Shown here piece after piece: positions 1 to 64,000 of a DNA stretch of 64,000 nucleotides. The DNA comes from Vicingaceae bacterium (lineage in GTDB: Bacteria; Bacteroidota; Bacteroidia; Flavobacteriales_E; Vicingaceae): assembly GCA_026003395.1 (NCBI GenBank), contig BPHE01000004.1, forward strand, positions 62,001 to 126,000, read 5' to 3'. How positions within the stretch are numbered: the stretch's first letter is position 1; every line of letters begins with the position of its first letter. The notes below the pieces were generated by a model, which was not told the origin of the DNA, did no database searches, and saw nothing but the letters and a program-made list of their open reading frames with translations. The position numbers and the translations under genes were made by a program.

Positions 1-1
1 T

Positions 2-289
2 TCATCGGACATTGATTACGAACAAGTAGATTTTCATCACAAATATTTTCCCGTCACGGCAAATAAGCTGGATGCCAACACCATTTTAAAATTAATCAAT
101 TGCATTCCGGACGGATACCGGACCGTTTTTAATTTATACGCCATTGAAGGGTATTCCCACAAAGAAATAGCAGAGATGTTGGGTATTACCGAAAGTACTT
201 CAAAATCGCAATATTCAAGAGCCAAATTATACATTCAAAAATTATTGAAAAAAAACAATATGCTGGAAAATACTTTATATGAAAAATAA
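2..289 (+). CDS. ECF-type RNA polymerase sigma factor, C-terminal part (gene begins before the window)
   Basis: Only the last 95 codons are visible, open from the window edge to a TAA. The reading contains a sigma-70 region 4: YRTVFNLYAIEGYSHKEIAE followed by a helix-turn-helix (LGITESTSKS) and a basic end (RAKLYIQKLLKK). This is typical of Bacteroidota ECF sigma factors. The 3' end overlaps the next gene by 11 bases, so the two are translationally coupled. That gene looks like an anti-sigma-type membrane protein, which fits a sigma/anti-sigma pair. Region 2 lies outside the window, so the ECF subgroup cannot be assigned. Confidence 0.85.
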   Translation, partial: SSDIDYEQVDFHHKYFPVTANKLDANTILKLINCIPDGYRTVFNLYAIEGYSHKEIAEMLGITESTSKSQYSRAKLYIQKLLKKNNMLENTLYEK

Positions 290-1427
290 AAATTTTGAAA
301 ATACCTGGAAAGAAATTCTCGAAAACCACGAAATGGATGTGCCTCAACATGTCTGGGAAAATATCAGCCGGCAGTTAGCTTCCAACACTGCTCAATCAAT
401 TTCCCAAACCGGCAATGGTTCTACTTATGGAACAAAATTTTCGGCCATCGCAAAATGGGCTGCAGGGACATTTGTTGCAGGCACAGTGGCTGTTTCTGCA
501 TATTTGATGAATAAAACGGGTTCTCAAGGAAATGAAAAAGTCGTAATGCATAAAAGTGATTCCGGTCAGATTGTTGTTGTGGAGGAATTGCCCGGTAATC
601 AACCGAATACTCCGGTTGAGAAAGAAAATACTGTTATTGTGGATCATTCAAAAGAAAAAATCATTACTCAAAATGTTTCTAACTTGAGAAACGAAAAGTT
701 CCAATCCGGCCCAACTCCTTCTGACAAAAATACAACTCAAAAAAATCCATCAGAAGTATTGAACAAAGAAAAATATAATGATGCGGAGTCAGTCGGACAA
801 TCTGTGCCCGAAATAGCTCAGAATACATCGTCTCAAAACATTCAAAAAAAAGTTGACAACATACAGAAGCCCGTTTTGCAGCAAAAAAGCAAAGTTTCAA
901 ACTCACCGGCTGAATTGCCTGCTATCATTGTGACGCATCCTGAGAATACTGATGACAAAACATTGGCATTTTCCATTGATAAAGAAATTGATAATATAGT
1001 TTGGAAAATCGACAATCAAGTTGTCAGTGACCAACCATTTTATGTGCATTCATTTGATGACTATGGGACATATACAGTGGAACTTGTTTTGAAAGAGGAT
1101 GGACGTAGCGTAAAGAAAGTGGTGGAGGTTACTCCTGTATCGGGTATAGTGTTTGTGCCCAATGTATTTACGCCAAATAACGATGGGTACAATGATGTAT
1201 TTGTTGTCAAATTGCAACACATGCAAAGCGCACAGATTCGTATATACAATATTCAAGGCGACCTCGTTTACGAGTCATCATCTGTTGATCCTGAAAAAAT
1301 TGAATGGAATGGCAGGGATAACTCAGGACAGATAGTTCCTCCCGGTAGTTATATGTATCAATTAACATGTAAAGGACAAGATGGGAAAGATTGGAACAAA
1401 AACGGGGTAGTAGTGTTAAAACGCTAA
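279..1427 (+). CDS. Anti-sigma-like membrane protein with C-terminal T9SS type B (CHU_C) sorting domain
   Basis: 382 aa. Residues 1-35 form a short helix with the W...VP..VWENI pattern seen at the start of many Bacteroidota proteins encoded after ECF sigma genes. One membrane segment lies at about 57-77. A long low-complexity Gln/Lys/Asn/Ser linker (about 95-205) follows, then a PKD-like beta domain (about 210-290). Residues 290-382 are a gliding-motility-associated C-terminal domain, starting at FVPNVFTPNNDGYND and containing WNGRD and VPPGSYMYQL. There is no N-terminal signal peptide, so I infer an N-in, C-periplasmic type II protein. A cytosolic anti-sigma helix joined to a secretion/sorting domain is unusual. 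The 11-base overlap with the sigma gene supports a regulatory partnership. Anti-sigma function is inference. Confidence 0.7.
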   Translation: MKNKNFENTWKEILENHEMDVPQHVWENISRQLASNTAQSISQTGNGSTYGTKFSAIAKWAAGTFVAGTVAVSAYLMNKTGSQGNEKVVMHKSDSGQIVVVEELPGNQPNTPVEKENTVIVDHSKEKIITQNVSNLRNEKFQSGPTPSDKNTTQKNPSEVLNKEKYNDAESVGQSVPEIAQNTSSQNIQKKVDNIQKPVLQQKSKVSNSPAELPAIIVTHPENTDDKTLAFSIDKEIDNIVWKIDNQVVSDQPFYVHSFDDYGTYTVELVLKEDGRSVKKVVEVTPVSGIVFVPNVFTPNNDGYNDVFVVKLQHMQSAQIRIYNIQGDLVYESSSVDPEKIEWNGRDNSGQIVPPGSYMYQLTCKGQDGKDWNKNGVVVLKR

Positions 1428-1540
1428 AATTCCGGTTAAAATCCCGTATTATTTCCAACATAAATTCTAAAAAAGACAGAAAATCTGCGGCGTATCTTTA
1501 GAAATCTTTTATTTTGCCTAAATGAGAGGAAAGCTTTTTT

Positions 1541-2305
1541 ATGGATAAAATTACAAATCGATTGGTTAAGCTAACCGCATCATTGCATCTAAAGAAATAC
1601 CGCAAACAACATGGATTGTTCTTTGTGGAGGGATCAAAAGCCATTTTGGAGTTTATCCGTCATGGTCAATTGCCCGAATTTTTGATGGTGCACGAAGAAA
1701 AAAAAATATTGGCCGGCCCGGTTTTGTCTATAGATCGACCCATTTATACGGCAGATGAGAAAATAATGAAAACCTTATCATTATTGGATTCCACTCCTGA
1801 CGCCATCGCTGTCTTTAAAAGCATGCAAGAGTCCGATCTTTCAGAGTTTCAACAAGACACACAGGTATTTTATTTGGATAATATACAAGATCCCGGAAAT
1901 GTTGGGACAATCATACGTACATGCGTTTGGTTTGGTATAAACAGGATTATTTTTGGGAAAGGTACCGTCGATCCTTACCATCCAAAAGTTGTTCAAAGCA
2001 GTAAAGGTGCATTTGCGGCTATACGCTTTATCAGTGATCAATCTTATGAGTTTTTGAAAAATTGCCACAAACCGGTATTTATTTCAGGTATGAAAGGCGT
2101 GTCCTTATATGAGACAAAATTTCCTACTAATGCTGTGGTTATATTAGGAAATGAGGCCAGAGGGGTGAATCCTCAAATTTCTCAACAATTAAAAAATGCC
2201 ATAGAAGTTACCATCCCGGGCAGTGGGCTTATGGAATCGTTAAATGTAGCCATGGCACACGCAATTATTTGCTCTGAGATGTTCCGACAATCTTTAGAGA
2301 AATAG
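1541..2305 (+). CDS. TrmH/SpoU-family RNA 2'-O-methyltransferase
   Basis: 254 aa. An N-terminal substrate-binding region (about 1-95) precedes a SPOUT catalytic domain with all three family motifs: DNIQDPGNVGTIIRT (113-127), ILGNEARGV (201-209) and IPGSGLMESLNVAMA (225-239). The Asn and Arg of motif 1, Glu of motif 2 and Ser/Asn of motif 3 are present, so it should bind S-adenosylmethionine in the knotted fold and methylate a ribose in rRNA or tRNA. The target nucleotide cannot be read from sequence. The gene is alone on its strand and its 3' end overlaps the convergent FAD dehydrogenase gene by 41 bases. Confidence 0.88.
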   Translation: MDKITNRLVKLTASLHLKKYRKQHGLFFVEGSKAILEFIRHGQLPEFLMVHEEKKILAGPVLSIDRPIYTADEKIMKTLSLLDSTPDAIAVFKSMQESDLSEFQQDTQVFYLDNIQDPGNVGTIIRTCVWFGINRIIFGKGTVDPYHPKVVQSSKGAFAAIRFISDQSYEFLKNCHKPVFISGMKGVSLYETKFPTNAVVILGNEARGVNPQISQQLKNAIEVTIPGSGLMESLNVAMAHAIICSEMFRQSLEK

Positions 2306-3845
2306 CATTGACACAATTGATACCATCTATGGCAGCAGATACGATTCCGCCTGCATAACCTGCACCTTCTCCGCACGGATACAAGCCCTTTATTTGAAGG
2401 TGTTCAAAAGTAATTTTGTCTCTCGGTATCCTTACCGGTGAGCTTGTTCGTGATTCAACGGCTACAAGTATAGTGTGATCATTGACCAGTCCGGGCATTG
2501 TTTTTTGAAAGTGCAATAATGCTTGATGCAATGGTTCAGTTATGAGATCAGGTAAGACATCATGCAGGTTCACAGGCATGACTCCCGGAATATAACTGCA
2601 AGGAGGCAGTTCCACGCTTGTTCTTTTTTTTATGAAATCAAGGGCTTTTTGTGCCGGAGCTATTTGTCCACGTTTCCCGATCGTGTCATTTCCTGCAGCT
2701 TCAAAACATTTTTTTTCAATGAGTGATTGAAAATCCAATCCGGCAAGTGGATGATCCTTCAACAGGTCTTCTTTTGAGATGCTTGTGACCAAGCCGGAAT
2801 TGGCAAATCTGTTGTTGCGTCCGGAAGGAGACCAACCATTGGTAACAATCTCGCCGGGTTCGGTGGCGCAGGGTGCAATGATACCTCCGGGACACATGCA
2901 AAAAGAATAAACCGTTTTGCCTGTATGTTTATATTTAACACTGAATGATGCCGGTGGAAGATTGTCGGGACGTGTGGCGCAATGATACTGCATCTTGTCG
3001 ATGGCTTCCTGCATGGTCTCTATTCTCACTCCCATGGCAAATGGCTTAAATTCTATATGAATACCTTTTTTATATATCAAGTGAAAAATATCCCTTGCCG
3101 AATGCCCGGTAGCCAGAATCAAATGATTGACAGGAATTTCGCGGGTATTGTTAATGATGATACTTTTGATTCGGCTGTTATGAGTGATAATGTCGGTCAG
3201 TTTTGAATTGAAATTTATTTCCCCTCCATACGCCAAAATGGTATTGCGAATGTTTTCGACAATTTTTGGCAAACGGTTGGTGCCAATATGAGGGTGGCTA
3301 TCATAGAGGATTTGTTCATCCGCTCCATGGTAATGTAATAATTCGAGAATTTTTCTTACATCACCTCGTTTGTCTGAACGGGTATATAATTTTCCATCCG
3401 AGAATGTGCCTGCGCCACCTTCTCCAAAACAGTAATTTGAATCCCGGTTTACAATTCCTTGTCGTGTAATCAAGGCAAGATCTCGGCGTCTTTCTCTAAC
3501 AGGTTTTCCACGCTCAAAAACAACAGGTTTTATTCCGTGAATGAGACATTCCAATGCGGCAAACATTCCTGCCGGACCAAATCCGATGATATGAACAACC
3601 TTTTGCGGATTCACTTTTTTGAATCCGGGATCATACTCATTTTTGGCAGGGAGTGGTTCGTTGATGTATGCATCCAATTTTAAATAGTATACCGGTTTTT
3701 TTCTGGCATCGATAGATTTTTTTAATATGCGGTATCCAAAGATAGAATTTGGAGAAAAGCCGACCGATTCGGCGATTTTTTTAATTATATAATCCTGATC
3801 TTCAATGTGGTTGGGTGAAATTTTTAATTCTAAAGTTTTAATCAT
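2265..3845 (-). CDS. NAD(P)/FAD-dependent oxidoreductase (COG2509-type uncharacterised FAD dehydrogenase)
   Basis: 526 aa. Residues 1-80 are an N-terminal domain found in this family. The FAD-binding GFGPAG is at 88-93, followed by FERG. A family-specific FGEGGAGTFSDGKL lies near 140-153, and the C-terminal FAD motif CGEGAGYAGGIVSAA closes the pocket near 495-510. The family is widespread in bacteria, flavin-binding and without an established substrate. It is the last gene of a minus-strand series after porT, with only 8 bases between them. The 3' end runs 41 bases into the convergent methyltransferase gene. Confidence 0.85.
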   Translation of the reverse strand: MIKTLELKISPNHIEDQDYIIKKIAESVGFSPNSIFGYRILKKSIDARKKPVYYLKLDAYINEPLPAKNEYDPGFKKVNPQKVVHIIGFGPAGMFAALECLIHGIKPVVFERGKPVRERRRDLALITRQGIVNRDSNYCFGEGGAGTFSDGKLYTRSDKRGDVRKILELLHYHGADEQILYDSHPHIGTNRLPKIVENIRNTILAYGGEINFNSKLTDIITHNSRIKSIIINNTREIPVNHLILATGHSARDIFHLIYKKGIHIEFKPFAMGVRIETMQEAIDKMQYHCATRPDNLPPASFSVKYKHTGKTVYSFCMCPGGIIAPCATEPGEIVTNGWSPSGRNNRFANSGLVTSISKEDLLKDHPLAGLDFQSLIEKKCFEAAGNDTIGKRGQIAPAQKALDFIKKRTSVELPPCSYIPGVMPVNLHDVLPDLITEPLHQALLHFQKTMPGLVNDHTILVAVESRTSSPVRIPRDKITFEHLQIKGLYPCGEGAGYAGGIVSAAIDGINCVNAISLKIVGTSQSK

Positions 3846-3853
3846 AATTATTT

Positions 3854-4600
3854 TTAACCTTCAAAAGTAAAAGACAACAAAAATATCTTAGATCTCAGGC
3901 GGTCAATAGGATCGGTAAATGTCGACGGTATTGGGTATTTTTCCCTTACAATCAAATTTCTGATACCGTAAGACATTTTTAATTCGATTCCAAATTTAAA
4001 ATAGGGCAGGTAAAATTCAGTGCCAAAACCGGCTTCGTAGTGTATGTCGTGTTTTTTGATGCGAACTGCCATGTCCGGAAGATACAGTGCCTGGTTATCG
4101 TTAAATTCGTCAGAGGCAAGATCTAATGTGTATTTTCCACCGGTAATGAGATAAGCCGAAAAGTTGTTTAATCGCTCCGATTTAATTTTCAGCAAAAGTG
4201 GAAATTCAATATAAGTTGATTCTACAGGTTTTACAAAGTTAACCGATTCGTTTTGTGCAGGTGAAAAAAATTGGTAATGCAAATTTCTTTGCGAGAAGGA
4301 TAATGTAGGAACAAAACGTAGTTTAAGATACTTGTGCATGTGCAACTCTGACACAATACCTAAATTAAATCCTGCCATACGTTGAGTGTATACATCTATA
4401 CAGGTATCAAGTAAGGGGTTGGAAACCGGAGCTGCTTTTTGTAATGTGAAATCGGCATTATTGATGCCTAAAATAAATCCAAAATGTATGTATTTTTGAT
4501 CAAATCGCGGAAGGTTTAATGGTTTGGGTTTTTGTGCCTGAGTTTGGTTGAAAAGTACTAAAAGGAAACTTATCAATATCAATTTATTTAACCTGTCCAT
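3854..4600 (-). CDS. porT: PorT-family outer-membrane protein of the type IX secretion system
   Basis: About 248 aa. The signal peptide (MDRLNKLILISFLLVLFNQ, then TQAQ) argues for the start at 4600. An upstream in-frame ATG at 4621 would add seven residues. The mature part alternates beta strands and has PorT-like features such as HFGFILGINNADF near the start, consistent with an eight-strand barrel. PorT/SprT is required for T9SS secretion and gliding in Porphyromonas and Flavobacterium. Its gene sits beside ubiE there too, as here, and that neighbourhood is the strongest support for the name. Two other proteins in the window carry T9SS sorting domains, so the system is expected in this genome. 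Confidence 0.75.
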   Translation of the reverse strand: MDRLNKLILISFLLVLFNQTQAQKPKPLNLPRFDQKYIHFGFILGINNADFTLQKAAPVSNPLLDTCIDVYTQRMAGFNLGIVSELHMHKYLKLRFVPTLSFSQRNLHYQFFSPAQNESVNFVKPVESTYIEFPLLLKIKSERLNNFSAYLITGGKYTLDLASDEFNDNQALYLPDMAVRIKKHDIHYEAGFGTEFYLPYFKFGIELKMSYGIRNLIVREKYPIPSTFTDPIDRLRSKIFLLSFTFEG

Positions 4601-4632
4601 ATATACAAAAGGCAAACGCAAAATTGTATTAA

Positions 4633-5349
4633 TTATTTTTTTGCAATATAAATAGTGGCAATCCCACCGGTCACCGGAAAGTATTGTACATTTTTAAAGC
4701 CACATTTTATTAAAATTGCTGCTAAGTTTTCACCATAAGGAAAAGATTGGACCGATTCGAACAGGTAAGTATAAGCCCTTGGATCGCCTGATATAATCCT
4801 TCCGATAAAGGGCAAAATGTTTCTAAAGTAGAACATATACAAACCTTTAAATAGTTTATTGGCCGGGATTGAAAACTCCAGAATAGCACAAATTTTGTCA
4901 TTTTGCAAAACGCGATGCATCTCTTTCAGTCCGTTTTCTAAGTTTTCGAAATTTCTAATGCCAAATGCTACGGTAATTAAATCAAAATGATTATCCGGGA
5001 AAGGCATATTTTCTGCATCGGCCGTAGCAAAACTGACATGTGGCAGATGGCCGGATTTTTTACGTCCTATTTCTATCATGGCTTCGGCAATGTCAACAGC
5101 AGTAATTTTTGCAGGGGCCAAATATTTATTGGCAAGCAATACCAAATCTCCGGTCCCTGTGGCAACATCAAGCATGTGTTGAGGATGATAAGGAATTTTT
5201 TTCAACATTTTTTTTCTCCACATGGTGTCAATGCCGACAGATAAAAACCTGTTGAGAAAATCATATTTGGGAGCGATATTGTTAAACATTTTCGCCACCA
5301 AACTTTTTTTAGGAGCATCTATTTCAGGATAAGGTGTGATCTCTTTCAT
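4633..5349 (-). CDS. ubiE: Demethylmenaquinone methyltransferase (UbiE/MenG)
   Basis: 238 aa, full family length. It carries the SAM-binding motif DVATGTGDLV, the acidic motif AVDIAEAM and the family block FGIRNFENLENGLKEM, with the FYFRNILPFIGRIISGD signature near the end. It C-methylates demethylmenaquinone in the last step of menaquinone synthesis. In this window mqnE supplies an early step of the futalosine branch, and the two fit one pathway. A promoter with TACATTTG lies 18 bases upstream of the ATG. porT follows after a short gap. Confidence 0.92.
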   Translation of the reverse strand: MKEITPYPEIDAPKKSLVAKMFNNIAPKYDFLNRFLSVGIDTMWRKKMLKKIPYHPQHMLDVATGTGDLVLLANKYLAPAKITAVDIAEAMIEIGRKKSGHLPHVSFATADAENMPFPDNHFDLITVAFGIRNFENLENGLKEMHRVLQNDKICAILEFSIPANKLFKGLYMFYFRNILPFIGRIISGDPRAYTYLFESVQSFPYGENLAAILIKCGFKNVQYFPVTGGIATIYIAKK

Positions 5350-5366
5350 ATTAATTTTGATTGAGG

Positions 5367-5396
5367 CAAATGTAAGGATTGAAATTTTAATTCAAG
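5367..5396 (-). promoter_or_regulatory. Predicted promoter of ubiE-porT
   Basis: On the minus strand, TACATTTG (5367-5374) matches the Bacteroidota -7 consensus TAnnTTTG. CTTG (5393-5396) is 18 bases upstream at the -33 position. It sits directly in front of ubiE. Confidence 0.55.
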
Positions 5397-5425
5397 AAAG
5401 TTAAAGGAAACAATCCGGCCAAAAA

Positions 5426-5452
5426 CAAAAAAAGCCGTCTTTCGACGACTTT
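5426..5452 (-). terminator. Rho-independent terminator after tRNA-Lys
   Basis: Read on the minus strand, AAAGTCGTC, a GAAA loop and GACGGCTTT form a nine-pair stem (one G-T pair) followed by a T run. It begins three bases after the tRNA discriminator base. Confidence 0.8.
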
Positions 5453-5454
5453 AG

Positions 5455-5527
5455 TGACCAGCCCGGGGCTCGAACCCGGGACCCCATCCTTAAAAGGGAT
5501 GTGCTCTACCGACTGAGCTAGCTGGTC
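5455..5527 (-). tRNA. tRNA-Lys (anticodon TTT)
   Basis: 73-nt cloverleaf on the minus strand. The acceptor stem is GACCAGC with GCTGGTC, the D stem is GCTC/GAGC, the anticodon stem is CATCC/GGATG with loop CTTTTAA (anticodon TTT), and the T arm contains GGTTCGAGCC. The discriminator is A and CCA is not encoded. A strong promoter precedes it and a hairpin terminator follows. Confidence 0.97.
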
Positions 5528-5546
5528 TCCCTTAATTTTGGGACTG

Positions 5547-5577
5547 CAAATATAGAAGCAAATTTTTATTCATCAAA
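5547..5577 (-). promoter_or_regulatory. Promoter of tRNA-Lys
   Basis: Minus strand: TTTG (5574-5577), 19 bases, then TATATTTG (5547-5554), an exact match to the Bacteroidota -33/-7 consensus, 19 bases before the tRNA 5' end. Confidence 0.75.
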
Positions 5578-5641
5578 ATACATTTTCAATTTTTTTCTTT
5601 GAGATTGGTTAAGATGCTGAAAATAAAGCAAAAAAAATAAG

Positions 5642-6685
5642 CTATTGGGCAGATTCATTGTTCAAGCTTATATAAGGTTGCAAAATAGAAGTAAGCGCTT
5701 CTATCCACACATTTTCATCATTCAATGAGGGCACCCAGGCAAATTTTTCACCTCCGGCACTCAAAAACTCGGTTTTATATTCTTCTCCAATTTCAATGAC
5801 AGTTTCCAGACAGTCAGCCGTAAATGATGGAGCCAGCATCAAAATTTTTTTCTTTCCTTGCCCGGCCAATTGTTGAATTATATCCGATGCATATGGTTTT
5901 ATCCATGGATCTTTCCCAAGACGCGATTGAAATACGACCGTATATTTATCTTTAGGTATGTTTAATGCTTCGGCAAGTTTTTTTGACGTAGCATAACATG
6001 CCGCCTTGTAACAAAAGAAATTGTCTTGGTCATACACTTTTTCACAACCACAATCAGGGCAGTTTTTTTCGGGATAATTTTTTTGTAAATGGCGGATGGG
6101 CAATCCGTGGTAGCTCATCAAGAAATGGTCCCAACTTTCATTGTCGGCATAAGGTTTAGCAATGGTTTGCATAGCTTTTATGTAGGCCGGATGAGTAGCA
6201 TAGGGCCCGGCAAAAATTATTTCTGGTATAACCCACCATTGGCCAATTTCTTTCATGATCATTTCATATGCCGTGCCCGATGTGGAGGATGCATATTGCG
6301 GATAAAGCGGAAAAATGATTAATTTCTGAGGCAGGTTTTTTTTAATTTTTGATAAAACATTTTTTATAGATGGATTGCCATAACGCATGGCAAATTCGAA
6401 ATTAACTCTCCCTTGAAATTTTTTGGAAATTTTTTCGGTTAGCTGCCGGGTATATTTGAGTAAGGGTAATGTATTGTCCGATAAATGAAACAGCTCTTGG
6501 TAAGCTTTGGCACTTTTTGGTGAGCGAAAAGGCACAATAATCAGATTGACCAATAAGTATCTTTTCCATCCGGGCAAATCTATCACACGGCTGTCGTTTA
6601 AAAATTCCGATAGATAGCTGCGTGTGGCTGCTACGGTTGGTTCGTCCGGTGTGCCAAGTTGAATAAATAATACGGTTGTTTTCAA
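5642..6685 (-). CDS. hemH: Ferrochelatase (HemH)
   Basis: 347 aa, the normal family length. Family features include LLxxLGTPDxP-like start (FIQLGTPDEP), LYPQYASSTSGTAYE, the catalytic His in MSYHGLPIRHL, and VVFQSRLGKDPWIKPY near residues 255-270. The late Glu-rich helix (CLETVIEIGEEYKTEF) holds the second metal-handling site. It inserts ferrous iron into the porphyrin in the last step of heme synthesis. The first codon is TTG: an in-frame TGA lies five codons upstream and no ATG lies between, so the TTG start is well supported. The gene stands between a small membrane-peptide gene and tRNA-Lys. Confidence 0.93.
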   Translation of the reverse strand: MKTTVLFIQLGTPDEPTVAATRSYLSEFLNDSRVIDLPGWKRYLLVNLIIVPFRSPKSAKAYQELFHLSDNTLPLLKYTRQLTEKISKKFQGRVNFEFAMRYGNPSIKNVLSKIKKNLPQKLIIFPLYPQYASSTSGTAYEMIMKEIGQWWVIPEIIFAGPYATHPAYIKAMQTIAKPYADNESWDHFLMSYHGLPIRHLQKNYPEKNCPDCGCEKVYDQDNFFCYKAACYATSKKLAEALNIPKDKYTVVFQSRLGKDPWIKPYASDIIQQLAGQGKKKILMLAPSFTADCLETVIEIGEEYKTEFLSAGGEKFAWVPSLNDENVWIEALTSILQPYISLNNESAQ

Positions 6686-6759
6686 ATACGAAAAATTTAA
6701 TCACAAAACTATGGAAAGGGAATGGAAATAGTGAGGGTAAAATTTAAAAAAAACTTAAA

Positions 6760-6909
6760 TCAAATAAAGATATCGCGGTATCCTTCAAAATCATCGTCTA
6801 AATAGTCATTTTTTTTATGGGCATCTTTGGCACTGCTGCTAGAGTTTAATTTGATGGCAGCCCAAATGATAACTGAAAATAGAAAAACTATGACAAAAAT
6901 CTCTAACAT
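6760..6909 (-). CDS. Small single-pass membrane protein, 49 aa
   Basis: An ATG at 6909 opens a 49-codon reading to a TGA at 6760. Residues 1-20 are hydrophobic (MLEIFVIVFLFSVIIWAAIK). The rest is polar and acidic, with a Ser run, a KDAHKKND segment and YLDDDFEGYRDIF at the end. It therefore looks like an N-anchored peptide with a charged cytosolic tail. It fills the gap between rsmG and hemH. I do not recognise the family. The clean hydrophobic/charged split argues for a real gene, but its length leaves doubt. Confidence 0.5.
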   Translation of the reverse strand: MLEIFVIVFLFSVIIWAAIKLNSSSSAKDAHKKNDYLDDDFEGYRDIFI

Positions 6910-7000
6910 ATTATATTTATACGTAAATGTTAGATATATAGTTGCAAATTTTCGATATAAAATAAAATTTTTCCGATAAGTATGTCAACAAGCCGGGGGT

Positions 7001-7636
7001 TTAAGCAAATGGAATATAAAACAGGGCTTTACCGGTCATGTATTCTAAGGGTAGAAAGTCGTAAATTGGATAAATTATGGATTTTTCTGACAAATGTGCA
7101 GGAATTTCTTCTGAGGCATTTATCCCTTTCAACAACCAATAACCTTTTTGAAGGTCTGTAGATTGTTTGTTTTGCAGATGCCCGGACCAACGGTGGATGT
7201 TTGCAAAATTGCTGACGGCTCTGGCCGTAATGATGTCAAACGAACCCTTGAATTGCTCTGAACGGGTGCAAATGGCTTTTGCATTGGAGATTTTCAATTC
7301 TCTGATAAAAAGATTGACAGCCGATATTTTTTTTTGAATGGAATCAATCATCACCACTTCATTATCAGGATAGATCAATGCCAATATAATTCCGGGAAGT
7401 CCTCCGCCACAACCAATGTCCAATATTTTGCTATTTTTATCCGGAAACAAAAATTTATGATAAATAAGGCAATGTAATACGTGGTGGGCAATAAAATTGT
7501 CAATGTCTTTGCGGGAAATTAAGTTGATGGATGAGTTTACTTCTTTAAACAATGGAAACCAATGTGAAATTTTTTCTACCACTGATGTTGGCAAGTCGGG
7601 ATAGTATTTTTGTATTAAATTGTTGTTGATCACCAA
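7001..7636 (-). CDS. rsmG: 16S rRNA (guanine-527-N7)-methyltransferase (RsmG/GidB)
   Basis: 211 aa. The SAM site ILDIGCGGGLPGIIL is followed by the acidic VVMIDSIQKK and by the family block FDIITARAVSNF, as in RsmG. It methylates G527 of 16S rRNA; loss gives low-level streptomycin resistance in other bacteria. No ATG is available: the frame opens with TTG (7636) and then GTG (7633), two to five bases after the sigma-factor stop, so translation is probably coupled to that gene. The catalytic blocks are complete. Confidence 0.9.
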   Translation of the reverse strand: MVINNNLIQKYYPDLPTSVVEKISHWFPLFKEVNSSINLISRKDIDNFIAHHVLHCLIYHKFLFPDKNSKILDIGCGGGLPGIILALIYPDNEVVMIDSIQKKISAVNLFIRELKISNAKAICTRSEQFKGSFDIITARAVSNFANIHRWSGHLQNKQSTDLQKGYWLLKGINASEEIPAHLSEKSIIYPIYDFLPLEYMTGKALFYIPFA

Positions 7637-7638
7637 AC

Positions 7639-8244
7639 TTAGATGTCTTTTGATTTTTTTTGCACAATGTTCATCAACAATTCTTTTGCCCTGAACAATT
7701 GAGCTTTTACTGTACCCATTGGCAAATTAAGACGTTGGGAGATTTCTTCATAAGAGAGTTCTTCAAAATACCTTAACAAGATTAAATTACGGTACCGTGG
7801 TTTGAGTTGGTCAACAAATTCCCGCATTTGTTTATTTTTTTGCTTGATAATTAATTTTTCTTCCGGGTCCGATTCATGAGATTTCAATTCAAATTGGGTA
7901 TTTTGCCCTTCGTCATCTTCATATGTTTGGTCTATGGAAAAAGTTTGCATTTTTTGTTTTCTGATGAAATCAATACAATTGTTGACGGCAATTTTAAACA
8001 ACCAAGTGGAAAAGGCATATGTTGGAGTGTACTGATTGAGTCGTTGAAATGCTTTTCCAAATGCTTCAATGGTGAGGTCTTCGGCATCGTCGGGGTTTTT
8101 TACCATCTTCAGCATCATGAAATAAATTTGTTCTTTGTAAATCTTTAAAAGTGCAGCATAGGCTTTTTGATCGCCATCAAGCGCTTTTTGTACCAATTGG
8201 AAATCCCTTTTTGCTTTATCCGAAAAATTTTCGTTCACATCCAT
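7639..8244 (-). CDS. ECF-family RNA polymerase sigma factor
   Basis: 201 aa with both ECF regions. Region 2 runs from about 25 to 100, with the core-binding DAEDLTIEAFGKAF and promoter-melting STWLFKIAVNNCIDFIRK. A 40-residue acidic linker follows. Region 4 (about 130-190) contains LILLRYFEELSYEEISQRL and the recognition helix region PMGTVKAQLFRAK. No anti-sigma gene is adjacent. It lies between a glycosyltransferase and rsmG, with ten and two bases of spacing, so it is probably co-transcribed. The stimulus cannot be inferred. Confidence 0.9.
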   Translation of the reverse strand: MDVNENFSDKAKRDFQLVQKALDGDQKAYAALLKIYKEQIYFMMLKMVKNPDDAEDLTIEAFGKAFQRLNQYTPTYAFSTWLFKIAVNNCIDFIRKQKMQTFSIDQTYEDDEGQNTQFELKSHESDPEEKLIIKQKNKQMREFVDQLKPRYRNLILLRYFEELSYEEISQRLNLPMGTVKAQLFRAKELLMNIVQKKSKDI

Positions 8245-8253
8245 CCTGCTAAA

Positions 8254-9375
8254 TTAAAAACGGTTTCTTATATACAAATAAACATAAAACCACTTATTAA
8301 CAAATTCCCAAAATAACGAAAATAAAAAAATATCTGCCACTTTTAATTTTTTCATTGTAGAATAAAATACGGGTAGAACAAGTATATACCGTAAAATTAA
8401 TACAGTCAATGCTAAATAAATATGGTTTTGGTAAAAAAATAATGAAATCAACAATAAAGCAAACATCAAATGGTAATTTATATGATGATATGCAAGTAAA
8501 AATTTATGTATGGTTTTATATCTCGAGCCGGTTGTCGAATGCCGTCTTTTTTGAATTAACCAATGGGTAAGATTATTCTTGGGAATGCTGAAAACAAAAG
8601 CATCTTCGGCAAGGCAGACAGTAGTGTTATGACGGTTTGCCGCCTGATTGACAAACAAATCATCATCGCCCGATTCTAAATCAAGGTGGGTGGCAAAACC
8701 TTTTTTGTTGAAAAAAAGTGTTTTTTTGTATGAAAGGTTTCTTCCTACTCCCATATAGGGTATTCCGGTTTTTGCAAATCCCAAATATTGCATTGCAATA
8801 TAATATGTGTCGAATCTAATCCAGTCATTCAACCATCCTTTCTGCCGAATGTAAGGAGAATAGCCCAAAACTATTTCGGTATTATTTTGATAAGAAGCCA
8901 TCATGTGCTTTATCCAGTTTTTTGATGAAGGCCTGCAATCGGCGTCTGTCAAGAGCAAGTGATTGTGTTGGGATTTTTTGATTCCAATGGTGAGCGCTCT
9001 TTTTTTGCTGAAATATTTTTCGTCGTTTTCTGTGGAAAAGGTATATTTCAAATTTGGATAAATCACGGTCAACCCTTTTAATATATCTTCCGTATCGTCT
9101 GTGCTGGCATCATTGACAACAATTACTTCAAAATCAGGATAGTTTTGTTCGAGAATCAAAGGAAGATTATTGATGATATTGTCCCTTTCGTTTTTGGCGC
9201 AAATGATTATGGAGACAGGAGGCCATTGTTCAACCTCTTCAATGGGGCGGTCTTTATGTAAGACTATTTTGTAAAAAATCGCATAGAAATATATTATTTC
9301 CGTCAATAAAGCAAACAAAAATAAAATGCTAATCCAATCGAGTGGGGTTGATTGTAAATGTTCTATCAATGACAT
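8254..9375 (-). CDS. Family 2 glycosyltransferase with membrane segments
   Basis: 373 aa from the ATG at 9375. Upstream in-frame codons would add a charged 25-residue leader in front of the first membrane segment. One N-terminal membrane segment is followed by a GT-A catalytic domain with SIIICAKNERDNI, VVNDASTDDTEDI, the metal-binding LLTDADCRP, and LESGDDDLF. The late QKRRHSTT resembles the QxxRW region. Two or three membrane segments close the protein. This is the plan of processive or lipid-linked GT2 enzymes acting at the inner membrane. Sugar donor and product are unknown. It heads the operon that continues into the sigma factor and rsmG. Confidence 0.85.
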   Translation of the reverse strand: MSLIEHLQSTPLDWISILFLFALLTEIIYFYAIFYKIVLHKDRPIEEVEQWPPVSIIICAKNERDNIINNLPLILEQNYPDFEVIVVNDASTDDTEDILKGLTVIYPNLKYTFSTENDEKYFSKKRALTIGIKKSQHNHLLLTDADCRPSSKNWIKHMMASYQNNTEIVLGYSPYIRQKGWLNDWIRFDTYYIAMQYLGFAKTGIPYMGVGRNLSYKKTLFFNKKGFATHLDLESGDDDLFVNQAANRHNTTVCLAEDAFVFSIPKNNLTHWLIQKRRHSTTGSRYKTIHKFLLAYHHINYHLMFALLLISLFFYQNHIYLALTVLILRYILVLPVFYSTMKKLKVADIFLFSLFWEFVNKWFYVYLYIRNRF

Positions 9376-9636
9376 GTGAAAACAAATTTTGTGTAAAATT
9401 AAATTATGTTTTATATTTTCTGTTGATAAAGTCAAATTTTCATCAGACAAATTTTCAACATACCAACAGGTTTAAAATGTTACGAAACATAAACTAATTG
9501 ATTTCAATTAAAAAGAAAACCGGTTAAAAAAATCTTTAAATCATGTTTGGCAATGCAAGAATGTTGGTTAATTAATGGTAATTTGTCAGGAAATGCCATA
9601 TTTTCATACTATATTGCAAAGAAATAATAAAGCATC

Positions 9637-10098
9637 ATGAAAAATATCATATTTATACCGGTTAAATTCCTGTTATTTTTTACGGTAATTGTCATGTTCA
9701 GTTCACTTTTTTGGCTTAAAGACATAGTGTTTTTAGATGAAAATGATTCATATGAACAGATTTATTTTGAAAAAGGAAATTGGGACGAAATCACTCAAAA
9801 AGCAAGAGATTTAAAAAGAAATTTATTTGTTTTTGTTATGGATTCTGCCAATGATGACAGTCAAAGGATGATGAAAAGTGTTTTCACTGAGATGAATGTC
9901 TCAAGGTTTTACAACGAAAATTATATCAATGTGTTAATACCGGCCAATTCCAAAAAGGGAAAAGAGTTAGTCCACCAATACAGAATATTGCAATTTCCTC
10001 ATTGTATTTATATGCATTACAATGGAAAAACAAAACACCAATTGTTTGGTTATCAAAATCCCGCCATTTTGTTGAAAATCGGGGAGAAGTATAAATGA
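9637..10098 (+). CDS. Membrane-anchored thioredoxin-fold protein without a CXXC motif
   Basis: 153 aa. An N-terminal hydrophobic segment (about 7-27) serves as anchor or signal. The rest has the layout of a DUF255/thioredoxin-like domain: a WDEITQKARDLKRNLFVFVM start, a helix (QRMMKSVFTEMNVSRFYNENYI), then FPHCIYMHYNGKT with the cis-Pro region before a final helix. The position expected to hold CXXC reads DSANDDSQ, so no redox pair is present. It is therefore probably a structural or chaperone-like member. It is followed by a secreted peroxiredoxin-like gene. Confidence 0.65.
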   Translation: MKNIIFIPVKFLLFFTVIVMFSSLFWLKDIVFLDENDSYEQIYFEKGNWDEITQKARDLKRNLFVFVMDSANDDSQRMMKSVFTEMNVSRFYNENYINVLIPANSKKGKELVHQYRILQFPHCIYMHYNGKTKHQLFGYQNPAILLKIGEKYK

Positions 10099-10171
10099 CA
10101 ATCAATTGTAAATTAAGTAAGAAAATTTTACTAATACTTTTTATCGTTGCAGAAATTTTTAAGTTAATATT

Positions 10172-10783
10172 ATGAAAAAAATTGCAAGTTTTTCAATTTT
10201 TATTTTTATAGTTCAAAGTTTTTGTTTTTCCCAGATAAAGATAAAATCCTTGGATGAGATAAATGGTTTAAATGTAGGTGATAGCATAGAAAATTTTCAA
10301 GCCATTAATCAATATGGAGATACATTCGACTTATATCAGTCATTAAAAGAAGGCCCGTTGGTCTTGATATTTTACAGAGGCCAGTGGTGTCCGGTTTGCA
10401 ATAGATATTTGAGTAATTTGCAAGACAGTATTAAATTTATTTATCAGAAAGGCGCCAAAGTTGTGGCTATTTCGCCTGAGAAACCTGAGTTGTTGGCAAA
10501 AACACAACAAAAAACCGGTGCAGAATTTATATTGTTGCATGATGAAGGGTATAAAATTGCTGCAATGTTTGATGTTTTATTCAAGCCGTCAAACTCTACT
10601 TTATTTTTATATAACACATTTGCCGGAGCAGATTTAAAAGATGCTCACGGACAAGATGAGCAACTTCTCCCGGTTCCCGCTACTTTCATTATTGGTAAAA
10701 ACAAAAAGATTCTTTGGAGGCATTTCGACCGAAATTATAAAATCAGAGCCGGCGTATGGGAAATTTTACAAAATATACCATAA
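10172..10783 (+). CDS. Secreted peroxiredoxin-like (AhpC/TSA family) protein
   Basis: 203 aa. A signal peptide of about 20 residues ends at SFCFSQ. The domain carries FQAINQYGDTFDLYQ, then FYRGQWCPVCNRYLSNL with Cys-Pro-Val-Cys near residues 73-76, then VVAISPEKPELLAKTQQKTG and PVPATFIIGKNKKILWRHFD. The RGxWCPxC form belongs to the peroxiredoxin-like subfamily rather than classical AhpC. It probably acts in the periplasm on peroxides or disulfides. It sits between a thioredoxin-fold protein and a barrel protein on the same strand. Confidence 0.8.
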   Translation: MKKIASFSIFIFIVQSFCFSQIKIKSLDEINGLNVGDSIENFQAINQYGDTFDLYQSLKEGPLVLIFYRGQWCPVCNRYLSNLQDSIKFIYQKGAKVVAISPEKPELLAKTQQKTGAEFILLHDEGYKIAAMFDVLFKPSNSTLFLYNTFAGADLKDAHGQDEQLLPVPATFIIGKNKKILWRHFDRNYKIRAGVWEILQNIP

Positions 10784-10795
10784 AAATGCAATCAA

Positions 10796-11737
10796 ATGCA
10801 TATTGACACTTTAAAAAGTTTTTTGAAAGGGTTGTTGGTATTTTCTGCCCTGTTTCAGATTCACGATGTTGCCTCGCAAGGTTGCAGCGATGCCGGGGCA
10901 TGTTCTATATCGGGCATCAGACATGATATAGAGGAAGATGATTCATTGTATGATAAAACTTCTTCAGAAAATGCTTTCACTATCTCCAACGCCATTGGTA
11001 TAGGTCAAACAAGATACCGGGTTTGGATTGGAGCATGGATTGTTGAGGGGCAATGGATAAGGAAAAATTTTCTTCTTTCTATACAATTGTCTTCTGCAAT
11101 AAAATACGGCCCATTGGGTTTGGTAACAGGTTTGTCGGATGTAATTGTAGCTGCTAATATCAATTTCTATAAAAATTTGAAATTGATCGCCGGGGGGAAG
11201 ATACCTTTTAATGATGCCAACATAAAGAAAGATGGATACGCCTTGCCAATGGCTTATCAAACTACATTGGGCACTTATGATCTCATCACAGGTCTTGCTT
11301 TCGAATACCGCAGGTGGTTGTTTTCCACTGCCTGGCAACAACCACTGATTCAAAATGGTAATCAGTTTGAGTCCGGGGTTTATTTAAATGAATTGACGGG
11401 TTTATACGTTACGACAAAAAACTTTATTCGTATGCCTGATTTGATTCTAAGAATTTCTCATTCATTAAAATATAAAAACCCGCGCTGGAAACAATCTTTG
11501 GGTCTTCTGACAATTTATCATTTGGACAACGATAAATATGTAGATGAAAATTCCGGTGAAATTTTGATATACGGAAGCAAAGGTCTCACTATAAATATAA
11601 ATTCCACATGGCATTATCAGCCACATGAAACTTCCAAGTGGGAGTTTCTATTGGGTTTCCCGGTTAAAGCCAGAAAAATAAGGCCCGAAGGATTAAGTCA
11701 ATTTACCCTTCAGGCCAAATGGATTAGGTTTTTCTAA
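10796..11737 (+). CDS. Predicted outer-membrane beta-barrel protein
   Basis: 313 aa. Residues 1-28 look like a signal peptide (FLKGLLVFSALFQIHDVASQ). A Cys-containing segment (QGCSDAGACSISG) then precedes a chain of alternating strands rich in aromatic and glycine residues, with repeated GLAFEYRRWLFSTAWQ-like hairpins to the C-terminus, which ends in an aromatic residue (WIRFF). This is the pattern of a transporter-type barrel. The gene starts 12 bases after the peroxiredoxin-like gene, so they are likely co-transcribed. I do not recognise a named family. The two Cys after the signal sequence could be substrates for the thiol proteins next door. Confidence 0.6.
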   Translation: MHIDTLKSFLKGLLVFSALFQIHDVASQGCSDAGACSISGIRHDIEEDDSLYDKTSSENAFTISNAIGIGQTRYRVWIGAWIVEGQWIRKNFLLSIQLSSAIKYGPLGLVTGLSDVIVAANINFYKNLKLIAGGKIPFNDANIKKDGYALPMAYQTTLGTYDLITGLAFEYRRWLFSTAWQQPLIQNGNQFESGVYLNELTGLYVTTKNFIRMPDLILRISHSLKYKNPRWKQSLGLLTIYHLDNDKYVDENSGEILIYGSKGLTININSTWHYQPHETSKWEFLLGFPVKARKIRPEGLSQFTLQAKWIRFF

Positions 11738-11873
11738 ATCGAAAAATTATTCCCAGTAAACTTGTTTTTTAATTCAACTACCCATAAAAATAAATTTCAT
11801 TTACAGGCAATTGGAGCAAACTTTATCGAGGTAATAAAGTAAAACAAGTGATAAAGATATGCTTGTCAGGGAA

Positions 11874-12125
11874 TTATCTTTCTCTTTGAGGCATAGCTTT
11901 TTTTACTAAAATGTTTCTGGTGCCAAGCAATTCTCCATCCAATTGTTCGATAGCGTTTTTTGCTTCGGATTCGTTGGGCATTTCAATAAACCCAAAACCT
12001 CTCGAACGGCCTGTGAATTTGTCTTTAATAATTTTGGCTGAATCCACAGCTCCAAATTGTTCAAAAAGAGATTTCAATTCGTGGTCTTCCACTTTAAAAT
12101 CGATGTTTCCTACATAAATGTTCAT
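11874..12125 (-). CDS. RNA-binding protein with a single RRM domain
   Basis: 83 aa, almost entirely one RNA recognition motif. RNP2 is IYVGNIDF (residues 3-10) and RNP1 is RGFGFIEM (42-49), with the aromatic positions for stacking RNA bases present. The C-terminus is short and basic (KKAMPQRER). Such small RRM proteins are common and abundant in Bacteroidota and act as post-transcriptional regulators; the targets here are unknown. The ATG is preceded by a long AT-rich leader that contains a hairpin. Confidence 0.92.
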   Translation of the reverse strand: MNIYVGNIDFKVEDHELKSLFEQFGAVDSAKIIKDKFTGRSRGFGFIEMPNESEAKNAIEQLDGELLGTRNILVKKAMPQRER

Positions 12126-12452
12126 AATAGTTGTTTTTTTTGGTTAATAAATAAATTTGATTTTATGAATAAGAAATGCCTTGAAAGAGAACTTTAAGGC
12201 AAATATTTCAGAATCGTATCAATAGCAAAAAATTAAAAAGTTAGTAAATAATTACGGCAAAGATACAATTATTTTTTTACTATGCAAATAAACAATTGTT
12301 TTAAGTGAAATCAAACCAAAAATACCAAAAGGATCAATTCTTAAGAAAGCAATTGGAATTCATTTATATGAATTCTATTGAAAAATAAAATTACCCAAAA
12401 ATATTTTTAAGAAAAAATTTTAAATGATTATGTTTGTCCGAAAAAAAGAGAA
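12126..12452. other. 327-base intergenic region between the divergent RRM and icd genes
   Basis: No gene is visible. At 12178-12200 there is a hairpin (GCCTT/AAGGC plus AAAG/CTTT with one bulge), which would lie in the 5' leader of the RRM gene. TATGTTTG at 12429-12436 is a possible -7 element for icd. The remainder is very AT-rich. Confidence 0.5.
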
Positions 12453-13889
12453 ATGAAGCGAATTACAATAGCAAAAGGAGATGGCATAGGCCCGGAAATA
12501 ATGGACGCTACTTTGAAAATATTAAAAGCGGCAGGGGCAGAGATTGAAATTGACGAAGTAGAAATAGGAGAGAAAGTTTACAAATCCGGCCATACCTCGG
12601 GCATAGCTCCGGATGCATGGGAAATTATAAGAAGAAATAAAGTATTTTTAAAAGCTCCTATTACAACGCCATTAGGTGGTGGATATAAAAGCTTGAATGT
12701 TACCATACGCAAGACACTTGGTTTGTTTGCCAATGTCAGGCCTTGCAGGAGTTTGCATCCATATATCCAAACCAAACATCCCGAAGTGGATCTGGTGATC
12801 ATTCGCGAAAACGAAGAAGATTTATATGCCGGTATAGAGCATCAACAAACAAGGGAGGTTGTGCAATGTTTAAAATTGATTAGCCGCCCGGGGTGCGAAA
12901 AAATTATTCGTTATGCTTTTGAATATGCCCGCCAACAGGGCAGGAGAAAGGTGAGCTGCTTCACCAAAGACAATATCATGAAACAAACCGACGGAATGTT
13001 TCACCGTATATTTGAAGAAATATCCAAAGAATATCCTGATATAGCTTCCGACCATTGGATCATTGATATTGCTACGGCACGACTCGCCGATACACCGGAA
13101 ATATTCGACGTTATTGTAACATTAAATCTCTATGGCGACATTTTGAGTGATGTGGCAGCCCAGATAACCGGTTCTGTTGGTTTGGGTGGTTCTGCCAATG
13201 TAGGAGAAGATTTTGCCATGTTTGAAGCTATTCATGGTTCGGCACCCGATATTGCCGGAAAAAATATAGCCAATCCTTCAGGGTTATTACAAGCAGCCAT
13301 CATGATGCTTAATCATATAGGACAAAACGACGTGGCCGAAAAAGTGCAAAATGCCTGGTTGTGTACAATAGAAGACGGTGTGCATACAGCAGATATATAC
13401 AAAGAAGGTATCAGCAAAATTAAAGTAACTACCGATGAGTTTGCAGAGGCCGTAATATCAAGATTAGGGAAAAAACCTCAAATGATCAAACCCGTTACGT
13501 ATGCCAATTCGACATCCATTAAAATTCCTCCATATCAAAGACCTACTGATATTGAAAAAACTCTTGTGGGTGTGGATATATTTGCCGATTGGCCGGGAAA
13601 AAATCCGGATGAATTGGCTCAAAAGTTACAACAAATGGAATGTAACGGGATACATTTGGTGATGATTACCAATCGTGGTGTGAAAGTTTGGCCCGGTGGA
13701 TTTGAAGAAACTTTTTGTACAGACCATTGGCGCTGCCGTTTTGAGCATAAAGACAAAAAAGCTATTTCGCATCAAGACATTGTCCGTTTGTTGCAAAAAG
13801 CCATTGAGGTGGGGGTGGAGGTCATTAAAACCGAAAACCTGTATATGTTTGATGGTAAACCCGGCTATTCCCTCGGGCAAGGGCAATAA
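12453..13889 (+). CDS. icd: NADP-type isocitrate dehydrogenase (Thermus-like, with C-terminal extension)
   Basis: 478 aa. The isopropylmalate/isocitrate dehydrogenase fold spans residues 1-340: KGDGIGPEIM near the start, SLNVTIRKTLGLFANVRPCR for substrate binding, IIRENEEDLYAGIEH, NLYGDILSDVAAQITGSVGL with the metal-binding aspartates, and HGSAPDIAGKNIANPSG for the cofactor. Residues from about 365 on form an additional domain as in the long Thermus-type enzyme, ending in KTENLYMFDGKPGYSLGQGQ. It oxidises isocitrate to 2-oxoglutarate in the TCA cycle. NADP preference is inferred from the subfamily. The gene is monocistronic. Confidence 0.88.
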   Translation: MKRITIAKGDGIGPEIMDATLKILKAAGAEIEIDEVEIGEKVYKSGHTSGIAPDAWEIIRRNKVFLKAPITTPLGGGYKSLNVTIRKTLGLFANVRPCRSLHPYIQTKHPEVDLVIIRENEEDLYAGIEHQQTREVVQCLKLISRPGCEKIIRYAFEYARQQGRRKVSCFTKDNIMKQTDGMFHRIFEEISKEYPDIASDHWIIDIATARLADTPEIFDVIVTLNLYGDILSDVAAQITGSVGLGGSANVGEDFAMFEAIHGSAPDIAGKNIANPSGLLQAAIMMLNHIGQNDVAEKVQNAWLCTIEDGVHTADIYKEGISKIKVTTDEFAEAVISRLGKKPQMIKPVTYANSTSIKIPPYQRPTDIEKTLVGVDIFADWPGKNPDELAQKLQQMECNGIHLVMITNRGVKVWPGGFEETFCTDHWRCRFEHKDKKAISHQDIVRLLQKAIEVGVEVIKTENLYMFDGKPGYSLGQGQ

Positions 13890-14053
13890 TCAACCTTCAT
13901 TGATTTTTATTTATCGGAAATTTTTTGATTCAGGTAAAGGATTGCTGCCAATGTGAATAATTATGAGGAAAAATTTTGTTCGAACTTCACAATATGGAGT
14001 TTATATGTGCAATCATCTTGATGTGCCTTGAAATGATGATTCAACAAACCTTT

Positions 14054-14083
14054 TTTTAATATAAAAAAATTAATGTACATTTG
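14054..14083 (+). promoter_or_regulatory. Predicted promoter of the THX gene
   Basis: TACATTTG (14076-14083) fits the Bacteroidota -7 element. A T-rich stretch (TTTA, 14054-14057) lies 18 bases upstream at -33. The THX ATG follows 26 bases downstream. Confidence 0.5.
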
Positions 14084-14108
14084 CAATCAAATTTTTTAAA
14101 CAAAAATT

Positions 14109-14387
14109 ATGGGAAAAGGAGATAAAAAAACCAAAAGAGGGAAAATTTGGAGAGGCACATATGGCAACTCTCGCAAAAGAAAAAAAACAAAAGTTTCTAA
14201 ACCTGTTACCAAAAAAGAAGTAAAAGAGGCTGTAGAAGCTGTTGTGGAAGAAGCCAAAGCCGCTAAGAAAAAAACTGCCGAAAAAAAGGAAACGGCCAAG
14301 AAAACCACAACCAAAAAAACTGCATCAAAGAAAACTACTGCCAAAAAATCTACATCAAAAGAATCAAAAGAAAAAGGAGAAGAATAG
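14109..14387 (+). CDS. 30S ribosomal protein THX with a histone-H1-like basic tail
   Basis: 92 aa. Residues 1-25 (MGKGDKKTKRGKIWRGTYGN, then SRKRK) match the small THX/S31e-like ribosomal protein of Bacteroidota and Thermus, which binds the head of the 30S subunit. In related organisms it is usually about half this length. Residues 30-92 are an added Lys/Ala/Glu/Thr tail with KKTA, KKTTTKKTASKK and AKKST-type repeats, resembling the C-terminus of histone H1 or bacterial HU-like proteins. A terminator follows. Ribosomal identity is firm; the function of the tail is unknown. Confidence 0.82.
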   Translation: MGKGDKKTKRGKIWRGTYGNSRKRKKTKVSKPVTKKEVKEAVEAVVEEAKAAKKKTAEKKETAKKTTTKKTASKKTTAKKSTSKESKEKGEE

Positions 14388-14425
14388 AATTACTTTCCAA
14401 CGTCTTTTAAATCATAAATTTCATT

Positions 14426-14462
14426 AAAAGAGCCGACAAATTCCGGCTCTTTTGTTTTTTTT
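14426..14462 (+). terminator. Rho-independent terminator after THX
   Basis: AAAAGAGCCG and CGGCTCTTTT form a ten-pair stem around an eight-base loop, followed by a T run. It ends just before the recF start codon. Confidence 0.85.
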
Positions 14463-14467
14463 GCTTT

Positions 14468-15547
14468 ATGCATTTGACAACATTAAAAATAGAAAATTTT
14501 AAAAATTACCGTTTACGAGAGTTAATGTTCGATTTGCAATCAAATGTAATTGTTGGGCCTAATGGAACAGGCAAAACCACCATACTTGATGCCATCCATG
14601 TGTTGTCGATGACCAAAAGTTTTTTGAATTCTCTGGATTCTCAATTAATTTATGAAGGAGAGGAATATTATGCCATAGAAGGTAAATTCAAATACAAAGA
14701 AGAAAAGAATGTCAGGGTTTATTTTTCAAAAAATGGAAAAAAAATAATTAAAGTGAATGACTTGGTGCAAGACAAGATTTCCGATCATATAGGAAAAATT
14801 CCTCTTGTTATCATAAGCCCCGAAGATAACCGATTGATATTCGAAGGAAGCGATTGGCGCAGAAAATTCATGGATGCCACGATATCGCAATGGAATAAAA
14901 AATATTTGCAAGCACTTATAAGTTATAATTCATTTTTAAAACAACGAAATGCACTTTTGAAAAACATCAGTGGCAATGCTTCTGCTTCAATGCTCGAAGT
15001 ATTCAATTTTAAAATGGACAAAGAGGCAGAATATATTTTTACCGAACGTGTAAATTTTATGCATGAAATTCAACCTCAATTTGATCTTTTTCACAAGCAA
15101 ATATCCGGGCAGCAAGAAAGTGTTCAATTAATTTATGACCATAACAGAGAGAGACAAACCTACCTCGAGATGTGGGAAAACTCAATTGAACAAGACCTGC
15201 GCTTACAATACACGACACAGGGTATTCATAAAGAAGATTTAAAACTACTTATCGAACAAAAACCTTTGAAAAAATATGCATCCCAGGGACAACAAAAATC
15301 GTTTCTTTTGGCTCTCAAATTGGCTCAATATGTCTATTTAAAAAACAAAACCGGAATTTATCCGGTTTTATTACTTGACGACATTCATGATAAAATTGAC
15401 GAAAAACGCCTTTTTGCATTTTTTGAGATTTTAAATCAAAATCAATTTGGACAAATGTTTATTACCGACACGCATTTGGATCGTATACCGGAAATTTTTC
15501 GTAAATTAGGAAGGAACTATTCAATTTTACATACAGAACGCCTATGA
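14468..15547 (+). CDS. recF: DNA replication and repair protein RecF
   Basis: 359 aa. An SMC-like ATPase with KIENFKNY at the start, Walker A GPNGTGKTT (30-38), the signature region SQGQQKSFLLALKLAQ and Walker B YPVLLLDDIHDKID near 300, followed by MFITDT. RecF loads RecA at single-strand gaps with RecO and RecR. It overlaps the next gene (DciA-like) by four bases, giving a recF-dciA pair that is common in Bacteroidota. The THX terminator lies immediately upstream. Confidence 0.93.
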   Translation: MHLTTLKIENFKNYRLRELMFDLQSNVIVGPNGTGKTTILDAIHVLSMTKSFLNSLDSQLIYEGEEYYAIEGKFKYKEEKNVRVYFSKNGKKIIKVNDLVQDKISDHIGKIPLVIISPEDNRLIFEGSDWRRKFMDATISQWNKKYLQALISYNSFLKQRNALLKNISGNASASMLEVFNFKMDKEAEYIFTERVNFMHEIQPQFDLFHKQISGQQESVQLIYDHNRERQTYLEMWENSIEQDLRLQYTTQGIHKEDLKLLIEQKPLKKYASQGQQKSFLLALKLAQYVYLKNKTGIYPVLLLDDIHDKIDEKRLFAFFEILNQNQFGQMFITDTHLDRIPEIFRKLGRNYSILHTERL

Positions 15548-15822
15548 AAAATGAAAATTTTGGAGATATGATCAAAGAATTGCTCTATGCATATGGCTAT
15601 GGAGACCGCATTCAACGCTACGAACTGATGAAACATTGGGAAGAGATTGTAGGACCTCAGGTGGCCCGTTTTACACAAGATCTGAAAATTAAAAATGGAA
15701 TTCTTTGGATTAAGGTAGATGAGGCCGTGGTAAAGGATGTTATGTTTCACAAACGTCAAGAAATTCTCGAAAGAGTGAATAAGATACTGGGAAATAAAAT
15801 CACTGAACTGAAGTTTTTATGA
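15544..15822 (+). CDS. DciA-like DUF721 protein (replicative helicase loader family)
   Basis: 92 aa, one DUF721/KH-like domain. MIKELLYAYGYGDRIQRYEL precedes the family's W-E-IVGPQVA core (HWEEIVGPQVARFTQ), followed by ILWIKVDEAVVKDVM and a final helix that ends in the usual ITELKF. DciA proteins load DnaB helicase at replication forks. This is the short Bacteroidota form. It overlaps recF by four bases and the following gene by four bases, indicating one transcript. Confidence 0.82.
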   Translation: MKNENFGDMIKELLYAYGYGDRIQRYELMKHWEEIVGPQVARFTQDLKIKNGILWIKVDEAVVKDVMFHKRQEILERVNKILGNKITELKFL

Positions 15823-16361
15823 AAAGACGAATTTTTTATTTTTTATTAAACCGACGCTTGAATAAAAAGCCGCCCCTTTCACTTCAGCCCAAACCATGGG
15901 ATGAAATTAAGAAAATTATCGTGCTTATTCATAAAAACACTCTTACGCAAGAAATACTTAATACGGTCGATGATTATTTTACCAAGCAAGGCAAAGAAGT
16001 TTATTGGATAATTATGGCAAATAATTCTATTAAAAATCAATGGAACAAAAATGTTAAATTGACGTCAAAACCTCCGATAATTCTTACGAATAAAGATTGC
16101 AACTGGTTGGGCATACCAAAGAGCAAGGCCGTAAAGCGTTTGATGGTCAACCCGTCTGATATGTTAATTTTTTGGAATTTTACTTCGCACATGCATCATC
16201 GCTCATTTATTTGGATCTCCTACTTGGCAAATTCTCATTGTAAAATCGGGTTTAACCAAATTGCATCATGGTCCGACATGACTATTAACCTGCCTCATGA
16301 ATATACCACCATACAAGTTTTAAATTCATTAGAAAAGAATTATAAACAACTCTTTCATTAA
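15819..16361 (+). CDS. DUF6913-type conserved Bacteroidota protein
   Basis: 180 aa, no membrane segment. A basic N-terminus (MKRRIFYFLLNRRLNKK) leads into an alpha/beta region with KKIIVLIHKNT, then LTNKDCNWLGIPKS, LMVNPSDMLIFWNF and CKIGFNQIA. This order (an NxDxNWLG-like segment, then P.D.LI..., then a K.GF/IG segment) resembles the DUF6913 family, whose function is not known. It is coupled by a four-base overlap to the dciA-like gene. The family assignment is from memory of the pattern. Confidence 0.6.
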   Translation: MKRRIFYFLLNRRLNKKPPLSLQPKPWDEIKKIIVLIHKNTLTQEILNTVDDYFTKQGKEVYWIIMANNSIKNQWNKNVKLTSKPPIILTNKDCNWLGIPKSKAVKRLMVNPSDMLIFWNFTSHMHHRSFIWISYLANSHCKIGFNQIASWSDMTINLPHEYTTIQVLNSLEKNYKQLFH

Positions 16362-16390
16362 TCGATCCGGACCTCCTTGTTTTATTAAAT

Positions 16391-16969
16391 CTATTGAGAC
16401 CTATTGGCCCCCCTTGAATTATTCGACATTAAATTAAATCCTAAACCGGCAGAGAATACAGATTGAAATAAAGAAATCGGGCGGTCAAAAGAATGTTGCC
16501 CCATGATGGTTCTAATCTGTACAAAAAAATGCATAAATCGATAGATGAAAAATTGCCCGCCAAAATTGACAGAAAACAATGGATTGATGCCCGCTGTGTA
16601 TTCTCGGGAAAATGGAAATGGATTGACAGCAGTGTATGAAAGTCCCGGTTGAAGACCGGCATACCAGTAACTGATTCCTTTCACTTTATAGAAATTAATT
16701 CCAAAAAAAAGCATATGGTGGAACATGAATTTATCGGTGTTGGGCTCGCCAATATAATAAAATGCTTCACCCGAGAATGCTTTTTGGTTTTTTAAAAATA
16801 GTTGCATTGAACCGTGAAGGTAAATTGGCCGGGAATCGATATTCCAAAAATTTGCAGGAGCAAATGTAAGTTGAGAGGCAAAAATAGGGGGCAATTTAAC
16901 CTCATCGGTTTGGGCAAAGGCTTGACAAGCAAATAGAAGAATGATTATTGAGAAATTTTTGATCCCCAT
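16391..16969 (-). CDS. Secreted beta-barrel-like protein of unknown function
   Basis: 192 aa. The signal peptide (NFSIIILLFACQAFAQ) is clear. The mature part consists of alternating aromatic/glycine strands (MFHHMLFFGINFYKV, WYAGLQPGLSY, NFGGQFFIYRFMHFFVQI, FSAGLGFNLM), suggesting a small eight-strand outer-membrane barrel. It overlaps the preceding minus-strand barrel gene by 25 bases, so the two are probably expressed together. No named family is recognised. Confidence 0.6.
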   Translation of the reverse strand: MGIKNFSIIILLFACQAFAQTDEVKLPPIFASQLTFAPANFWNIDSRPIYLHGSMQLFLKNQKAFSGEAFYYIGEPNTDKFMFHHMLFFGINFYKVKGISYWYAGLQPGLSYTAVNPFPFSREYTAGINPLFSVNFGGQFFIYRFMHFFVQIRTIMGQHSFDRPISLFQSVFSAGLGFNLMSNNSRGANRSQ

Positions 16970-17571
16970 AATTTGGCAAGTTTATAATTGATACTCAAGG
17001 TGATTAAAAGATGTCCTTCAAAACCATGTTTTGAACGCTGAAAATTTTTGATGCCATGGGTTTCGTTTACTTCAATCGATGAAGTCAAATGTGTCATGTA
17101 TTGAGTCGTTAAAGAGATGTCAAACCATTGGTCAATAAAGTAATGAGCACCGATACCTGCCTGGACGGCACTTCCAAATCGCTCGGCTTTCAAGCCATTT
17201 TCAATTATGGCTTTTCGGTTATAATCAAAACAATGACCTGCCAGGATATACGGCTGAATGGAATTAACTTTATCTTCAAATTGAAATGGATAATATAATA
17301 CTGACCAACCAATATGATAATATAAACTACGAATTTGTCCGTCGTTGCTAAGAATATAATCAAAATACCAATCCGTATTTACACGTGGCGACAACCGGAT
17401 GCGAAATTGCCCGCCGGTGCCTAAACCTGTATTTTCGTGAGAAAATGTGCTGATAGTGGAACGTAATCCTAAGCTTAGCATTCCATTGTTTTGATTGTTT
17501 TGTGCTTGAAAAACATTAAAACAGCAATTGACATATAACCAGATGATATACAGAAATAAATGCCCTTTCAT
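16945..17571 (-). CDS. Predicted outer-membrane beta-barrel protein
   Basis: 208 aa. It has an N-terminal signal sequence ending near FNVFQAQ, then strands such as GGQFRIRLSPRVNTDWYFDY, YHIGWSVLYYPFQF, PYILAGHCFDY, AGIGAHYFIDQWFDISLTTQY and HLLITLSINYKL. The pattern is that of the OmpW/OmpA-like eight-strand barrels common in Bacteroidota. Its 3' end overlaps the next minus-strand barrel gene by 25 bases. The pair may form a complex, but nothing in the sequence names a ligand. Confidence 0.62.
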   Translation of the reverse strand: MKGHLFLYIIWLYVNCCFNVFQAQNNQNNGMLSLGLRSTISTFSHENTGLGTGGQFRIRLSPRVNTDWYFDYILSNDGQIRSLYYHIGWSVLYYPFQFEDKVNSIQPYILAGHCFDYNRKAIIENGLKAERFGSAVQAGIGAHYFIDQWFDISLTTQYMTHLTSSIEVNETHGIKNFQRSKHGFEGHLLITLSINYKLAKLWGSKISQ

Positions 17572-17758
17572 GGCATAATAAACGTTAATACAAGGTTTAT
17601 ATTATTTTACAATCTTAATAAAAATAATTTAAGGAATATAACAATCATTGAGATAAAAGATTGTTGGAGCATTTCTGCATTCCGAAAGTAAAAGGTTTTG
17701 ATGTAAAAAGATTGAACTTCAACAAAAAAGCATATTGGAAAGAAAAAAAGTAAATAAT

Positions 17759-17791
17759 TTTGCAAAAGATTTAAAAAGATTTGTAAATTTG
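17759..17791 (+). promoter_or_regulatory. Promoter of tRNA-Asp
   Basis: TTTG (17759-17762), 21 bases, then TAAATTTG (17784-17791): a full match to the Bacteroidota consensus, 13 bases before the tRNA. Confidence 0.72.
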
Positions 17792-17804
17792 CCATCGCAA
17801 AAAC

Positions 17805-17878
17805 GGTGCGGTAGTTCAGTTGGTTAGAATACATGCCTGTCACGCATGGGGTCGCGGGTTCGAGTCCCGTCCGCACCG
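17805..17878 (+). tRNA. tRNA-Asp (anticodon GTC)
   Basis: 74-nt cloverleaf. The acceptor is GGTGCGG/CCGCACC, the D arm GTTC...GAAT, the anticodon stem CATGC/GCATG with loop CTGTCAC (anticodon GTC), and the T arm GCGGG TTCGAGT CCCGT. The discriminator is G and CCA is not encoded. Confidence 0.96.
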
Positions 17879-18048
17879 CTTTTTTATTTCTTACTCCAAA
17901 TATTTATTTATTTCTAAAAATCTTCTCTAATGCATTTGTTTTCTTTTTTTAATACTCGATGGATTTTATCTTTTTTCAAAAACATACCCGTTGAATCTTA
18001 CAAATAATTCATAAATTAGCCCCGAATTTTAAATAAAAATATTGATTT

Positions 18049-19434
18049 ATGAATTATGATGTAATTGTTTTGGGAAGCGGTCCCGGTGGATATGTGGCCG
18101 CCATTCGTTCTGCTCAATTGGGCATGAAAACAGCCATTGTCGAAAAAGCCGAATTGGGAGGAATTTGTCTTAATTGGGGATGCATTCCCACCAAAGCATT
18201 ATTGAAAAGTGCCCAAGTGTTTGAATACATTAAACATGCCGAAGATTTTGGCATTAAAGTGTCTGATGCAAAGCCGGATTTTGATTCTGTGATTAAACGA
18301 AGCCGCGAAGTTGCAGCAGGCATGAGCAAAGGTATTGATTTTTTGATGCGTAAAAATAAAATTGACGTAATCAAAGGTTATGGGCGTGTAAAGCCGGGGC
18401 AAAAAATTACTGTTACTGCTGATGATGGTAAAACTACTGAATACAGTGCAAAGCATATCATTATTGCGACCGGTGCAAGATCCCGTCAATTGCCAAATCT
18501 TCCGCAGGATGGCCAATACGTGATTGGTTACCGTGAAGCAATGACACTAAAAAAACAACCTAAAAAAATGGTAGTCGTGGGTTCCGGAGCCATCGGAGTT
18601 GAATTTGCATATTTCTACAAGGCGATGGGTACAGATGTTACCATCATTGAATATATGCCCACTTTAGTCCCAAATGAAGATGAAGAAGTGGCCAAGCAAT
18701 TGGAAAAATCATTTAAAAAAATGGGCATAGAAATTTTTACTTCCACTGAAGTGACCGGCGTGGAGGTAAATAAAGGGTGTAAAGTGAAAATTAAGAATAA
18801 TAAGGGAGAACAAACCATAGAATGTGATATAGTATTGTCGGCTGTGGGTATCACGGCAAACATTGAAGATATTGGTCTTGAAGAGGTCGGAATCGTTACC
18901 GACAAAGGAAAAATCAAAGTAGATGAATATTATCGTACCAATATTCCCGGTTATTATGCAATTGGGGATGTTATTCCCGGTCCGGCTCTTGCTCATGTGG
19001 CATCAGCCGAAGGGATTATTTGCGTAGAGAAAATAGCGGGGCTTGATCCCGAACCACTTGATTACAACAACATCCCCGGCTGTACATACTGTTCGCCCGA
19101 AATTGCTTCTGTGGGATTGACTGAAAAGGCCGCCCGTGAAAAGGGATATGAAATCAAGGTAGGCAAGTTTCCTTACACCGCATCCGGAAAAGCCAGTGCT
19201 GCCGGACATAAAGATGGTTTCGTCAAACTGATTTTTGATGCCAAATATGGAGAACTTCTTGGCGCTCATATGATAGGTTATAATGTCACCGAAATGATTG
19301 CTGAAATTGTGGTGGCCAAAAAACTTGAAACCACCGGACATGAAATCATCAAAGCTGTTCATCCGCACCCGACTATGAGTGAAGCAATCATGGAAGCGGC
19401 TGCCGCTGCTTATGGAGAAGTGATTCATTTATAA
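18049..19434 (+). CDS. lpdA: Dihydrolipoyl dehydrogenase (E3)
   Basis: 461 aa. The FAD site GSGPGGYVAA is at 9-18 and the redox-active CLNWGC at 40-45. The NAD-binding VVGSGAIGVEFAY lies near 178, the second FAD contact GYYAIGDV near 303, and the interface block HPHPTMSEAIMEAA with the catalytic His near 440. All catalytic residues are present. It reoxidises lipoamide in pyruvate and 2-oxoglutarate dehydrogenase complexes. The gene stands alone, with a strong terminator after it. Confidence 0.94.
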   Translation: MNYDVIVLGSGPGGYVAAIRSAQLGMKTAIVEKAELGGICLNWGCIPTKALLKSAQVFEYIKHAEDFGIKVSDAKPDFDSVIKRSREVAAGMSKGIDFLMRKNKIDVIKGYGRVKPGQKITVTADDGKTTEYSAKHIIIATGARSRQLPNLPQDGQYVIGYREAMTLKKQPKKMVVVGSGAIGVEFAYFYKAMGTDVTIIEYMPTLVPNEDEEVAKQLEKSFKKMGIEIFTSTEVTGVEVNKGCKVKIKNNKGEQTIECDIVLSAVGITANIEDIGLEEVGIVTDKGKIKVDEYYRTNIPGYYAIGDVIPGPALAHVASAEGIICVEKIAGLDPEPLDYNNIPGCTYCSPEIASVGLTEKAAREKGYEIKVGKFPYTASGKASAAGHKDGFVKLIFDAKYGELLGAHMIGYNVTEMIAEIVVAKKLETTGHEIIKAVHPHPTMSEAIMEAAAAAYGEVIHL

Positions 19435-19484
19435 AAACTTTCATAAGATTTGCTCAATTAGGGAGTTGAAATTTAAATTCAAAC

Positions 19485-19514
19485 AAAAAAAGCGGGCAAT
19501 TGCCCGCTTTTTTG
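19485..19514. terminator. Bidirectional terminator between lpdA and the convergent T9SS gene
   Basis: AAAAAAGCGGGCAA followed by its perfect complement TTGCCCGCTTTTTT, with A and T runs on the two sides, so it can end transcription from both converging genes. Confidence 0.85.
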
Positions 19515-19543
19515 TTTTCCAATCAATTGTCTTAGTTTACATT

Positions 19544-20872
19544 TTATTCTATAATTACTTTTTCGCGGATGTTTGTTTTGCCATCTGCCGAGGTGATTTG
19601 CAGGATGTATAAACCGGGTTTGAGGTCTGATTTGATGGTGAGCATATTGCCACGGAAAGAACTGTGATCTATCAATTGTCCATTGAGAGCATAAAGCGAA
19701 ACAGTGTAATATTCTTGTTCGTTTAGATTGCACAAAATTGAACCGCCATTGTATGGGTTGGCAAATTTGCATTTGTGTATGGAAACACTGCCGTTTTCTT
19801 TGATACTCATGATTTTTATGTTGGTATAAATGCATCTATAGTTATTTACCAAAGTGTTTGTATTACTATCCCAAATCTTTGAAATTTCTTCAACAAGAGC
19901 ATTGACATTGTCATACACATTTGTATCGACATTCTGTATTTCCCATTGGTTGTTGTTCCAAGAATAGGATTTGACTGTTATTTCCTGACCGTTGTTGTTG
20001 TATGAAATATCGGTTTTTGATGAAGGCACCCAAGAACCGGATGTATAATTGTAGAAAATACTTTGTGTTACCTGATTTTGACCATTATAGGTATATACTA
20101 CCTTAGCAGATGAATCCCATTGATTGCTGCCCCAACTAAAATTATATTGGATGGAAGGTTCTGTGTTTGATCCTGAATAAACATACGTCATTCTGCTCAT
20201 ATTGTTCCAATTATTGCTCATGTAACTTTGATTAATCCATTCTGTTGTACGGTTGAGATTATCAAAAGTAGCTAAGTTCCTTGCACTTGAATCGAAGGTC
20301 TGAGTTCCGCTATTGTAACTAAGAAATAGTTGCTCGATTTGATTTCCATTATTGTCATATTGGTATTTTTGTTTCCATGAAGGAACAAAATTTCCTCCGG
20401 AAAATTGGAAGCCAGTTCTTTCTATTAATTTGTTTTGATTATTGAAAATAGATGTTATTTTGCCGTTTGGTTGCCAGGAGCTTCCCGTCCAACCTTCATA
20501 TATTTTTAATGTATCTTTATAATTTTGATTATAAAAATAAAGGGTTCTATTGGAATTAACCCAAGTCCCACCGGAATACATCTGAGATGAATCTTTTTCC
20601 AACAAAAAGCCGTTCCATTGATAACCATATTTGTTGCTGGGCACCCATTGATTTCCAATGTAATTATAAAAAGTGCGTTCTTTTGCAAGAGCTTGACCAT
20701 CTTTGATGTAATTGGTATAGATAGTGATTTCTTTTGAGGAAGAATCCCATACAGAGTTGGGTTGGTTCCAGTTAAAACATATCCGTTCAGCCGGAGCATA
20801 CAACGAATCTTGGGCTCTTGAATGAGCCATGGAAAACATTAACACGGATGAAAATAAAACAATTTTTTTCAT
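19544..20872 (-). CDS. Secreted repeat protein with T9SS type A sorting domain
   Basis: 442 aa from the ATG at 20872, which starts the signal peptide MKKIVLFSSVLMFSMAHSRA. Residues of about 30-350 are a run of imperfect 35-45-residue repeats built around a Trp-x-x-Ser-x-Lys core (NQWVPSNK, NNWNNMSR, NQWDSSAK, GSWVPSSK), with a Tyr-rich strand before the next unit; they resemble YD/RHS-like beta repeats. The last 75 residues are a type A C-terminal sorting domain (VSLYALNGQLIDHS, LKPGLYILQI, REKVIIE). T9SS exports it to the cell surface or medium. The role of the repeats is unknown. Confidence 0.78.
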   Translation of the reverse strand: MKKIVLFSSVLMFSMAHSRAQDSLYAPAERICFNWNQPNSVWDSSSKEITIYTNYIKDGQALAKERTFYNYIGNQWVPSNKYGYQWNGFLLEKDSSQMYSGGTWVNSNRTLYFYNQNYKDTLKIYEGWTGSSWQPNGKITSIFNNQNKLIERTGFQFSGGNFVPSWKQKYQYDNNGNQIEQLFLSYNSGTQTFDSSARNLATFDNLNRTTEWINQSYMSNNWNNMSRMTYVYSGSNTEPSIQYNFSWGSNQWDSSAKVVYTYNGQNQVTQSIFYNYTSGSWVPSSKTDISYNNNGQEITVKSYSWNNNQWEIQNVDTNVYDNVNALVEEISKIWDSNTNTLVNNYRCIYTNIKIMSIKENGSVSIHKCKFANPYNGGSILCNLNEQEYYTVSLYALNGQLIDHSSFRGNMLTIKSDLKPGLYILQITSADGKTNIREKVIIE

Positions 20873-21088
20873 AGTTGTAATTTTATTAGGTTTATAGTGC
20901 AAACATAAAATAATTATGTCGGAAAAAATACGCCATTTGTAAGTTCAAATAAGCATTTTATCTTTAAATTGATACCGTTTATTTTTAGAGACAATTTTTA
21001 ATATGCCGTTTGTCATTTGTGATAGATTGCACATTGTGGTATGCTTATTTATAATTTCACTAATTTTACACAAAAAACCACTATATTT

Positions 21089-22243
21089 ATGAATCATTCT
21101 GAGAGTTTGCAGTCATTGTTGGAAACCGGAGATATCCGTTTGGATAGAATAGCAGAAAAGGTAATCGAACAAAAACGCATTGATGATGACGAAGCCCTAT
21201 ATATGTTTGAACATGCTTCCGTTGCATGGTTGGGAAGCCTGGCTAATTTTGTCAAACACAGATGGCATGGTAAAAAAGTGTTTTTCAATCGTAATTTTCA
21301 CTTAGAACCTACCAATCTGTGCGTCTTCGATTGTAAATTTTGTTCATATTCCCGCAGTTTTAAAGAGAGACCCGAAGCTTGGGAAATGACTTATGATGAA
21401 ATGTTGAATACGGTTAAATCATTCAAAGACAAAAATGTAACCGAAATTCATATCGTGGGAGGCGTGCACCCCAAAATGAACCTTCCGTTTTATGAAAAAT
21501 TCTTTCGGGATATCAAATCATTTTGGCCTGATTTACATATTAAAGCATTTACTGCCGTTGAATATGAATATATGTTTCGCAAAGCCAAAGTATCTTACGA
21601 GGAAGGATTCAGACGTTTGATCGATGCAGGTCTGGACTCTATTCCGGGAGGAGGAGCAGAAATTTTTCACCCTGAAATCCGTCAAAAAATTTGTGCCGAT
21701 AAGTGCACGGCCGAACAATGGCTGGCCATTCACGAAACTGCCCATCGCCTCGGCTTGCATTCCAACGCAACCATGCTTTATGGCCATATTGAAAATTATT
21801 TTCATAGAGTGCATCATATGTCATTGCTTCGACACCTGCAAGACCAAACCGGCGGATTCAATTGTTTCATACCTTTAAAATTCCGCAATCAAAACAACGA
21901 AATGTCTCATATCCCGGAAACTACATTGATTGATGACGTGAAAACCTATGCCATTGCACGCATCTATTTCGACAATATCCCTCATATCAAAGCTTATTGG
22001 CCAATGTTGGGCAGGCAATCGGCCCAATTGTTGTTGTCTTTTGGTGTGGATGACATAGACGGTACCATTGACGATACTACCAAAATATACAGCATGGCCG
22101 GAAGTGAGGAGCAACATCCGGCTATGTCCACCACCGAGATCGTGCAACTTATCGAATCCTCCGGATATGAAGCCGTAGAAAGAGACAGTTTATATCATGA
22201 AATTTTAAATTATTCTCATCAAAACAATGAATTTGTGTCATGA
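21089..22243 (+). CDS. mqnE: Aminofutalosine synthase MqnE (radical SAM)
   Basis: 384 aa from the ATG at 21089. An in-frame ATG at 21041 would add 16 residues that do not look like the family. The radical SAM cluster motif CVFDCKFC places Cys at 78, 82 and 85. IHIVGGVHP and LDSIPGGGAEIFHPEIR are the MqnE signatures; the PGGGAEIF form separates it from MqnC. The enzyme joins 3-(1-carboxyvinyloxy)benzoate to S-adenosylmethionine to give aminofutalosine, so menaquinone is made by the futalosine pathway. The 3' end overlaps the ubiA-like gene by four bases. Confidence 0.9.
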   Translation: MNHSESLQSLLETGDIRLDRIAEKVIEQKRIDDDEALYMFEHASVAWLGSLANFVKHRWHGKKVFFNRNFHLEPTNLCVFDCKFCSYSRSFKERPEAWEMTYDEMLNTVKSFKDKNVTEIHIVGGVHPKMNLPFYEKFFRDIKSFWPDLHIKAFTAVEYEYMFRKAKVSYEEGFRRLIDAGLDSIPGGGAEIFHPEIRQKICADKCTAEQWLAIHETAHRLGLHSNATMLYGHIENYFHRVHHMSLLRHLQDQTGGFNCFIPLKFRNQNNEMSHIPETTLIDDVKTYAIARIYFDNIPHIKAYWPMLGRQSAQLLLSFGVDDIDGTIDDTTKIYSMAGSEEQHPAMSTTEIVQLIESSGYEAVERDSLYHEILNYSHQNNEFVS

Positions 22244-23247
22244 GTAACCTGTCAAAATTTTTTACCCTGATCCGGTGGAAAAATCTGTTGCTCATGGCTG
22301 CTACCATGGTTGCCATTCGCTATGCCGTGATATTTCCTTTGCTGAAGATTAATGGATTTCAACTTCCTTTGCCCACGGTTTGGTTTTTTTTGTTGGTCAT
22401 CGGTTCTGTAATGATTGCCGCAGCCGGCTATTTAATTAATGATTATTTTGATACAAAAATCGATTTGATCAACAGACCCGATAGAACCATCGTTGGTACT
22501 TTTTTCTCAAGATCTTTTGTCATTACGCTGCATTTTCTTTTAAGTGCAGCGGGCTTTATCTTGTGTATACCGGCTGCACATTTCACCGGAAATTATTCCT
22601 TTGTTCTGATACAAATTATGGCTATTGGACTGCTATGGTTTTATTCCACTTCATTTAAATGTATGTCTTTGACAGGTAATCTTGTCATCTCATTTTTGGC
22701 TGCATTGGTCCCTTTGTCGTCAGGTATTTATGATTTGTATTATTTATTCGTCAACTATCGTGATATTTTGGCTCAACGGATGCAAATATTGCCACAGGAT
22801 GTCGGTGAAGAATGGATTTATTTGTATTTACAAAGCATGCGCAATATTCTGTCCTGGATTTTGGCCTATGCTCTTTTCTCATTTTTGACCACATTTGTGC
22901 GTGAACTTGTAAAAGACATTGAAGATATTGAAGGAGACAAACGTTATTTTTGTCAAACTTTTCCCGTTGCCCACGGCATAGATAAAACTAAAAATGTTGT
23001 TTATTTCGCCATGATTTTACTTGGTTTGGCGTTTGTTTATTTTCAATGGATACAATGGGAATTAAAAAACTATGGTTTTGTTATTTATGGCATTCTTGCC
23101 ATTGAACTACCGGCTTTGTTTTTTATCAGAATTATTCAAAAAGCCAAAGATCGGCGGCAATTTCATACTGCCTCAACTTTGATGAAATGGATCATGTTGA
23201 TGGGCATTCTGTATCTTCCATTTTTCTATAAAAGTGTGTTGGGATGA
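22240..23247 (+). CDS. UbiA-family prenyltransferase
   Basis: 335 aa with eight or nine membrane segments. The two Asp-rich motifs that bind prenyl diphosphate through magnesium are NDYFDTKID (67-75) and DIEDIEGDKRY (226-236). It overlaps mqnE by four bases, so a role as the futalosine-pathway prenyltransferase (MqnP-like) is attractive. The similar Bacteroidota family annotated as geranylgeranylglycerol-phosphate geranylgeranyltransferase is the alternative, and the sequence alone does not settle it. The long loop at 165-200 is unusual for MqnP. Confidence 0.82.
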   Translation: MSNLSKFFTLIRWKNLLLMAATMVAIRYAVIFPLLKINGFQLPLPTVWFFLLVIGSVMIAAAGYLINDYFDTKIDLINRPDRTIVGTFFSRSFVITLHFLLSAAGFILCIPAAHFTGNYSFVLIQIMAIGLLWFYSTSFKCMSLTGNLVISFLAALVPLSSGIYDLYYLFVNYRDILAQRMQILPQDVGEEWIYLYLQSMRNILSWILAYALFSFLTTFVRELVKDIEDIEGDKRYFCQTFPVAHGIDKTKNVVYFAMILLGLAFVYFQWIQWELKNYGFVIYGILAIELPALFFIRIIQKAKDRRQFHTASTLMKWIMLMGILYLPFFYKSVLG

Positions 23248-23834
23248 TAAACCATGTTTTACAACGTTACGAAATCATTTTGGCTTCTTCTTCCCCAAGA
23301 CGCATGGAATTAATGCAAAAAATGGGAATTCCCTTTAAGTTGCAACCTGTTGATATTGATGAATCATATCCTTCTCACATCAAAGCCGCTGACATTGCCA
23401 AATATCTGGCCCAAAAAAAGGGCAACAGCATAAGGTCTCAATTGAATCAAAATCAAATTGCCATAACCGCCGATACAATTGTGTGGCACAATCAACAAGC
23501 TCTTAACAAACCTGTCAACTTCAATGAAGCAAGAAAAATGTTACAATTGCTATCAGGTCGCACTCATACGGTTTTTACGGCCATTGCTTTGACTTCTCTG
23601 GGAAAACAAGTGGTTGATGTAGATGCTTGTGAAGTTACGTTTATGCCTTTGACCGAGCAAGAAATTGATTATTATATCAACAACCATCAACCATTTGATA
23701 AAGCAGGAAGCTATGGTGCACAAGATTGGTTGGGGCTTTGCAAAATAAAATCTATCAATGGTTCCTTTTATACAGTCATGGGCTTACCCACACATTTGCT
23801 ATATCAACATTTATTAAATTGGCATGAATCGTAA
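23244..23834 (+). CDS. maf: Maf-type nucleoside triphosphate pyrophosphatase
   Basis: 196 aa. It contains IILASSSPRRMELMQKMGI at the N-terminus, DIDESYP, the catalytic ITADTIVWHNQQALNKP, LSGRTHTVFTAIAL and FDKAGSYGAQDWLG: the full set of Maf signatures. Maf proteins hydrolyse non-canonical or pyrimidine nucleoside triphosphates to monophosphates. It overlaps both neighbours (four and eleven bases), forming a tight operon with mqnE, ubiA and the phosphodiesterase gene. Confidence 0.92.
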   Translation: MINHVLQRYEIILASSSPRRMELMQKMGIPFKLQPVDIDESYPSHIKAADIAKYLAQKKGNSIRSQLNQNQIAITADTIVWHNQQALNKPVNFNEARKMLQLLSGRTHTVFTAIALTSLGKQVVDVDACEVTFMPLTEQEIDYYINNHQPFDKAGSYGAQDWLGLCKIKSINGSFYTVMGLPTHLLYQHLLNWHES

Positions 23835-24591
23835 GCCACTCATCATAGGTCATCGTGGTGCGGCAGGGCTGGCGCCTGAGAATACGCTCATTTCCGTAGA
23901 AACAGCCCTTCGGCTCGGTGTTCATCGCATTGAGATTGACATTCATCAAACTTATGACCACAAAATAGTTGTTATACATGACGATACAACCAATCGAACC
24001 ACTGATATCAAAGGTCAAATTAAGAAAATGACTTATGATCAACTGTCAAAAGCAAATGCCGCCAAGCTTTTTCCACATTTCTCTTTTCAGAAAGTGCCAT
24101 TATTGGAGGAGGTCATTGATTTAGTCAATGGTAGAGTCCCCATTCATCTTGAATTAAAACATTCCTACCGAAAATATCCCGGCATTGAAAACCGCATTCA
24201 CCGAATCATTAAAGATTTCAATGCCTTCGACTGGATTTATGTCAACTCTTTCGACAATGTGGTGTTGCGGAGATTTCATCAAATCAACCCTAACATTGTT
24301 TTGCACAAACTTCTCGTATTCAACGCCGGCATCATTCAACGCGACAAGTATGTCTCTGCCGGACGCTTGCAACGTTTTCATTTTGTCACCGAATTTGGAG
24401 TTAGCTACAAATATGTTACGCCACTTCTTGTACAAAAAATTCATCGTATGAACAAAAAAATAAACGTATGGACTGTCAATGAACCACGGCAGATGCTTCG
24501 TATGGCATTAATGAACGTGGATGGAATCATCACTGATTTTCCTGATCGCGCCCTAGAATTGTTTTATCCCTCAACAAGAGCCGGACACTAA
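23824..24591 (+). CDS. Glycerophosphodiester phosphodiesterase family protein
   Basis: 255 aa, a GDPD TIM barrel. IIGHRGAAGLAPENTL (His/Arg of the first loop), EIDIHQTYDHKIVVIHDDTTNRTTD (the metal-binding Glu/Asp and catalytic His) and INVWTVNEPRQM near the end are all present. There is no signal peptide, so it is likely cytosolic. It hydrolyses glycerophosphodiesters to glycerol-3-phosphate and an alcohol. It ends the mqnE operon; the next 250 bases hold a GC-rich inverted repeat and a terminator. Confidence 0.9.
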   Translation: MNRKPLIIGHRGAAGLAPENTLISVETALRLGVHRIEIDIHQTYDHKIVVIHDDTTNRTTDIKGQIKKMTYDQLSKANAAKLFPHFSFQKVPLLEEVIDLVNGRVPIHLELKHSYRKYPGIENRIHRIIKDFNAFDWIYVNSFDNVVLRRFHQINPNIVLHKLLVFNAGIIQRDKYVSAGRLQRFHFVTEFGVSYKYVTPLLVQKIHRMNKKINVWTVNEPRQMLRMALMNVDGIITDFPDRALELFYPSTRAGH

Positions 24592-24639
24592 AAACCCTTA
24601 CTTAAATCTATTGGAATCTATTGGGCAGCTATTCGGCGG

Positions 24640-24768
24640 TTCGCTGCTATTCCTCGCCCCTTGGCCAAACGGCCGGCAGGCCGCACGTCGATCCTCCTGC
24701 CGTCGGCTGCCGTGCGGCCTGCCGGCCGGGCCTCGTGGCTGCGGGATATCCGCTCACCGCCGGCTGCA
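24640..24768. repeat. GC-rich inverted-repeat element
   Basis: A GC-rich island in an AT-rich genome. A 17-base arm at 24671-24687 (GGCCGGCAGGCCGCACG) is perfectly inverted at 24711-24727. Further out, CGGCGGTTCGCTGC and CACCGCCGGCTGC form a weaker pairing. It looks like a dispersed intergenic repeat able to fold into a long hairpin. Confidence 0.7.
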
Positions 24769-24800
24769 AAATCTAATTTGCCAAAAAAAGACCACAAAAT

Positions 24801-24832
24801 AAAAAAGCCGTATCAACAGTTGCGGCTTTTTT
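24801..24832. terminator. Bidirectional Rho-independent terminator
   Basis: AAAAAAGCCG and CGGCTTTTTT pair around a twelve-base loop between the phosphodiesterase gene and the convergent lipoprotein gene. Confidence 0.75.
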
Positions 24833-24855
24833 ATTAGTTCATATAAAAACTCTTA

Positions 24856-25386
24856 TTAATTCACTTTTCTACCTTTCACTACACGGGCTTGTTTTTTATA
24901 TTTCTTAATTTTTTTCAGCTTGATCAGAAGGTAAGTGCTGGCAGAACCCGGTTGGGCATAATAGACCTGTCCGCCATAATCCAATTTCCCACGTCCGTCT
25001 TTCCATTCTGCAGCAAGCAACGTAAATCGTCCCCGGTTATTCACGTCACCAAAAACTAAAAATTTGTCGTCGGTTTCAAACGAAACGGCTATTTTATTCT
25101 TATCGTAAACCTTAACACAAACCCCCGGAGTATTTTTCGGGATGATAACCTGATCCATAATCGAAGAACTTGATATCACCACTTTACCGGTTTGGTCAAT
25201 GTTTTTTTGTTCTTCACTTTTTTCACCTCTTACCAACGTGATATCACTTGACACCCAATATTGTAAACTTTTTAATTGTTCTTCACCAAGCCCATATTGT
25301 TCAATTACGGCCTGGTTGATTGGAATCTTGGTTGCACAAGATGTTAACAAAACGGATAATGAAGCCATAAAAAATATCCTTTTCAT
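24856..25386 (-). CDS. Predicted lipoprotein of unknown function
   Basis: 176 aa. The lipoprotein signal is clear: a short basic start, a hydrophobic stretch and the lipobox LLTSC (Cys 17). The mature part begins with NQAVIEQYGLGEEQLKSLQY, is mostly beta-strand (WVSSDITLVRG, GKVVISSSSIMDQVIIPKNT, IAVSFETDDKFLVFGD) and ends in a very basic tail (KLKKIKKYKKQARVVKGRK). I do not recognise the family. It is transcribed alone towards a shared terminator. Confidence 0.7.
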   Translation of the reverse strand: MKRIFFMASLSVLLTSCATKIPINQAVIEQYGLGEEQLKSLQYWVSSDITLVRGEKSEEQKNIDQTGKVVISSSSIMDQVIIPKNTPGVCVKVYDKNKIAVSFETDDKFLVFGDVNNRGRFTLLAAEWKDGRGKLDYGGQVYYAQPGSASTYLLIKLKKIKKYKKQARVVKGRKVN

Positions 25387-25546
25387 AATTTTTTTCTTTA
25401 ATGGCCTGCAAATATAATACCAATTTTCACATTCCCAATCTTGAATCTGTCAAAATACATTAAAGTATACAAATTCTGTAATAATCTGTCAAAATAAATT
25501 TTATCTCAGCGCGGCAATTCAACCTTTAAAGCAAATTTTTGTGAAG

Positions 25547-25578
25547 TTTTCATAAGAATAAATTTTCAGTTACATTTG
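25547..25578 (+). promoter_or_regulatory. Predicted promoter of pseB-pseF
   Basis: TACATTTG (25571-25578) matches the -7 consensus and TTTT (25547-25550) lies 20 bases upstream. The pseB ATG follows 19 bases later. Confidence 0.5.
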
Positions 25579-25597
25579 TTGCATAAATTAATGACGG

Positions 25598-26623
25598 ATG
25601 CAAACGCTTGATTTAAATGATAAAACTGTATTAATCACCGGCGGAACCGGTTCATTGGGACAGAGGTTGGTAAAACGAATCTTGCAAGAATGGCCGGGAA
25701 TTAAGAAGCTAATCATCTATTCTCGCGACGAACATAAACAATTCCACATGTCTCAACAATACCCATCAAAACAATATCCATTTCTACGTTTTTTTATAGG
25801 AGATATACGCGATTTTGACCGTTTGTTGATGGCCACCGAAGATGTTGATTACATAATTCACACGGCTGCGTTAAAACATGTGCCGATTGCCGAATACAAT
25901 CCAATGGAACCGGTCAAAACCAATATACTTGGAGCCGAAAATTTAATCATGGCTTCATTGCGCAATGGAATCAAAAGGGTGGTGGCGTTATCTACCGACA
26001 AAGCAGCTGCGCCCATCAATCTTTATGGTGCAACCAAATTGGTGTCTGACAAGCTTTTTATTGCAGCCAACAACATCAAAGGGAAAAGGGATATACGTTT
26101 TTCTGTGGTAAGATATGGCAATGTGATGGGATCGCAAGGTTCTGTCATACCATTTTTTATGCAAAAAAGAAAAGAGGGCATCATCCCTATAACGGACCCT
26201 AAAATGACAAGATTTAACATAACACTCGACGAAGGAGTAAATCTTGTTTTTCATGCACTGGCCAATGCTTGGGGAGGGGAGATATTTGTTCCAAAAATAC
26301 CATCCTATCGAATCACCGATCTGGCCGAAGCCATTGCCCCCGGTTGTGAAAAAGTCATTGTCGGCATAAGGCCGGGAGAGAAAATTCACGAGGAAATGAT
26401 TACCTCTTCCGACTCCTACTTTACTTATGATACCGGTAAATATTACGTGATACTTCCCAGTATGCCCTTATTTGATGTTAACGATTTCATCAAGCAATTC
26501 AATGCCGTGAAAGTGCCTGAGGGCTTTCAGTACAATTCAGGCACAAACGATAAATTTCTTACCGTAGAAGAGATAAGAGATCTGATTAAAAAACATTTGT
26601 ATCCCGACTTTCAACCTGTCTAA
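25598..26623 (+). CDS. pseB: UDP-N-acetylglucosamine 4,6-dehydratase, inverting (PseB)
   Basis: 341 aa, SDR superfamily. The NAD(P) loop GGTGSLGQRL is near residues 15-24. IIYSRDEHKQFHM, IIHTAALKHVPIAEYNPMEP, and the catalytic region STDKAAAPINLYGATKLVSD follow; the Asp-Lys and Tyr-x-x-x-Lys are in place, and the PseB-type hexamer motifs match. It converts UDP-GlcNAc to UDP-2-acetamido-2,6-dideoxy-L-arabino-4-hexulose, the first step of pseudaminic acid synthesis. pseF starts two bases after its stop. The usual next gene, the aminotransferase pseC, is not there. Confidence 0.9.
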   Translation: MQTLDLNDKTVLITGGTGSLGQRLVKRILQEWPGIKKLIIYSRDEHKQFHMSQQYPSKQYPFLRFFIGDIRDFDRLLMATEDVDYIIHTAALKHVPIAEYNPMEPVKTNILGAENLIMASLRNGIKRVVALSTDKAAAPINLYGATKLVSDKLFIAANNIKGKRDIRFSVVRYGNVMGSQGSVIPFFMQKRKEGIIPITDPKMTRFNITLDEGVNLVFHALANAWGGEIFVPKIPSYRITDLAEAIAPGCEKVIVGIRPGEKIHEEMITSSDSYFTYDTGKYYVILPSMPLFDVNDFIKQFNAVKVPEGFQYNSGTNDKFLTVEEIRDLIKKHLYPDFQPV

Positions 26624-26624
26624 T

Positions 26625-27347
26625 ATGCCTGTAAAAGCATTGTCATATGCCATAATTCCTGCAAGAGGTGGCAGTAAACGTATACCCCGGAAAAATATCA
26701 AAGAATTTAATGGAATACCGGTGATTGCCTACCCAATAAAAACAGCCCAAAAAAGCGGTTTGTTCGATAAGATTTTTGTTTCTACCGAGGACCCCGGAAT
26801 AGCATCAATTGCAGCTAAATATGGAGCGGAAGTTATGCCCCGAAGTGCACTCAATGCCAATGATTATGCCACAACATCGGATGTATTGAAAGAAGTTGTT
26901 GAACAATGGAAAGAACTTAATCTTTTGCCCGTCAGGGCTTGTTGCATTTATCCGGTAACCCCATTGTTGCAAATCAAATTTTTGGAAGAAGGTTTTAAAA
27001 AATTGCTTACCGGCAAGTATCACTCTGTTTTCCCTGTGGTCAAATTTCCGTCTTCAATCTTCCGTGCTTTGACAGCAGATGAAAATGGTTATATAAAATT
27101 TATTTTTCCTGAAAATCAAAATAAGCGTACACAGGACCTTCCTGAAGCATATTATGATGCCGGTCAGTTTTACTGGTTTGATGTAGAAAAATTTATACAA
27201 GCCGGACAATTGATTACGTCTGAAAGCGGATTTATTGTCTTGCCGGAATATTTCATACAAGATGTAGACAATCCGACCGATTGGCAAATGCTTGAATGGA
27301 AATACCGGATTCTTTCGTCCAATGGAATAATAGAGAAATTATTCTAA
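26625..27347 (+). CDS. pseF: CMP-pseudaminic acid cytidylyltransferase (PseF)
   Basis: 240 aa. The nucleotide-binding IIPARGGSKRIPRKNIKEFNG is at the N-terminus, followed by GIPVIAYPI and VSTEDPGIASIAAKYGA. RSALNANDYATTSDVL and YPVTPLLQIKFLEEG resemble NeuA/PseF enzymes. It activates the nine-carbon sugar as CMP-Pse for glycosyltransferases. It is tightly coupled to pseB and converges on pseI with only six bases between the stop codons. Confidence 0.88.
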   Translation: MPVKALSYAIIPARGGSKRIPRKNIKEFNGIPVIAYPIKTAQKSGLFDKIFVSTEDPGIASIAAKYGAEVMPRSALNANDYATTSDVLKEVVEQWKELNLLPVRACCIYPVTPLLQIKFLEEGFKKLLTGKYHSVFPVVKFPSSIFRALTADENGYIKFIFPENQNKRTQDLPEAYYDAGQFYWFDVEKFIQAGQLITSESGFIVLPEYFIQDVDNPTDWQMLEWKYRILSSNGIIEKLF

Positions 27348-27353
27348 ATTCAT

Positions 27354-28388
27354 TCACTCCAACAAATCCCAACTCAGCGGAGTTCCTTTTTTAATGCTTA
27401 CACGTACTTTCTTACCAATCACATCGGAAAGATATTTGGGAGCAAGGCCCACACCGGGACGAATCGATCTTACATGATCTTCTGTCAGAATTTCCCCGGC
27501 ATGGATGTCTTTCACAATAAACAAAGAACGGCCAAAAACTCTCGATTTTTTCGATTTCTCGGTCAATTCATAGGTGATTTTGCCCAATGCCTTTTCAATA
27601 TTTCTTACGGCATCGACCATGTTTTTAAATTCGCCGGGAGTTAAAGAAAATTCTTTGTCAGGGCTATCGATACTTTTGTCAAGAATAAAATGTTTTTCTA
27701 TGATTCTGGCCCCTAAAGCTACGGCAGCCACAGGCACTTCTGTACCCAATGTGTGATCCGACAATCCTGCTTCGACACCAAACGTTTCTTTCAAATTTGG
27801 AATGGTCCTGAGGTTGATTTCATCATACGGTGCAGGATACGCTGAAGTGCATTTTAATAACACTATTTGATCATTGCCGACTTTTTTGCAAGTATCAACA
27901 GCTTCTTGTATCTCACATAAAGTGGCTATGCCGGTGGAAATGATCATAGGTTTGCCTTTAGAGGCGGCATATTCTATCAATGGCAGGTCTGTAATTTCAA
28001 AAGATGCAATTTTGTATGCAGGGACATTCAGAGTTTCCAAAAAATCCACAGAGGTTTTATCAAATGGCGTTGAAAAAAATATCATGCCCAAATTTTCGGT
28101 CAATTCCTTGAGTTCGTGATGCCATTCCCAGGGAGTATAGGCCTCTTGGTATAGATTGTACAGCGTTATTCCATCCCAAAGAGTACCGTACTTGATTTGA
28201 AAATAGTCATTTGAGCTGTCGATGGTCATCGTATCCGGAGTGTATGTTTGCAATTTCACTGCATCGGCACCGGCTTCTTTCATGGCATAAATAGTGTCTT
28301 TGGCTATCCGGATGTCTTGTCCGTGATTGGCAGATAATTCGGCAACAATCAACACTTTTTCATTTATGTCGAAATTGGAAATTTTCAT
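27354..28388 (-). CDS. pseI: Pseudaminic acid synthase (PseI, NeuB family)
   Basis: 344 aa. The N-terminal TIM barrel (about 1-275) contains VAELSANHGQDIRIAK, DAVKLQTYTPDTMTI, FFSTPFDKTSVDFL, KIASFEITDLPLI, GLSDHTLG and IIEKHFILDKSIDSPD. A C-terminal antifreeze-like SAF domain follows (about 285-344: RSLFIVKDIHAGEILTEDHV, RPGVGLAPKYL). It condenses a six-carbon sugar with phosphoenolpyruvate. The pseI name rather than neuB/legI rests on the pse neighbours. It overlaps the preceding pseH-like gene by four bases. Confidence 0.88.
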   Translation of the reverse strand: MKISNFDINEKVLIVAELSANHGQDIRIAKDTIYAMKEAGADAVKLQTYTPDTMTIDSSNDYFQIKYGTLWDGITLYNLYQEAYTPWEWHHELKELTENLGMIFFSTPFDKTSVDFLETLNVPAYKIASFEITDLPLIEYAASKGKPMIISTGIATLCEIQEAVDTCKKVGNDQIVLLKCTSAYPAPYDEINLRTIPNLKETFGVEAGLSDHTLGTEVPVAAVALGARIIEKHFILDKSIDSPDKEFSLTPGEFKNMVDAVRNIEKALGKITYELTEKSKKSRVFGRSLFIVKDIHAGEILTEDHVRSIRPGVGLAPKYLSDVIGKKVRVSIKKGTPLSWDLLE

Positions 28389-28930
28389 ATGCTTTTTTCT
28401 TTTGGATTAATTTGAGACATAATTATGACATTATACCAACGGTTATCCCTGAAAACATAATCTCTCAAGGTCCCTTCAACTTCAAATCCTGCTTGATTAT
28501 ATAGTTCTATGGCTTTTTGATTGTTTTCCATAACTTCCAATCTTAATGTATGCAAATTTAACACATCAAACGCCGTTTTTTTTATCAACTCAATCATAAT
28601 TTTACCTTTACTTTTTCTTTTGTTGTAAGGGTTTGCATAGATGCCCAATAAGCATCTTTTGTGTGTTTGATTGATTTGATTAAAATAAATCACACCTAAT
28701 TCCGCCTCATCTTTTTTTACCAAGAAATATAGATCTGAAGAATTATTTTTAAGATTTTCCACAAATTGCAAGTGTTCTTTGAAGGAGATTATTTTGTCGT
28801 TATACATCCAACGCCTGATGCTTTCATGATTTCTCCATTTTAAAATGTTTTCGAGTTCGGAATGGGGCAGTTGTGTAAAATTGATGAGTGTACAATCGTC
28901 TATATTTAATATGTCGATGTTTGATTTCAT
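28385..28930 (-). CDS. pseH: GNAT N-acetyltransferase, PseH-like
   Basis: 181 aa. A GNAT fold of the RimJ/PseH type: ILKWRNHESIRRWMYND, then FVENLKNNSSDLYFLVKK, ELGVIYFNQIN, and the acetyl-CoA region LLGIYANPYNKRKSKG with LRLEVMENNQKAIELYNQAGF. The WRN-E--R-WM pattern near residue 32 is typical of PseH. It is expected to acetylate the 4-amino group of the UDP-sugar intermediate. It shares one base with the upstream deacetylase stop and overlaps pseI by four bases, so the operon is tight. Confidence 0.82.
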   Translation of the reverse strand: MKSNIDILNIDDCTLINFTQLPHSELENILKWRNHESIRRWMYNDKIISFKEHLQFVENLKNNSSDLYFLVKKDEAELGVIYFNQINQTHKRCLLGIYANPYNKRKSKGKIMIELIKKTAFDVLNLHTLRLEVMENNQKAIELYNQAGFEVEGTLRDYVFRDNRWYNVIIMSQINPKEKSI

Positions 28931-29610
28931 TAACGCAAACTTCTGATCAATTCGAAAGCTTCAGCGTAAGCACAACCAACTTCCAGCCCTCTTTGTTTGG
29001 CTTTTATACGAATTCCTTCCAAACTCCGGGGATGAGGGTACTCACGCAGTTCATTTTGATATTCTGCCATAGCTTTAACTTTGAGTTCTATGGTTGATTC
29101 AATATTGAAATAAACGTTTGGTGAAAATTTCAAAGGGTAATTCCATTCCGAAGAAGAAAGAATCTCGCCGGCATAAATTTCCTTGACGGTTTCTCCATGA
29201 ATGGGGCGGGTAGCAGTCAAAACGGCACGGTAGGTAATTTGATGATCTATGTTAAGATCATGTTGTGAATGAGTGAAAATTATAGACGGTTTTATTTTGT
29301 TTTTGATTTTCTCCACTTCTTTGACAACATCCAATAGGTCGACATTGTCGAAACGATTGTCGGGCAAATCGCAAGTAAACACCTCTTTAATTCCAATCAC
29401 TTCATTTGCTTTGACAATCTCGTTTTTCAATTTTTTCAGCTCTTGCTGACGTGCATCAGGGTTTCTTTTATCGTCTCTTGAGGTAACACCTTCGCCCAAA
29501 ATCAAAGTATAGGCCTCACAGCCCTCCTGAATAAGCCGGGCCACCGTGCCGAAACACGCCAATACTTCATCATCGGGATGGGCATAAACCAATAGCAAAG
29601 TTTTCTTCAT
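28930..29610 (-). CDS. PIG-L family deacetylase in the pseudaminic acid cluster
   Basis: 226 aa from the ATG at 29610. A start 14 codons upstream would overlap the previous gene and adds no family sequence. It begins with KTLLLVYAHPDDEVLACFGT; the AHPDDE motif and HDLNIDH supply the zinc ligands and catalytic Asp. The family removes N-acetyl groups from sugars (GlcNAc-PI, mycothiol and bacillithiol precursors). Here it follows a formyltransferase gene by ten bases, which suggests that an N-acetyl is swapped for another acyl group on the nonulosonate or its precursor. The exact substrate is inference. Confidence 0.82.
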   Translation of the reverse strand: MKKTLLLVYAHPDDEVLACFGTVARLIQEGCEAYTLILGEGVTSRDDKRNPDARQQELKKLKNEIVKANEVIGIKEVFTCDLPDNRFDNVDLLDVVKEVEKIKNKIKPSIIFTHSQHDLNIDHQITYRAVLTATRPIHGETVKEIYAGEILSSSEWNYPLKFSPNVYFNIESTIELKVKAMAEYQNELREYPHPRSLEGIRIKAKQRGLEVGCAYAEAFELIRSLR

Positions 29611-29620
29611 ATTTTCATTT

Positions 29621-30331
29621 TTAAGATTGACCGAAATCTTCTGTAATTTCAAATTTTCCGGTCAAAAGACCGGATTTTTTTTGAATGCCGGAGAAAATTA
29701 TTTTAAATTGACCAAGTTGAATATAAGCTCGGGGATATCCTTCGGCATCTACCATACGGATAAAGTCATAAATATCTTGCAATGTTTCAAAATGTTGATG
29801 GGACATATCGCTTTCTTCGGGTTTTCGTCTTGTGAAATAGACAGGCGTGCCTTGTTGTGGAACAGGTATCGGACGATGGCTGAGAATATAAGGTATCATG
29901 TCGAAAAAAATTATGTCTGATGCACTCATATACAATTCTTCGGCACTGCCAAGACCAACGTAAAAATCCCTCTTCAAATAAATGTCTCCTCCGTCGGTTT
30001 CCTGACCGGCTTTGATGGCCGAAATTTTTGTGCGGTAAATTTTTTGCCGTATTAAATTTTGCAATGGACTGCCTCCTCGGCCAAAAGGTAAATCTGTCAT
30101 ATGAAAAACCACACATTCGTAGTTTTCATAAATCGCTTCAGGTATTTTCCATGACCAGTGAGGAAAAAAAATATAGCTGGGGTTTAGTTTTTGTAACCAT
30201 GTGTTGTTGAGGTCTTCCTTTCGGTGGATGATATGTATTTGATAACTACCGTCAAGTTGTTTTTTCAAAACTTCAGCGTTTCGGAGGTTCCAAGACTTGA
30301 TGGCTGCAATGATGATGTTTTCGGCACTCAC
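29621..30331 (-). CDS. Sugar N-formyltransferase-like protein (Fmt/ArnA fold)
   Basis: 236 aa. It opens with GTG (30331), since no ATG lies near. A Rossmann-type formyltransferase core includes YIFFPHWSWKIPEAIY, then VVFHMTDLPFGRGGSPLQNL and GQETDGGDIYLKRDF. These align by eye with the NxHxSLLPxYRGxxP and DxGDI segments of methionyl-tRNA and UDP-sugar formyltransferases, with His and Asp kept but the usual Asn replaced by Phe (FHMTD). I expect 10-formyl-tetrahydrofolate as donor and an amino sugar as acceptor. It lies between pseG and the PIG-L gene with ten-base gaps. Confidence 0.72.
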   Translation of the reverse strand: MSAENIIIAAIKSWNLRNAEVLKKQLDGSYQIHIIHRKEDLNNTWLQKLNPSYIFFPHWSWKIPEAIYENYECVVFHMTDLPFGRGGSPLQNLIRQKIYRTKISAIKAGQETDGGDIYLKRDFYVGLGSAEELYMSASDIIFFDMIPYILSHRPIPVPQQGTPVYFTRRKPEESDMSHQHFETLQDIYDFIRMVDAEGYPRAYIQLGQFKIIFSGIQKKSGLLTGKFEITEDFGQS

Positions 30332-30341
30332 AATAGTATGT

Positions 30342-31334
30342 TTATTGAATTTTTTTCATTAATTCCCTGTAAATTCTGAATACCCCCTGCCCATCGATGA
30401 GGTTTTGACCCATGTGTGACATGCTTTGTCTCTTTTCGTAACTAATCATAGATTCCAGATTTGAAAGTAATACGGATGACAGATTTTGATCATTCCAATT
30501 GCCAAGGTGAATGCTAAATCCGGCTTTTTCACAATAAGCTACATTTCCGGATTGGTTGTCTGCAGTTAAAATAGACATTGCCGGAGTGCCTGTTGCGGCA
30601 AGTTCATACAGAGTTTGTCCCCCGGCACTTATGGCTATATCGCTTTCCAACATGGTTTTTTTCATCAATCCTGCATCAGGCAAATATATCAAATTAGTGT
30701 TTTGGTCGGCAGTTTTTTTGATTTGGTCAATATTTTTATATCCTCCTCCAATGATGACATTTTTCTGTAATGTGGGTAATTTCTTCTTGATGATAGACAA
30801 AACAACCGGAGTAAGATTTCTAAAATCATCTCCGCCAAAAGTTAGCATAATGCTCGTCAATTCTTTGTGAATTATTCTTGCCGGCAAATCCCAAAATTCT
30901 TTTCTCATGGGTAAATATTCTACGCCCAGCAAATATTCAACACCTTCGATAGATGGATACTTGAGGTGTTTTGCGTGTATATTTCCATTGATGACTATTC
31001 CCGGAGGATATGCCAAACGGTTATTGTCGTCGTAATAGACAGCAATCTTAGTGTGTTGTCGAATAGCACGATAAAGGTCAAGGCCGGCAAGATAACTGTC
31101 AATGACCACGATGTCGCTGCCTTGTATAATCTCTGTCAGATATTCCGGTTGTTCAATCCAGTCAAAAACATGTGCCTGACAGTTTTTTAATAGGGGGTTG
31201 ATGGAGGTGTCTCCGTTGACAATCAGGACAGGTACAATGCCATGAAGCTCAAAGACCTGATAAATAGCCATCATTCTGGTTAGATGACCAAAACCTTTGC
31301 TGATGCTTGCTTCGGTTATGATACAAATTTTCAT
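30342..31334 (-). CDS. pseG: UDP-2,4-diacetamido-2,4,6-trideoxy-altropyranose hydrolase (PseG)
   Basis: 330 aa from the ATG at 31334. The longer frame upstream runs through the rpmH terminator, so the inner start is right. It is a GT-B fold hydrolase with ITEASISKGFGHLTRMMAI at the start (the Gly-x-Gly-His-x-x-Arg loop with the catalytic His), IVIDSYLAGLDL, LTFGGDDFRN and the nucleotide-binding AISAGGQTLYELAATGTP. PseG removes UDP before condensation with PEP. It leads the minus-strand operon pseG-formyltransferase-PIG-L-pseH-pseI. Confidence 0.87.
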   Translation of the reverse strand: MKICIITEASISKGFGHLTRMMAIYQVFELHGIVPVLIVNGDTSINPLLKNCQAHVFDWIEQPEYLTEIIQGSDIVVIDSYLAGLDLYRAIRQHTKIAVYYDDNNRLAYPPGIVINGNIHAKHLKYPSIEGVEYLLGVEYLPMRKEFWDLPARIIHKELTSIMLTFGGDDFRNLTPVVLSIIKKKLPTLQKNVIIGGGYKNIDQIKKTADQNTNLIYLPDAGLMKKTMLESDIAISAGGQTLYELAATGTPAMSILTADNQSGNVAYCEKAGFSIHLGNWNDQNLSSVLLSNLESMISYEKRQSMSHMGQNLIDGQGVFRIYRELMKKIQ

Positions 31335-31370
31335 GACGGGCAATGAACGGAATACCGCTGTGTTTATAAC

Positions 31371-31397
31371 AAAAAAGCCCGGTTTTCCGGGCTTTTC
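31371..31397 (-). terminator. Rho-independent terminator of rpmH
   Basis: AAAAGCCCGG, a four-base loop and CCGGGCTTTT, with a T run on the minus strand, 20 bases after the rpmH stop and before pseG. Confidence 0.85.
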
Positions 31398-31416
31398 CAA
31401 TAGTTATTCGGAAAAA

Positions 31417-31584
31417 TTACAATCTGACTCTTTTGTATGTTTTTTCGTCGGATACAGTCAGTTTTTTTCTGCCTTTTTTACGGCGACGGGATAAAACTTT
31501 TCTACCGTCTTTGCTGGCCATTCTTTCACGGAATCCGTGTTTGTTTCTTCTAACTCTTTTAGATGGTTGATATGTTCTTTTCAT
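31417..31584 (-). CDS. rpmH: 50S ribosomal protein L34
   Basis: 55 aa, read from ATG at 31584 to TAA at 31417. It starts [20 protein letters not shown] and continues with [20 protein letters not shown], the universal L34 sequence; the tail [14 protein letters not shown] is of the Bacteroidota type. Its own promoter and terminator are both recognisable. dnaA and rnpA, frequent neighbours elsewhere, are absent here. Confidence 0.97.
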
Positions 31585-31614
31585 AAGAAAATTGTTTACT
31601 CAATTTTTGGGCTG

Positions 31615-31644
31615 CAAATATACTTTAATTTTTTATTTATGCAA
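31615..31644 (-). promoter_or_regulatory. Promoter of rpmH
   Basis: Minus strand: TTG (31642-31644), 19 bases, TATATTTG (31615-31622). It matches the Bacteroidota consensus, 30 bases before the ATG. Confidence 0.68.
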
Positions 31645-31652
31645 TTGAAAAT

Positions 31653-32072
31653 TTAAAATTGTTCGAAAGCCGAAAAGAAAAATGAGGCCTCGATGCGGGC
31701 ATTTTCGTTGCTGTCGCTTCCATGAATGGCATTTTTGGCTTTTGATTCTGCAAATTTTTTACGAATAGTTCCTTCTGCAGCTTCTGCAGGGTCGGTGCTC
31801 CCTATTAGTTTACGAAAATCTTCTACAGCATTTTCTTTTTCCAGGATTGCAGCCACTACCGGTCCGGACGACATGTATTCAACTAACTCAGCATAGAAAG
31901 GTCTCTCTTTGTGAACTTCATAAAACTTACCGGCCAATTCTCTGCTGAGACGAGTCATTTTTAAAGCTTTGATTCTAAATCCCGCAGAAGTTATCATACT
32001 TAAAATATCACCGGTAAAATTTTTTTCAACAGCTTCCGGCTTAATCATGGTAAAAGTGATATTTCCTTTCAT
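31653..32072 (-). CDS. ndk: Nucleoside diphosphate kinase
   Basis: 139 aa, the usual length. It has [15 protein letters not shown] at the start, [27 protein letters not shown] and the phospho-histidine loop [12 protein letters not shown] near residue 115. It transfers phosphate between nucleoside di- and triphosphates. It lies upstream of rpmH on the same strand, but rpmH has its own promoter between them. Confidence 0.95.
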
Positions 32073-32211
32073 GTTTCTTTAATTTTGCCGCAAAACAATG
32101 AATTTTTTTTGAAAAAACGTATGTTTTGAATAAAATTCGCCCGGGTGTATAAAATTTGCAAAAAAAGACCCAAAATTTTTGGTGATTTTTTAAATTTGTA
32201 AAAAATAGTAC

Positions 32212-33765
32212 ATGGACGATAGTTTTTTTGATTGGGACGATTTCGATGAATACAAGGAATTTCGCGATTTGTTGGATAAATATGAAAAATCGCTGGAAAG
32301 CGGATCTCCTGTATTTCTTGACCTGGATGAGTTTGAAGAAATAATTGACTATTATCTTGCTACCAATCAACATCAAAAAGCTCAAGGTGCCATTGAACTT
32401 GCATTGCAATTTTATCCCGGATCCTCGGGAGTTATATTGTTGCAGGCGAGATCTTTTTTGGAAGCACACAAGCCGCAAAAGGCATTGGAAATAATTAACC
32501 AATATGAACCCAACTTCCAACCGGATGCAGAATGGTTTCTTGTGAAGGGAGATATTTACAATCAACTTCAACAGCATGAAAAAGCCATACAGTGCTACAA
32601 AAAATCATTGGAATTTATCACCGATACGGACAAATATTTTGAATCGGATGTTTATTTAAGGATTGCTTATCTCTATCAAAAAATCGACAATTATGTCAAA
32701 GCCATCGAATACTTTAAAAGAGTGTTGGATGTGATGCCGGAAGATGAGATTACATTATATGAAGTAGCACATTGCTATAACATGATGGATGATGATGACG
32801 GCGGGATAGAATTTTTGAAAAATTTCCTTTCCCGAAATATATACAGTGCCACTGCTTTTGTATTATTAGGCGAATTCTTTCACAACAAAGGTTTGTATGA
32901 AAAAGCGCTTGATGCCTATGAATATGCCATAGCCATCAACAAAGATTATGCCCAGGCCTATATCAACAAAGCTGAAACATACATAGAACTCGAACAATAT
33001 GAAGAGGCCCTGGAAACATTGGAAGAATATAAAGCCGGAAAAACACTTATCGACGAGCATGCCCGGTATCTTTATGGAATAGCACTTGCCCGCACAGGGC
33101 AACATAAGAGAGCCATGAATGTTTTCAGAAACCTGATCAAAAACGACCCATTTAATGCCGAAGTTTGGTATGAGATGGCATATTTGGCATTTGAAACATC
33201 CGACTATCATTCCGCCTGGCATTTTATCCGGAAGGCAATTGATCTGGACGATGAAGATGCCGAATATTACTGGCTTGCAGGTATGATTGCCAACAAATTA
33301 TTGATGTTTGAAGAGGCAAGAGTTTTCTATATTCAGGCATTGAACGGGGATGAAAGTGTCCGCAAAAAAGCATTTTTAGCATTGTTATATAACATGCTAC
33401 AATTTGATGTTGAAATTTACGAATTGAATTTACCTTTGCCCGGGCATTCCGGTTTGGAAATAGATTTACCGGATATATTTGCTTTGACTACTGCTCATGA
33501 CCGCTCTGCCGAAGATTGGGCTATGTTTTTCTTGAAACAATTGCCTGAACTAAAAAAAGTCGATCAATTGGCGTTTCAGATTGCTCTCGAAAAACTCATT
33601 TCGCTGGCAATAAATTATTTCTACGGAAGAAATAAAAATTGTGCTTATGACATTATCGAACAGCTGGTAAAAAATCATAAACAAGAGACCATCAGTTGTT
33701 TACAGGAAGAATTTGCAGAATTCGTCAAAAGTGATTTACATTTGCAGAAAATTTTAGAATCATAG
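32212..33765 (+). CDS. Tetratricopeptide repeat protein
   Basis: 517 aa, no signal peptide or membrane segment, so cytosolic. The first 40 residues are very acidic (DDSFFDWDDFDEYKEF). About ten TPR units follow, for example QQHEKAIQCYKKSLEF, DNYVKAIEYFKRVLDVMPED, GLYEKALDAYEYAIAINKDY, EQYEEALETLEEYKAG and QHKRAMNVFRNLIKNDPFN. A less regular C-terminal third is followed eight bases later by the phosphosulfolactate synthase gene. It probably acts as a protein-interaction scaffold; the partner is unknown. Confidence 0.85.
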   Translation: MDDSFFDWDDFDEYKEFRDLLDKYEKSLESGSPVFLDLDEFEEIIDYYLATNQHQKAQGAIELALQFYPGSSGVILLQARSFLEAHKPQKALEIINQYEPNFQPDAEWFLVKGDIYNQLQQHEKAIQCYKKSLEFITDTDKYFESDVYLRIAYLYQKIDNYVKAIEYFKRVLDVMPEDEITLYEVAHCYNMMDDDDGGIEFLKNFLSRNIYSATAFVLLGEFFHNKGLYEKALDAYEYAIAINKDYAQAYINKAETYIELEQYEEALETLEEYKAGKTLIDEHARYLYGIALARTGQHKRAMNVFRNLIKNDPFNAEVWYEMAYLAFETSDYHSAWHFIRKAIDLDDEDAEYYWLAGMIANKLLMFEEARVFYIQALNGDESVRKKAFLALLYNMLQFDVEIYELNLPLPGHSGLEIDLPDIFALTTAHDRSAEDWAMFFLKQLPELKKVDQLAFQIALEKLISLAINYFYGRNKNCAYDIIEQLVKNHKQETISCLQEEFAEFVKSDLHLQKILES

Positions 33766-33772
33766 AATTTAC

Positions 33773-34579
33773 ATGAAACATCAAACGTATTACAATTATC
33801 AATTGACATATTTGCCTAACCGTACGGTAAAGCCAAGAGATGTTGGATTGACCATGGTGATGGACAAAGGTTTGAGTGTACGCCAGGCAGAAGATTTGGT
33901 ACAAACAGCCGGTCATATCATTGATGTGGTGAAATTGGGCTTTGGAACCTCTTTGATTACAGGTGGATTGAAAGAAAAAGTGAAGGTTTATCAAAATGCA
34001 GGCATACAGGTCTATCTGGGAGGAACTTTATTTGAAGCATTTTTGGTCAGAAAAAGATTCCGTGAGTATTTAAAACTTGTCGATTCGCTTGGATTGACTC
34101 ATGTTGAAATTTCCGACGGATCCATCTATCTCAATCACGAGACGAAGTGCAAATACATTCAAAAACTTTCAAAAAACTACACAGTATTCTCAGAAGTGGG
34201 ATCGAAAGAAGAGGGGATATTGATTAGTCCCGGCAAGTGGATTTCAATGATGCAAAAAGAACTGGATAGTGGTTCGTCAAAAGTGATTGCCGAAGCCCGT
34301 GAAAGTGGTACAGTGGGAATATACCGTCCCAGCGGTTCGGCTCATAGTGTTTTGGTCAACAAAATTTTGAAAAAGATTCCTGCCGAGAAAATTATATGGG
34401 AAGCACCCAAAAAAAACCAACAGATATATTTTATCAAACTTCTGGGAGCCAACGTTAATTTGGGCAATATTGCTCCGGAAGAAGCCATTCCTGTGGAAAC
34501 ATTACGTTTGGGTTTAAGAGGCGATACATTTTTTGAACATCTTCCTGAGAAAGTGAAAAAATTGCATAAAGCACGTTAA
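33773..34579 (+). CDS. Phosphosulfolactate synthase (ComA family)
   Basis: 268 aa, a TIM-barrel enzyme. KPRDVGLTMVMDKGLSVRQAEDL, DVVKLGFGTSLI, VYLGGTLFEAFL, THVEISDGS, FSEVGSKEEG, KVIAEARESG, IIWEAPKKNQQIYFIKLLGA and NLGNIAPEEAIPVETLRLGL follow the family from end to end. The reaction adds sulfite to phosphoenolpyruvate to give phosphosulfolactate. In archaea this leads to coenzyme M. In Bacteroidota it might feed sulfonate metabolites such as the sulfonolipid head group, which is my inference. The family assignment is firm. Confidence 0.85.
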   Translation: MKHQTYYNYQLTYLPNRTVKPRDVGLTMVMDKGLSVRQAEDLVQTAGHIIDVVKLGFGTSLITGGLKEKVKVYQNAGIQVYLGGTLFEAFLVRKRFREYLKLVDSLGLTHVEISDGSIYLNHETKCKYIQKLSKNYTVFSEVGSKEEGILISPGKWISMMQKELDSGSSKVIAEARESGTVGIYRPSGSAHSVLVNKILKKIPAEKIIWEAPKKNQQIYFIKLLGANVNLGNIAPEEAIPVETLRLGLRGDTFFEHLPEKVKKLHKAR

Positions 34580-34581
34580 AA

Positions 34582-35259
34582 GTGGATTGGTTAAAGCGTT
34601 TATTTGATTTTATCTTGCACATTGACGTGCACTTGCTCGAATTGATACATCAATACGGCACCTGGGTTTATGTCATTTTGTTTTTGATTATTTTCGTAGA
34701 AACCGGTCTGGTTGTCATGCCTTTTTTGCCCGGAGATTCGTTGTTGTTTGCCGCCGGTGCTTTTGCCGCTCAGGGAAGCTTAAATATATTTGTTTTGTTG
34801 ATTTTGCTCTTTGTGGCTGCCGTGATAGGAGATTCTTTAAATTATTATTTGGGTAAAACCATTGGATTGAAAGTATTGCAATGGAAAGTGGGTGGAAAAA
34901 ATTTGGTGAAAAAAGAGTACATTGATAAAACCAAAGAATTTTATGCAAAGTATGGCTCTAAAACGATAGTCATTGCCAGATTTGTTCCTATTGTCAGAAC
35001 ATTTGCACCTTTTGTTGCGGGAGTTGGAGATATGCAGTATCGGAAGTTTATTTTTTATAATATCGCCGGTGGTTTCATTTGGGTATTTTTATTGACATTG
35101 GCCGGTTATTTCTTTGGCAATATACCTATTGTGAAAAACCATTTCGAAAAAGTCATATTTTTGATCATTTTCATCTCAATATTGCCAATAATTACCGAAT
35201 GGATAAAACATTTGTTGAAAAAGAGAAAAAAATCTACGGACTCATCGGTAAAAGTTTAA
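34582..35259 (+). CDS. DedA-family inner-membrane protein
   Basis: 225 aa, starting at GTG two bases after the previous stop. It has the DedA/SNARE-associated core: FVETGLVVMPFLPGDSLLFAAG near residues 38-60, then IGDSLNYYLGKTIG, FYAKYGSKTIVIARFVPIVRTFAPFVAG and a Gly-rich loop before the last membrane segments. DedA proteins are polyprenyl- or phospholipid transporters driven by ion gradients. The C-terminus ([15 protein letters not shown]) is encoded in the 61 bases shared with the aroE frame. Confidence 0.88.
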   Translation: MDWLKRLFDFILHIDVHLLELIHQYGTWVYVILFLIIFVETGLVVMPFLPGDSLLFAAGAFAAQGSLNIFVLLILLFVAAVIGDSLNYYLGKTIGLKVLQWKVGGKNLVKKEYIDKTKEFYAKYGSKTIVIARFVPIVRTFAPFVAGVGDMQYRKFIFYNIAGGFIWVFLLTLAGYFFGNIPIVKNHFEKVIFLIIFISILPIITEWIKHLLKKRKKSTDSSVKV

Positions 35260-35987
35260 AACATTCCTTTTCACGTAAATATTTTTTGGAAAAATTTTCA
35301 AAAGAGAAGATCCATGCCGATTATTTAAACTGGGAAATTAATGATGTCGAAGAAATCTATCACTTGATAGATAAATATCCCGGCATCGAAGGATTTAATG
35401 TGACTATTCCTTTTAAAGAAGCCGTAATAAATCATTTGCATTGGCTCACAGAAGAAGCCAAAGATATTGGTGCGGTCAATACCGTCAAAGTTATCCATAT
35501 AAAAAAAGGTATATTGCTGACAGGACATAATACCGATGCAACGGCCTTTGAAGATACCTTAAAACCTTTATTGGGTAAACATCACAATAAAGCATTGATA
35601 TTGGGAAGTGGCGGAGCATCAAAGGCAGTCGGGTATGTTCTGAGAAAATTAAATATCGATTTTTTAATTGTATCCCGAAAGGCAAGTTTTCAAAAAAATT
35701 TTATTACATACGATCAGATAAGTAAAGACATTATGGAACAATATCCATTGATAATCAATTCCACGCCAATGGGAATGTTTCCGCAAATACATGTCAGGCC
35801 CTCTTTGCCTGTGGAATATTTTAATGAATCACACCTTGTGTATGATTTGATTTACAATCCTGAAAATACACTCTTGATGCAGGAAGCCAAAAGAAGAGGG
35901 GCCACTGCAGTAAACGGTCTTCAGATGCTTTACCGCCAGGCAGATCTTGCATGGGAATACTGGAACAATTGTTTGTTGATTTTTTAA
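35199..35987 (+). CDS. aroE: Shikimate dehydrogenase
   Basis: 262 aa from the ATG at 35199, the normal length. It carries [17 protein letters not shown] for substrate binding, [12 protein letters not shown] with the catalytic Lys, [18 protein letters not shown] with the catalytic Asp, the NADP loop [12 protein letters not shown] and [17 protein letters not shown] near the end. It reduces 3-dehydroshikimate in chorismate synthesis. No alternative in-frame start lies between 35199 and the first family residues, so the 61-base overlap with the dedA gene appears real. Confidence 0.9.
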
Positions 35988-36036
35988 TCATGTTAGTTTC
36001 ATTAAAATACTTAATTTTACGGGAAAAATCAGAATT

Positions 36037-37293
36037 ATGGAAATGACAGCTACCAAGATGACTACTGAAGATTACATAGCACTGGAAAACCAATATGGGG
36101 CGCATAATTACCATCCACTGCCGGTGGTGTTGGAAAGAGGAGAGGGGGTGTATGTTTGGGATGTGGAAGGGAAAAGATATTATGATTTTTTGAGTGCTTA
36201 TTCGGCCGTAAATCAAGGGCATGGACATCCGCGTATCATAGAGGCCTTTATACAGCAAGCCCGCAAGTTAACACTTACTTCCAGGGCCTTTTACAACAAA
36301 GAACTGGGGTTATTCGAAAAATTTATCACCAATTTGTTTGGTTACGATAAGGTGTTGATGATGAACACCGGGGCAGAAGCTGTTGAAACAGCCATAAAAC
36401 TCGCCCGGAAGTGGGGTTATGAAAAAAAAGGCGTGCAACCGGAAAAAGCAACCATTGTGGTGTGCGAAAATAATTTCCACGGACGTACGACCACCATCAT
36501 TTCTTTTTCGACAGATCCACAAAGCAGGGAAAATTTTGGGCCTTATACTCCGGGGTTTATTACAATACCTTATAACAACACAGCAGCATTGGAAGAAGTA
36601 TTGTCGAACAATCACAATATCGTTGGATTTCTCGTAGAACCAATTCAAGGTGAGGCAGGGGTGTATGTGCCGGATGAAGGGTATTTAAAATCTGCCGAAG
36701 AAATTTGTAGGAAGCACAATGTGTTGTTCATGGCCGATGAAATTCAAACAGGCCTTTGCAGAACCGGTAAGTTGTTGGCATGTATGTACGAAAACGTCCG
36801 CCCGGACATACTAATTTTGGGGAAAGCGCTTTCCGGGGGCACGATGCCTGTATCTGCAGTGCTGGCAGATGACGAAATTATGTTGACAATTAAGCCCGGA
36901 CAACATGGTTCCACCTTTGGTGGCAATCCTTTGGCATGCAGAGTGGCTACCGAAGCTCTGAATGTATTGTTAGATGAACATCTTGCAGAAAATGCTGCCG
37001 AAAAAGGAGAAAAATTGAGGATTGCCCTGAATAAAATTGCTGACCAAAGCAATGGGTTGATTCAGACCGTGAGGGGAAAAGGTTTATTAAATGCCATTGT
37101 GATTAATTGCGATGAAGATAGCGATAAGGCATGGAAATTTTGTTTGTTATTAAAAGAAAACGGTTTGCTAGCCAAGCCTACGCATGGAAATATCATAAGG
37201 TTTGCCCCTCCATTAATTATCAATGATCAACAATTACAAGAATGCATTGCTATTATTGAAAAAACAGTGAATGACTTCAATTCAACTATGTGA
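36037..37293 (+). CDS. rocD: Ornithine--oxo-acid aminotransferase
   Basis: 418 aa, class III PLP aminotransferase. [100 protein letters not shown] and [18 protein letters not shown] (the PLP lysine) identify the ornithine aminotransferase branch rather than acetylornithine aminotransferase. It links ornithine/arginine breakdown to proline. The gene is monocistronic. Confidence 0.9.
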
Positions 37294-37445
37294 CACTATT
37301 TTTTTGCCTGACATAAGCAATTTACTTGTATCTTGGCATATATGCCCGACCGGTCATTTTTTTGCATAAATTAAGCCCAATTGTATTAAGGAGATGGTAA
37401 GGTTATTCAGGAATTTTATTTATTTTTGTAAAAAATCATTCAGCC

Positions 37446-38003
37446 ATGTTAAAAAAGTATCTTTATATCATAGCAGGTCTTGCATTTGTGTCATTATTTT
37501 CTTTTAACCCAAAAAATGAGGCCGAATTGAAAATCTCGGGAAATGGCGATGCAAAAGTTGGTTTGAACATTGGCAATAAAGCGCCCGAAATTGTGATGAA
37601 CGATCCTGAAGGCAAACCCATAGCATTATCTTCATTGAAAGGAAAGATGGTATTGATTGATTTCTGGGCTTCGTGGTGCGGTCCATGCCGTCGTGAGAAT
37701 CCTTTTGTGGTGAAAGCTTATCATGAGTTTAAAGACAAAAAATTTAAAAACGGTAAATCCTTCACTGTTTACAGTGTTTCTTTGGACAATAATAAAGAGG
37801 CATGGAAAGCTGCCATTGAAAAAGATGGCTTGTCCTGGCCTTATCATGTGAGTGATTTGCGTGGGTGGAGCAACAGTGCCGCTCAGATGTATGGAGTATA
37901 TTCCATACCTTCCAATGTTTTGATCGATGGAGACGGCATCATACTTGCCAAGAATCTAAGGGGCGAAGCTCTTTCGGAGTTTTTAAGAAACCAGTTGAAG
38001 TGA
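37446..38003 (+). CDS. TlpA-like periplasmic thiol-disulfide oxidoreductase
   Basis: 185 aa. Residues 1-20 are a hydrophobic signal or anchor (KKYLYIIAGLAFVSLFSF). The thioredoxin domain follows: GNKAPEIVMNDPEGKPI, LIDFWASWCGPCRREN with the CXXC pair at 78 and 81, VSLDNNKEAWKAAIEKDGL, the cis-Pro in YSIPSNVLIDGDG. This is the TlpA/ResA layout for reducing disulfides in the periplasm, for instance in cytochrome c maturation. TATTTTTG (37421-37428) may be its -7 element. Confidence 0.88.
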   Translation: MLKKYLYIIAGLAFVSLFSFNPKNEAELKISGNGDAKVGLNIGNKAPEIVMNDPEGKPIALSSLKGKMVLIDFWASWCGPCRRENPFVVKAYHEFKDKKFKNGKSFTVYSVSLDNNKEAWKAAIEKDGLSWPYHVSDLRGWSNSAAQMYGVYSIPSNVLIDGDGIILAKNLRGEALSEFLRNQLK

Positions 38004-38085
38004 TTGTTGGTCGGGTAATTTCGACAGAAGTTTTCTTCTTTGATAAATCTTTTACTTCCAATCCGGGAACGACCTCAAATTTAAA

Positions 38086-38570
38086 TTAAGGAAATCGGGA
38101 TCTATAAATTCTGGAAGCGTCTGAAACTGCTAATGTCTGTCCGAAATATTTATTCTGCCCCAAATAAACAAACCCGATTGTTCCACCGCCAAGTCCCCAA
38201 TATTTTATCCATTTTGGTTTCGTTGGTCGTTCGGTGGTTGAAATATAATCATTCAGGTCAATTTCGTATTTTCTAGGAATTGACCTGATGGTGCCGATTT
38301 TTCTATTGGCCTTTTAGATGCCAAAGGTAAATCTTTTGTATCAATTGTCCAAAAAGAAAAAAATGGTCATAAAGAGGATAACCTCTTCGTCAAGTTTGTC
38401 AGGATCGGTCACAATGCCATAAATAATTATTTCGTTAGATCCGAGTTAGCTCAGTGTCCACAGACCTGTAAACGGGAGAATAAGCCAATTTGGTTTTCTC
38501 TTCATTATCAGGATTAATTTGTTGTTTGTCGCGAACATTTTGAAATTTTCTGACGTCATTTTTTGACATT
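38086..38570 (-). pseudogene. Decayed minus-strand gene fragment, unknown family
   Basis: Several protein-like readings on the minus strand lie end to end in different frames or broken by stops: QQINPDNEEKTKLAYSPVYR, then SNEIIIYGIVTDPDKLDEEV, then (after in-frame TGA and TAA codons) IRSIPRKYEIDLNDYI and KPKWIKYWGLGGGTIGFVYL with the end SDASRIYRSRFP at 38086. Together they suggest one gene of about 150 codons with at least two frameshifts. I do not recognise the protein. It lies next to an insertion-sequence remnant, which fits decay. Confidence 0.45.
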
Positions 38571-38820
38571 CACGTCAACATTCAAATATACGCAATATTT
38601 TCTCATTTTTTACAACAATTTTTCCGCACACCTCTACTTTAAATCACAATAAAATTTAACCGCCAAAGACGAACTAGTCCTGTTCCAGAGGCGTGCTAAT
38701 AGTAAAATATTGTGAATTGAAAAGGATAGTTCGCACAACAATGATATTTTTAAGTATGGAGGTGGGGAGTTTGGAGTATAAAACTGTCTGCAGGAAACAC
38801 AATAGAAATGGTCAAAATAA
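38571..38820. other. 250 bases with no recognisable gene between two pseudogenes
   Basis: No reading of convincing coding character. It may contain more of the IS remnant's 5' part in a highly diverged state. Confidence 0.4.
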
Positions 38821-39090
38821 AGTCGAAGATCAAACATTAAAACCGTCATTTCTCATCTGAAAAGGCAGTTTAGAATGGGAATCAATTATCTTTTCGGAAA
38901 AGGGAAAGCACAGATAAATGCCTTTTTATCGGCAGCAGCGTGGAATTTGAAGAAATTTATGGAGAGGTTAAAGAAAAACCTTTCTTTTTTGCTCCATTTT
39001 TTCACAAGATTATTAGAGTATTTTTTAGGAAAAAAATTTCCGGTATTCTTTGCATTAAAAAACAAACATCTATTTGGTGTGGCTTTTTAA
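38821..39090 (+). pseudogene. C-terminal remnant of an IS5-family transposase
   Basis: The frame open from 38821 to the stop at 39090 reads SRRSNIKTVISHLKRQFRMG, then NYLFGKGKAQINAFLSAAAW and NLKKFMERLKK. The run RRSxIxxVIxHLKxxxRMGxNYL followed by GxxxNxxLxAAAxN is the conserved C-terminus of IS5-type DDE transposases, including the Glu-region helix. A TAA lies just before 38821 and no N-terminal catalytic part is found upstream. The tail after residue 60 is hydrophobic and degraded. Confidence 0.65.
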
Positions 39091-39233
39091 GGATGAACCA
39101 AGTATCTTTTCTGTTGCGGCCGGTCCTGCCATTGCCACTAACATTTTGCGGGTATCTGAAGTTGCCGAGGGCGATTTGGGTGAGGGCTGAAAGCCCGAAC
39201 CAGATAACAGTTTGTTATACGCTGTCGCCATCA

Positions 39234-40325
39234 TTATTCACCTTCTCCTAAATTTACATTTGTATGGATTATACCAATACCTCCATCTTCATAATCAACT
39301 TTTCCATATTCTTCTATCCCACCTCCATTCCATGAATCTGCGTATTCGTACTTATAGAAAGAACTCATGAATTTTGAAATATTATCACTGAGATTTTCTC
39401 TATTTGCCTTTCTTCCAATTGCATTAAGCAAATCCTGCAAAAACTGAAAAGCGGAATTGTTATAGGGTAATTCTTTCGCATATATCAGCTCCCCTATATG
39501 TCCAAGCAAATATTTATTTGAAAAATCATACACATTATACGATATACATTTATTTCCCAATACAGGCAAATCACAAACAAATGGAAAATACTCAAGACAT
39601 CTCGGGTAATAGTGAATGAACTTATGAAAAATATAGATGCATTCTTCAACATCATGGAATATACAACAAGAACATACCATAGCTTTTCTTTCCAGCTTTA
39701 GTAAATCATCTAACCGTAAAGTATTTTTCATTGATAAAAGAACTTCTAATTCTTTTGAACTAACTAATGCGAAATCACCTGGACTGTAAAGTAATCCATG
39801 TGTTCCAAGACAACCATAATTATTAGATAAGTTATATTCTTTTGAAGGTATAAATGATCGCTTTATCCCCTTAAAAGTTGGAAATCTGGAAAGTAAATAA
39901 AGTTGCTCTTTAGCACTTTGGTTAGAAAACCTCCATGAAATATCTTTTGATTTTTTTACTTGATTTATGGTCATTTTTTCAAAATACTTTTTGCCATTGT
40001 AAACAACGGATAAGATAAAAATTATATCTCCAAGTTCTCTTTGTTTTTTTTCACCATAGTAAATAAATTCTACTTGAGATTTGTTACCGTGAATGAAAAT
40101 GGAGCTAGTGGAAATACTATACTTTTGACCTTTTCCTTGCGTTTTAAATGTTCCTACCCTATTTATGATGGATTCAATGATTTTAACTATTTTATCTTCG
40201 CGATTACTGTAATTACTTTGTATACCTTCTATTAATTTTTCTGATAATTTTTTCCAATGTATTATAAATCCATTGTCATTTGTGATTTCAATATACTTTT
40301 CAATACACTTTATTATCTCTTTCAT
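39234..40325 (-). CDS. Unrecognised 363-aa protein, possible cassette-borne gene
   Basis: 363 aa, no signal peptide or membrane segment. It starts MKEIIKCIEKYIEITNDNGF and is Lys/Ile/Asn-rich. A Cys cluster (MVCSCCIFHDVEEC) occurs near residue 220, followed by KFIHYYPRCLEYFPFVCDLP, and the end is Gly/Glu-rich (SWNGGGIEEYGKVDYEDGGI). I recognise no domain. Its A+T content is higher than that of neighbouring housekeeping genes. It is alone between an IS remnant and a toxin-antitoxin pair, and both ends carry GTTATACGC-like sequence (39213-39222 and 40352-40367), suggesting recent arrival. Confidence 0.65.
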   Translation of the reverse strand: MKEIIKCIEKYIEITNDNGFIIHWKKLSEKLIEGIQSNYSNREDKIVKIIESIINRVGTFKTQGKGQKYSISTSSIFIHGNKSQVEFIYYGEKKQRELGDIIFILSVVYNGKKYFEKMTINQVKKSKDISWRFSNQSAKEQLYLLSRFPTFKGIKRSFIPSKEYNLSNNYGCLGTHGLLYSPGDFALVSSKELEVLLSMKNTLRLDDLLKLERKAMVCSCCIFHDVEECIYIFHKFIHYYPRCLEYFPFVCDLPVLGNKCISYNVYDFSNKYLLGHIGELIYAKELPYNNSAFQFLQDLLNAIGRKANRENLSDNISKFMSSFYKYEYADSWNGGGIEEYGKVDYEDGGIGIIHTNVNLGEGE

Positions 40326-40513
40326 GGTTTAACCAAATGAAAATGACGATTGCGTATATAACGCCCAAATATACTAAACTTATTCTTTCTTTTGCAATAT
40401 TTATAGCAGTAACCTATCTATTGGCTAAAGGTGTTTGATTTAGATTTGTCAGGTGTTTTAATGTGTTGAATGTATTCTGCGTAATATTAATCGTGTGAAA
40501 TGTCTTTATGCTT

Positions 40514-40861
40514 TTATTGATGTTTTGGGCTCGACATATTTTCTGATGGCATTATTTCATTTCTGTCAAAAAAAATTATTCCTACCCGTGCTATATGTTC
40601 TAGTAGTTCTATGTTTTTGATTTGTTTGTGGATAGACAAATCTATTTTATATGGCAATAGCAAGTCGTCCAATTCATTTTCTATCTTTTGTAGAATAGTC
40701 AGATTCAGTTTGTCTCCGATGAGCGTCAAGTCAATGTCTGAACCGGGTTTGTAATTGCCCTTGGCCCTTGAGCCATACAAAATGGCTTTTTCAACTTCGG
40801 GATATTTTTTAAAAACGTCCTGAATGGATTGAATGGTTGTTATTTTTAATCCATACATCAT
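40514..40861 (-). CDS. MNT-family nucleotidyltransferase (antitoxin-type)
   Basis: 115 aa. The minimal nucleotidyltransferase motif AILYGSRAKGNYKPGSDIDL near residues 27-46 contains the GSxAxG and DxD signatures; a third acidic position (KIDLSIH) follows. In HEPN/MNT modules this protein adds AMP to its partner and neutralises it. It lies 12 bases after the HI0074-type HEPN gene. Two ATG codons (40861, 40858) are possible starts. Confidence 0.85.
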   Translation of the reverse strand: MMYGLKITTIQSIQDVFKKYPEVEKAILYGSRAKGNYKPGSDIDLTLIGDKLNLTILQKIENELDDLLLPYKIDLSIHKQIKNIELLEHIARVGIIFFDRNEIMPSENMSSPKHQ

Positions 40862-40873
40862 AGATAGTTCGTC

Positions 40874-41335
40874 TTAATCTCTGCTACTTTGCAATTTTTC
40901 CATCTGATTTTTAAATTGTTTAAACTCCTGATAGTATTCATGGATTATTTTCATAAATATATCGTCTGCTGTTTCTTCATTGTATGTGTGTGATGTTTTG
41001 TTGCAGCTTTTAATCATATCCATCCAAACTTCACCATTGGTAATCAAGCCCGTTTCAAATGCTTTTCTTGTGGCATCTTTAGAACCAAATATATTGTTGT
41101 TTCCGGCGTTTTCTAAAAAGTCCTTCATCACATTCCAGGCCAACTCATGCGTATATTCAAAACGTTGTATCAATCCTTCTTTAATAATGTCATCCAAAAA
41201 TTTATCTTCGTCAATGGTACCATCTTCTTGAATCTGATATTCCTTTTTAATTCTCAATACGGCCTCTTCTAATTTCAAAAATGCTTTTACATAATTGCCA
41301 AAGCGCTGTTGCCATCGGATATCTTGTGTGCTCAT
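40874..41335 (-). CDS. HEPN-type nucleotidyltransferase substrate-binding protein (HI0074 family)
   Basis: 153 aa, all helical. It has the family layout: WQQRFGNYVKAFLKLEEAV, IKEGLIQRFEYTHELAWNVM, GSKDATRKAFETGLI and CNKTSHTYNEETADDIF, the last being the conserved Ser-His-x-Tyr region, with a four-helix bundle end. HEPN partners of MNT proteins can be RNases or AMPylation substrates; the toxin reading is inference. It has a good promoter upstream and precedes the MNT gene. Confidence 0.85.
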   Translation of the reverse strand: MSTQDIRWQQRFGNYVKAFLKLEEAVLRIKKEYQIQEDGTIDEDKFLDDIIKEGLIQRFEYTHELAWNVMKDFLENAGNNNIFGSKDATRKAFETGLITNGEVWMDMIKSCNKTSHTYNEETADDIFMKIIHEYYQEFKQFKNQMEKLQSSRD

Positions 41336-41352
41336 CTTAAATTATTTCAGCT

Positions 41353-41386
41353 CAAATATAGTAAATCCAATAATTCTGCTTTCAAA
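41353..41386 (-). promoter_or_regulatory. Promoter of the HEPN/MNT pair
   Basis: Minus strand: TTTG (41383-41386), 22 bases, TATATTTG (41353-41360), 18 bases before the HEPN ATG. Confidence 0.55.
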
Positions 41387-41532
41387 ATAATTTACTCCAA
41401 ATCTTAAAAAATTCTTGAAAATTAAAAAATTAAGAAATCAGAAAAACAAAGGGAATATATAATGAGAATTGACATAAGAGAATGTATTTGTAGAGACACG
41501 AAAACAAAATCCTATTGAGATAAATTAGAAAA

Positions 41533-43854
41533 TTAAAATTTCCAACTCAAGCCAATTGCCGGCAGGATAGGCAGTTGGTTGATACGTTGATTGAGCACAC
41601 GGTCGTAATAGAAGATATTTTCACGGTTATACACATTGATGATGCTTAAGTTGGTTTCAAGAGTGGAATTTTTCCCAAGGGCAAAAGTGCGTTTAACTGT
41701 GATGTCCAATCTGTGGTAATAAGGCAGACGGGCGGCATTGTATTCGGCATAAATGAACTTGGGTTCGCCATTCTGACTTACGATAGGTTGATCCAGACCC
41801 GATTGCAGGGTGAGATTTTCAAACACACCGGCCGTTTGTGTGAATGGGAAGCCGGAACCAAGGTTCCAACGCAGGTTAAATTCCCAATTGTATCCTTTGC
41901 CAAATTTATAAGCGGTTGTGAAATTGAGATTGTGTCTGCGGTCATAAAAAGGAAAATATTCGGTCAGTCCGTCCCAGCGGGTCACTTTGGTCAATGAATA
42001 CACGAGATTGATGCTTAATTGATTTTTTTCATATTTACCCGAGAAGTCGATTCCATAGGCCTTACCGTTTTCTACGAGAAAGTTCTTTTTGTATATTTCC
42101 GGTTGGGCGGCATTGTCGGCATTGTCGTCATAAAGTTTGTTTCTATTGATATCGATCAGTTGGGTAAAAATGTTGTAGTAACCTTCTACATTCAAAGTGA
42201 CATAGCGCCCCCAATCGTATTCAAAACCGGCAATCAGGTGGATGGCCTTTTGTAGCTTGTGATTGACGTCTTTGACCGTTCCGTCGGGTAATGTGAATTT
42301 TGTTTGAAAACTTTGGGGAGATGAAAGAAAACTGTAAAAAAGATTCACTACGTCTCTATTGCTACGTCCGGTTATAAGGTTTTGTGAATAAAAGCCCGAA
42401 GCAGTTTTAAAACGAAAGTTGTTGGTAACTTTATATTTAAATGCCAGCCTTGGTTCGGGTGAAGCCGTTGAAAGAGAGGAATAATAAATCATTCTGATGC
42501 CCGGCTCCAATACATATTTGGGTTTTGATATTCTGATGGTATAAAAGCCATGCAATTCGGTATTGTTTTGGGTTTCAAAAATCAAACGTCCCACAGAGTT
42601 ATAGTACCTGAAGTCGGTGGAGGTTCCAACCACTTCGAATCCATATTTGGATTCGTTGTCACCGCTGAAATAAGTAAAGTTCAGACCAAAATTAAAACCG
42701 GAAATTTTGCTGGAACGTTCGGTAGGTAATCCTTCATTTTGTTTGATTTTATAATCGGAATATGCAAAGACACCGTCAATTAAGGTTTTTGAAGAGCCGG
42801 GAATCAGCACAAAATTGGTACCGGCTCCATTGCTGCTCCAATTTATATTGGAGATATGCCTGTAATTGACATTGTCGTCGTAGTGGAAGCCAAACACACT
42901 CAGTTTGTTTCCGGAATTGGAATTGAATGATATTTTACCATACAAATCTGTGAATGAATAAGGAAGACCGGCAGAATCGACATAGTTGTAAAATATTTTT
43001 GAACTTTTGTCGAGATAAGAATTTTTTGCCGATACGATGTAAGAGATGCTGCTTGAATTGGTGTTGTCTTCTTTTTGCTTTTTTATGGGACCTTCGAGAA
43101 GCACTTTTGCTCCAAAAGTGTTTGCCGAAACTATGCCGGTATGTTTTTTCTTGTTACCGTCTTTGGTGGTAATATCCATCACAGAAGAAATACGACCTCC
43201 GTATTTGGCTCCAAACCCACCGGTGTAAATATCTGCATTTCTGATCAGTTCGGCATCGATCACCGAAAACAGACCAATGGAGTGGAATGGATTATAAATG
43301 ATGGCACCATCCAGGGTAAGACGGTTCTGAATCATGGAACCACCGCGGATAAATAATTGCCCGCCTTGGTCACCGGTAAAAATGACACCGGGCAATACCT
43401 GGAGATATTGGGCCAGGTCGGGTTCTCCCCCCACACTGGGTATTGAAGTAATTTCTTTGGGAGTAATTTTTTGCACCGAAATTTTAACCTGTGTTTTAAA
43501 TTCTTCTCTTTCTGCATCTACCTGATAAGTGTTGAGTTGAATTCCCGGAGATAAAAACAATTTTTGGGTGATGACATCGCCGCCTTTTATGGTAATAGTG
43601 GCTTGAGCAGTATCGTAACCAACAAAAGTGGTTTTCAAAATGTACTTGCCGGCAGGTATTTTAGTCAATTGAAAATAGCCATTTACGTCTGTGTTGGTGC
43701 CATAATTGGTCCCTTCTAAAAAAACTGTGGTGAAAATCATGGGTTCTCCGGTTTCTTTGTCGTAAACAAATCCTTTGATGGTTCCGGTTGATTGTGCCCA
43801 AATGTGACAGGTTGTAATCAATAAACCAACAAATAACACTAAGCTTTTTTTCAT
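41533..43854 (-). CDS. TonB-dependent receptor with carboxypeptidase-regulatory-like domain
   Basis: 773 aa. A signal peptide of about 20 residues (KKSLVLFVGLLITTCHIWAQ) is followed by a CarboxypepD_reg-like beta domain (about 25-105: GFVYDKETGEPMIFTTVFLE, NGYFQLTKIPAGKYILKTTF). A TonB plug comes next (about 125-230, with LFIRGGSMIQNRLTLDGAII and GFGAKYGGRISSVMDI), then a 22-strand barrel ending in IGLSWKF. It should import a ligand through the outer membrane with TonB energy. No SusD partner is adjacent, so a polysaccharide system is not indicated; the ligand is unknown. Confidence 0.9.
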   Translation of the reverse strand: MKKSLVLFVGLLITTCHIWAQSTGTIKGFVYDKETGEPMIFTTVFLEGTNYGTNTDVNGYFQLTKIPAGKYILKTTFVGYDTAQATITIKGGDVITQKLFLSPGIQLNTYQVDAEREEFKTQVKISVQKITPKEITSIPSVGGEPDLAQYLQVLPGVIFTGDQGGQLFIRGGSMIQNRLTLDGAIIYNPFHSIGLFSVIDAELIRNADIYTGGFGAKYGGRISSVMDITTKDGNKKKHTGIVSANTFGAKVLLEGPIKKQKEDNTNSSSISYIVSAKNSYLDKSSKIFYNYVDSAGLPYSFTDLYGKISFNSNSGNKLSVFGFHYDDNVNYRHISNINWSSNGAGTNFVLIPGSSKTLIDGVFAYSDYKIKQNEGLPTERSSKISGFNFGLNFTYFSGDNESKYGFEVVGTSTDFRYYNSVGRLIFETQNNTELHGFYTIRISKPKYVLEPGIRMIYYSSLSTASPEPRLAFKYKVTNNFRFKTASGFYSQNLITGRSNRDVVNLFYSFLSSPQSFQTKFTLPDGTVKDVNHKLQKAIHLIAGFEYDWGRYVTLNVEGYYNIFTQLIDINRNKLYDDNADNAAQPEIYKKNFLVENGKAYGIDFSGKYEKNQLSINLVYSLTKVTRWDGLTEYFPFYDRRHNLNFTTAYKFGKGYNWEFNLRWNLGSGFPFTQTAGVFENLTLQSGLDQPIVSQNGEPKFIYAEYNAARLPYYHRLDITVKRTFALGKNSTLETNLSIINVYNRENIFYYDRVLNQRINQLPILPAIGLSWKF

Positions 43855-44037
43855 GATATCTTTTTTAGCACGGCAAAAGTATGGAATGAAAATTACAATT
43901 TCGTATTTTTTTGATAAATGGTAGATTTTAGGGATAAATACTTCATTCTGTTTTGTTTTATGATTGGCTCAATAATACTGTAATGAATGTGAAACGTGTC
44001 AATTGAAAAACTTTTTTAATTAAACGAAAAATTTTGA

Positions 44038-44979
44038 TTAACAATGTTGATCAATCCAGTCGTAGACAGCACCTTCTTTGAGAGAATGGCTGACATACCA
44101 AATTTCATTCACCGAAAAATATTCGATGGTTTTGATGATTTCTATCAAGGCAATCACCATCCATTCTGCCCTCATGGGATGCATGCCGGGTATGGCAAGC
44201 CGCTCTTCTAATGTCGAAAATTTTATTTTTTCAAAAAAATCAAGAATGTCCTGTTTGGATAATTGATAATAATTCATGTCGTCAGGCATATCGGAGTGAT
44301 GGGTTTGATGGTAAAAGATATTGGCAAGGGTTTCAAACGAACCGGCAGATCCATACATGAGGTCAATAGGAGTTTTATGAAAATTTGATGTCAATAATTT
44401 TTCGAAATGTACTTGAAGTTGATTTACAAGGTGTGGCGTTGCCGGGTCATTCCAATTGAAAATGTCGTAAATTTTTGCCACTCCTGCCGGCAAGCTTGCT
44501 TTCTGCAAGATAGTTTGATGATGGCCAATAATTATCTCCACACTGCCTCCTCCGATATCCATCACCAACAGGTTTAAATTGACCGGTCTGCAATTCCAGG
44601 CACCTTTATAGATTATCCGGGCTTCTTCGCGTCCGTCTATGATATTTATGGGTATCTCAAGAATATTTTCCAGAATTGATTTTAATTTCAATCCGTTCTT
44701 GGCATCTCTCAATGCAGCTGTGCCAAAAGCCAATACGATACCGGTGTTGTTTTCTTTGATGAGATTTCTAAAAAATTCTGCTGTTTCTACTGCTCTTTTT
44801 ATTGCATTCTGAGATATAAGAGATGTTTTGTATGTTCCGGATCCAAGTTTAACAGGTATTTTATATTCCTCTGTAAAGACAGGACGCTTTTTTTCACAAT
44901 CGATCCCGGCAATGGTCAGATTAAATGTGTTTGTTCCAAAATCAATGACCGCAATATTTACTTTCCGGCTTTGATCCAT
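44038..44979 (-). CDS. Ppx/GppA phosphatase family protein (exopolyphosphatase-like)
   Basis: 313 aa from the ATG at 44979; the sequence upstream in this frame overlaps the permease gene and is not family-like. An actin-like ATPase fold: IAVIDFGTNTFNLTIAG at the start, GTAALRDAKNG, INIIDGREEARIIYKGA with the catalytic Glu, LLVMDIGGGSVEIII, and LPAGVAKIYD. The single-domain length matches Bacteroidota Ppx/GppA proteins, which hydrolyse polyphosphate or pppGpp. Its start overlaps the permease 3' end by 22 bases. Confidence 0.87.
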   Translation of the reverse strand: MDQSRKVNIAVIDFGTNTFNLTIAGIDCEKKRPVFTEEYKIPVKLGSGTYKTSLISQNAIKRAVETAEFFRNLIKENNTGIVLAFGTAALRDAKNGLKLKSILENILEIPINIIDGREEARIIYKGAWNCRPVNLNLLVMDIGGGSVEIIIGHHQTILQKASLPAGVAKIYDIFNWNDPATPHLVNQLQVHFEKLLTSNFHKTPIDLMYGSAGSFETLANIFYHQTHHSDMPDDMNYYQLSKQDILDFFEKIKFSTLEERLAIPGMHPMRAEWMVIALIEIIKTIEYFSVNEIWYVSHSLKEGAVYDWIDQHC

Positions 44980-45323
44980 AAAAATAAATCTTTCCAGGTG
45001 ACTTTCTGACCGTAGAGCAAAATGCCGGTACGGTATATTTTGGCGGCCAGCAGGGTGAAAAAAACAAAACCAACTACCACCAGCACCATCGATAGCAATA
45101 ATTCCCACATTGGTACACCAAACGGCAGACGGATCATCATCACAATAGGAGAGGTGAGAGGGATAATCGAGAACCAAAATGCTACCGTTCCTTCAGGATT
45201 TTCGAATATGGAAGAGGAGATGACATATCCCAAAATCAAGGGAACCGAAACAGGCAACGATAAATTGTTGCGAATCGGCGTCATTGTCCACAGCTGCACC
45301 GATGGCGGCATAGAGAGCGGCAT
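44958..45323 (-). pseudogene. C-terminal part of the ABC permease, separated by a frameshift
   Basis: From about 45257 down to the stop at 44958 this frame reads LPVSVPLILGYVISSSIFEN, then a long hydrophobic region (two or three membrane helices: AFWFSIIPLTSPIVMMI, LLLSMVLVVVGFVFFTLLAA) and KIYRTGILLYGQK. These are the last helices and end of NatB/ABC-2-type permeases. It continues the upstream protein exactly after DSQQF if one base (C at 45258) is removed. The first 22 or so codons of this open frame are out-of-frame shadow. Confidence 0.72.
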
Positions 45324-46299
45324 ACATCAAATATCCGAATAGGAAATAAAAAGCAAAACTGAACAAAATTGCGGTGAAATCGATATTTTTAAAGCTTTTA
45401 TACATATAGTAAAAATCTTTATCTACATCTTTGGGTAAGGATTGCAGGTTTTTTCCTGTGATGGGGCCTTTTTCAATCAAAATTTCTTTTTGCAGTTGTT
45501 CGGTTTTCAATGCATTGTCATATTTGTATAAAAACAAACTCATGGCTGCCGAGTATAAAATCAATACAGTAATAATCCAAATAACAAATTGTGTGAGAGC
45601 CACCAATGCAATGCCTGTGATTTTGCCCATCATAAGTTCTATGGGTTTTACGGAAGAGATAATTATTTCTACGATTCTGTTGGTTTTTTCTTCCAAAACA
45701 CCACGCATAACCTGAGTGCCATAGAGAAAGATAAACAAATACACAAATATGCTCAATATAAGCCCCACGAACATGTTAATCATAGAATAGGTTTCAAAAC
45801 GCTCTCCTTTTTCGTTGATTTTTTCAGTAATTAATTTCACACGTGTTTTGCTCTTTTCTATGATTTCCGGGTCGATGTCGTTTTTTACGAGTTTGTAATT
45901 GGTCAACAACTGGTCGATTTGTGATTTTATGTATTCTTCGGTGGCCACTCCGGGCTGTTTTTTATAGAATAATTGAATATGATTGCTCTTGATGACATTT
46001 TCGGGAATAAACAACAAAATGTCATAAGGTGTTTCGTAGAAGTTTTTTAATAATACTCTGATATCCGTAGAATCGTAATAGAATTTATGATTTTCATCGT
46101 CCAAAAGCATCTTTTCTATCAAGCCACTTGAATCTTGCACGAGAATTTTATATTGTTTTTTATCTTGTTGGCTGATAAGAACGGGAATAATCAATATCAA
46201 CACCATGGCGAGAGGGCCCAATAATGTGGTAATGATAAAACTTTTCTTTTTTACTCTTGTCAGATACTCTCTTTGAATAATGAGACCAATTTTTTTCAT
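45193..46299 (-). CDS. ABC-2-type transporter permease (NatB-like), frameshifted before its C-terminus
   Basis: 368 codons are open, but the last 20 or so after DSQQF are out-of-frame. The start (MKKIGLIIQREYLTRVKKKS) and first membrane helix are followed by an extracytoplasmic domain of about 150 residues, then helices beginning MINMFVGLILSIFVYLFIFL. VMRGVLEEKTNRIVEIIISSVKPIELMMGKI and LMYAALYAAIGAAVDNDADS are classic for the Na-export/NatB family. With the fragment at 44958-45257 the full protein would be about 445 aa. The ATPase gene lies five bases upstream. Confidence 0.85.
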   Translation of the reverse strand: MKKIGLIIQREYLTRVKKKSFIITTLLGPLAMVLILIIPVLISQQDKKQYKILVQDSSGLIEKMLLDDENHKFYYDSTDIRVLLKNFYETPYDILLFIPENVIKSNHIQLFYKKQPGVATEEYIKSQIDQLLTNYKLVKNDIDPEIIEKSKTRVKLITEKINEKGERFETYSMINMFVGLILSIFVYLFIFLYGTQVMRGVLEEKTNRIVEIIISSVKPIELMMGKITGIALVALTQFVIWIITVLILYSAAMSLFLYKYDNALKTEQLQKEILIEKGPITGKNLQSLPKDVDKDFYYMYKSFKNIDFTAILFSFAFYFLFGYLMYAALYAAIGAAVDNDADSQQFIVACFGSLDFGICHLLFHIRKS

Positions 46300-46304
46300 A
46301 CAGG

Positions 46305-47234
46305 TTAATTATTTTCGGTGGATAGACCTTTTACTTTTTCTATGAAAATTTCATGCATGCTTGGCAACAGTTCCTCAAATGACAATACTTCTACATGAGG
46401 CAATATGGCCTGCAGCAGTGTATTGCCGTTGTATTGCGAATCGGTGGCTTTTACAGTCACTTTGATGATATTTTCGCCGATTTCTTCCAACGAAACGATC
46501 TCAAACCAATGTTGCAATGCTTGAGTGAATGCTATACGATGACCTTTGAATACCAAAAGGTATTGATTTTTTTTGTATGATTCTTTTATGGAAGATACTT
46601 CTCCTTCTAAAATTTTTTGAGACCGGTGAATCAACATTACTTTTTGACAAAGGTGTTCAACCGAATACATATTGTGAGTGGAAAAAATGATCGTAATGCC
46701 TTCATTTTTCAATTGTAAAATTTCATCCTGGATCAAAGCGGCATTGACGGGATCAAAACCACTGAACGGTTCATCCAATATGAGTAGTTTGGGTCGGTGT
46801 AGAACAGTACAAATAAATTGTACTTTTTGAGCCATACCTTTGGATAGCTCCTCCACCTTTTTGTTCCACCATGAAGAAATCTCAAATTTGTCAAACCATT
46901 TTTTCAGTTCTTTATATGCTTGTTCTCTTGACATTCCTTTCAACATCGCCAAATACATGGCTTGTTCTCCTACCTTCATTTTTCTGTATAATCCGCGTTC
47001 CTCCGGTAGGTATCCTATTTGCCGCGTATGTTCATCGGAGAGGGGTTGTCCGTCAAACCATATTTTCCCTTGATCCGGAATGATTATTCTGTTGAGAATT
47101 CTGATAAGCGTGGTTTTTCCGGCACCATTGGGCCCCAACAAACCGAAGATTTGCCCTTTGGGTATTTCAAAACTGATGTCGTTTAAAACTTTTTTGTCAA
47201 AATAACTTTTATGGATATGTTCAGCAACAATCAT
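46305..47234 (-). CDS. ABC transporter ATP-binding protein
   Basis: 309 aa. Walker A GLLGPNGAGKTTLI (32-45), a Q-loop near YLPEERGLYRKM, the signature ELSKGMAQKVQF, Walker B LLILDEPFSGFDP and the switch His in STHNMYS are all intact. A C-terminal extension of about 90 residues is of the DUF4162 type found in NatA-like exporters. It pairs with the permease five bases downstream. The substrate is unknown. TACTTTTG at 47271-47278 may be the -7 element. Confidence 0.9.
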   Translation of the reverse strand: MIVAEHIHKSYFDKKVLNDISFEIPKGQIFGLLGPNGAGKTTLIRILNRIIIPDQGKIWFDGQPLSDEHTRQIGYLPEERGLYRKMKVGEQAMYLAMLKGMSREQAYKELKKWFDKFEISSWWNKKVEELSKGMAQKVQFICTVLHRPKLLILDEPFSGFDPVNAALIQDEILQLKNEGITIIFSTHNMYSVEHLCQKVMLIHRSQKILEGEVSSIKESYKKNQYLLVFKGHRIAFTQALQHWFEIVSLEEIGENIIKVTVKATDSQYNGNTLLQAILPHVEVLSFEELLPSMHEIFIEKVKGLSTENN

Positions 47235-47461
47235 TGAACGAATGGTTAATGCATTTAAATTTCACTTGGGCAAAAGTAAAATATTTTAAATTAAGTCATC
47301 AGCTTGAATTCAATACACGGAAATTTTTGTATATGAGAGGAAAATAAACTGTCTAAAACGGGTGAGGAACCGATATTTTGGTCAAATTTGATTTTACAAA
47401 TAAAATTAGAGTTTCCAAACTTGAGGTGAAATGTTTATTTTCGCACATAAATTTTGAAATT

Positions 47462-48076
47462 ATGCATATAGCTGTGGCTGGAAATATCGGTTCGGGTAAA
47501 ACTACCTTAACTACCTTATTGGCAAAACATTATGGATGGGAGGCGCATTATGAAGATGCCGACGACAATCCATATATCCTTGATTTTTACAATGAAATGC
47601 AGCGATGGTCTTTTAACATGCAAATTTATTTTTTGAGTGCCCGTTTTTCAAGGATGCTTGAAATTCGCAAATCCGGCAAGAATGTCATTCAAGACCGGAC
47701 AATCTATGAAGATGCTTACATTTTTGCTCCCAACCTACATGCATTGGGGTTAATGAATACACGGGACTTTGAAACATATTTTTCATTGTTTAAATTGATA
47801 GAAGGATTGGTTCAACCGCCCGATTTGTTAATTTATTTAAGAGCAGATGTGCCCGTATTGGTAAATCAGATACAAAAACGTGGACGGGATTATGAAGCCG
47901 GAATCAGATTAGATTACTTGCGTAAATTGAATGAACGTTACGAGCAATGGATCAATACGTATGACAAAGGCAAAATGATTATTGTGGATGTTAATGAAAA
48001 CAGATTTTCGGAAAATCCCGAAGATCTCGGAAAAATTATTGAAAAAATAGATGCAGAAATACATGGTTTATTTTAA
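47462..48076 (+). CDS. Deoxynucleoside kinase
   Basis: 204 aa from the ATG at 47462. The start at 47378 would add 28 residues before the P-loop that the family does not have. AVAGNIGSGKTTLTTLLAKHY (P-loop at 7-14), YEDADDNPYILDFY, the DRTIYEDAYIFA motif with the DRx catalytic region, and the lid region QKRGRDYEAGIRLDYL match the dAK/dGK family. It salvages deoxynucleosides by ATP-dependent phosphorylation; base preference cannot be told. It is followed by the epimerase gene after 18 bases. Confidence 0.87.
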   Translation: MHIAVAGNIGSGKTTLTTLLAKHYGWEAHYEDADDNPYILDFYNEMQRWSFNMQIYFLSARFSRMLEIRKSGKNVIQDRTIYEDAYIFAPNLHALGLMNTRDFETYFSLFKLIEGLVQPPDLLIYLRADVPVLVNQIQKRGRDYEAGIRLDYLRKLNERYEQWINTYDKGKMIIVDVNENRFSENPEDLGKIIEKIDAEIHGLF

Positions 48077-48094
48077 CAACATTAATTGAATTCA

Positions 48095-49135
48095 ATGAAA
48101 ACACATTTAATTTCAGGGGCTGCCGGATTTGTCGGACGCAACATGGCCAAAAGGTATTTGGCTAATAATTATGGCCGATTGGTATTGATAGATGATTTAT
48201 CGGTAGGTATACATCCGCGCGAATGGTTGAATTTGCCTCTCAAGCAGAATATTAATGAGAATATTTTGATATACGGAGACAATGCAGAAGTAGTTTTTAT
48301 TTTGGACGATTTCAGGAATTTGTTAAGGCAATTGTTGCATGATCCGTTGTTTTTAAAAAAACAAACAGGTTTGCCTATCGAACAGTTTGATGATGTGTTT
48401 CATTTTGCAGCCATAGTAGGGGGAAGGGCAAAGATCGACGGAGACCCCATGATGGTGGCTTTGGATCTGTCGATTGACGCCGAGTTTTTTTTCTGGGTTT
48501 GCCGTCATAAACCGGAACGGGTACTGTATCCAAGTTCCAGTGCGGCTTATCCTGTCAATTTGCAACGGGAAGATTATGCCATTGCCCTGAAAGAAACAGA
48601 CATTGATTTTAATAACATGGGGCAACCGGATATGACCTATGGTTGGAGTAAACTCACAGGAGAATACCTGGCACATGTGGCGGCTAAATATTATGGTGTG
48701 AAAGTGACTTGCATCAGGCCATTTTCAGGTTATGGCGAGGATCAGGATCTCACTTATCCTATACCGGCCATAGCAAGAAGGGCTGCCCGAAAAGAAAATC
48801 CTTTTGAGGTGTGGGGTACAGGCAAGCAAGGACGTGATTTTGTGCATATCGACGATGTGCTTGACTGCACTTTGCTCGCAATGGAAAAAATCCATGACGG
48901 TTCGGCCATCAACATAGGTTCGGGACGTTTGACCACCTTTCTTGAAATCATCGATATTTTTACTGATTTTGCCGGTTACAAACCCGAAATCAAACCATTG
49001 ATCGATAAACCTGTAGGAGTACACTCCCGGTATTGTGATATGAGTTATGTCAAAAAAACGCTTGGTTGGGAACCTAAAATATCTCTCAGGGAAGGACTCA
49101 GAAGAGTTTACGAAGCCCAATTAAAACAACTGTAG
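48095..49135 (+). CDS. NAD-dependent sugar epimerase/dehydratase (SDR family)
   Basis: 346 aa from the ATG at 48095; the TTG three codons upstream is less likely. Extended SDR: LISGAAGFVGRNMAKRYL for NAD binding, VFHFAAIVGGRAKIDGDP, SSSAAYPVNLQRED, and the catalytic YGWSK (Tyr-x-x-x-Lys). RDFVHIDDVLDC and INIGSGRLTTFLEI are typical of GDP- or UDP-sugar epimerases. It resembles GDP-mannose 3,5-epimerase/UDP-glucose epimerase relatives, but the substrate is not fixed. A GT4 glycosyltransferase gene begins five bases after its stop. Confidence 0.85.
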   Translation: MKTHLISGAAGFVGRNMAKRYLANNYGRLVLIDDLSVGIHPREWLNLPLKQNINENILIYGDNAEVVFILDDFRNLLRQLLHDPLFLKKQTGLPIEQFDDVFHFAAIVGGRAKIDGDPMMVALDLSIDAEFFFWVCRHKPERVLYPSSSAAYPVNLQREDYAIALKETDIDFNNMGQPDMTYGWSKLTGEYLAHVAAKYYGVKVTCIRPFSGYGEDQDLTYPIPAIARRAARKENPFEVWGTGKQGRDFVHIDDVLDCTLLAMEKIHDGSAINIGSGRLTTFLEIIDIFTDFAGYKPEIKPLIDKPVGVHSRYCDMSYVKKTLGWEPKISLREGLRRVYEAQLKQL

Positions 49136-49140
49136 ACCGT

Positions 49141-50415
49141 ATGAAAATCGTTTGCTTCGGACCGGGCCCCTTGTTTAAGGGAGGCATTTCCAACTACAAT
49201 ACTTCACTTGTAAAAGCGTTACATGATATACCCGGCATTGAAGTGGAAGTGGTTTCATGGACCAGCCAATATCCGGCCATTGTGCCAAGAGAGTTTATAG
49301 ACAAATCAAGTAAAGAAAAATTTCTTGATGATACAATACCCGTTACGTACGTCACTAATTACAATAATCCCTTCACATGGCCAGAAACTGCACGTAAAAT
49401 CATTCAAGCCAATCCGGATAAGGTAATCTTTCAATGGTATAATGCCCAACAAGGTTTGCCGCTTTCATTTATTGTGAAGAAAATTAAAAAAGCTTTGCCG
49501 TCAACCGAAATAATTTTTGATCTACATTTTGTTGTTCCTAAAGAAAATAGCAAGATCGACCGTTTTTTTACCCGTATGGGGTTGAAGCATCCACATACTT
49601 TCATCGTACATGCAAAAAAAACTTTAGATGAACTAAAAGCCCTTTTTCCAGAAGAAAAATTTGTCGAAACATTTGATGGAACAAGAGATTGGCTCAAAAA
49701 CACGCGACCGATATTAAGATTATATCATCCGGTATATGATATTTTCAAACCCATCGAAAATTTTGATAAAGAAAAGGTCAAACAGGAACTGGGGTTGAGA
49801 CAATACGTTTTTTTGTTTTTCGGCTTTATCAGAAAATATAAAGGACTGCATAATTGTATTGAGGCCTTTAAAATACTGACTGAAAGACGCCGAGATGTTT
49901 CATTGCTGATTTGTGGGGAATCTTTTTGGAATACACTGGATGACAGAAAGTGGAATGTGAAGCTCAAGAAATGGTTGTTTTCTATTGCCAAAAAACTTTT
50001 TTTGAAAAAAGAAGATGACGAAAATGATTACCGTCCTTTGGAATTAATAGAAAAATACGGGTTGCAATCGTTTGTCAGAGTGGAAAACAGATTTATTGCC
50101 AATGAAGAAGTACCCAAATTTTTTCAGGTAAGCGATGCTGTGCTATTATTTTATGAAACTGCCACTCCAAGCGGAGTAGAATCATTGAGTTACAACTTCT
50201 CGCTGCCTGTGCTCGCAACAAAAGTAGGGCATTTTCCCGAAACCATCATTGAAGGGAAAAATGGATATCTTGCCGAGCCCGGAAATTTCAAACAAATGGC
50301 AGATATAATGGAAAAAATCATTACTCATCCGGTAGACAGAACCAACATTGATCAGATGGCCAAAAAATTCAGCTGGCAAAATTATGCAAAGGCAATCATC
50401 AATGACGGGCATTAA
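49141..50415 (+). CDS. Family 4 glycosyltransferase
   Basis: 424 aa, GT-B fold. The N-terminal domain opens with KIVCFGPGPLFKGGISNYNT, with the Gly-rich acceptor loop. The C-terminal domain has YVFLFFGFIRKYKGLHNCIEAF, LLICGESFW, VPKFFQVSDAVLLFYETATPSGVESLSY (the Glu/Ser nucleotide-sugar site) and VLATKVGHFPETIIEGKNGYL. It probably transfers the sugar prepared by the preceding epimerase to a surface glycan. prmC follows after 15 bases. Confidence 0.88.
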   Translation: MKIVCFGPGPLFKGGISNYNTSLVKALHDIPGIEVEVVSWTSQYPAIVPREFIDKSSKEKFLDDTIPVTYVTNYNNPFTWPETARKIIQANPDKVIFQWYNAQQGLPLSFIVKKIKKALPSTEIIFDLHFVVPKENSKIDRFFTRMGLKHPHTFIVHAKKTLDELKALFPEEKFVETFDGTRDWLKNTRPILRLYHPVYDIFKPIENFDKEKVKQELGLRQYVFLFFGFIRKYKGLHNCIEAFKILTERRRDVSLLICGESFWNTLDDRKWNVKLKKWLFSIAKKLFLKKEDDENDYRPLELIEKYGLQSFVRVENRFIANEEVPKFFQVSDAVLLFYETATPSGVESLSYNFSLPVLATKVGHFPETIIEGKNGYLAEPGNFKQMADIMEKIITHPVDRTNIDQMAKKFSWQNYAKAIINDGH

Positions 50416-50430
50416 ACAAAACCAACGTCG

Positions 50431-51294
50431 ATGATAGAATTTAAAGATAATAGCATCCGGAGCTTAAGGGCTTATTTCAAAGAAAAATTATCACAAGATT
50501 ATGAAAGAAGTGAAATATTGGCCTTAGAACGCGTTATTTTTGAGCATGTATTATCTATACCCTGGCCTTCTATTCTTTTACAGCAAGAACAAACCGTCAG
50601 CGAATCGGTGATAGTAGAATTAATACATATTATCAAGCGATTGAGAAAAGGAGAACCTTGGCAATATATAACCGGAAAAGTTGAATTTATGGGGATACCA
50701 TTGAATGTCAACCCTTCTGTGCTCATACCGCGTCCGGAAACTGAACAATTATGTTCCCTGGTTATCAAAAAATACCTTAAGGAGCAAGGTTTGAAAATCA
50801 TCGATATAGGAACAGGGTCGGGTTGTATCGCCCTTGCATTAAAAAAACACCTCAACAATTCGCAAGTTTGGGCCATCGATATTTCCAAATCAGCCTTGGA
50901 TCTTGCACGAAAAAACGCAGAGATAAATCATCTGGATGTTAAGTTTTTACAAGATGACATCACAAATATAAACCTTCAAGAAAAAGGGTTCGATATTGTC
51001 ATTTCCAATCCTCCCTATGTAACACCGGATGAAAAAGAGTTATTGGATAAACGTGTCATTGGTTTTGAACCCGGTGGGGCATTGTTTACTCCCAAAGATG
51101 ACCCCTTATTTTTTTATAAGAAAATATTTTCATGGGCTTATGGAGCTATGAGACAAGGAGGGGAAATTTTTTTGGAAACAAACGAAAAATACACCTGCGA
51201 TGTGAAAAAGACCGCCGAATTTTTTGGATTTCAAAATGTTGAGATTATTTTTGATATATTTGACAAACCAAGATTTGTATGTGCCATCCGCTAA
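50431..51294 (+). CDS. prmC: Peptide chain release factor N5-glutamine methyltransferase
   Basis: 287 aa. The N-terminal helical domain (1-85) is followed by YITGKVEFMGIPLNV, LIPRPETEQL, the SAM motif IDIGTGSGCIALAL (125-138), AIDISKSALDLARKNA and the catalytic NPPYV (193-197). It methylates the GGQ glutamine of release factors 1 and 2. The stop overlaps the following barrel gene by 16 bases. Confidence 0.93.
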   Translation: MIEFKDNSIRSLRAYFKEKLSQDYERSEILALERVIFEHVLSIPWPSILLQQEQTVSESVIVELIHIIKRLRKGEPWQYITGKVEFMGIPLNVNPSVLIPRPETEQLCSLVIKKYLKEQGLKIIDIGTGSGCIALALKKHLNNSQVWAIDISKSALDLARKNAEINHLDVKFLQDDITNINLQEKGFDIVISNPPYVTPDEKELLDKRVIGFEPGGALFTPKDDPLFFYKKIFSWAYGAMRQGGEIFLETNEKYTCDVKKTAEFFGFQNVEIIFDIFDKPRFVCAIR

Positions 51295-52010
51295 TTCGGT
51301 ATATCATATTGCTTTTCTTGCTGATCAAATTTTTTATATTGCCGGCTGCAGATACTTTTTCTGATACTATTGCAGGTGATGTTTCCCGCACATCAAAAAG
51401 CAAGTTTTCATTAAGTTTTGATTCGAGATATTCATGGATATTTAATAAAAAAACAAAAATTTTCGGATTGAAATTCAGTTGGGAAGATGCCTCCAATAAT
51501 AAATGGGGGTTTGGCTTATATGGTAATGGAGAACAGGTATTAAGAACAGATTTTAAATTGATCGCCGATACGCAATGGATTGTTTCCGGTAAGGATTCTA
51601 TTCCCGTCTATGTTGTAGATACCGTCACATTGAAAAATAACTTTTCCTACATTAGTGTTTTTTACGAAAAAGCAATTTGGCAAAAAAAACGTTGGTTATT
51701 TACTATGCCCATTCATGTGGGACTTGGCAGCACCGGTTTGTATTATTACAACAAATATCAGCAAAAAAATTTACGGCTTACATATTTCAGAATGTTGGTT
51801 TTTGAAACATCTTTTATAGCTCAATACAATATATTGTCTTTTCTTGCCATGGGTGGAGGTGTTGGTTATCGCTACATTCCCACCACCAATAAAATAATTA
51901 TTGATTATTACAATGCGCCCATTTATCAATTCCGTTTAATGTTGTTTCTCGGAAAATTATGGAAAGAACTCACAGACAAACAAGAAAGCAAAGAACAAAA
52001 CAACCTGTAA
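51279..52010 (+). CDS. Predicted secreted or outer-membrane beta protein
   Basis: 243 aa. A hydrophobic N-terminal segment (YIILLFLLIKFFILPAADTF) acts as signal peptide. The mature protein has many amphipathic strands with aromatic residues (WIFNKKTKIFGLKFSWEDAS, KWGFGLYGNGEQV, YISVFYEKAIWQKKRWLFTM, LSFLAMGGGVGYRYI) and a final IYQFRLMLFLGKLW, like a small barrel. It overlaps prmC by 16 bases. The family is not recognised. The C-terminal 15 residues are polar and may lie in the periplasm. Confidence 0.6.
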   Translation: MCHPLIRYIILLFLLIKFFILPAADTFSDTIAGDVSRTSKSKFSLSFDSRYSWIFNKKTKIFGLKFSWEDASNNKWGFGLYGNGEQVLRTDFKLIADTQWIVSGKDSIPVYVVDTVTLKNNFSYISVFYEKAIWQKKRWLFTMPIHVGLGSTGLYYYNKYQQKNLRLTYFRMLVFETSFIAQYNILSFLAMGGGVGYRYIPTTNKIIIDYYNAPIYQFRLMLFLGKLWKELTDKQESKEQNNL

Positions 52011-52077
52011 TCGCTAAAAAAAAACAGACCTTCATTTTAAAGGTTGCGAACAACGTGTAAAATTTTTATCAATCGGT

Positions 52078-52107
52078 CTTGATATATTCTTAAAAATTTT
52101 ATTTTTG
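52078..52107 (+). promoter_or_regulatory. Promoter of tRNA-Arg
   Basis: CTTG (52078-52081), 18 bases, TATTTTTG (52100-52107), 14 bases before the tRNA. Confidence 0.6.
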
Positions 52108-52121
52108 CAGCACTTTTTAAT

Positions 52122-52194
52122 GGTCGCGTAGCTCAGTGGATAGAGCAACTGCCTTCTAAGCAGTCGGTCGCACGTTCGAATCGTGCCGCGATCA
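52122..52194 (+). tRNA. tRNA-Arg (anticodon TCT)
   Basis: 73-nt cloverleaf: acceptor GGTCGCG/CGCGATC (one G-T pair), D stem GCTC/GAGC, anticodon stem ACTGC/GCAGT with loop CTTCTAA (anticodon TCT), T arm GCACG TTCGAAT CGTGC, discriminator A. Confidence 0.96.
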
Positions 52195-52197
52195 CTT

Positions 52198-52228
52198 GGC
52201 CCTCTCAAATTCCGGAGGGCCTTTTTTG
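52198..52228 (+). terminator. Rho-independent terminator after tRNA-Arg
   Basis: GGCCCTC and GAGGGCC pair around a ten-base loop and are followed by six T. It begins three bases after the tRNA. Confidence 0.85.
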
Positions 52229-52346
52229 TATCAATTTTCATCCTTTTACGTATACAAAAAATAAACAAAAGTTTTCAACAATTGTTAATAAATTGCGAAT
52301 TTTGTAGTTTATGTAGATAATTGAAGCATATTTGCTTTGCAGGAAA

Positions 52347-55300
52347 ATGAAAGGAAAATATATACATATCATCTTATTGATTCTAATTTTCACATTTCCC
52401 GGAGCCCTCATTACATTGAGAGCTCAAAGCCCCACGTTGGATCTTAAAATAGAAATTAAAGACGAAACTTACAATCAAAAAATGGCCAATGCCGAGGTAG
52501 TTATTTATAAAAACGGAGCGCCATATAAAAAATTAACCACCGACGATAAAGGGAGATTATTTGTGCAAGTTCCTCTGGGAGCAGATTACAAAGTTGAGTT
52601 TAAAAAAAATGGATATGTGACCAAACATATAATCATCGATACCAAAAACATTCCGTCCGAAGATGCCAGTTATGGTTTTGAATATCCCATGGAAGTCAAT
52701 TTGTTTGAAGACATCCCCGAAATTGATTTCAGCATATTACAAAAGCCCGTTGCCATTTTGAAGTTTGACAACAAAACTGGCTTCTTTGAATATGACAAAG
52801 ATTATACAAATTCCATTCTCAAACAATTGGAAGAACTTAAAAAGGCCTATCAGGAAAAAATGAAAGCACTGGCCGAACAAAGAAAAAAAATGGAAGCAGA
52901 ATATAACGCGGCTATTAATGCAGGTAACAAGGCATTTAACGAAAAAAAATATGCCGAGGCAAAAGCACAATTCGAAAAAGCCCTATCAATCAAACCTAAT
53001 GAAATATATCCTGCCAATAAAATCAAAGAAATTGAAGAACTATTAAAACAAATGGCCGAAAAAGACCGGCAATACAATGATTTGATACAACAAGCCGATC
53101 AACTTGCACAGAATGAAAAATATCCTGAAGCCATTCAGCTATACAAACAGGCCCTCGCCATAAAACCAGGTGAAACATATCCTCAAAATAGAATCAAAGA
53201 ATTGGACGAGCTAATTAAGAATAAAGAAAAAATTGAAAAACAATACAACGACCTGATAGCCAAAGCAGACAATCAATTTAAGGCACAAGATTATGAAAAC
53301 GCAAGGGCTAACTACGAAGAGGCCTCAAAACTGAAACCTTCTGAAAAATATCCACAGGACCGTATTGCCGAAATCAATAAAATTCTTGTTGAGTTGAGTG
53401 CTAAAGAAGAACAATACAAAAATGCCATTCAAAAAGGAGATGACTTGTATAAACAACAAAAATTCGAAGAAGCCATTAAAGCATATCAAGAAGCTTTGAC
53501 AATCAAACCAAACGAAACGTATCCACAAAACCAGATAAAACTTGCACAAGCCCAATTAAACGAAAGAAAAGAAAAACAAAAACAATATGAATCGCTCATT
53601 GCAGAAGCCGACAAACTCTTTAACAACAAACAACTCATACAGGCAAAAAGTGTTTATAAACAGGCCCTGAATGTTTTGCCAAATGAAAAATATCCCGCCG
53701 ATCAGATTGCTTTGATCGACAAAACCCTTGCCGAAACCGAAGAAATCAACAAAAAATATGATCTGGCTGTCAAAGAGGCAGATGCGGCTTTTTCATCAAA
53801 AAATTACCAACTCGCCAAACAAAAATATGAAGAAGCATTGCAATTGAAGCCAAACGAATCATATCCACAACAACAATTGCAGAAAATAGAACAGATTTTA
53901 GCCGAGGAAAACAAAAGAAATCAAGAATACAATCAATGGATAGCCAAAGCAGACGAGGCTTTTGGGAAACAATCGTGGGATGAAGCCAAAAAGTATTATG
54001 AAGAATCTTTAAAGATTAAAGATGACCCCTATCCCAAAAACAAAATTCAAGAAATTGAAAATATCAAAAAGCAAAAATTGGCTGAAGAAGCCGAAAAACA
54101 AAAAATTGAAGAACAATACAAAAAAATTATTGCCCAGGCCGATATGTATCTTGGACAAAAAAGTTACGAAGCGGCCAAAGCAAAATACAACGAAGCTCTC
54201 GGATTGAAACCACAAGAAACTTACCCAAAAGAAAAAATTGAAGAGATAGACGCTATTCTTGCAAAATTGGCAAAAGAACAAGAAGAAATTTTGTTGAAAG
54301 CTGAAAAAGAAAAACAACAAAAAGCCGAATATGAAGCGTTGATAGCATCCGGCGACAATAAAATCAAATCAGGTGATTACCAGGGTGCAAAGTCGGATTT
54401 TTTAAAAGCCCTTGAAATTTTTCCGAAGGAAAACTATCCTCAGTTGAGATTAAAATATATCGAAGAACAACTGGCCAAGAAAGCCAAAGAAGATTCTCTG
54501 GCTGCCGAAGCCGAACGAAAAAAGCAAGAATATTATGAAGCCCTCATTAAAAAAGCCGATGCCGACTTTGATGCCGGTCAATACGACAAAGCAAAAGAAA
54601 ACTATGTAATGGCTTCGATGGTTAAACCTGATGAAGAATATCCCAAACAACGTTTGAAAGAAATCGAGAAAATATTATTAGAAAAAACTCTGGCCGAAGA
54701 AAAAGAAAAACAAAATGAACAACTCAAACAACAAAAAGAAAAAGAATATAAGGACTGGCTGGCAAAAGGAGAGAAATTTTTAGGACTGAAAGATTATCAG
54801 GAAGCACTCAATGCTTTTACAAAAGCTTCGGAAATCAAACCGGAAGAAAACTATCCCAAAGAACGCATTGCATATATCAACGATTTGTTGTCAGAATTGA
54901 ACCGGGCTAAAGAAGAACAAGACCGGATCAACAAAGAATATTCCGAATTGATATCAAAAGCCGATATGACATTCAACCAACAAAAGTATCAAGAAGCATT
55001 GGAAATGTATCAACAAGCATCGAATCTTAAACCTCAAGAAATTTATCCCATTGAAAAGATCAAAGAGATTAATAAGATTCTCGAAGAATTGGCCTTCAAA
55101 CAAAAACAAAAAATGGAAGATTCCCTCAAAATGGCCGAACTGCGCCGTCAATACGATGAAATTATTCAGCAGGCCGATCAATCATTCAACAATCAAAATT
55201 ACGACCTTGCAAGAAAGCAATATTTACAGGCATCTGCCATTTTACCAAATGAAACCTATCCGAGAGACAAGATCAACGAAATCGACAATATCTTGAAACA

Positions 55301-56090
55301 ACATGCCCAAAAGGTCAGAGATTCGTTGGAACTTGCCGAAAAACGTATGCGCTATAATGAGATTATTCGTTTGGCCGATATTTCGATGTCTCAAAAACTT
55401 TATCAAAATGCACTTAAAAAGTATCAGGAAGCTCTCGAGTTATTGCCGGGAGAATCTTATCCTCAAAAACAAATCGATAAAATCAATCTATTGCTCAGCA
55501 GACAAAACAACACAAATGATGAAGACAATAATGCCATAAGAGTATCGGTGACAAAAGACAAGGAAAATGAACTTGACAATATGTTTGCCCAGATGTGGAA
55601 TGCAAGGGATAAGTCAAAGGTTGAAGAAATGGAAAAGAAAATAGAAAACTTGTACAAACAATATGAAGAACGCGCACAGAAAGCCAATAACAAGATTGAT
55701 GAAAACTACTACTTGATTCAACAAATGGAAAAATCAATCGAAGAAAGAAACAAACGTCTCAACCAAATCCATCAGGATAATTTCAAAAAAATGCAAGAAT
55801 TTGAACAATATCTCGCGAATTTAGATCAACACCTCAGACAAAAGGAAGAAGAAAATATACAAGCTAAATACCGCCAACAACAAGAGTTGGAGAAGAATTT
55901 TGAAGAGTTTGCCCGTAAAAAAGAAAAAGAATATCAACATCAATACCGGGGAATTTTATCAAGAAATAAAAATCTATGGAGAAAAACAACAACAATGGGC
56001 CCAAAATGCCGACCAAATACGGTTGGCCAATCAAGAAAGATTGAAAGATTTGGAACAATATCAACAAGAGATGATGAAAAGAGGGAATGA
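52347..56090 (+). CDS. Giant secreted TPR-repeat protein, N-terminal part before a frameshift
   Basis: Starts at the ATG of 52347; the frame opens 15 bases earlier with TTG. A signal peptide (KYIHIILLILIFTFPGALIT) precedes a CNA_B/carboxypeptidase-regulatory-like beta domain (about 30-125: NAEVVIYKNGAPYKKLTTDD, VPLGADYKVEFKKNGYVTKH). From about residue 175 there are 14 tandem units of about 57-72 residues. Each is a TPR-like hairpin (Y..LI..AD..F....Y..A...Y..AL.LKP.E.YP...I.EI) followed by a charged helix that lengthens towards the C-terminus. A coiled coil follows. In-frame coding character is lost at about 55947; the last 47 codons to 56090 are shadow. Function is unknown; periplasmic or surface scaffold is my inference. 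Confidence 0.82.
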   Translation: MKGKYIHIILLILIFTFPGALITLRAQSPTLDLKIEIKDETYNQKMANAEVVIYKNGAPYKKLTTDDKGRLFVQVPLGADYKVEFKKNGYVTKHIIIDTKNIPSEDASYGFEYPMEVNLFEDIPEIDFSILQKPVAILKFDNKTGFFEYDKDYTNSILKQLEELKKAYQEKMKALAEQRKKMEAEYNAAINAGNKAFNEKKYAEAKAQFEKALSIKPNEIYPANKIKEIEELLKQMAEKDRQYNDLIQQADQLAQNEKYPEAIQLYKQALAIKPGETYPQNRIKELDELIKNKEKIEKQYNDLIAKADNQFKAQDYENARANYEEASKLKPSEKYPQDRIAEINKILVELSAKEEQYKNAIQKGDDLYKQQKFEEAIKAYQEALTIKPNETYPQNQIKLAQAQLNERKEKQKQYESLIAEADKLFNNKQLIQAKSVYKQALNVLPNEKYPADQIALIDKTLAETEEINKKYDLAVKEADAAFSSKNYQLAKQKYEEALQLKPNESYPQQQLQKIEQILAEENKRNQEYNQWIAKADEAFGKQSWDEAKKYYEESLKIKDDPYPKNKIQEIENIKKQKLAEEAEKQKIEEQYKKIIAQADMYLGQKSYEAAKAKYNEALGLKPQETYPKEKIEEIDAILAKLAKEQEEILLKAEKEKQQKAEYEALIASGDNKIKSGDYQGAKSDFLKALEIFPKENYPQLRLKYIEEQLAKKAKEDSLAAEAERKKQEYYEALIKKADADFDAGQYDKAKENYVMASMVKPDEEYPKQRLKEIEKILLEKTLAEEKEKQNEQLKQQKEKEYKDWLAKGEKFLGLKDYQEALNAFTKASEIKPEENYPKERIAYINDLLSELNRAKEEQDRINKEYSELISKADMTFNQQKYQEALEMYQQASNLKPQEIYPIEKIKEINKILEELAFKQKQKMEDSLKMAELRRQYDEIIQQADQSFNNQNYDLARKQYLQASAILPNETYPRDKINEIDNILKQHAQKVRDSLELAEKRMRYNEIIRLADISMSQKLYQNALKKYQEALELLPGESYPQKQIDKINLLLSRQNNTNDEDNNAIRVSVTKDKENELDNMFAQMWNARDKSKVEEMEKKIENLYKQYEERAQKANNKIDENYYLIQQMEKSIEERNKRLNQIHQDNFKKMQEFEQYLANLDQHLRQKEEENIQAKYRQQQELEKNFEEFARKKEKEYQHQYRGILSRNKNLWRKTTTMGPKCRPNTVGQSRKIERFGTISTRDDEKRE

Positions 56091-57087
56091 AAAATATATT
56101 GAAAAATTGCAGCAATACGAACAAATGATACAGGAATTGGATGAACAACACGCCAAATTATTGGCGGCTTCTGAAGAAAAGCGGCTTCAAAATCTTGAAA
56201 ATATTCAACAATTTCAGCAGCATTTAGAAGAACTCGACCGGCAAAAACGGGCAAACGATATTGTCAAATGGCAACAAACACAGAAAAAGATTGAGGAATG
56301 GCAGGCCACTCTTCAACAATATCAACAGAATCAAGAAACAAACATTGAACGTAACCGTCGACAAATTCGTCAACTGGAAGAAAACATTGCCATCAGGGCA
56401 TCTAAAGGAAATCAACTGCATCAAAAGAATGTGCAAAACCAACAATTGTTTGAACAGGCTTTGATCAGGATGCAGCAAGAAAGAGATGAATACTACAGTC
56501 GGAAACAACAATTGGCTTATCGCGATTTACAAGATAAAATGAAAGGATGGGAGACCGCCCGTCAAGAGAGAGCCGAAATGTTTATGTACAGAAATGTTTC
56601 TAACTTGCAGAAATATGAAGAAATGCTGGCTAAAACACACGAAAATTATGTAAACAAACATAATCAGCGTCGCGAAAAATATTATCAGGACATAAAAGAA
56701 ATTGCCGAGCAAATGGAAAAGTATAAAGCCAAAAAAGATAAAGAATACGAATTGAAATTGAAAGAAATCGAAAGAAAAACCCGTGAATATGAAGAATTTC
56801 AGCACAATCTTGCCGAATTGTCTTATGCAAAAATCAAAAACTATAAAATGGACTATTATCGCGGCGAGCCCAAACCCAAAACAAGCGAACTTTCCGGAAA
56901 ATACCCACAAGGAGTGGTTGAGGAGGTAAAACCATTTGAGAACGGTACTATCTTGAGAAGAATAGTGACCAATGGTTCACAGGTTGATGTTTATGAAAAA
57001 ATATACTATAAGTGGGGAGGTGTTTATTACACCAAAAACGGACGTCACATTACTCAAGCCATTTGGGATGCCGAAACGTTAAAATGA
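55900..57087 (+). CDS. C-terminal part of the giant TPR/coiled-coil protein (after frameshift)
   Basis: The genuine coding part starts at about 55948 (GEFYQEIKIYGEKQQQW) and continues the coiled coil of the upstream frame exactly if one C at 55947 is removed; the codons from 55900 to 55947 are shadow. It gives about 310 residues of Gln/Glu/Lys-rich helix (QRLKDLEQYQQEM-type heptads, QIRQLEENIAIRA, KKDKEYELKLKEIERK). A compact 85-residue C-terminal domain ends in SQVDVYEKIYYKWGGVYY and RHITQAIWDAETLK. The joined protein would be about 1,579 aa. No stand-alone start with a signal is present. Confidence 0.75.
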   Translation: MKSLPVKKKKNININTGEFYQEIKIYGEKQQQWAQNADQIRLANQERLKDLEQYQQEMMKRGNEKYIEKLQQYEQMIQELDEQHAKLLAASEEKRLQNLENIQQFQQHLEELDRQKRANDIVKWQQTQKKIEEWQATLQQYQQNQETNIERNRRQIRQLEENIAIRASKGNQLHQKNVQNQQLFEQALIRMQQERDEYYSRKQQLAYRDLQDKMKGWETARQERAEMFMYRNVSNLQKYEEMLAKTHENYVNKHNQRREKYYQDIKEIAEQMEKYKAKKDKEYELKLKEIERKTREYEEFQHNLAELSYAKIKNYKMDYYRGEPKPKTSELSGKYPQGVVEEVKPFENGTILRRIVTNGSQVDVYEKIYYKWGGVYYTKNGRHITQAIWDAETLK

Positions 57088-57142
57088 AAAAGGTGTGTAA
57101 ACTTAAAATGTTTTACTACCTCACTCCAAACTCCTCTCCTTT

Positions 57143-57401
57143 CAAAGGAGCCTGATTTTTTCATTTAACCTGTTTTACTACCTCACCCCGCCCTTACGGG
57201 CACCCCTCTCCTTTACAAGGAGAGGGGCAGGGGAGAAGTCATATAAATTCTTTTATTTTTTCCAACACTTGTTGGATGTTTTTCAAATCCTCATTTCTAA
57301 AACGCAAAACCTTTAATCCAAGTGATTGAATAATCAGGTCGCGCTGTTGATCGTATTCCTTTGTAAAGTTATGTATTGCACCATCCAACTCTATAACCAA
57401 C
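57143..57401. repeat. Direct repeat copy 1 (259 bases), period 284
   Basis: Same sequence as 57427-57685. It begins CAAAGGAGCCTGATTTTTTC, contains a CTCACCCCGCCCTTACGGGC segment and the inverted CCCCTCTCC...GGAGAGGGG pair, and runs into the 3' part of the DUF559 gene. Confidence 0.9.
57239..57401 (-). pseudogene. Truncated duplicate of the DUF559 gene (C-terminal 53 codons)
   Basis: Within direct repeat copy 1, the minus strand encodes the same C-terminus as the intact gene at 57523 (KEYDQQRDLIIQSLGLKVLR ... KIKEFI), from VIELDGAIHNF on. It is cut at 57401, where unrelated CTCACCC sequence begins. No start codon is present. Confidence 0.85.
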
Positions 57402-57426
57402 ACCTCACCCTAAACCCCTCTCCTTG

Positions 57427-57685
57427 CAAAGGAGCCTGATTTTTTCATTTAACCTGTTTTACTACCTCACCCCGCCCTTACGGGCACCCCTCTCCTTTAC
57501 AAGGAGAGGGGCAGGGGAGAAGTCATATAAATTCTTTTATTTTTTCCAACACTTGTTGGATGTTTTTCAAATCCTCATTTCTAAAACGCAAAACCTTTAA
57601 TCCAAGTGATTGAATAATCAGGTCGCGCTGTTGATCGTATTCCTTTGTAAAGTTATGTATTGCACCATCCAACTCTATAACCAAC
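57427..57685. repeat. Direct repeat copy 2 (259 bases)
   Basis: Second copy of the 57143-57401 sequence, 284 bases downstream. It covers the 3' end of the intact DUF559 gene and its downstream repeat. Confidence 0.9.
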
Positions 57686-57879
57686 GATTTTTCAGCACAA
57701 TAAAAATCGGCTATAAAAAATAAGTATCTACCTTGATAACCGTAAATGATAGGTCTTTGACGGTAAAATTTTAAGCCCTCAAATTTTCTATTCCGCAAAA
57801 CTTCCCACAACTTCCTTTCGTCAGGAGTTGAGTTTCTTCGTAGTTGCCCGGCTAATTTTGTTATATCAGATTTTTTCAT
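57523..57879 (-). CDS. DUF559 endonuclease-like protein
   Basis: 118 aa. DUF559 family (PD-(D/E)XK/Vsr-like nuclease fold): LRRNSTPDERKLWEVLRNRK at the start, then GLKFYRQRPI, FFIADFYCAEKSLVIELDGA with the Asp and Glu-x-Asp of the nuclease core, and the late VLRFRNEDLKNIQQVLEKI. Such genes are spread widely among Bacteroidota, often beside CTCACCCC-type repeats as here, and may move with them. Activity is inferred only. A truncated second copy lies directly downstream. Confidence 0.88.
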   Translation of the reverse strand: MKKSDITKLAGQLRRNSTPDERKLWEVLRNRKFEGLKFYRQRPIIYGYQGRYLFFIADFYCAEKSLVIELDGAIHNFTKEYDQQRDLIIQSLGLKVLRFRNEDLKNIQQVLEKIKEFI

Positions 57880-57919
57880 TTATTGGGTTTTTCCACCTCA
57901 CCCCAAACCCCTCTCCTTG

Positions 57920-58004
57920 CAAAGGAGCCTGATTTTTTCATTTAACCTGTTTTACTACCTCACCCCGCCCTTACGGGCACCCCTCTCCTTTACAAGGAGA
58001 GGGG
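57920..58004. repeat. CTCACCCC-type dispersed repeat, copy 3 (85 bases)
   Basis: Identical for 85 bases to the first part of copies 1 and 2 (CAAAGGAGCCTG ... GAGAGGGG), including the palindrome CCCCTCTCC/GGAGAGGGG. It lies upstream of the DUF559 gene and left of the Kiwa module. Confidence 0.85.
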
Positions 58005-58025
58005 GCGGGGGTGAGGTTTTAGCCA

Positions 58026-58067
58026 TCAATTCAACGAATACACCAACCTATCTATCTCCCGCTCCCA
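58026..58067 (-). pseudogene. Short remnant of a restriction-modification-type C-terminus (left of Kiwa)
   Basis: Minus-strand reading WEREIDRLVYSLN followed by a stop. It matches the REID.LVY.LY..T.EE segment found at the extreme C-terminus of many type II restriction-modification enzymes. A similar remnant lies right of kwaA. Confidence 0.4.
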
Positions 58068-58084
58068 TTAGGTGTTGTTTTTTA

Positions 58085-58114
58085 AGATGTAAAAGAATAA
58101 ATTCTTTTACATCT
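58085..58114. repeat. 14-base perfect palindrome overlapping the kwaB stop codon
   Basis: AGATGTAAAAGAAT, two bases, then its exact complement ATTCTTTTACATCT. It could act as a 3' hairpin of the kwa transcript. No T run follows on the minus strand, so it is not a standard terminator. Confidence 0.6.
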
Positions 58115-58967
58115 ACTTGTTTTCCATTTTCCTTTTGGAATTTGTTTCATAAATAAATTTACTTATGGGTGATTTATACAAGTCATCATTTAAAAAATTG
58201 ATTAATTTTTCAATATCTTTTTTTTCTTGCGGAAAAAGAATCTTTGATTCTGATTCATCAAACATATTAGGTAATTCCAATTCTCTGGCATATTTAATAA
58301 CTTCATTAAAATTATCCTGTACTTTATTTAAGACACCATTTTTAATAATTTGAAAAATTTTTTTTCTATACCTTGAATTTATAATGCTGTAGTCAATGTT
58401 ATCACATTCTTTAAAGATTGTATGCCTTTTGAAAATATTTATTTCTTTGTCTGTTGCTTCTCTAAAATATTTACTCAAATCAAAAATTTTTGATGCGTTA
58501 TGATATGAGGTAAATAATAATTTATCTTCATTTTTCAAAAACATTGCATCAATTTTTGCATCTATAATTAAGCCCTTATTATCTATCTTTGAAAATGTTT
58601 CTGATGAATATATCAAATAAAGTTTTTCTGTTTTGATTATTTTTCTTGAGTCGAATGTTTGAAAAATAATTGATTCTTTGTTTAAGAAAATTATGTGTTT
58701 AATGTCATATATTTCTTCTTCTTTTAGTAATGGTAAATTAATAATATTTTCGTAATCTTTCAATGGAAAATCGAAGTTATTTATTTCCAGTACTTCATTT
58801 TCATTGGGTTTATACTCACCATCAAATTTAATCTGTTTTGCTTTATAAAAAAAGTTAATAGATTCACTTAAATATTTTGAGAGTTGATTTTGTAAATGAT
58901 CAGATAATGAAATTCGTCTTAGATTATTTTTTTCAGTTTTACTATTTAATTTACATAATATATTCAT
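58113..58967 (-). CDS. kwaB: KwaB-like protein (DUF4868) of a Kiwa anti-phage system
   Basis: 284 aa, no membrane segment. The central part has the DUF4868 pattern: IIFLNKESIIFQTFDSRKII, then SSETFSKIDNKGLIIDAKID (the phi-D-x-x-I-D element), AMFLKNEDKLLFTSYHNASKIFDL, then a helical C-terminal half (IFKRHTIF, SRYRKKIFQIIKNGVL). KwaB of the Kiwa system is a DUF4868 protein that binds DNA and works with the membrane protein KwaA. The gene begins five bases after a four-helix membrane-protein gene, as in known Kiwa operons. The length is slightly below the usual ~310 aa. The call rests on pattern plus gene order. Confidence 0.68.
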   Translation of the reverse strand: MNILCKLNSKTEKNNLRRISLSDHLQNQLSKYLSESINFFYKAKQIKFDGEYKPNENEVLEINNFDFPLKDYENIINLPLLKEEEIYDIKHIIFLNKESIIFQTFDSRKIIKTEKLYLIYSSETFSKIDNKGLIIDAKIDAMFLKNEDKLLFTSYHNASKIFDLSKYFREATDKEINIFKRHTIFKECDNIDYSIINSRYRKKIFQIIKNGVLNKVQDNFNEVIKYARELELPNMFDESESKILFPQEKKDIEKLINFLNDDLYKSPISKFIYETNSKRKMENK

Positions 58968-58972
58968 ATTGT

Positions 58973-59473
58973 CTATTTTTCTAAAATAATATAGTTGGTT
59001 AATTGAACTACATGTTTTATCTGTTTGGTATTAACCAATGTTTTTTTTGTGATTAGTATAAAACTCGTCCCTCCATTAATTTTTATTTCATATTGATGGT
59101 ATCCGAGAATACCTAACATCGGATTGAAATGATATAGATTAGTTGTAAAAACAATAATGGAAAATAATGCAAATAAAAATAATATCATCGAGTTATCTAC
59201 ATCTAGTAATGGTAGTAAATATGTAAAAATAAAAATAATGCTTTCTTGATCAGCAGAAGAAACCTCATCGATTTCTATCGGAATTTTCTCTAATTTTTGA
59301 TTGGCTATTTTTATAATGAAATATAAAATTAAAAGTAAAAGTAATGCGAGTATCAAGAAAATAAGACCATCACACCAATTATAGTTTTTTTTGAACTCTT
59401 TAAACCAGAATGTAAGCAGCACTGGTGAAAGAGAAGTAAATACAAATATTATTTGCACTAATTTGCCAAACAT
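58973..59473 (-). CDS. kwaA: KwaA-like membrane protein of a Kiwa anti-phage system
   Basis: 166 aa from the ATG at 59473. The longer frame begins with TTG (59506) inside a remnant of another gene. Four membrane helices: about 5-22, 33-53, 80-97 and 100-120. They are followed by the short cytosolic end NPMLGILGYHQYEIKINGGTSFILITKK, split here as the NPMLGILGYHQYEI strand and GGTSFILITKK. The NPxLxxxGYxxYEV end after four helices resembles KwaA, the phage-attachment sensor of Kiwa. kwaB follows after five bases. Confidence 0.62.
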   Translation of the reverse strand: MFGKLVQIIFVFTSLSPVLLTFWFKEFKKNYNWCDGLIFLILALLLLLILYFIIKIANQKLEKIPIEIDEVSSADQESIIFIFTYLLPLLDVDNSMILFLFALFSIIVFTTNLYHFNPMLGILGYHQYEIKINGGTSFILITKKTLVNTKQIKHVVQLTNYIILEK

Positions 59474-59492
59474 AATCTGAAATAAAATTAAA

Positions 59493-59573
59493 TTATTCTC
59501 TCTCAATTATCCTCACCTCCTCCTCCGTTAATTCATACAGCGAATATACCAAATTATCTATTTCCCGCCCCCA
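59493..59573 (-). pseudogene. Remnant of a restriction-modification-type C-terminus (right of Kiwa)
   Basis: Minus-strand reading WGREIDNLVYSLYELTEEEV, then RIIERE and a stop, bounded by a stop upstream. REID.LVY.LY.LTEEE.. is the usual last segment of TaqI-like/type IIG restriction-modification enzymes. Only 27 codons remain, so this is the tail of a lost gene or a mobile fragment. Confidence 0.55.
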
Positions 59574-59948
59574 TTAGGTAGTATCTACCTCTCCCCAACC
59601 ATACGGGCACCCTTCTCCTTGCAAAGGAGAGGGGGCAGGGGAGAGGTCATATAAATTCTTTCTTGACTTTGATACTTTCTATTGTTAAATAACTGATAAT
59701 CAGAAATTACGATTTTTTTGCTGTGCACTACATTTCTAATCTTGTATGTATTTTTCCATCTCTTTTATTTCAATAACATCTCTCTTTTATTCTGAATGTT
59801 TTCAGTATGTTTTCCTGTCTTGCTGATGTTTCCCTTCAAATAATACATCCCTCCGTTATATTGCCGGATAAAATTTAAAATAATTAAATTTATAGACCAA
59901 AGATTAGTTTTTTTATTATTTTCGTGAAATAAGCAAAATTTTCGTTTA
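59574..59948. other. Intergenic region with a fourth CTCACCCC-type repeat copy
   Basis: 59588-59661 contains a diverged copy of the repeat (CCTCTCCCC, ATACGGGCACCC, CTCCTTGCAAAGGAG, GAGAGGTCATATAAATTCTT), sharing its end with the repeat at 57143-57401. The rest, 59662-59948, is AT-rich and I see no gene; the msrB promoter should lie near 59920. Confidence 0.6.
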
Positions 59949-60419
59949 ATGTTTTTTAAGAAAATTTCCGGATTACTTTTTATGATATTTCTCTCTTTTG
60001 CCGGATGTGGACAAAATAACGACTATATGGAATACGATGAAAATTATTGGAAAAAAAAATTAAGTCCTGAACAATACAGGGTTTTACGGCTCAAAGGAAC
60101 CGAACCACCTTTTACAGGCAAATATTACAAGCATTTTGAAAAAGGAACCTATGTATGCGCGGCATGTGGCAATCTATTGTTTACTTCAGATGCCAAGTTT
60201 GACTCACCTTGTGGTTGGCCTTCTTTCGACCAATTTATACACGGAAGCATAGAAACTTCCATTGATTTTGACCTTGGCTATCCCCGCACCGAGGTCCATT
60301 GCAGTCGCTGTAAGGGACATTTGGGACATGTGTTTGATGATGGTCCTACTGAAACAGGATTGCGTTATTGCATCAACTCTGTCTCAATTGAGTTTATCCC
60401 CGAGAAGTCAACCGAGTGA
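59949..60419 (+). CDS. msrB: Peptide-methionine (R)-S-oxide reductase, predicted lipoprotein
   Basis: 156 aa. The N-terminus is a lipoprotein signal with lipobox FAGC (Cys 20). The MsrB domain has YWKKKLSPEQYRVLRLKGTE, the zinc pairs CAAC (70, 73) and CSRC (118, 121), GHLGHVFDDGP and the catalytic Cys 141 in RYCINSVSIEF. It reduces methionine-R-sulfoxide in proteins and, given the signal, should act in the periplasm or at the outer membrane. It overlaps the convergent hydrolase gene by 12 bases. Confidence 0.92.
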   Translation: MFFKKISGLLFMIFLSFAGCGQNNDYMEYDENYWKKKLSPEQYRVLRLKGTEPPFTGKYYKHFEKGTYVCAACGNLLFTSDAKFDSPCGWPSFDQFIHGSIETSIDFDLGYPRTEVHCSRCKGHLGHVFDDGPTETGLRYCINSVSIEFIPEKSTE

Positions 60420-61211
60420 TCGAATGTAATCTGCAATTAAAGAAAGATTTTCCTCCCTGATTATTTGGTGTCCGCAGGGAAGAACCTCTGCCGTGGCATA
60501 GGGGGCTGCATGTTTTAGGAGTTTCTTTCCCGTGTCCGGAGGTATGACAACATCTTTTTGACCAAAAAGAAGATGTATTCTTATTTTTTTTTCTTTAATA
60601 TGGTTGGCTACGGTTAAGATAGAAGGTTCAATAAAACGGTGAATCATCCAAACATTGAATACCTTTTCGCGTAAGACGCGGTCGGCAGCATAGGTTTCGT
60701 AAATTTTTTTGAGTTTAGGGTTCAGCAGGCCCATTTTATTAAGCCAGTGAACATAAGGTTTTAAAAATTCCGGATTTTCTACAAATTTTTTAAACAACCT
60801 GCGGGTAAGGTTATATTTAGTAGCAAAATTATACCATGGATTTTTAATTAATCCGTCGGGCGCCATCAACAGAGCAGATTTGACAGGAAATCCAACTTCA
60901 ATCAATTTCAAAGCATATTTGCCGCCCAGGCTAAATGCCATCAGTGTAGCATCATGCAGTTGTTCTTTTTCAAATAAATCATTAAAAATTTCTTTTAAAT
61001 GGTTCTCTTTCAAATCAATCTTGATATTACTTAGTTGATGACCAAATAAATTTAACGAAACAATCCTCGTTTCTTGCAAATAAGGTATTAATGGTTCAAC
61101 GGCAGTGTGGTCCTGGTCAAATCCATGAAAAAAAATCAATGTTTTTTTCCGGTCAGGATGGTAAATATAATATTGTAGACGATAATACTCCCCTTGAAGA
61201 AATTTTTCCAT
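60408..61211 (-). CDS. Alpha/beta hydrolase
   Basis: 267 aa. The fold has TLIFFHGFDQDHTA (oxyanion-hole His-Gly), the nucleophile elbow LMAFSLGGKYAL with Ser near residue 94, a helical cap (about 120-200), the acid QKDVVIPP and the catalytic His in LPCGHQII. The elbow is Ala-x-Ser-x-Gly rather than Gly-x-Ser-x-Gly. The substrate is unknown. It lies downstream of the MBOAT gene on the same strand. Confidence 0.82.
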   Translation of the reverse strand: MEKFLQGEYYRLQYYIYHPDRKKTLIFFHGFDQDHTAVEPLIPYLQETRIVSLNLFGHQLSNIKIDLKENHLKEIFNDLFEKEQLHDATLMAFSLGGKYALKLIEVGFPVKSALLMAPDGLIKNPWYNFATKYNLTRRLFKKFVENPEFLKPYVHWLNKMGLLNPKLKKIYETYAADRVLREKVFNVWMIHRFIEPSILTVANHIKEKKIRIHLLFGQKDVVIPPDTGKKLLKHAAPYATAEVLPCGHQIIREENLSLIADYIRSLG

Positions 61212-61265
61212 TTTACAATACTGTATTTTGTAAAAATAGAAAAAATAACAATCAATACATAAGCA

Positions 61266-62972
61266 TTAAAACTGAAAATAAATAAATGGTTGCAGATCGG
61301 CCGTAATGGCCTGGTAGGCAATCAACACAGCAATATAAAACAATAAAACATGTTGCCACCAGGATGCATTTTCATAGAGAGTTTTGATACGGTTTTTGAA
61401 ATTGTATGATGTCCAATGAATCATCATGCCAAGGGTAAATAAAGCAAAAAACTTCCAGTTTGCACTAATTATTTTGGTTATCAGATGCCATTGAAAATGA
61501 TGGGATATTTGATAAAACATAAGCCGTACGGTTTCGCCATCCTCTGCTCTAAACCAAGCGCGGGTAAATGTGATGAAAGTAAATGTAAGAAGTATTTTCC
61601 ATGCTACAGCCAATGAATTTGAGCTATTTTCCCATGGACTGATTTTTTTCCAGTATTTATAAACTACCAATCCCAAACCGTTCAATCCTCCCCAAATGAC
61701 AAATTGCCAGCTTGCACCGTGCCATAGCCCTCCGAGCAACATGGTAATCATTAAATTGATGTTTGTAACAACATGTTTTCGTGTATTTTCATTAAAAAAA
61801 TAAAAAAAAGAAAGAATCATCAACACCACCACCAGCGAAATTATCATCCATGCTTGTGTCGAGAGAAAAAACAAAAAAAATACAATAACGGCCAGACCTG
61901 CCAAAGAGCCCAATGTGCCTTTCCTGTTGCCTCCCAGAGGAATATAGAGATAATCTTTCAGCCAGCCGGAGAGAGACATATGCCAGCGCTTCCAAAATTC
62001 CGCAACATTTTTGGCTTTATATGGATAATTGAAGTTTTGAGGTAACCGGAAACCCATCAATAATGCAACCCCAATGGCCATGTCTGTATATCCCGAAAAG
62101 TCGGCATACACTTGCAAGGAATAGCCAAAAAGAGCCATGACATTCTCAAATCCGCTGAACATTGTAGGGTTATCAAAAACACGGTCGATAAAATTGACGG
62201 CAATGTAATCTCCTAAAACCAATTTTTTAATCAGACCTTTGGCAATCATATAATGGGCATATCCAAACTCAGCTTTTGTGAGTTGATATGGAGAGTAGAT
62301 TTGAGGAATAAATTCGGAGGCACGAACTATAGGGCCAGCTACCAACTGAGGAAAGAAGCTTACGTAAAAGCCAAAGTCAAGGATATTTTTTACCGGGTTA
62401 ATGATGCCTCTGTAAATATCTACTGTATAACTGATGGTTTGAAAAGTATAAAAAGAAATTCCAACGGGGAGCAAAATTTGGTCCACAGCATAATGTGTGC
62501 CCGTTGCTTCATTGGCCCAATAGGCAAACCAATTGAATACACCCAAACTTTGACCGGTTATTTGGTTATATACATCAGTAAAAAAGTAGGCATATTTAAA
62601 AAATCCGAGTGTGAAAAGATTGATGCAAATACTTAATGTGACACCGGCCAAACGCATATATTTTGTTTGGGAACGATAAATAAAATTACCCAACAAATAA
62701 TCGGAAACCGTGGAAAAGATTAAAATAGAAACAAATAATCCGCTTGTTTTATAATAAAAAAACAAACTGACAATCAATAAATAAATGTTTCGTAGCGCAA
62801 TTTTCTTGTAGATAATGGCATAAATGCCCAATACTATAGTGAAAAATACCCAAAAATATAGCTTGGTAAAAATCAAAGGAGAAGATTCGTCATAGACCAG
62901 AATCTCTTTCAGGTTTTCTCTCGAAAAAAACCATTCAATCCAATGGACGATGTATGTAAAGATATTCTCCAT
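61266..62972 (-). CDS. MBOAT-family membrane-bound O-acyltransferase (AlgI-like)
   Basis: 568 aa, about 11-12 membrane segments. Family signatures include YTFQTISYTVDIYRG, FFPQLVAGPIVRA, FSGYTDMAIGVALLMGF, FWKRWHMSLSGWLKDYLYIPLGGN, and MLLGGLWHGASWQFVIWG with the catalytic His. It transfers acyl (usually acetyl) groups across the inner membrane to an exopolysaccharide or cell-wall polymer. It overlaps the upstream SGNH hydrolase gene by 38 bases, matching the AlgI/AlgJ-type pairing. Confidence 0.92.
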   Translation of the reverse strand: MENIFTYIVHWIEWFFSRENLKEILVYDESSPLIFTKLYFWVFFTIVLGIYAIIYKKIALRNIYLLIVSLFFYYKTSGLFVSILIFSTVSDYLLGNFIYRSQTKYMRLAGVTLSICINLFTLGFFKYAYFFTDVYNQITGQSLGVFNWFAYWANEATGTHYAVDQILLPVGISFYTFQTISYTVDIYRGIINPVKNILDFGFYVSFFPQLVAGPIVRASEFIPQIYSPYQLTKAEFGYAHYMIAKGLIKKLVLGDYIAVNFIDRVFDNPTMFSGFENVMALFGYSLQVYADFSGYTDMAIGVALLMGFRLPQNFNYPYKAKNVAEFWKRWHMSLSGWLKDYLYIPLGGNRKGTLGSLAGLAVIVFFLFFLSTQAWMIISLVVVLMILSFFYFFNENTRKHVVTNINLMITMLLGGLWHGASWQFVIWGGLNGLGLVVYKYWKKISPWENSSNSLAVAWKILLTFTFITFTRAWFRAEDGETVRLMFYQISHHFQWHLITKIISANWKFFALFTLGMMIHWTSYNFKNRIKTLYENASWWQHVLLFYIAVLIAYQAITADLQPFIYFQF

Positions 62973-64000
62973 ATCGTTGCATCAATGCATTAAAAAGCAT
63001 ATCTCCCAACAATTCATACCCTTTTCGGGTAAAATGAATTTTATCGGCTTGCATATAACCCAATTTTTGCCAATAACGACTACTTCCCAATCCTCCCATT
63101 ATTTTGAACATATCCCAATAAGCGGCATTATACTTTTGGGCCAATTCCCACATGGCCAATTCCACTAATTCTCCGTTAGTGTTTGGGTATTTGCGTCGGT
63201 AATAGCTATCGTTGTTGGTTGTAAACAAAATTTGTACATCGGGGTTTTTTTCTTTTAGCCAGGCAATCAACGAGTCATAATTTTGCTTATAACGTTCGGG
63301 AGAAAAATCTCTTTCATAGGCATCATTAATTCCTATAGACAAAATCACAAGATCAGGTTTGATTTGATTATAATGGTCTTTGAATTTTTTGCAACTCAAA
63401 TAAGAAGGCACGGACGCACCATTCACACCAATGCTGTGAACTATAATTCCCGGCCAATTGTTAAATGTCTCGATGCCAAATAATTGGAAACGCTTTTGAA
63501 TAGTGTCTGTTTTGGTTATTACCAAAAATATGGTATCCTGCGGGTCGCTCCAAATAAATTCATCATAATCGCGGTGTTGACGGTTTTCTCTCAATAGATT
63601 GCCGGCTGCAGGACAAATTTCATAAGATAAGCTGTCTTTCCGGTAATAAATCCTCACTCCAGTGAAGTATTCGTAATCATCGGGAGAAAAAGTGATGATG
63701 ATTTGGGTGAATGTGTCGGTTGTGTGTACTTCATAACCGGCTAATCCCCAAACATAGTTTGTATCGCTAAGCGTACATTTTGAATAATTCCATTTACCCG
63801 TATATTCAACTTTGTAGCTTACCGGGTTGTTTGATTTGGCCATTTTATAAGGAAAGAAATAACCTCTGGTTTGTTTGGTCCCCGGAAAAAAAGAATAAAA
63901 GTTCTGACGCAGACGGTTGGTCCAAAAGTCCGCCTGTACATGAGAGCCACCGATGTGCATGATTTGAACCTTGTTTTTTCCCATAAATGCCGTTTCGTTG
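62935..64000 (-). CDS. SGNH/GDSL-type hydrolase (partial, gene begins beyond the window)
   Basis: The frame is open to the window edge, with 349 or more codons visible. The SGNH blocks are VQIMHIGGSHVQADF (block I, Ser after Gly-Gly), LVILSIGINDAYERDF (block III with Gly and Asn-Asp) and DKIHFTRKGYELLGDML (block V, Asp-x-x-His). Block I reads GGSH where GDSH is usual. Together with the overlapping MBOAT gene it probably O-acetylates a surface polysaccharide, acting in the periplasm. The N-terminus, with any signal or anchor, is outside the window. Confidence 0.85.
   Translation of the reverse strand, partial: NETAFMGKNKVQIMHIGGSHVQADFWTNRLRQNFYSFFPGTKQTRGYFFPYKMAKSNNPVSYKVEYTGKWNYSKCTLSDTNYVWGLAGYEVHTTDTFTQIIITFSPDDYEYFTGVRIYYRKDSLSYEICPAAGNLLRENRQHRDYDEFIWSDPQDTIFLVITKTDTIQKRFQLFGIETFNNWPGIIVHSIGVNGASVPSYLSCKKFKDHYNQIKPDLVILSIGINDAYERDFSPERYKQNYDSLIAWLKEKNPDVQILFTTNNDSYYRRKYPNTNGELVELAMWELAQKYNAAYWDMFKIMGGLGSSRYWQKLGYMQADKIHFTRKGYELLGDMLFNALMQRYGEYLYIHRPLD

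Follow-up and report, generated by a model that had tools for sequence, protein, structure and literature searches.

A diverged, intact-looking kwaA-kwaB gene pair in the genome of a Vicingaceae bacterium

Layout of the locus

Two small genes, kwaA and kwaB, lie next to each other on the minus strand in the window, the 64,000-nucleotide stretch of the Vicingaceae bacterium contig BPHE01000004.1 that was analysed here. kwaA precedes kwaB on the same strand, which is the gene order of Kiwa, and the two genes of 166 and 284 codons, five bases apart, that the initial annotation had described are both present where it placed them. The features of the locus are the following.

59496..59573, minus strand: 26-codon remnant, WGREIDNLVYSLYELTEEEVRIIERE followed by a stop, corresponding to the C-terminus of a putative type IIG/Eco57I-like restriction-methylase gene and matching ORF ends in relatives
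58973..59473, minus strand: kwaA, ORF with ATG start at 59473, 166 aa
58968..58972, minus strand: spacer between kwaA and kwaB, exactly 5 bases from the coordinates of both ORFs
58113..58967, minus strand: kwaB, ORF with ATG start at 58967, 284 aa
58085..58114, minus strand: perfect 13-bp hairpin that overlaps the kwaB stop, a candidate 3' end structure by sequence reading, without a clear T-run on the minus strand
58029..58073, minus strand: second, truncated direct copy (84%) of the remnant, WEREIDRLVYSLN followed by a stop, just downstream of kwaB; a direct repeat by sequence reading

Neither reading frame is broken by stops or frameshifts. For kwaA, a TTG 11 codons upstream of the ATG is a possible alternative start, but the PADLOC match starts only at the ATG.

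Family membership and predicted folds

The first protein is matched by the PADLOC KwaA model PDLC00221 at 7.4e-49 over residues 1-165, with 13 other KwaA models also matching, and the second by the PADLOC KwaB model PDLC00222 at 1.4e-58 over residues 7-281, with three other KwaB models also matching. Both matches lie far outside chance expectation and cover the proteins at nearly full length, as expected if the pair is Kiwa. The NCBIfam models agree in kind at lower scores, that for KwaA being top-scoring on the first protein (2e-16, 60 bits, under the 100-bit cut-off) and that for KwaB on the second (31.5 bits, under the 200-bit cut-off), in keeping with the earlier description of the system as diverged.

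The DUF4868 likeness claimed for the second protein fared unevenly. A Pfam scan gives no meaningful match to either protein, and PF16162, the former DUF4868 that is now named KwaB in Pfam, is silent on the window KwaB; the PADLOC KwaB models that match it at 1e-58, on the other hand, carry DUF4868 in their description. PF16162 scores above cut-off in the KwaB relatives L055 (1.2e-10), L032 (4e-11) and L040 (2.2e-06). In addition, hhalign pairs a profile built from nine window-type KwaBs with one from four longer canonical KwaBs over 261 columns at 98.9% probability; two of these four were scanned with Pfam and both are PF16162-positive. Because relatives match PF16162 and a profile link to canonical KwaB exists, the absent Pfam match most likely reflects divergence and not membership of another family. 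None of the aligned KwaB relatives exceeds 38% identity to the window KwaB. With a profile of window-type KwaAs the solved KwaA (9mrg/9o0i) is recovered at 4e-08, and PDB searches with the single KwaB sequence and with a KwaB profile return no Kiwa chain.

Two short motifs picked out by the initial annotation are real and align with Kiwa proteins. The 'NP-L---GY--YE' motif of KwaA reads HFNPMLGILGYHQYE and aligns with YANPTLALFGFKLYR of the solved KwaA 9mrg, and the 'IID-KID' stretch of KwaB aligns with LxLDxKLxA, which is conserved among relatives with an invariant last alanine.

AlphaFold monomer models, for which shallow alignments of window-type proteins served as input, reach a pLDDT of 82.8 for KwaA and 76.5 for KwaB, the latter dropping to low confidence in residues 112-127 and 267-284. 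Hydrophobic stretches of KwaA fall at residues 4-30, 30-61 and 86-116, and its model, in line with the proposed four-helix membrane protein, contains helices at residues 2-30 (kinked), 33-60, 76-85 and 94-111 and a beta domain after them, an arrangement that equals that of the solved KwaA. In VIA-align the KwaA model superimposes onto 9mrx_A with a Z of 17.8 and an rmsd of 3.0 over 164 of its 166 residues (best unrelated chain Z 5.7), and the KwaB model onto 9mtn_K, tied with 9nyu_A, with a Z of 12.5 and an rmsd of 6.7 over 242 residues (best unrelated Z 2.9). The high rmsd of the KwaB superposition suggests a different domain placement or model error. Foldseek searches of the PDB return only Kiwa proteins below an E of 0.001, at 3e-07 for KwaA and 1e-06 for KwaB, the next KwaB match being at 0.34; solved Kiwa proteins are therefore the only ones that either model matches well.

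The beta domain of KwaA (residues 62-166; 58973-59290) also shows weak matches, of Z 4-5, to many OB-fold proteins including RPA, Ten1 and IF1, a likeness that in the predicted model could simply be a common arrangement.

The solved Kiwa systems (PDB 9mrx, 9mrg, 9mrr, 9mtn, 9nyu) share with the window pair the two genes, a four-helix KwaA with a beta domain, the KwaB fold and the NP-x-L...G(Y/F)..Y motif of KwaA. They differ in that the window proteins are shorter (166 versus 195 aa for KwaA, 284 versus about 315 aa for KwaB), are only 11-16% identical to them in structural alignment and include a KwaB that is not detected by PF16162.

Flanking sequences and origin of the pair

The pair is markedly poor in GC, kwaA having 25.9% and kwaB 22.2%, compared with 36.6% for the window. 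A KwaB search of 60 genomes of the same family and class found only the window's own KwaB and none in the 59 others; in one genome of the same family, G010, the Kiwa present belongs to the longer type. This low GC and the absence from the 59 other relatives, which agree with the earlier description of the locus as an accessory patch, point to probable horizontal acquisition of the pair, into a site where a type IIG-like restriction-methylase gene has left putative remnants.

Some 20 bases separate the restriction-methylase remnant WGREIDNLVYSLYELTEEEVRIIERE from the start codon of kwaA downstream, and 45-bp direct copies flank the pair at 58029-58073 and 59535-59579. A further 15 related genomes contain endings like that of the remnant, in most cases at the close of ORFs of about 1000-1300 aa, and one long parent protein with such an ending has Eco57I, TaqI_C and N6_Mtase domains. 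From these matches the flank copies are read as probable 3' remnants of a type IIG-like gene, and we infer that kwaAB inserted at, or once lay downstream of, a type IIG-like gene that has since been lost. A role of the 45-bp repeats as insertion-site duplications of a transposon was considered and is unsupported, as they encode the restriction-methylase end. The window genes adjoining the pair include none that was recognised as a phage gene.

The surrounding sequence is rich in repeats. A C-rich palindromic repeat (CTACCTCACCCCGCCCTTACGGGCACCCCTCTCCTTTACAAGGAGAGGGG...) is present in several copies at 57118-58017 and 59585-59647 and has more than 100 matches in the genome, among them some twelve copies arrayed in L020 with a spacing of about 155 bp. 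Embedded among these repeats is a DUF559 gene (57523-57879, minus strand; Pfam 2e-31) with a partial copy at 57239-57403 (minus strand), and a 284-bp tandem duplication (57118-57401/57402-57685, 99%) copies the 3' end of this gene; the gene is possibly linked to the spread of the palindromic repeats. Further away, a large, repeat-rich gene for a coiled-coil protein (52332-56090) seems to be split by a frameshift, since within the overlap 55900-56090 (plus strand) its reading carries on in a different frame, that of a second ORF (55900-57087).

Relatives, restriction operons and the nature of the system

The order kwaA-kwaB is kept in the relatives wherever both genes are covered. The KwaBs closest to that of the window, at 32-38% identity, are those of the Pseudomonas filamentous phage PfAC02a and the viral contigs L055 and L056, which share the gene order and few-base spacing of the window pair but are phage-encoded, whereas no phage genes were recognised beside the window pair. 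The PfAC02a pair is annotated as Kiwa (OR790968; PMC11878078). Scans of viral sequences with the window KwaB and with an L003+L005 alignment gave no matches, plasmid searches with three other KwaBs found only the Bartonella plasmid L032 or nothing, and no close relatives of the window pair were found here. In L064 (G752:C63) a related kwaA-kwaB pair adjoins an integron integrase-like gene, as judged by eye, a context that suggests that kwaAB can travel as a cassette.

Eight related kwaAB pairs lie within type I restriction operons and belong to the same KwaA/KwaB subfamily as the window pair (PADLOC PDLC00222/PDLC00225 models).

L032: Bartonella plasmid, kwaAB in type I operon
L040: Chlorobiaceae MAG, kwaAB in type I operon
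L039: Hydrogenophilales MAG, kwaAB in type I operon
L081 and L036: Rhodothermales or same-class genomes, kwaAB in type I operon
L077, L078 and L038: Poribacteria genomes, kwaAB in type I operon

The order is hsdS-kwaA-kwaB-hsdR in every locus that is covered on both sides, in some cases with extra genes before hsdR; the contigs of L036 and L038 end before hsdR and hsdS, respectively. Methylase_S, HsdM and HSDR_N domains were confirmed by Pfam in representatives of the nested loci, and the kwaA start overlaps the hsdS end by 7 bases in L003, L036, L039 and L040. L039 also has a HipA kinase-like gene, recognised by eye, between kwaB and hsdR (8385-9692). On the KwaB tree the restriction-nested label needs four changes, three of them forced by well supported branches, so that more than one gain or loss of nesting took place; a history of one gain followed by losses is also compatible with the tree. 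The sample of loci is small, about 20 gathered by similarity. The nested arrangement was not found described in literature on Kiwa and type I restriction, in which coverage of subscription papers and preprints was thin. The recurrent nesting is the only unexpected result of this analysis and one that a specialist might not expect. The window pair itself was considered as part of such an operon, but in contrast to the nested loci it has no hsd genes beside it, and none occur anywhere in the final 14 kb of the window.

Taken at face value, the nesting could mean that kwaAB of this branch is not a stand-alone system but an accessory that works with a co-encoded restriction enzyme, of type I in the relatives and formerly of type IIG here. 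In its fuller form, kwaAB would be a plug-in module repeatedly inserted between hsdS and hsdR and translationally coupled to hsdS, its membrane sensor and non-cutting DNA binder joining the restriction enzyme on injected DNA, and the window pair would derive from such a module through loss of a type IIG partner. The eight nested loci on several tree branches, the 7-base overlap of kwaA with hsdS in four loci and the restriction-methylase remnant directly upstream of the window kwaA speak for such a partnership. However, no restriction genes flank the window pair, nor are there any near the phage relatives L033, L034 and L055-L057 or near L074, L075 and L076. Defence genes cluster in any case, so nesting alone is no proof of joint function, and both the accessory role and its fuller form are judged unlikely.

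A decayed Kiwa, with genes that are readable but non-functional and carried along among repeats and decayed pieces of restriction genes, would account for the restriction-methylase 3' remnants on either side of the pair, the neighbouring DUF559 gene with its tandem partial duplication and the very low GC of both genes. Frames that span the profiles at full length with no stops or frameshifts, and the tight 5-base spacing that has been retained, argue against decay and make it quite improbable. That the second protein goes uncalled by Pfam and that the NCBIfam scores stay under cut-off might still point to a different system, in which a KwaB-like DNA-binding protein is joined to an unrelated membrane partner; with the first protein a KwaA by profile and fold and the second a KwaB by Foldseek, VIA-align and hhalign, this is scarcely credible. 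The window pair is very probably a diverged, intact-looking Kiwa system, with kwaA and kwaB supported as such by both the PADLOC models and the predicted structures.

In characterised Kiwa, membrane tetramers of KwaA act as the sensor of phage infection, and KwaB binds the injected DNA and blocks replication and late transcription without cleavage (PMC12904381); a cloned Streptococcus thermophilus Kiwa gives protection against phages (PMC11514479). By analogy with these systems, the window KwaA would assemble into inner-membrane tetramers that detect the attachment of a phage or the injection of DNA, and dimers of KwaB would bind to KwaA. At the site of infection KwaB would then bind the incoming phage DNA, the replication and late transcription of which would be blocked with no cutting, and the pair may in this way protect its host. 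For the Kiwa of E. coli an involvement of RecBCD has been reported. In a further difference from the solved Kiwa systems, the host of the window pair has no detectable RecC, as the family PF04257 was not detected in its genome while the E. coli positive control matched, and the involvement seen in E. coli therefore cannot operate unchanged here.

As an ordinary diverged Kiwa, the pair adds a subtype to a Bacteroidota family in which no other instance of it occurs in the genomes sampled. The Pfam and NCBIfam models miss or under-score the window-type branch, so that surveys relying on them undercount Kiwa. If the nesting of its relatives in type I operons is functional, one could test directly whether a membrane-sensing DNA binder and a restriction enzyme cooperate.
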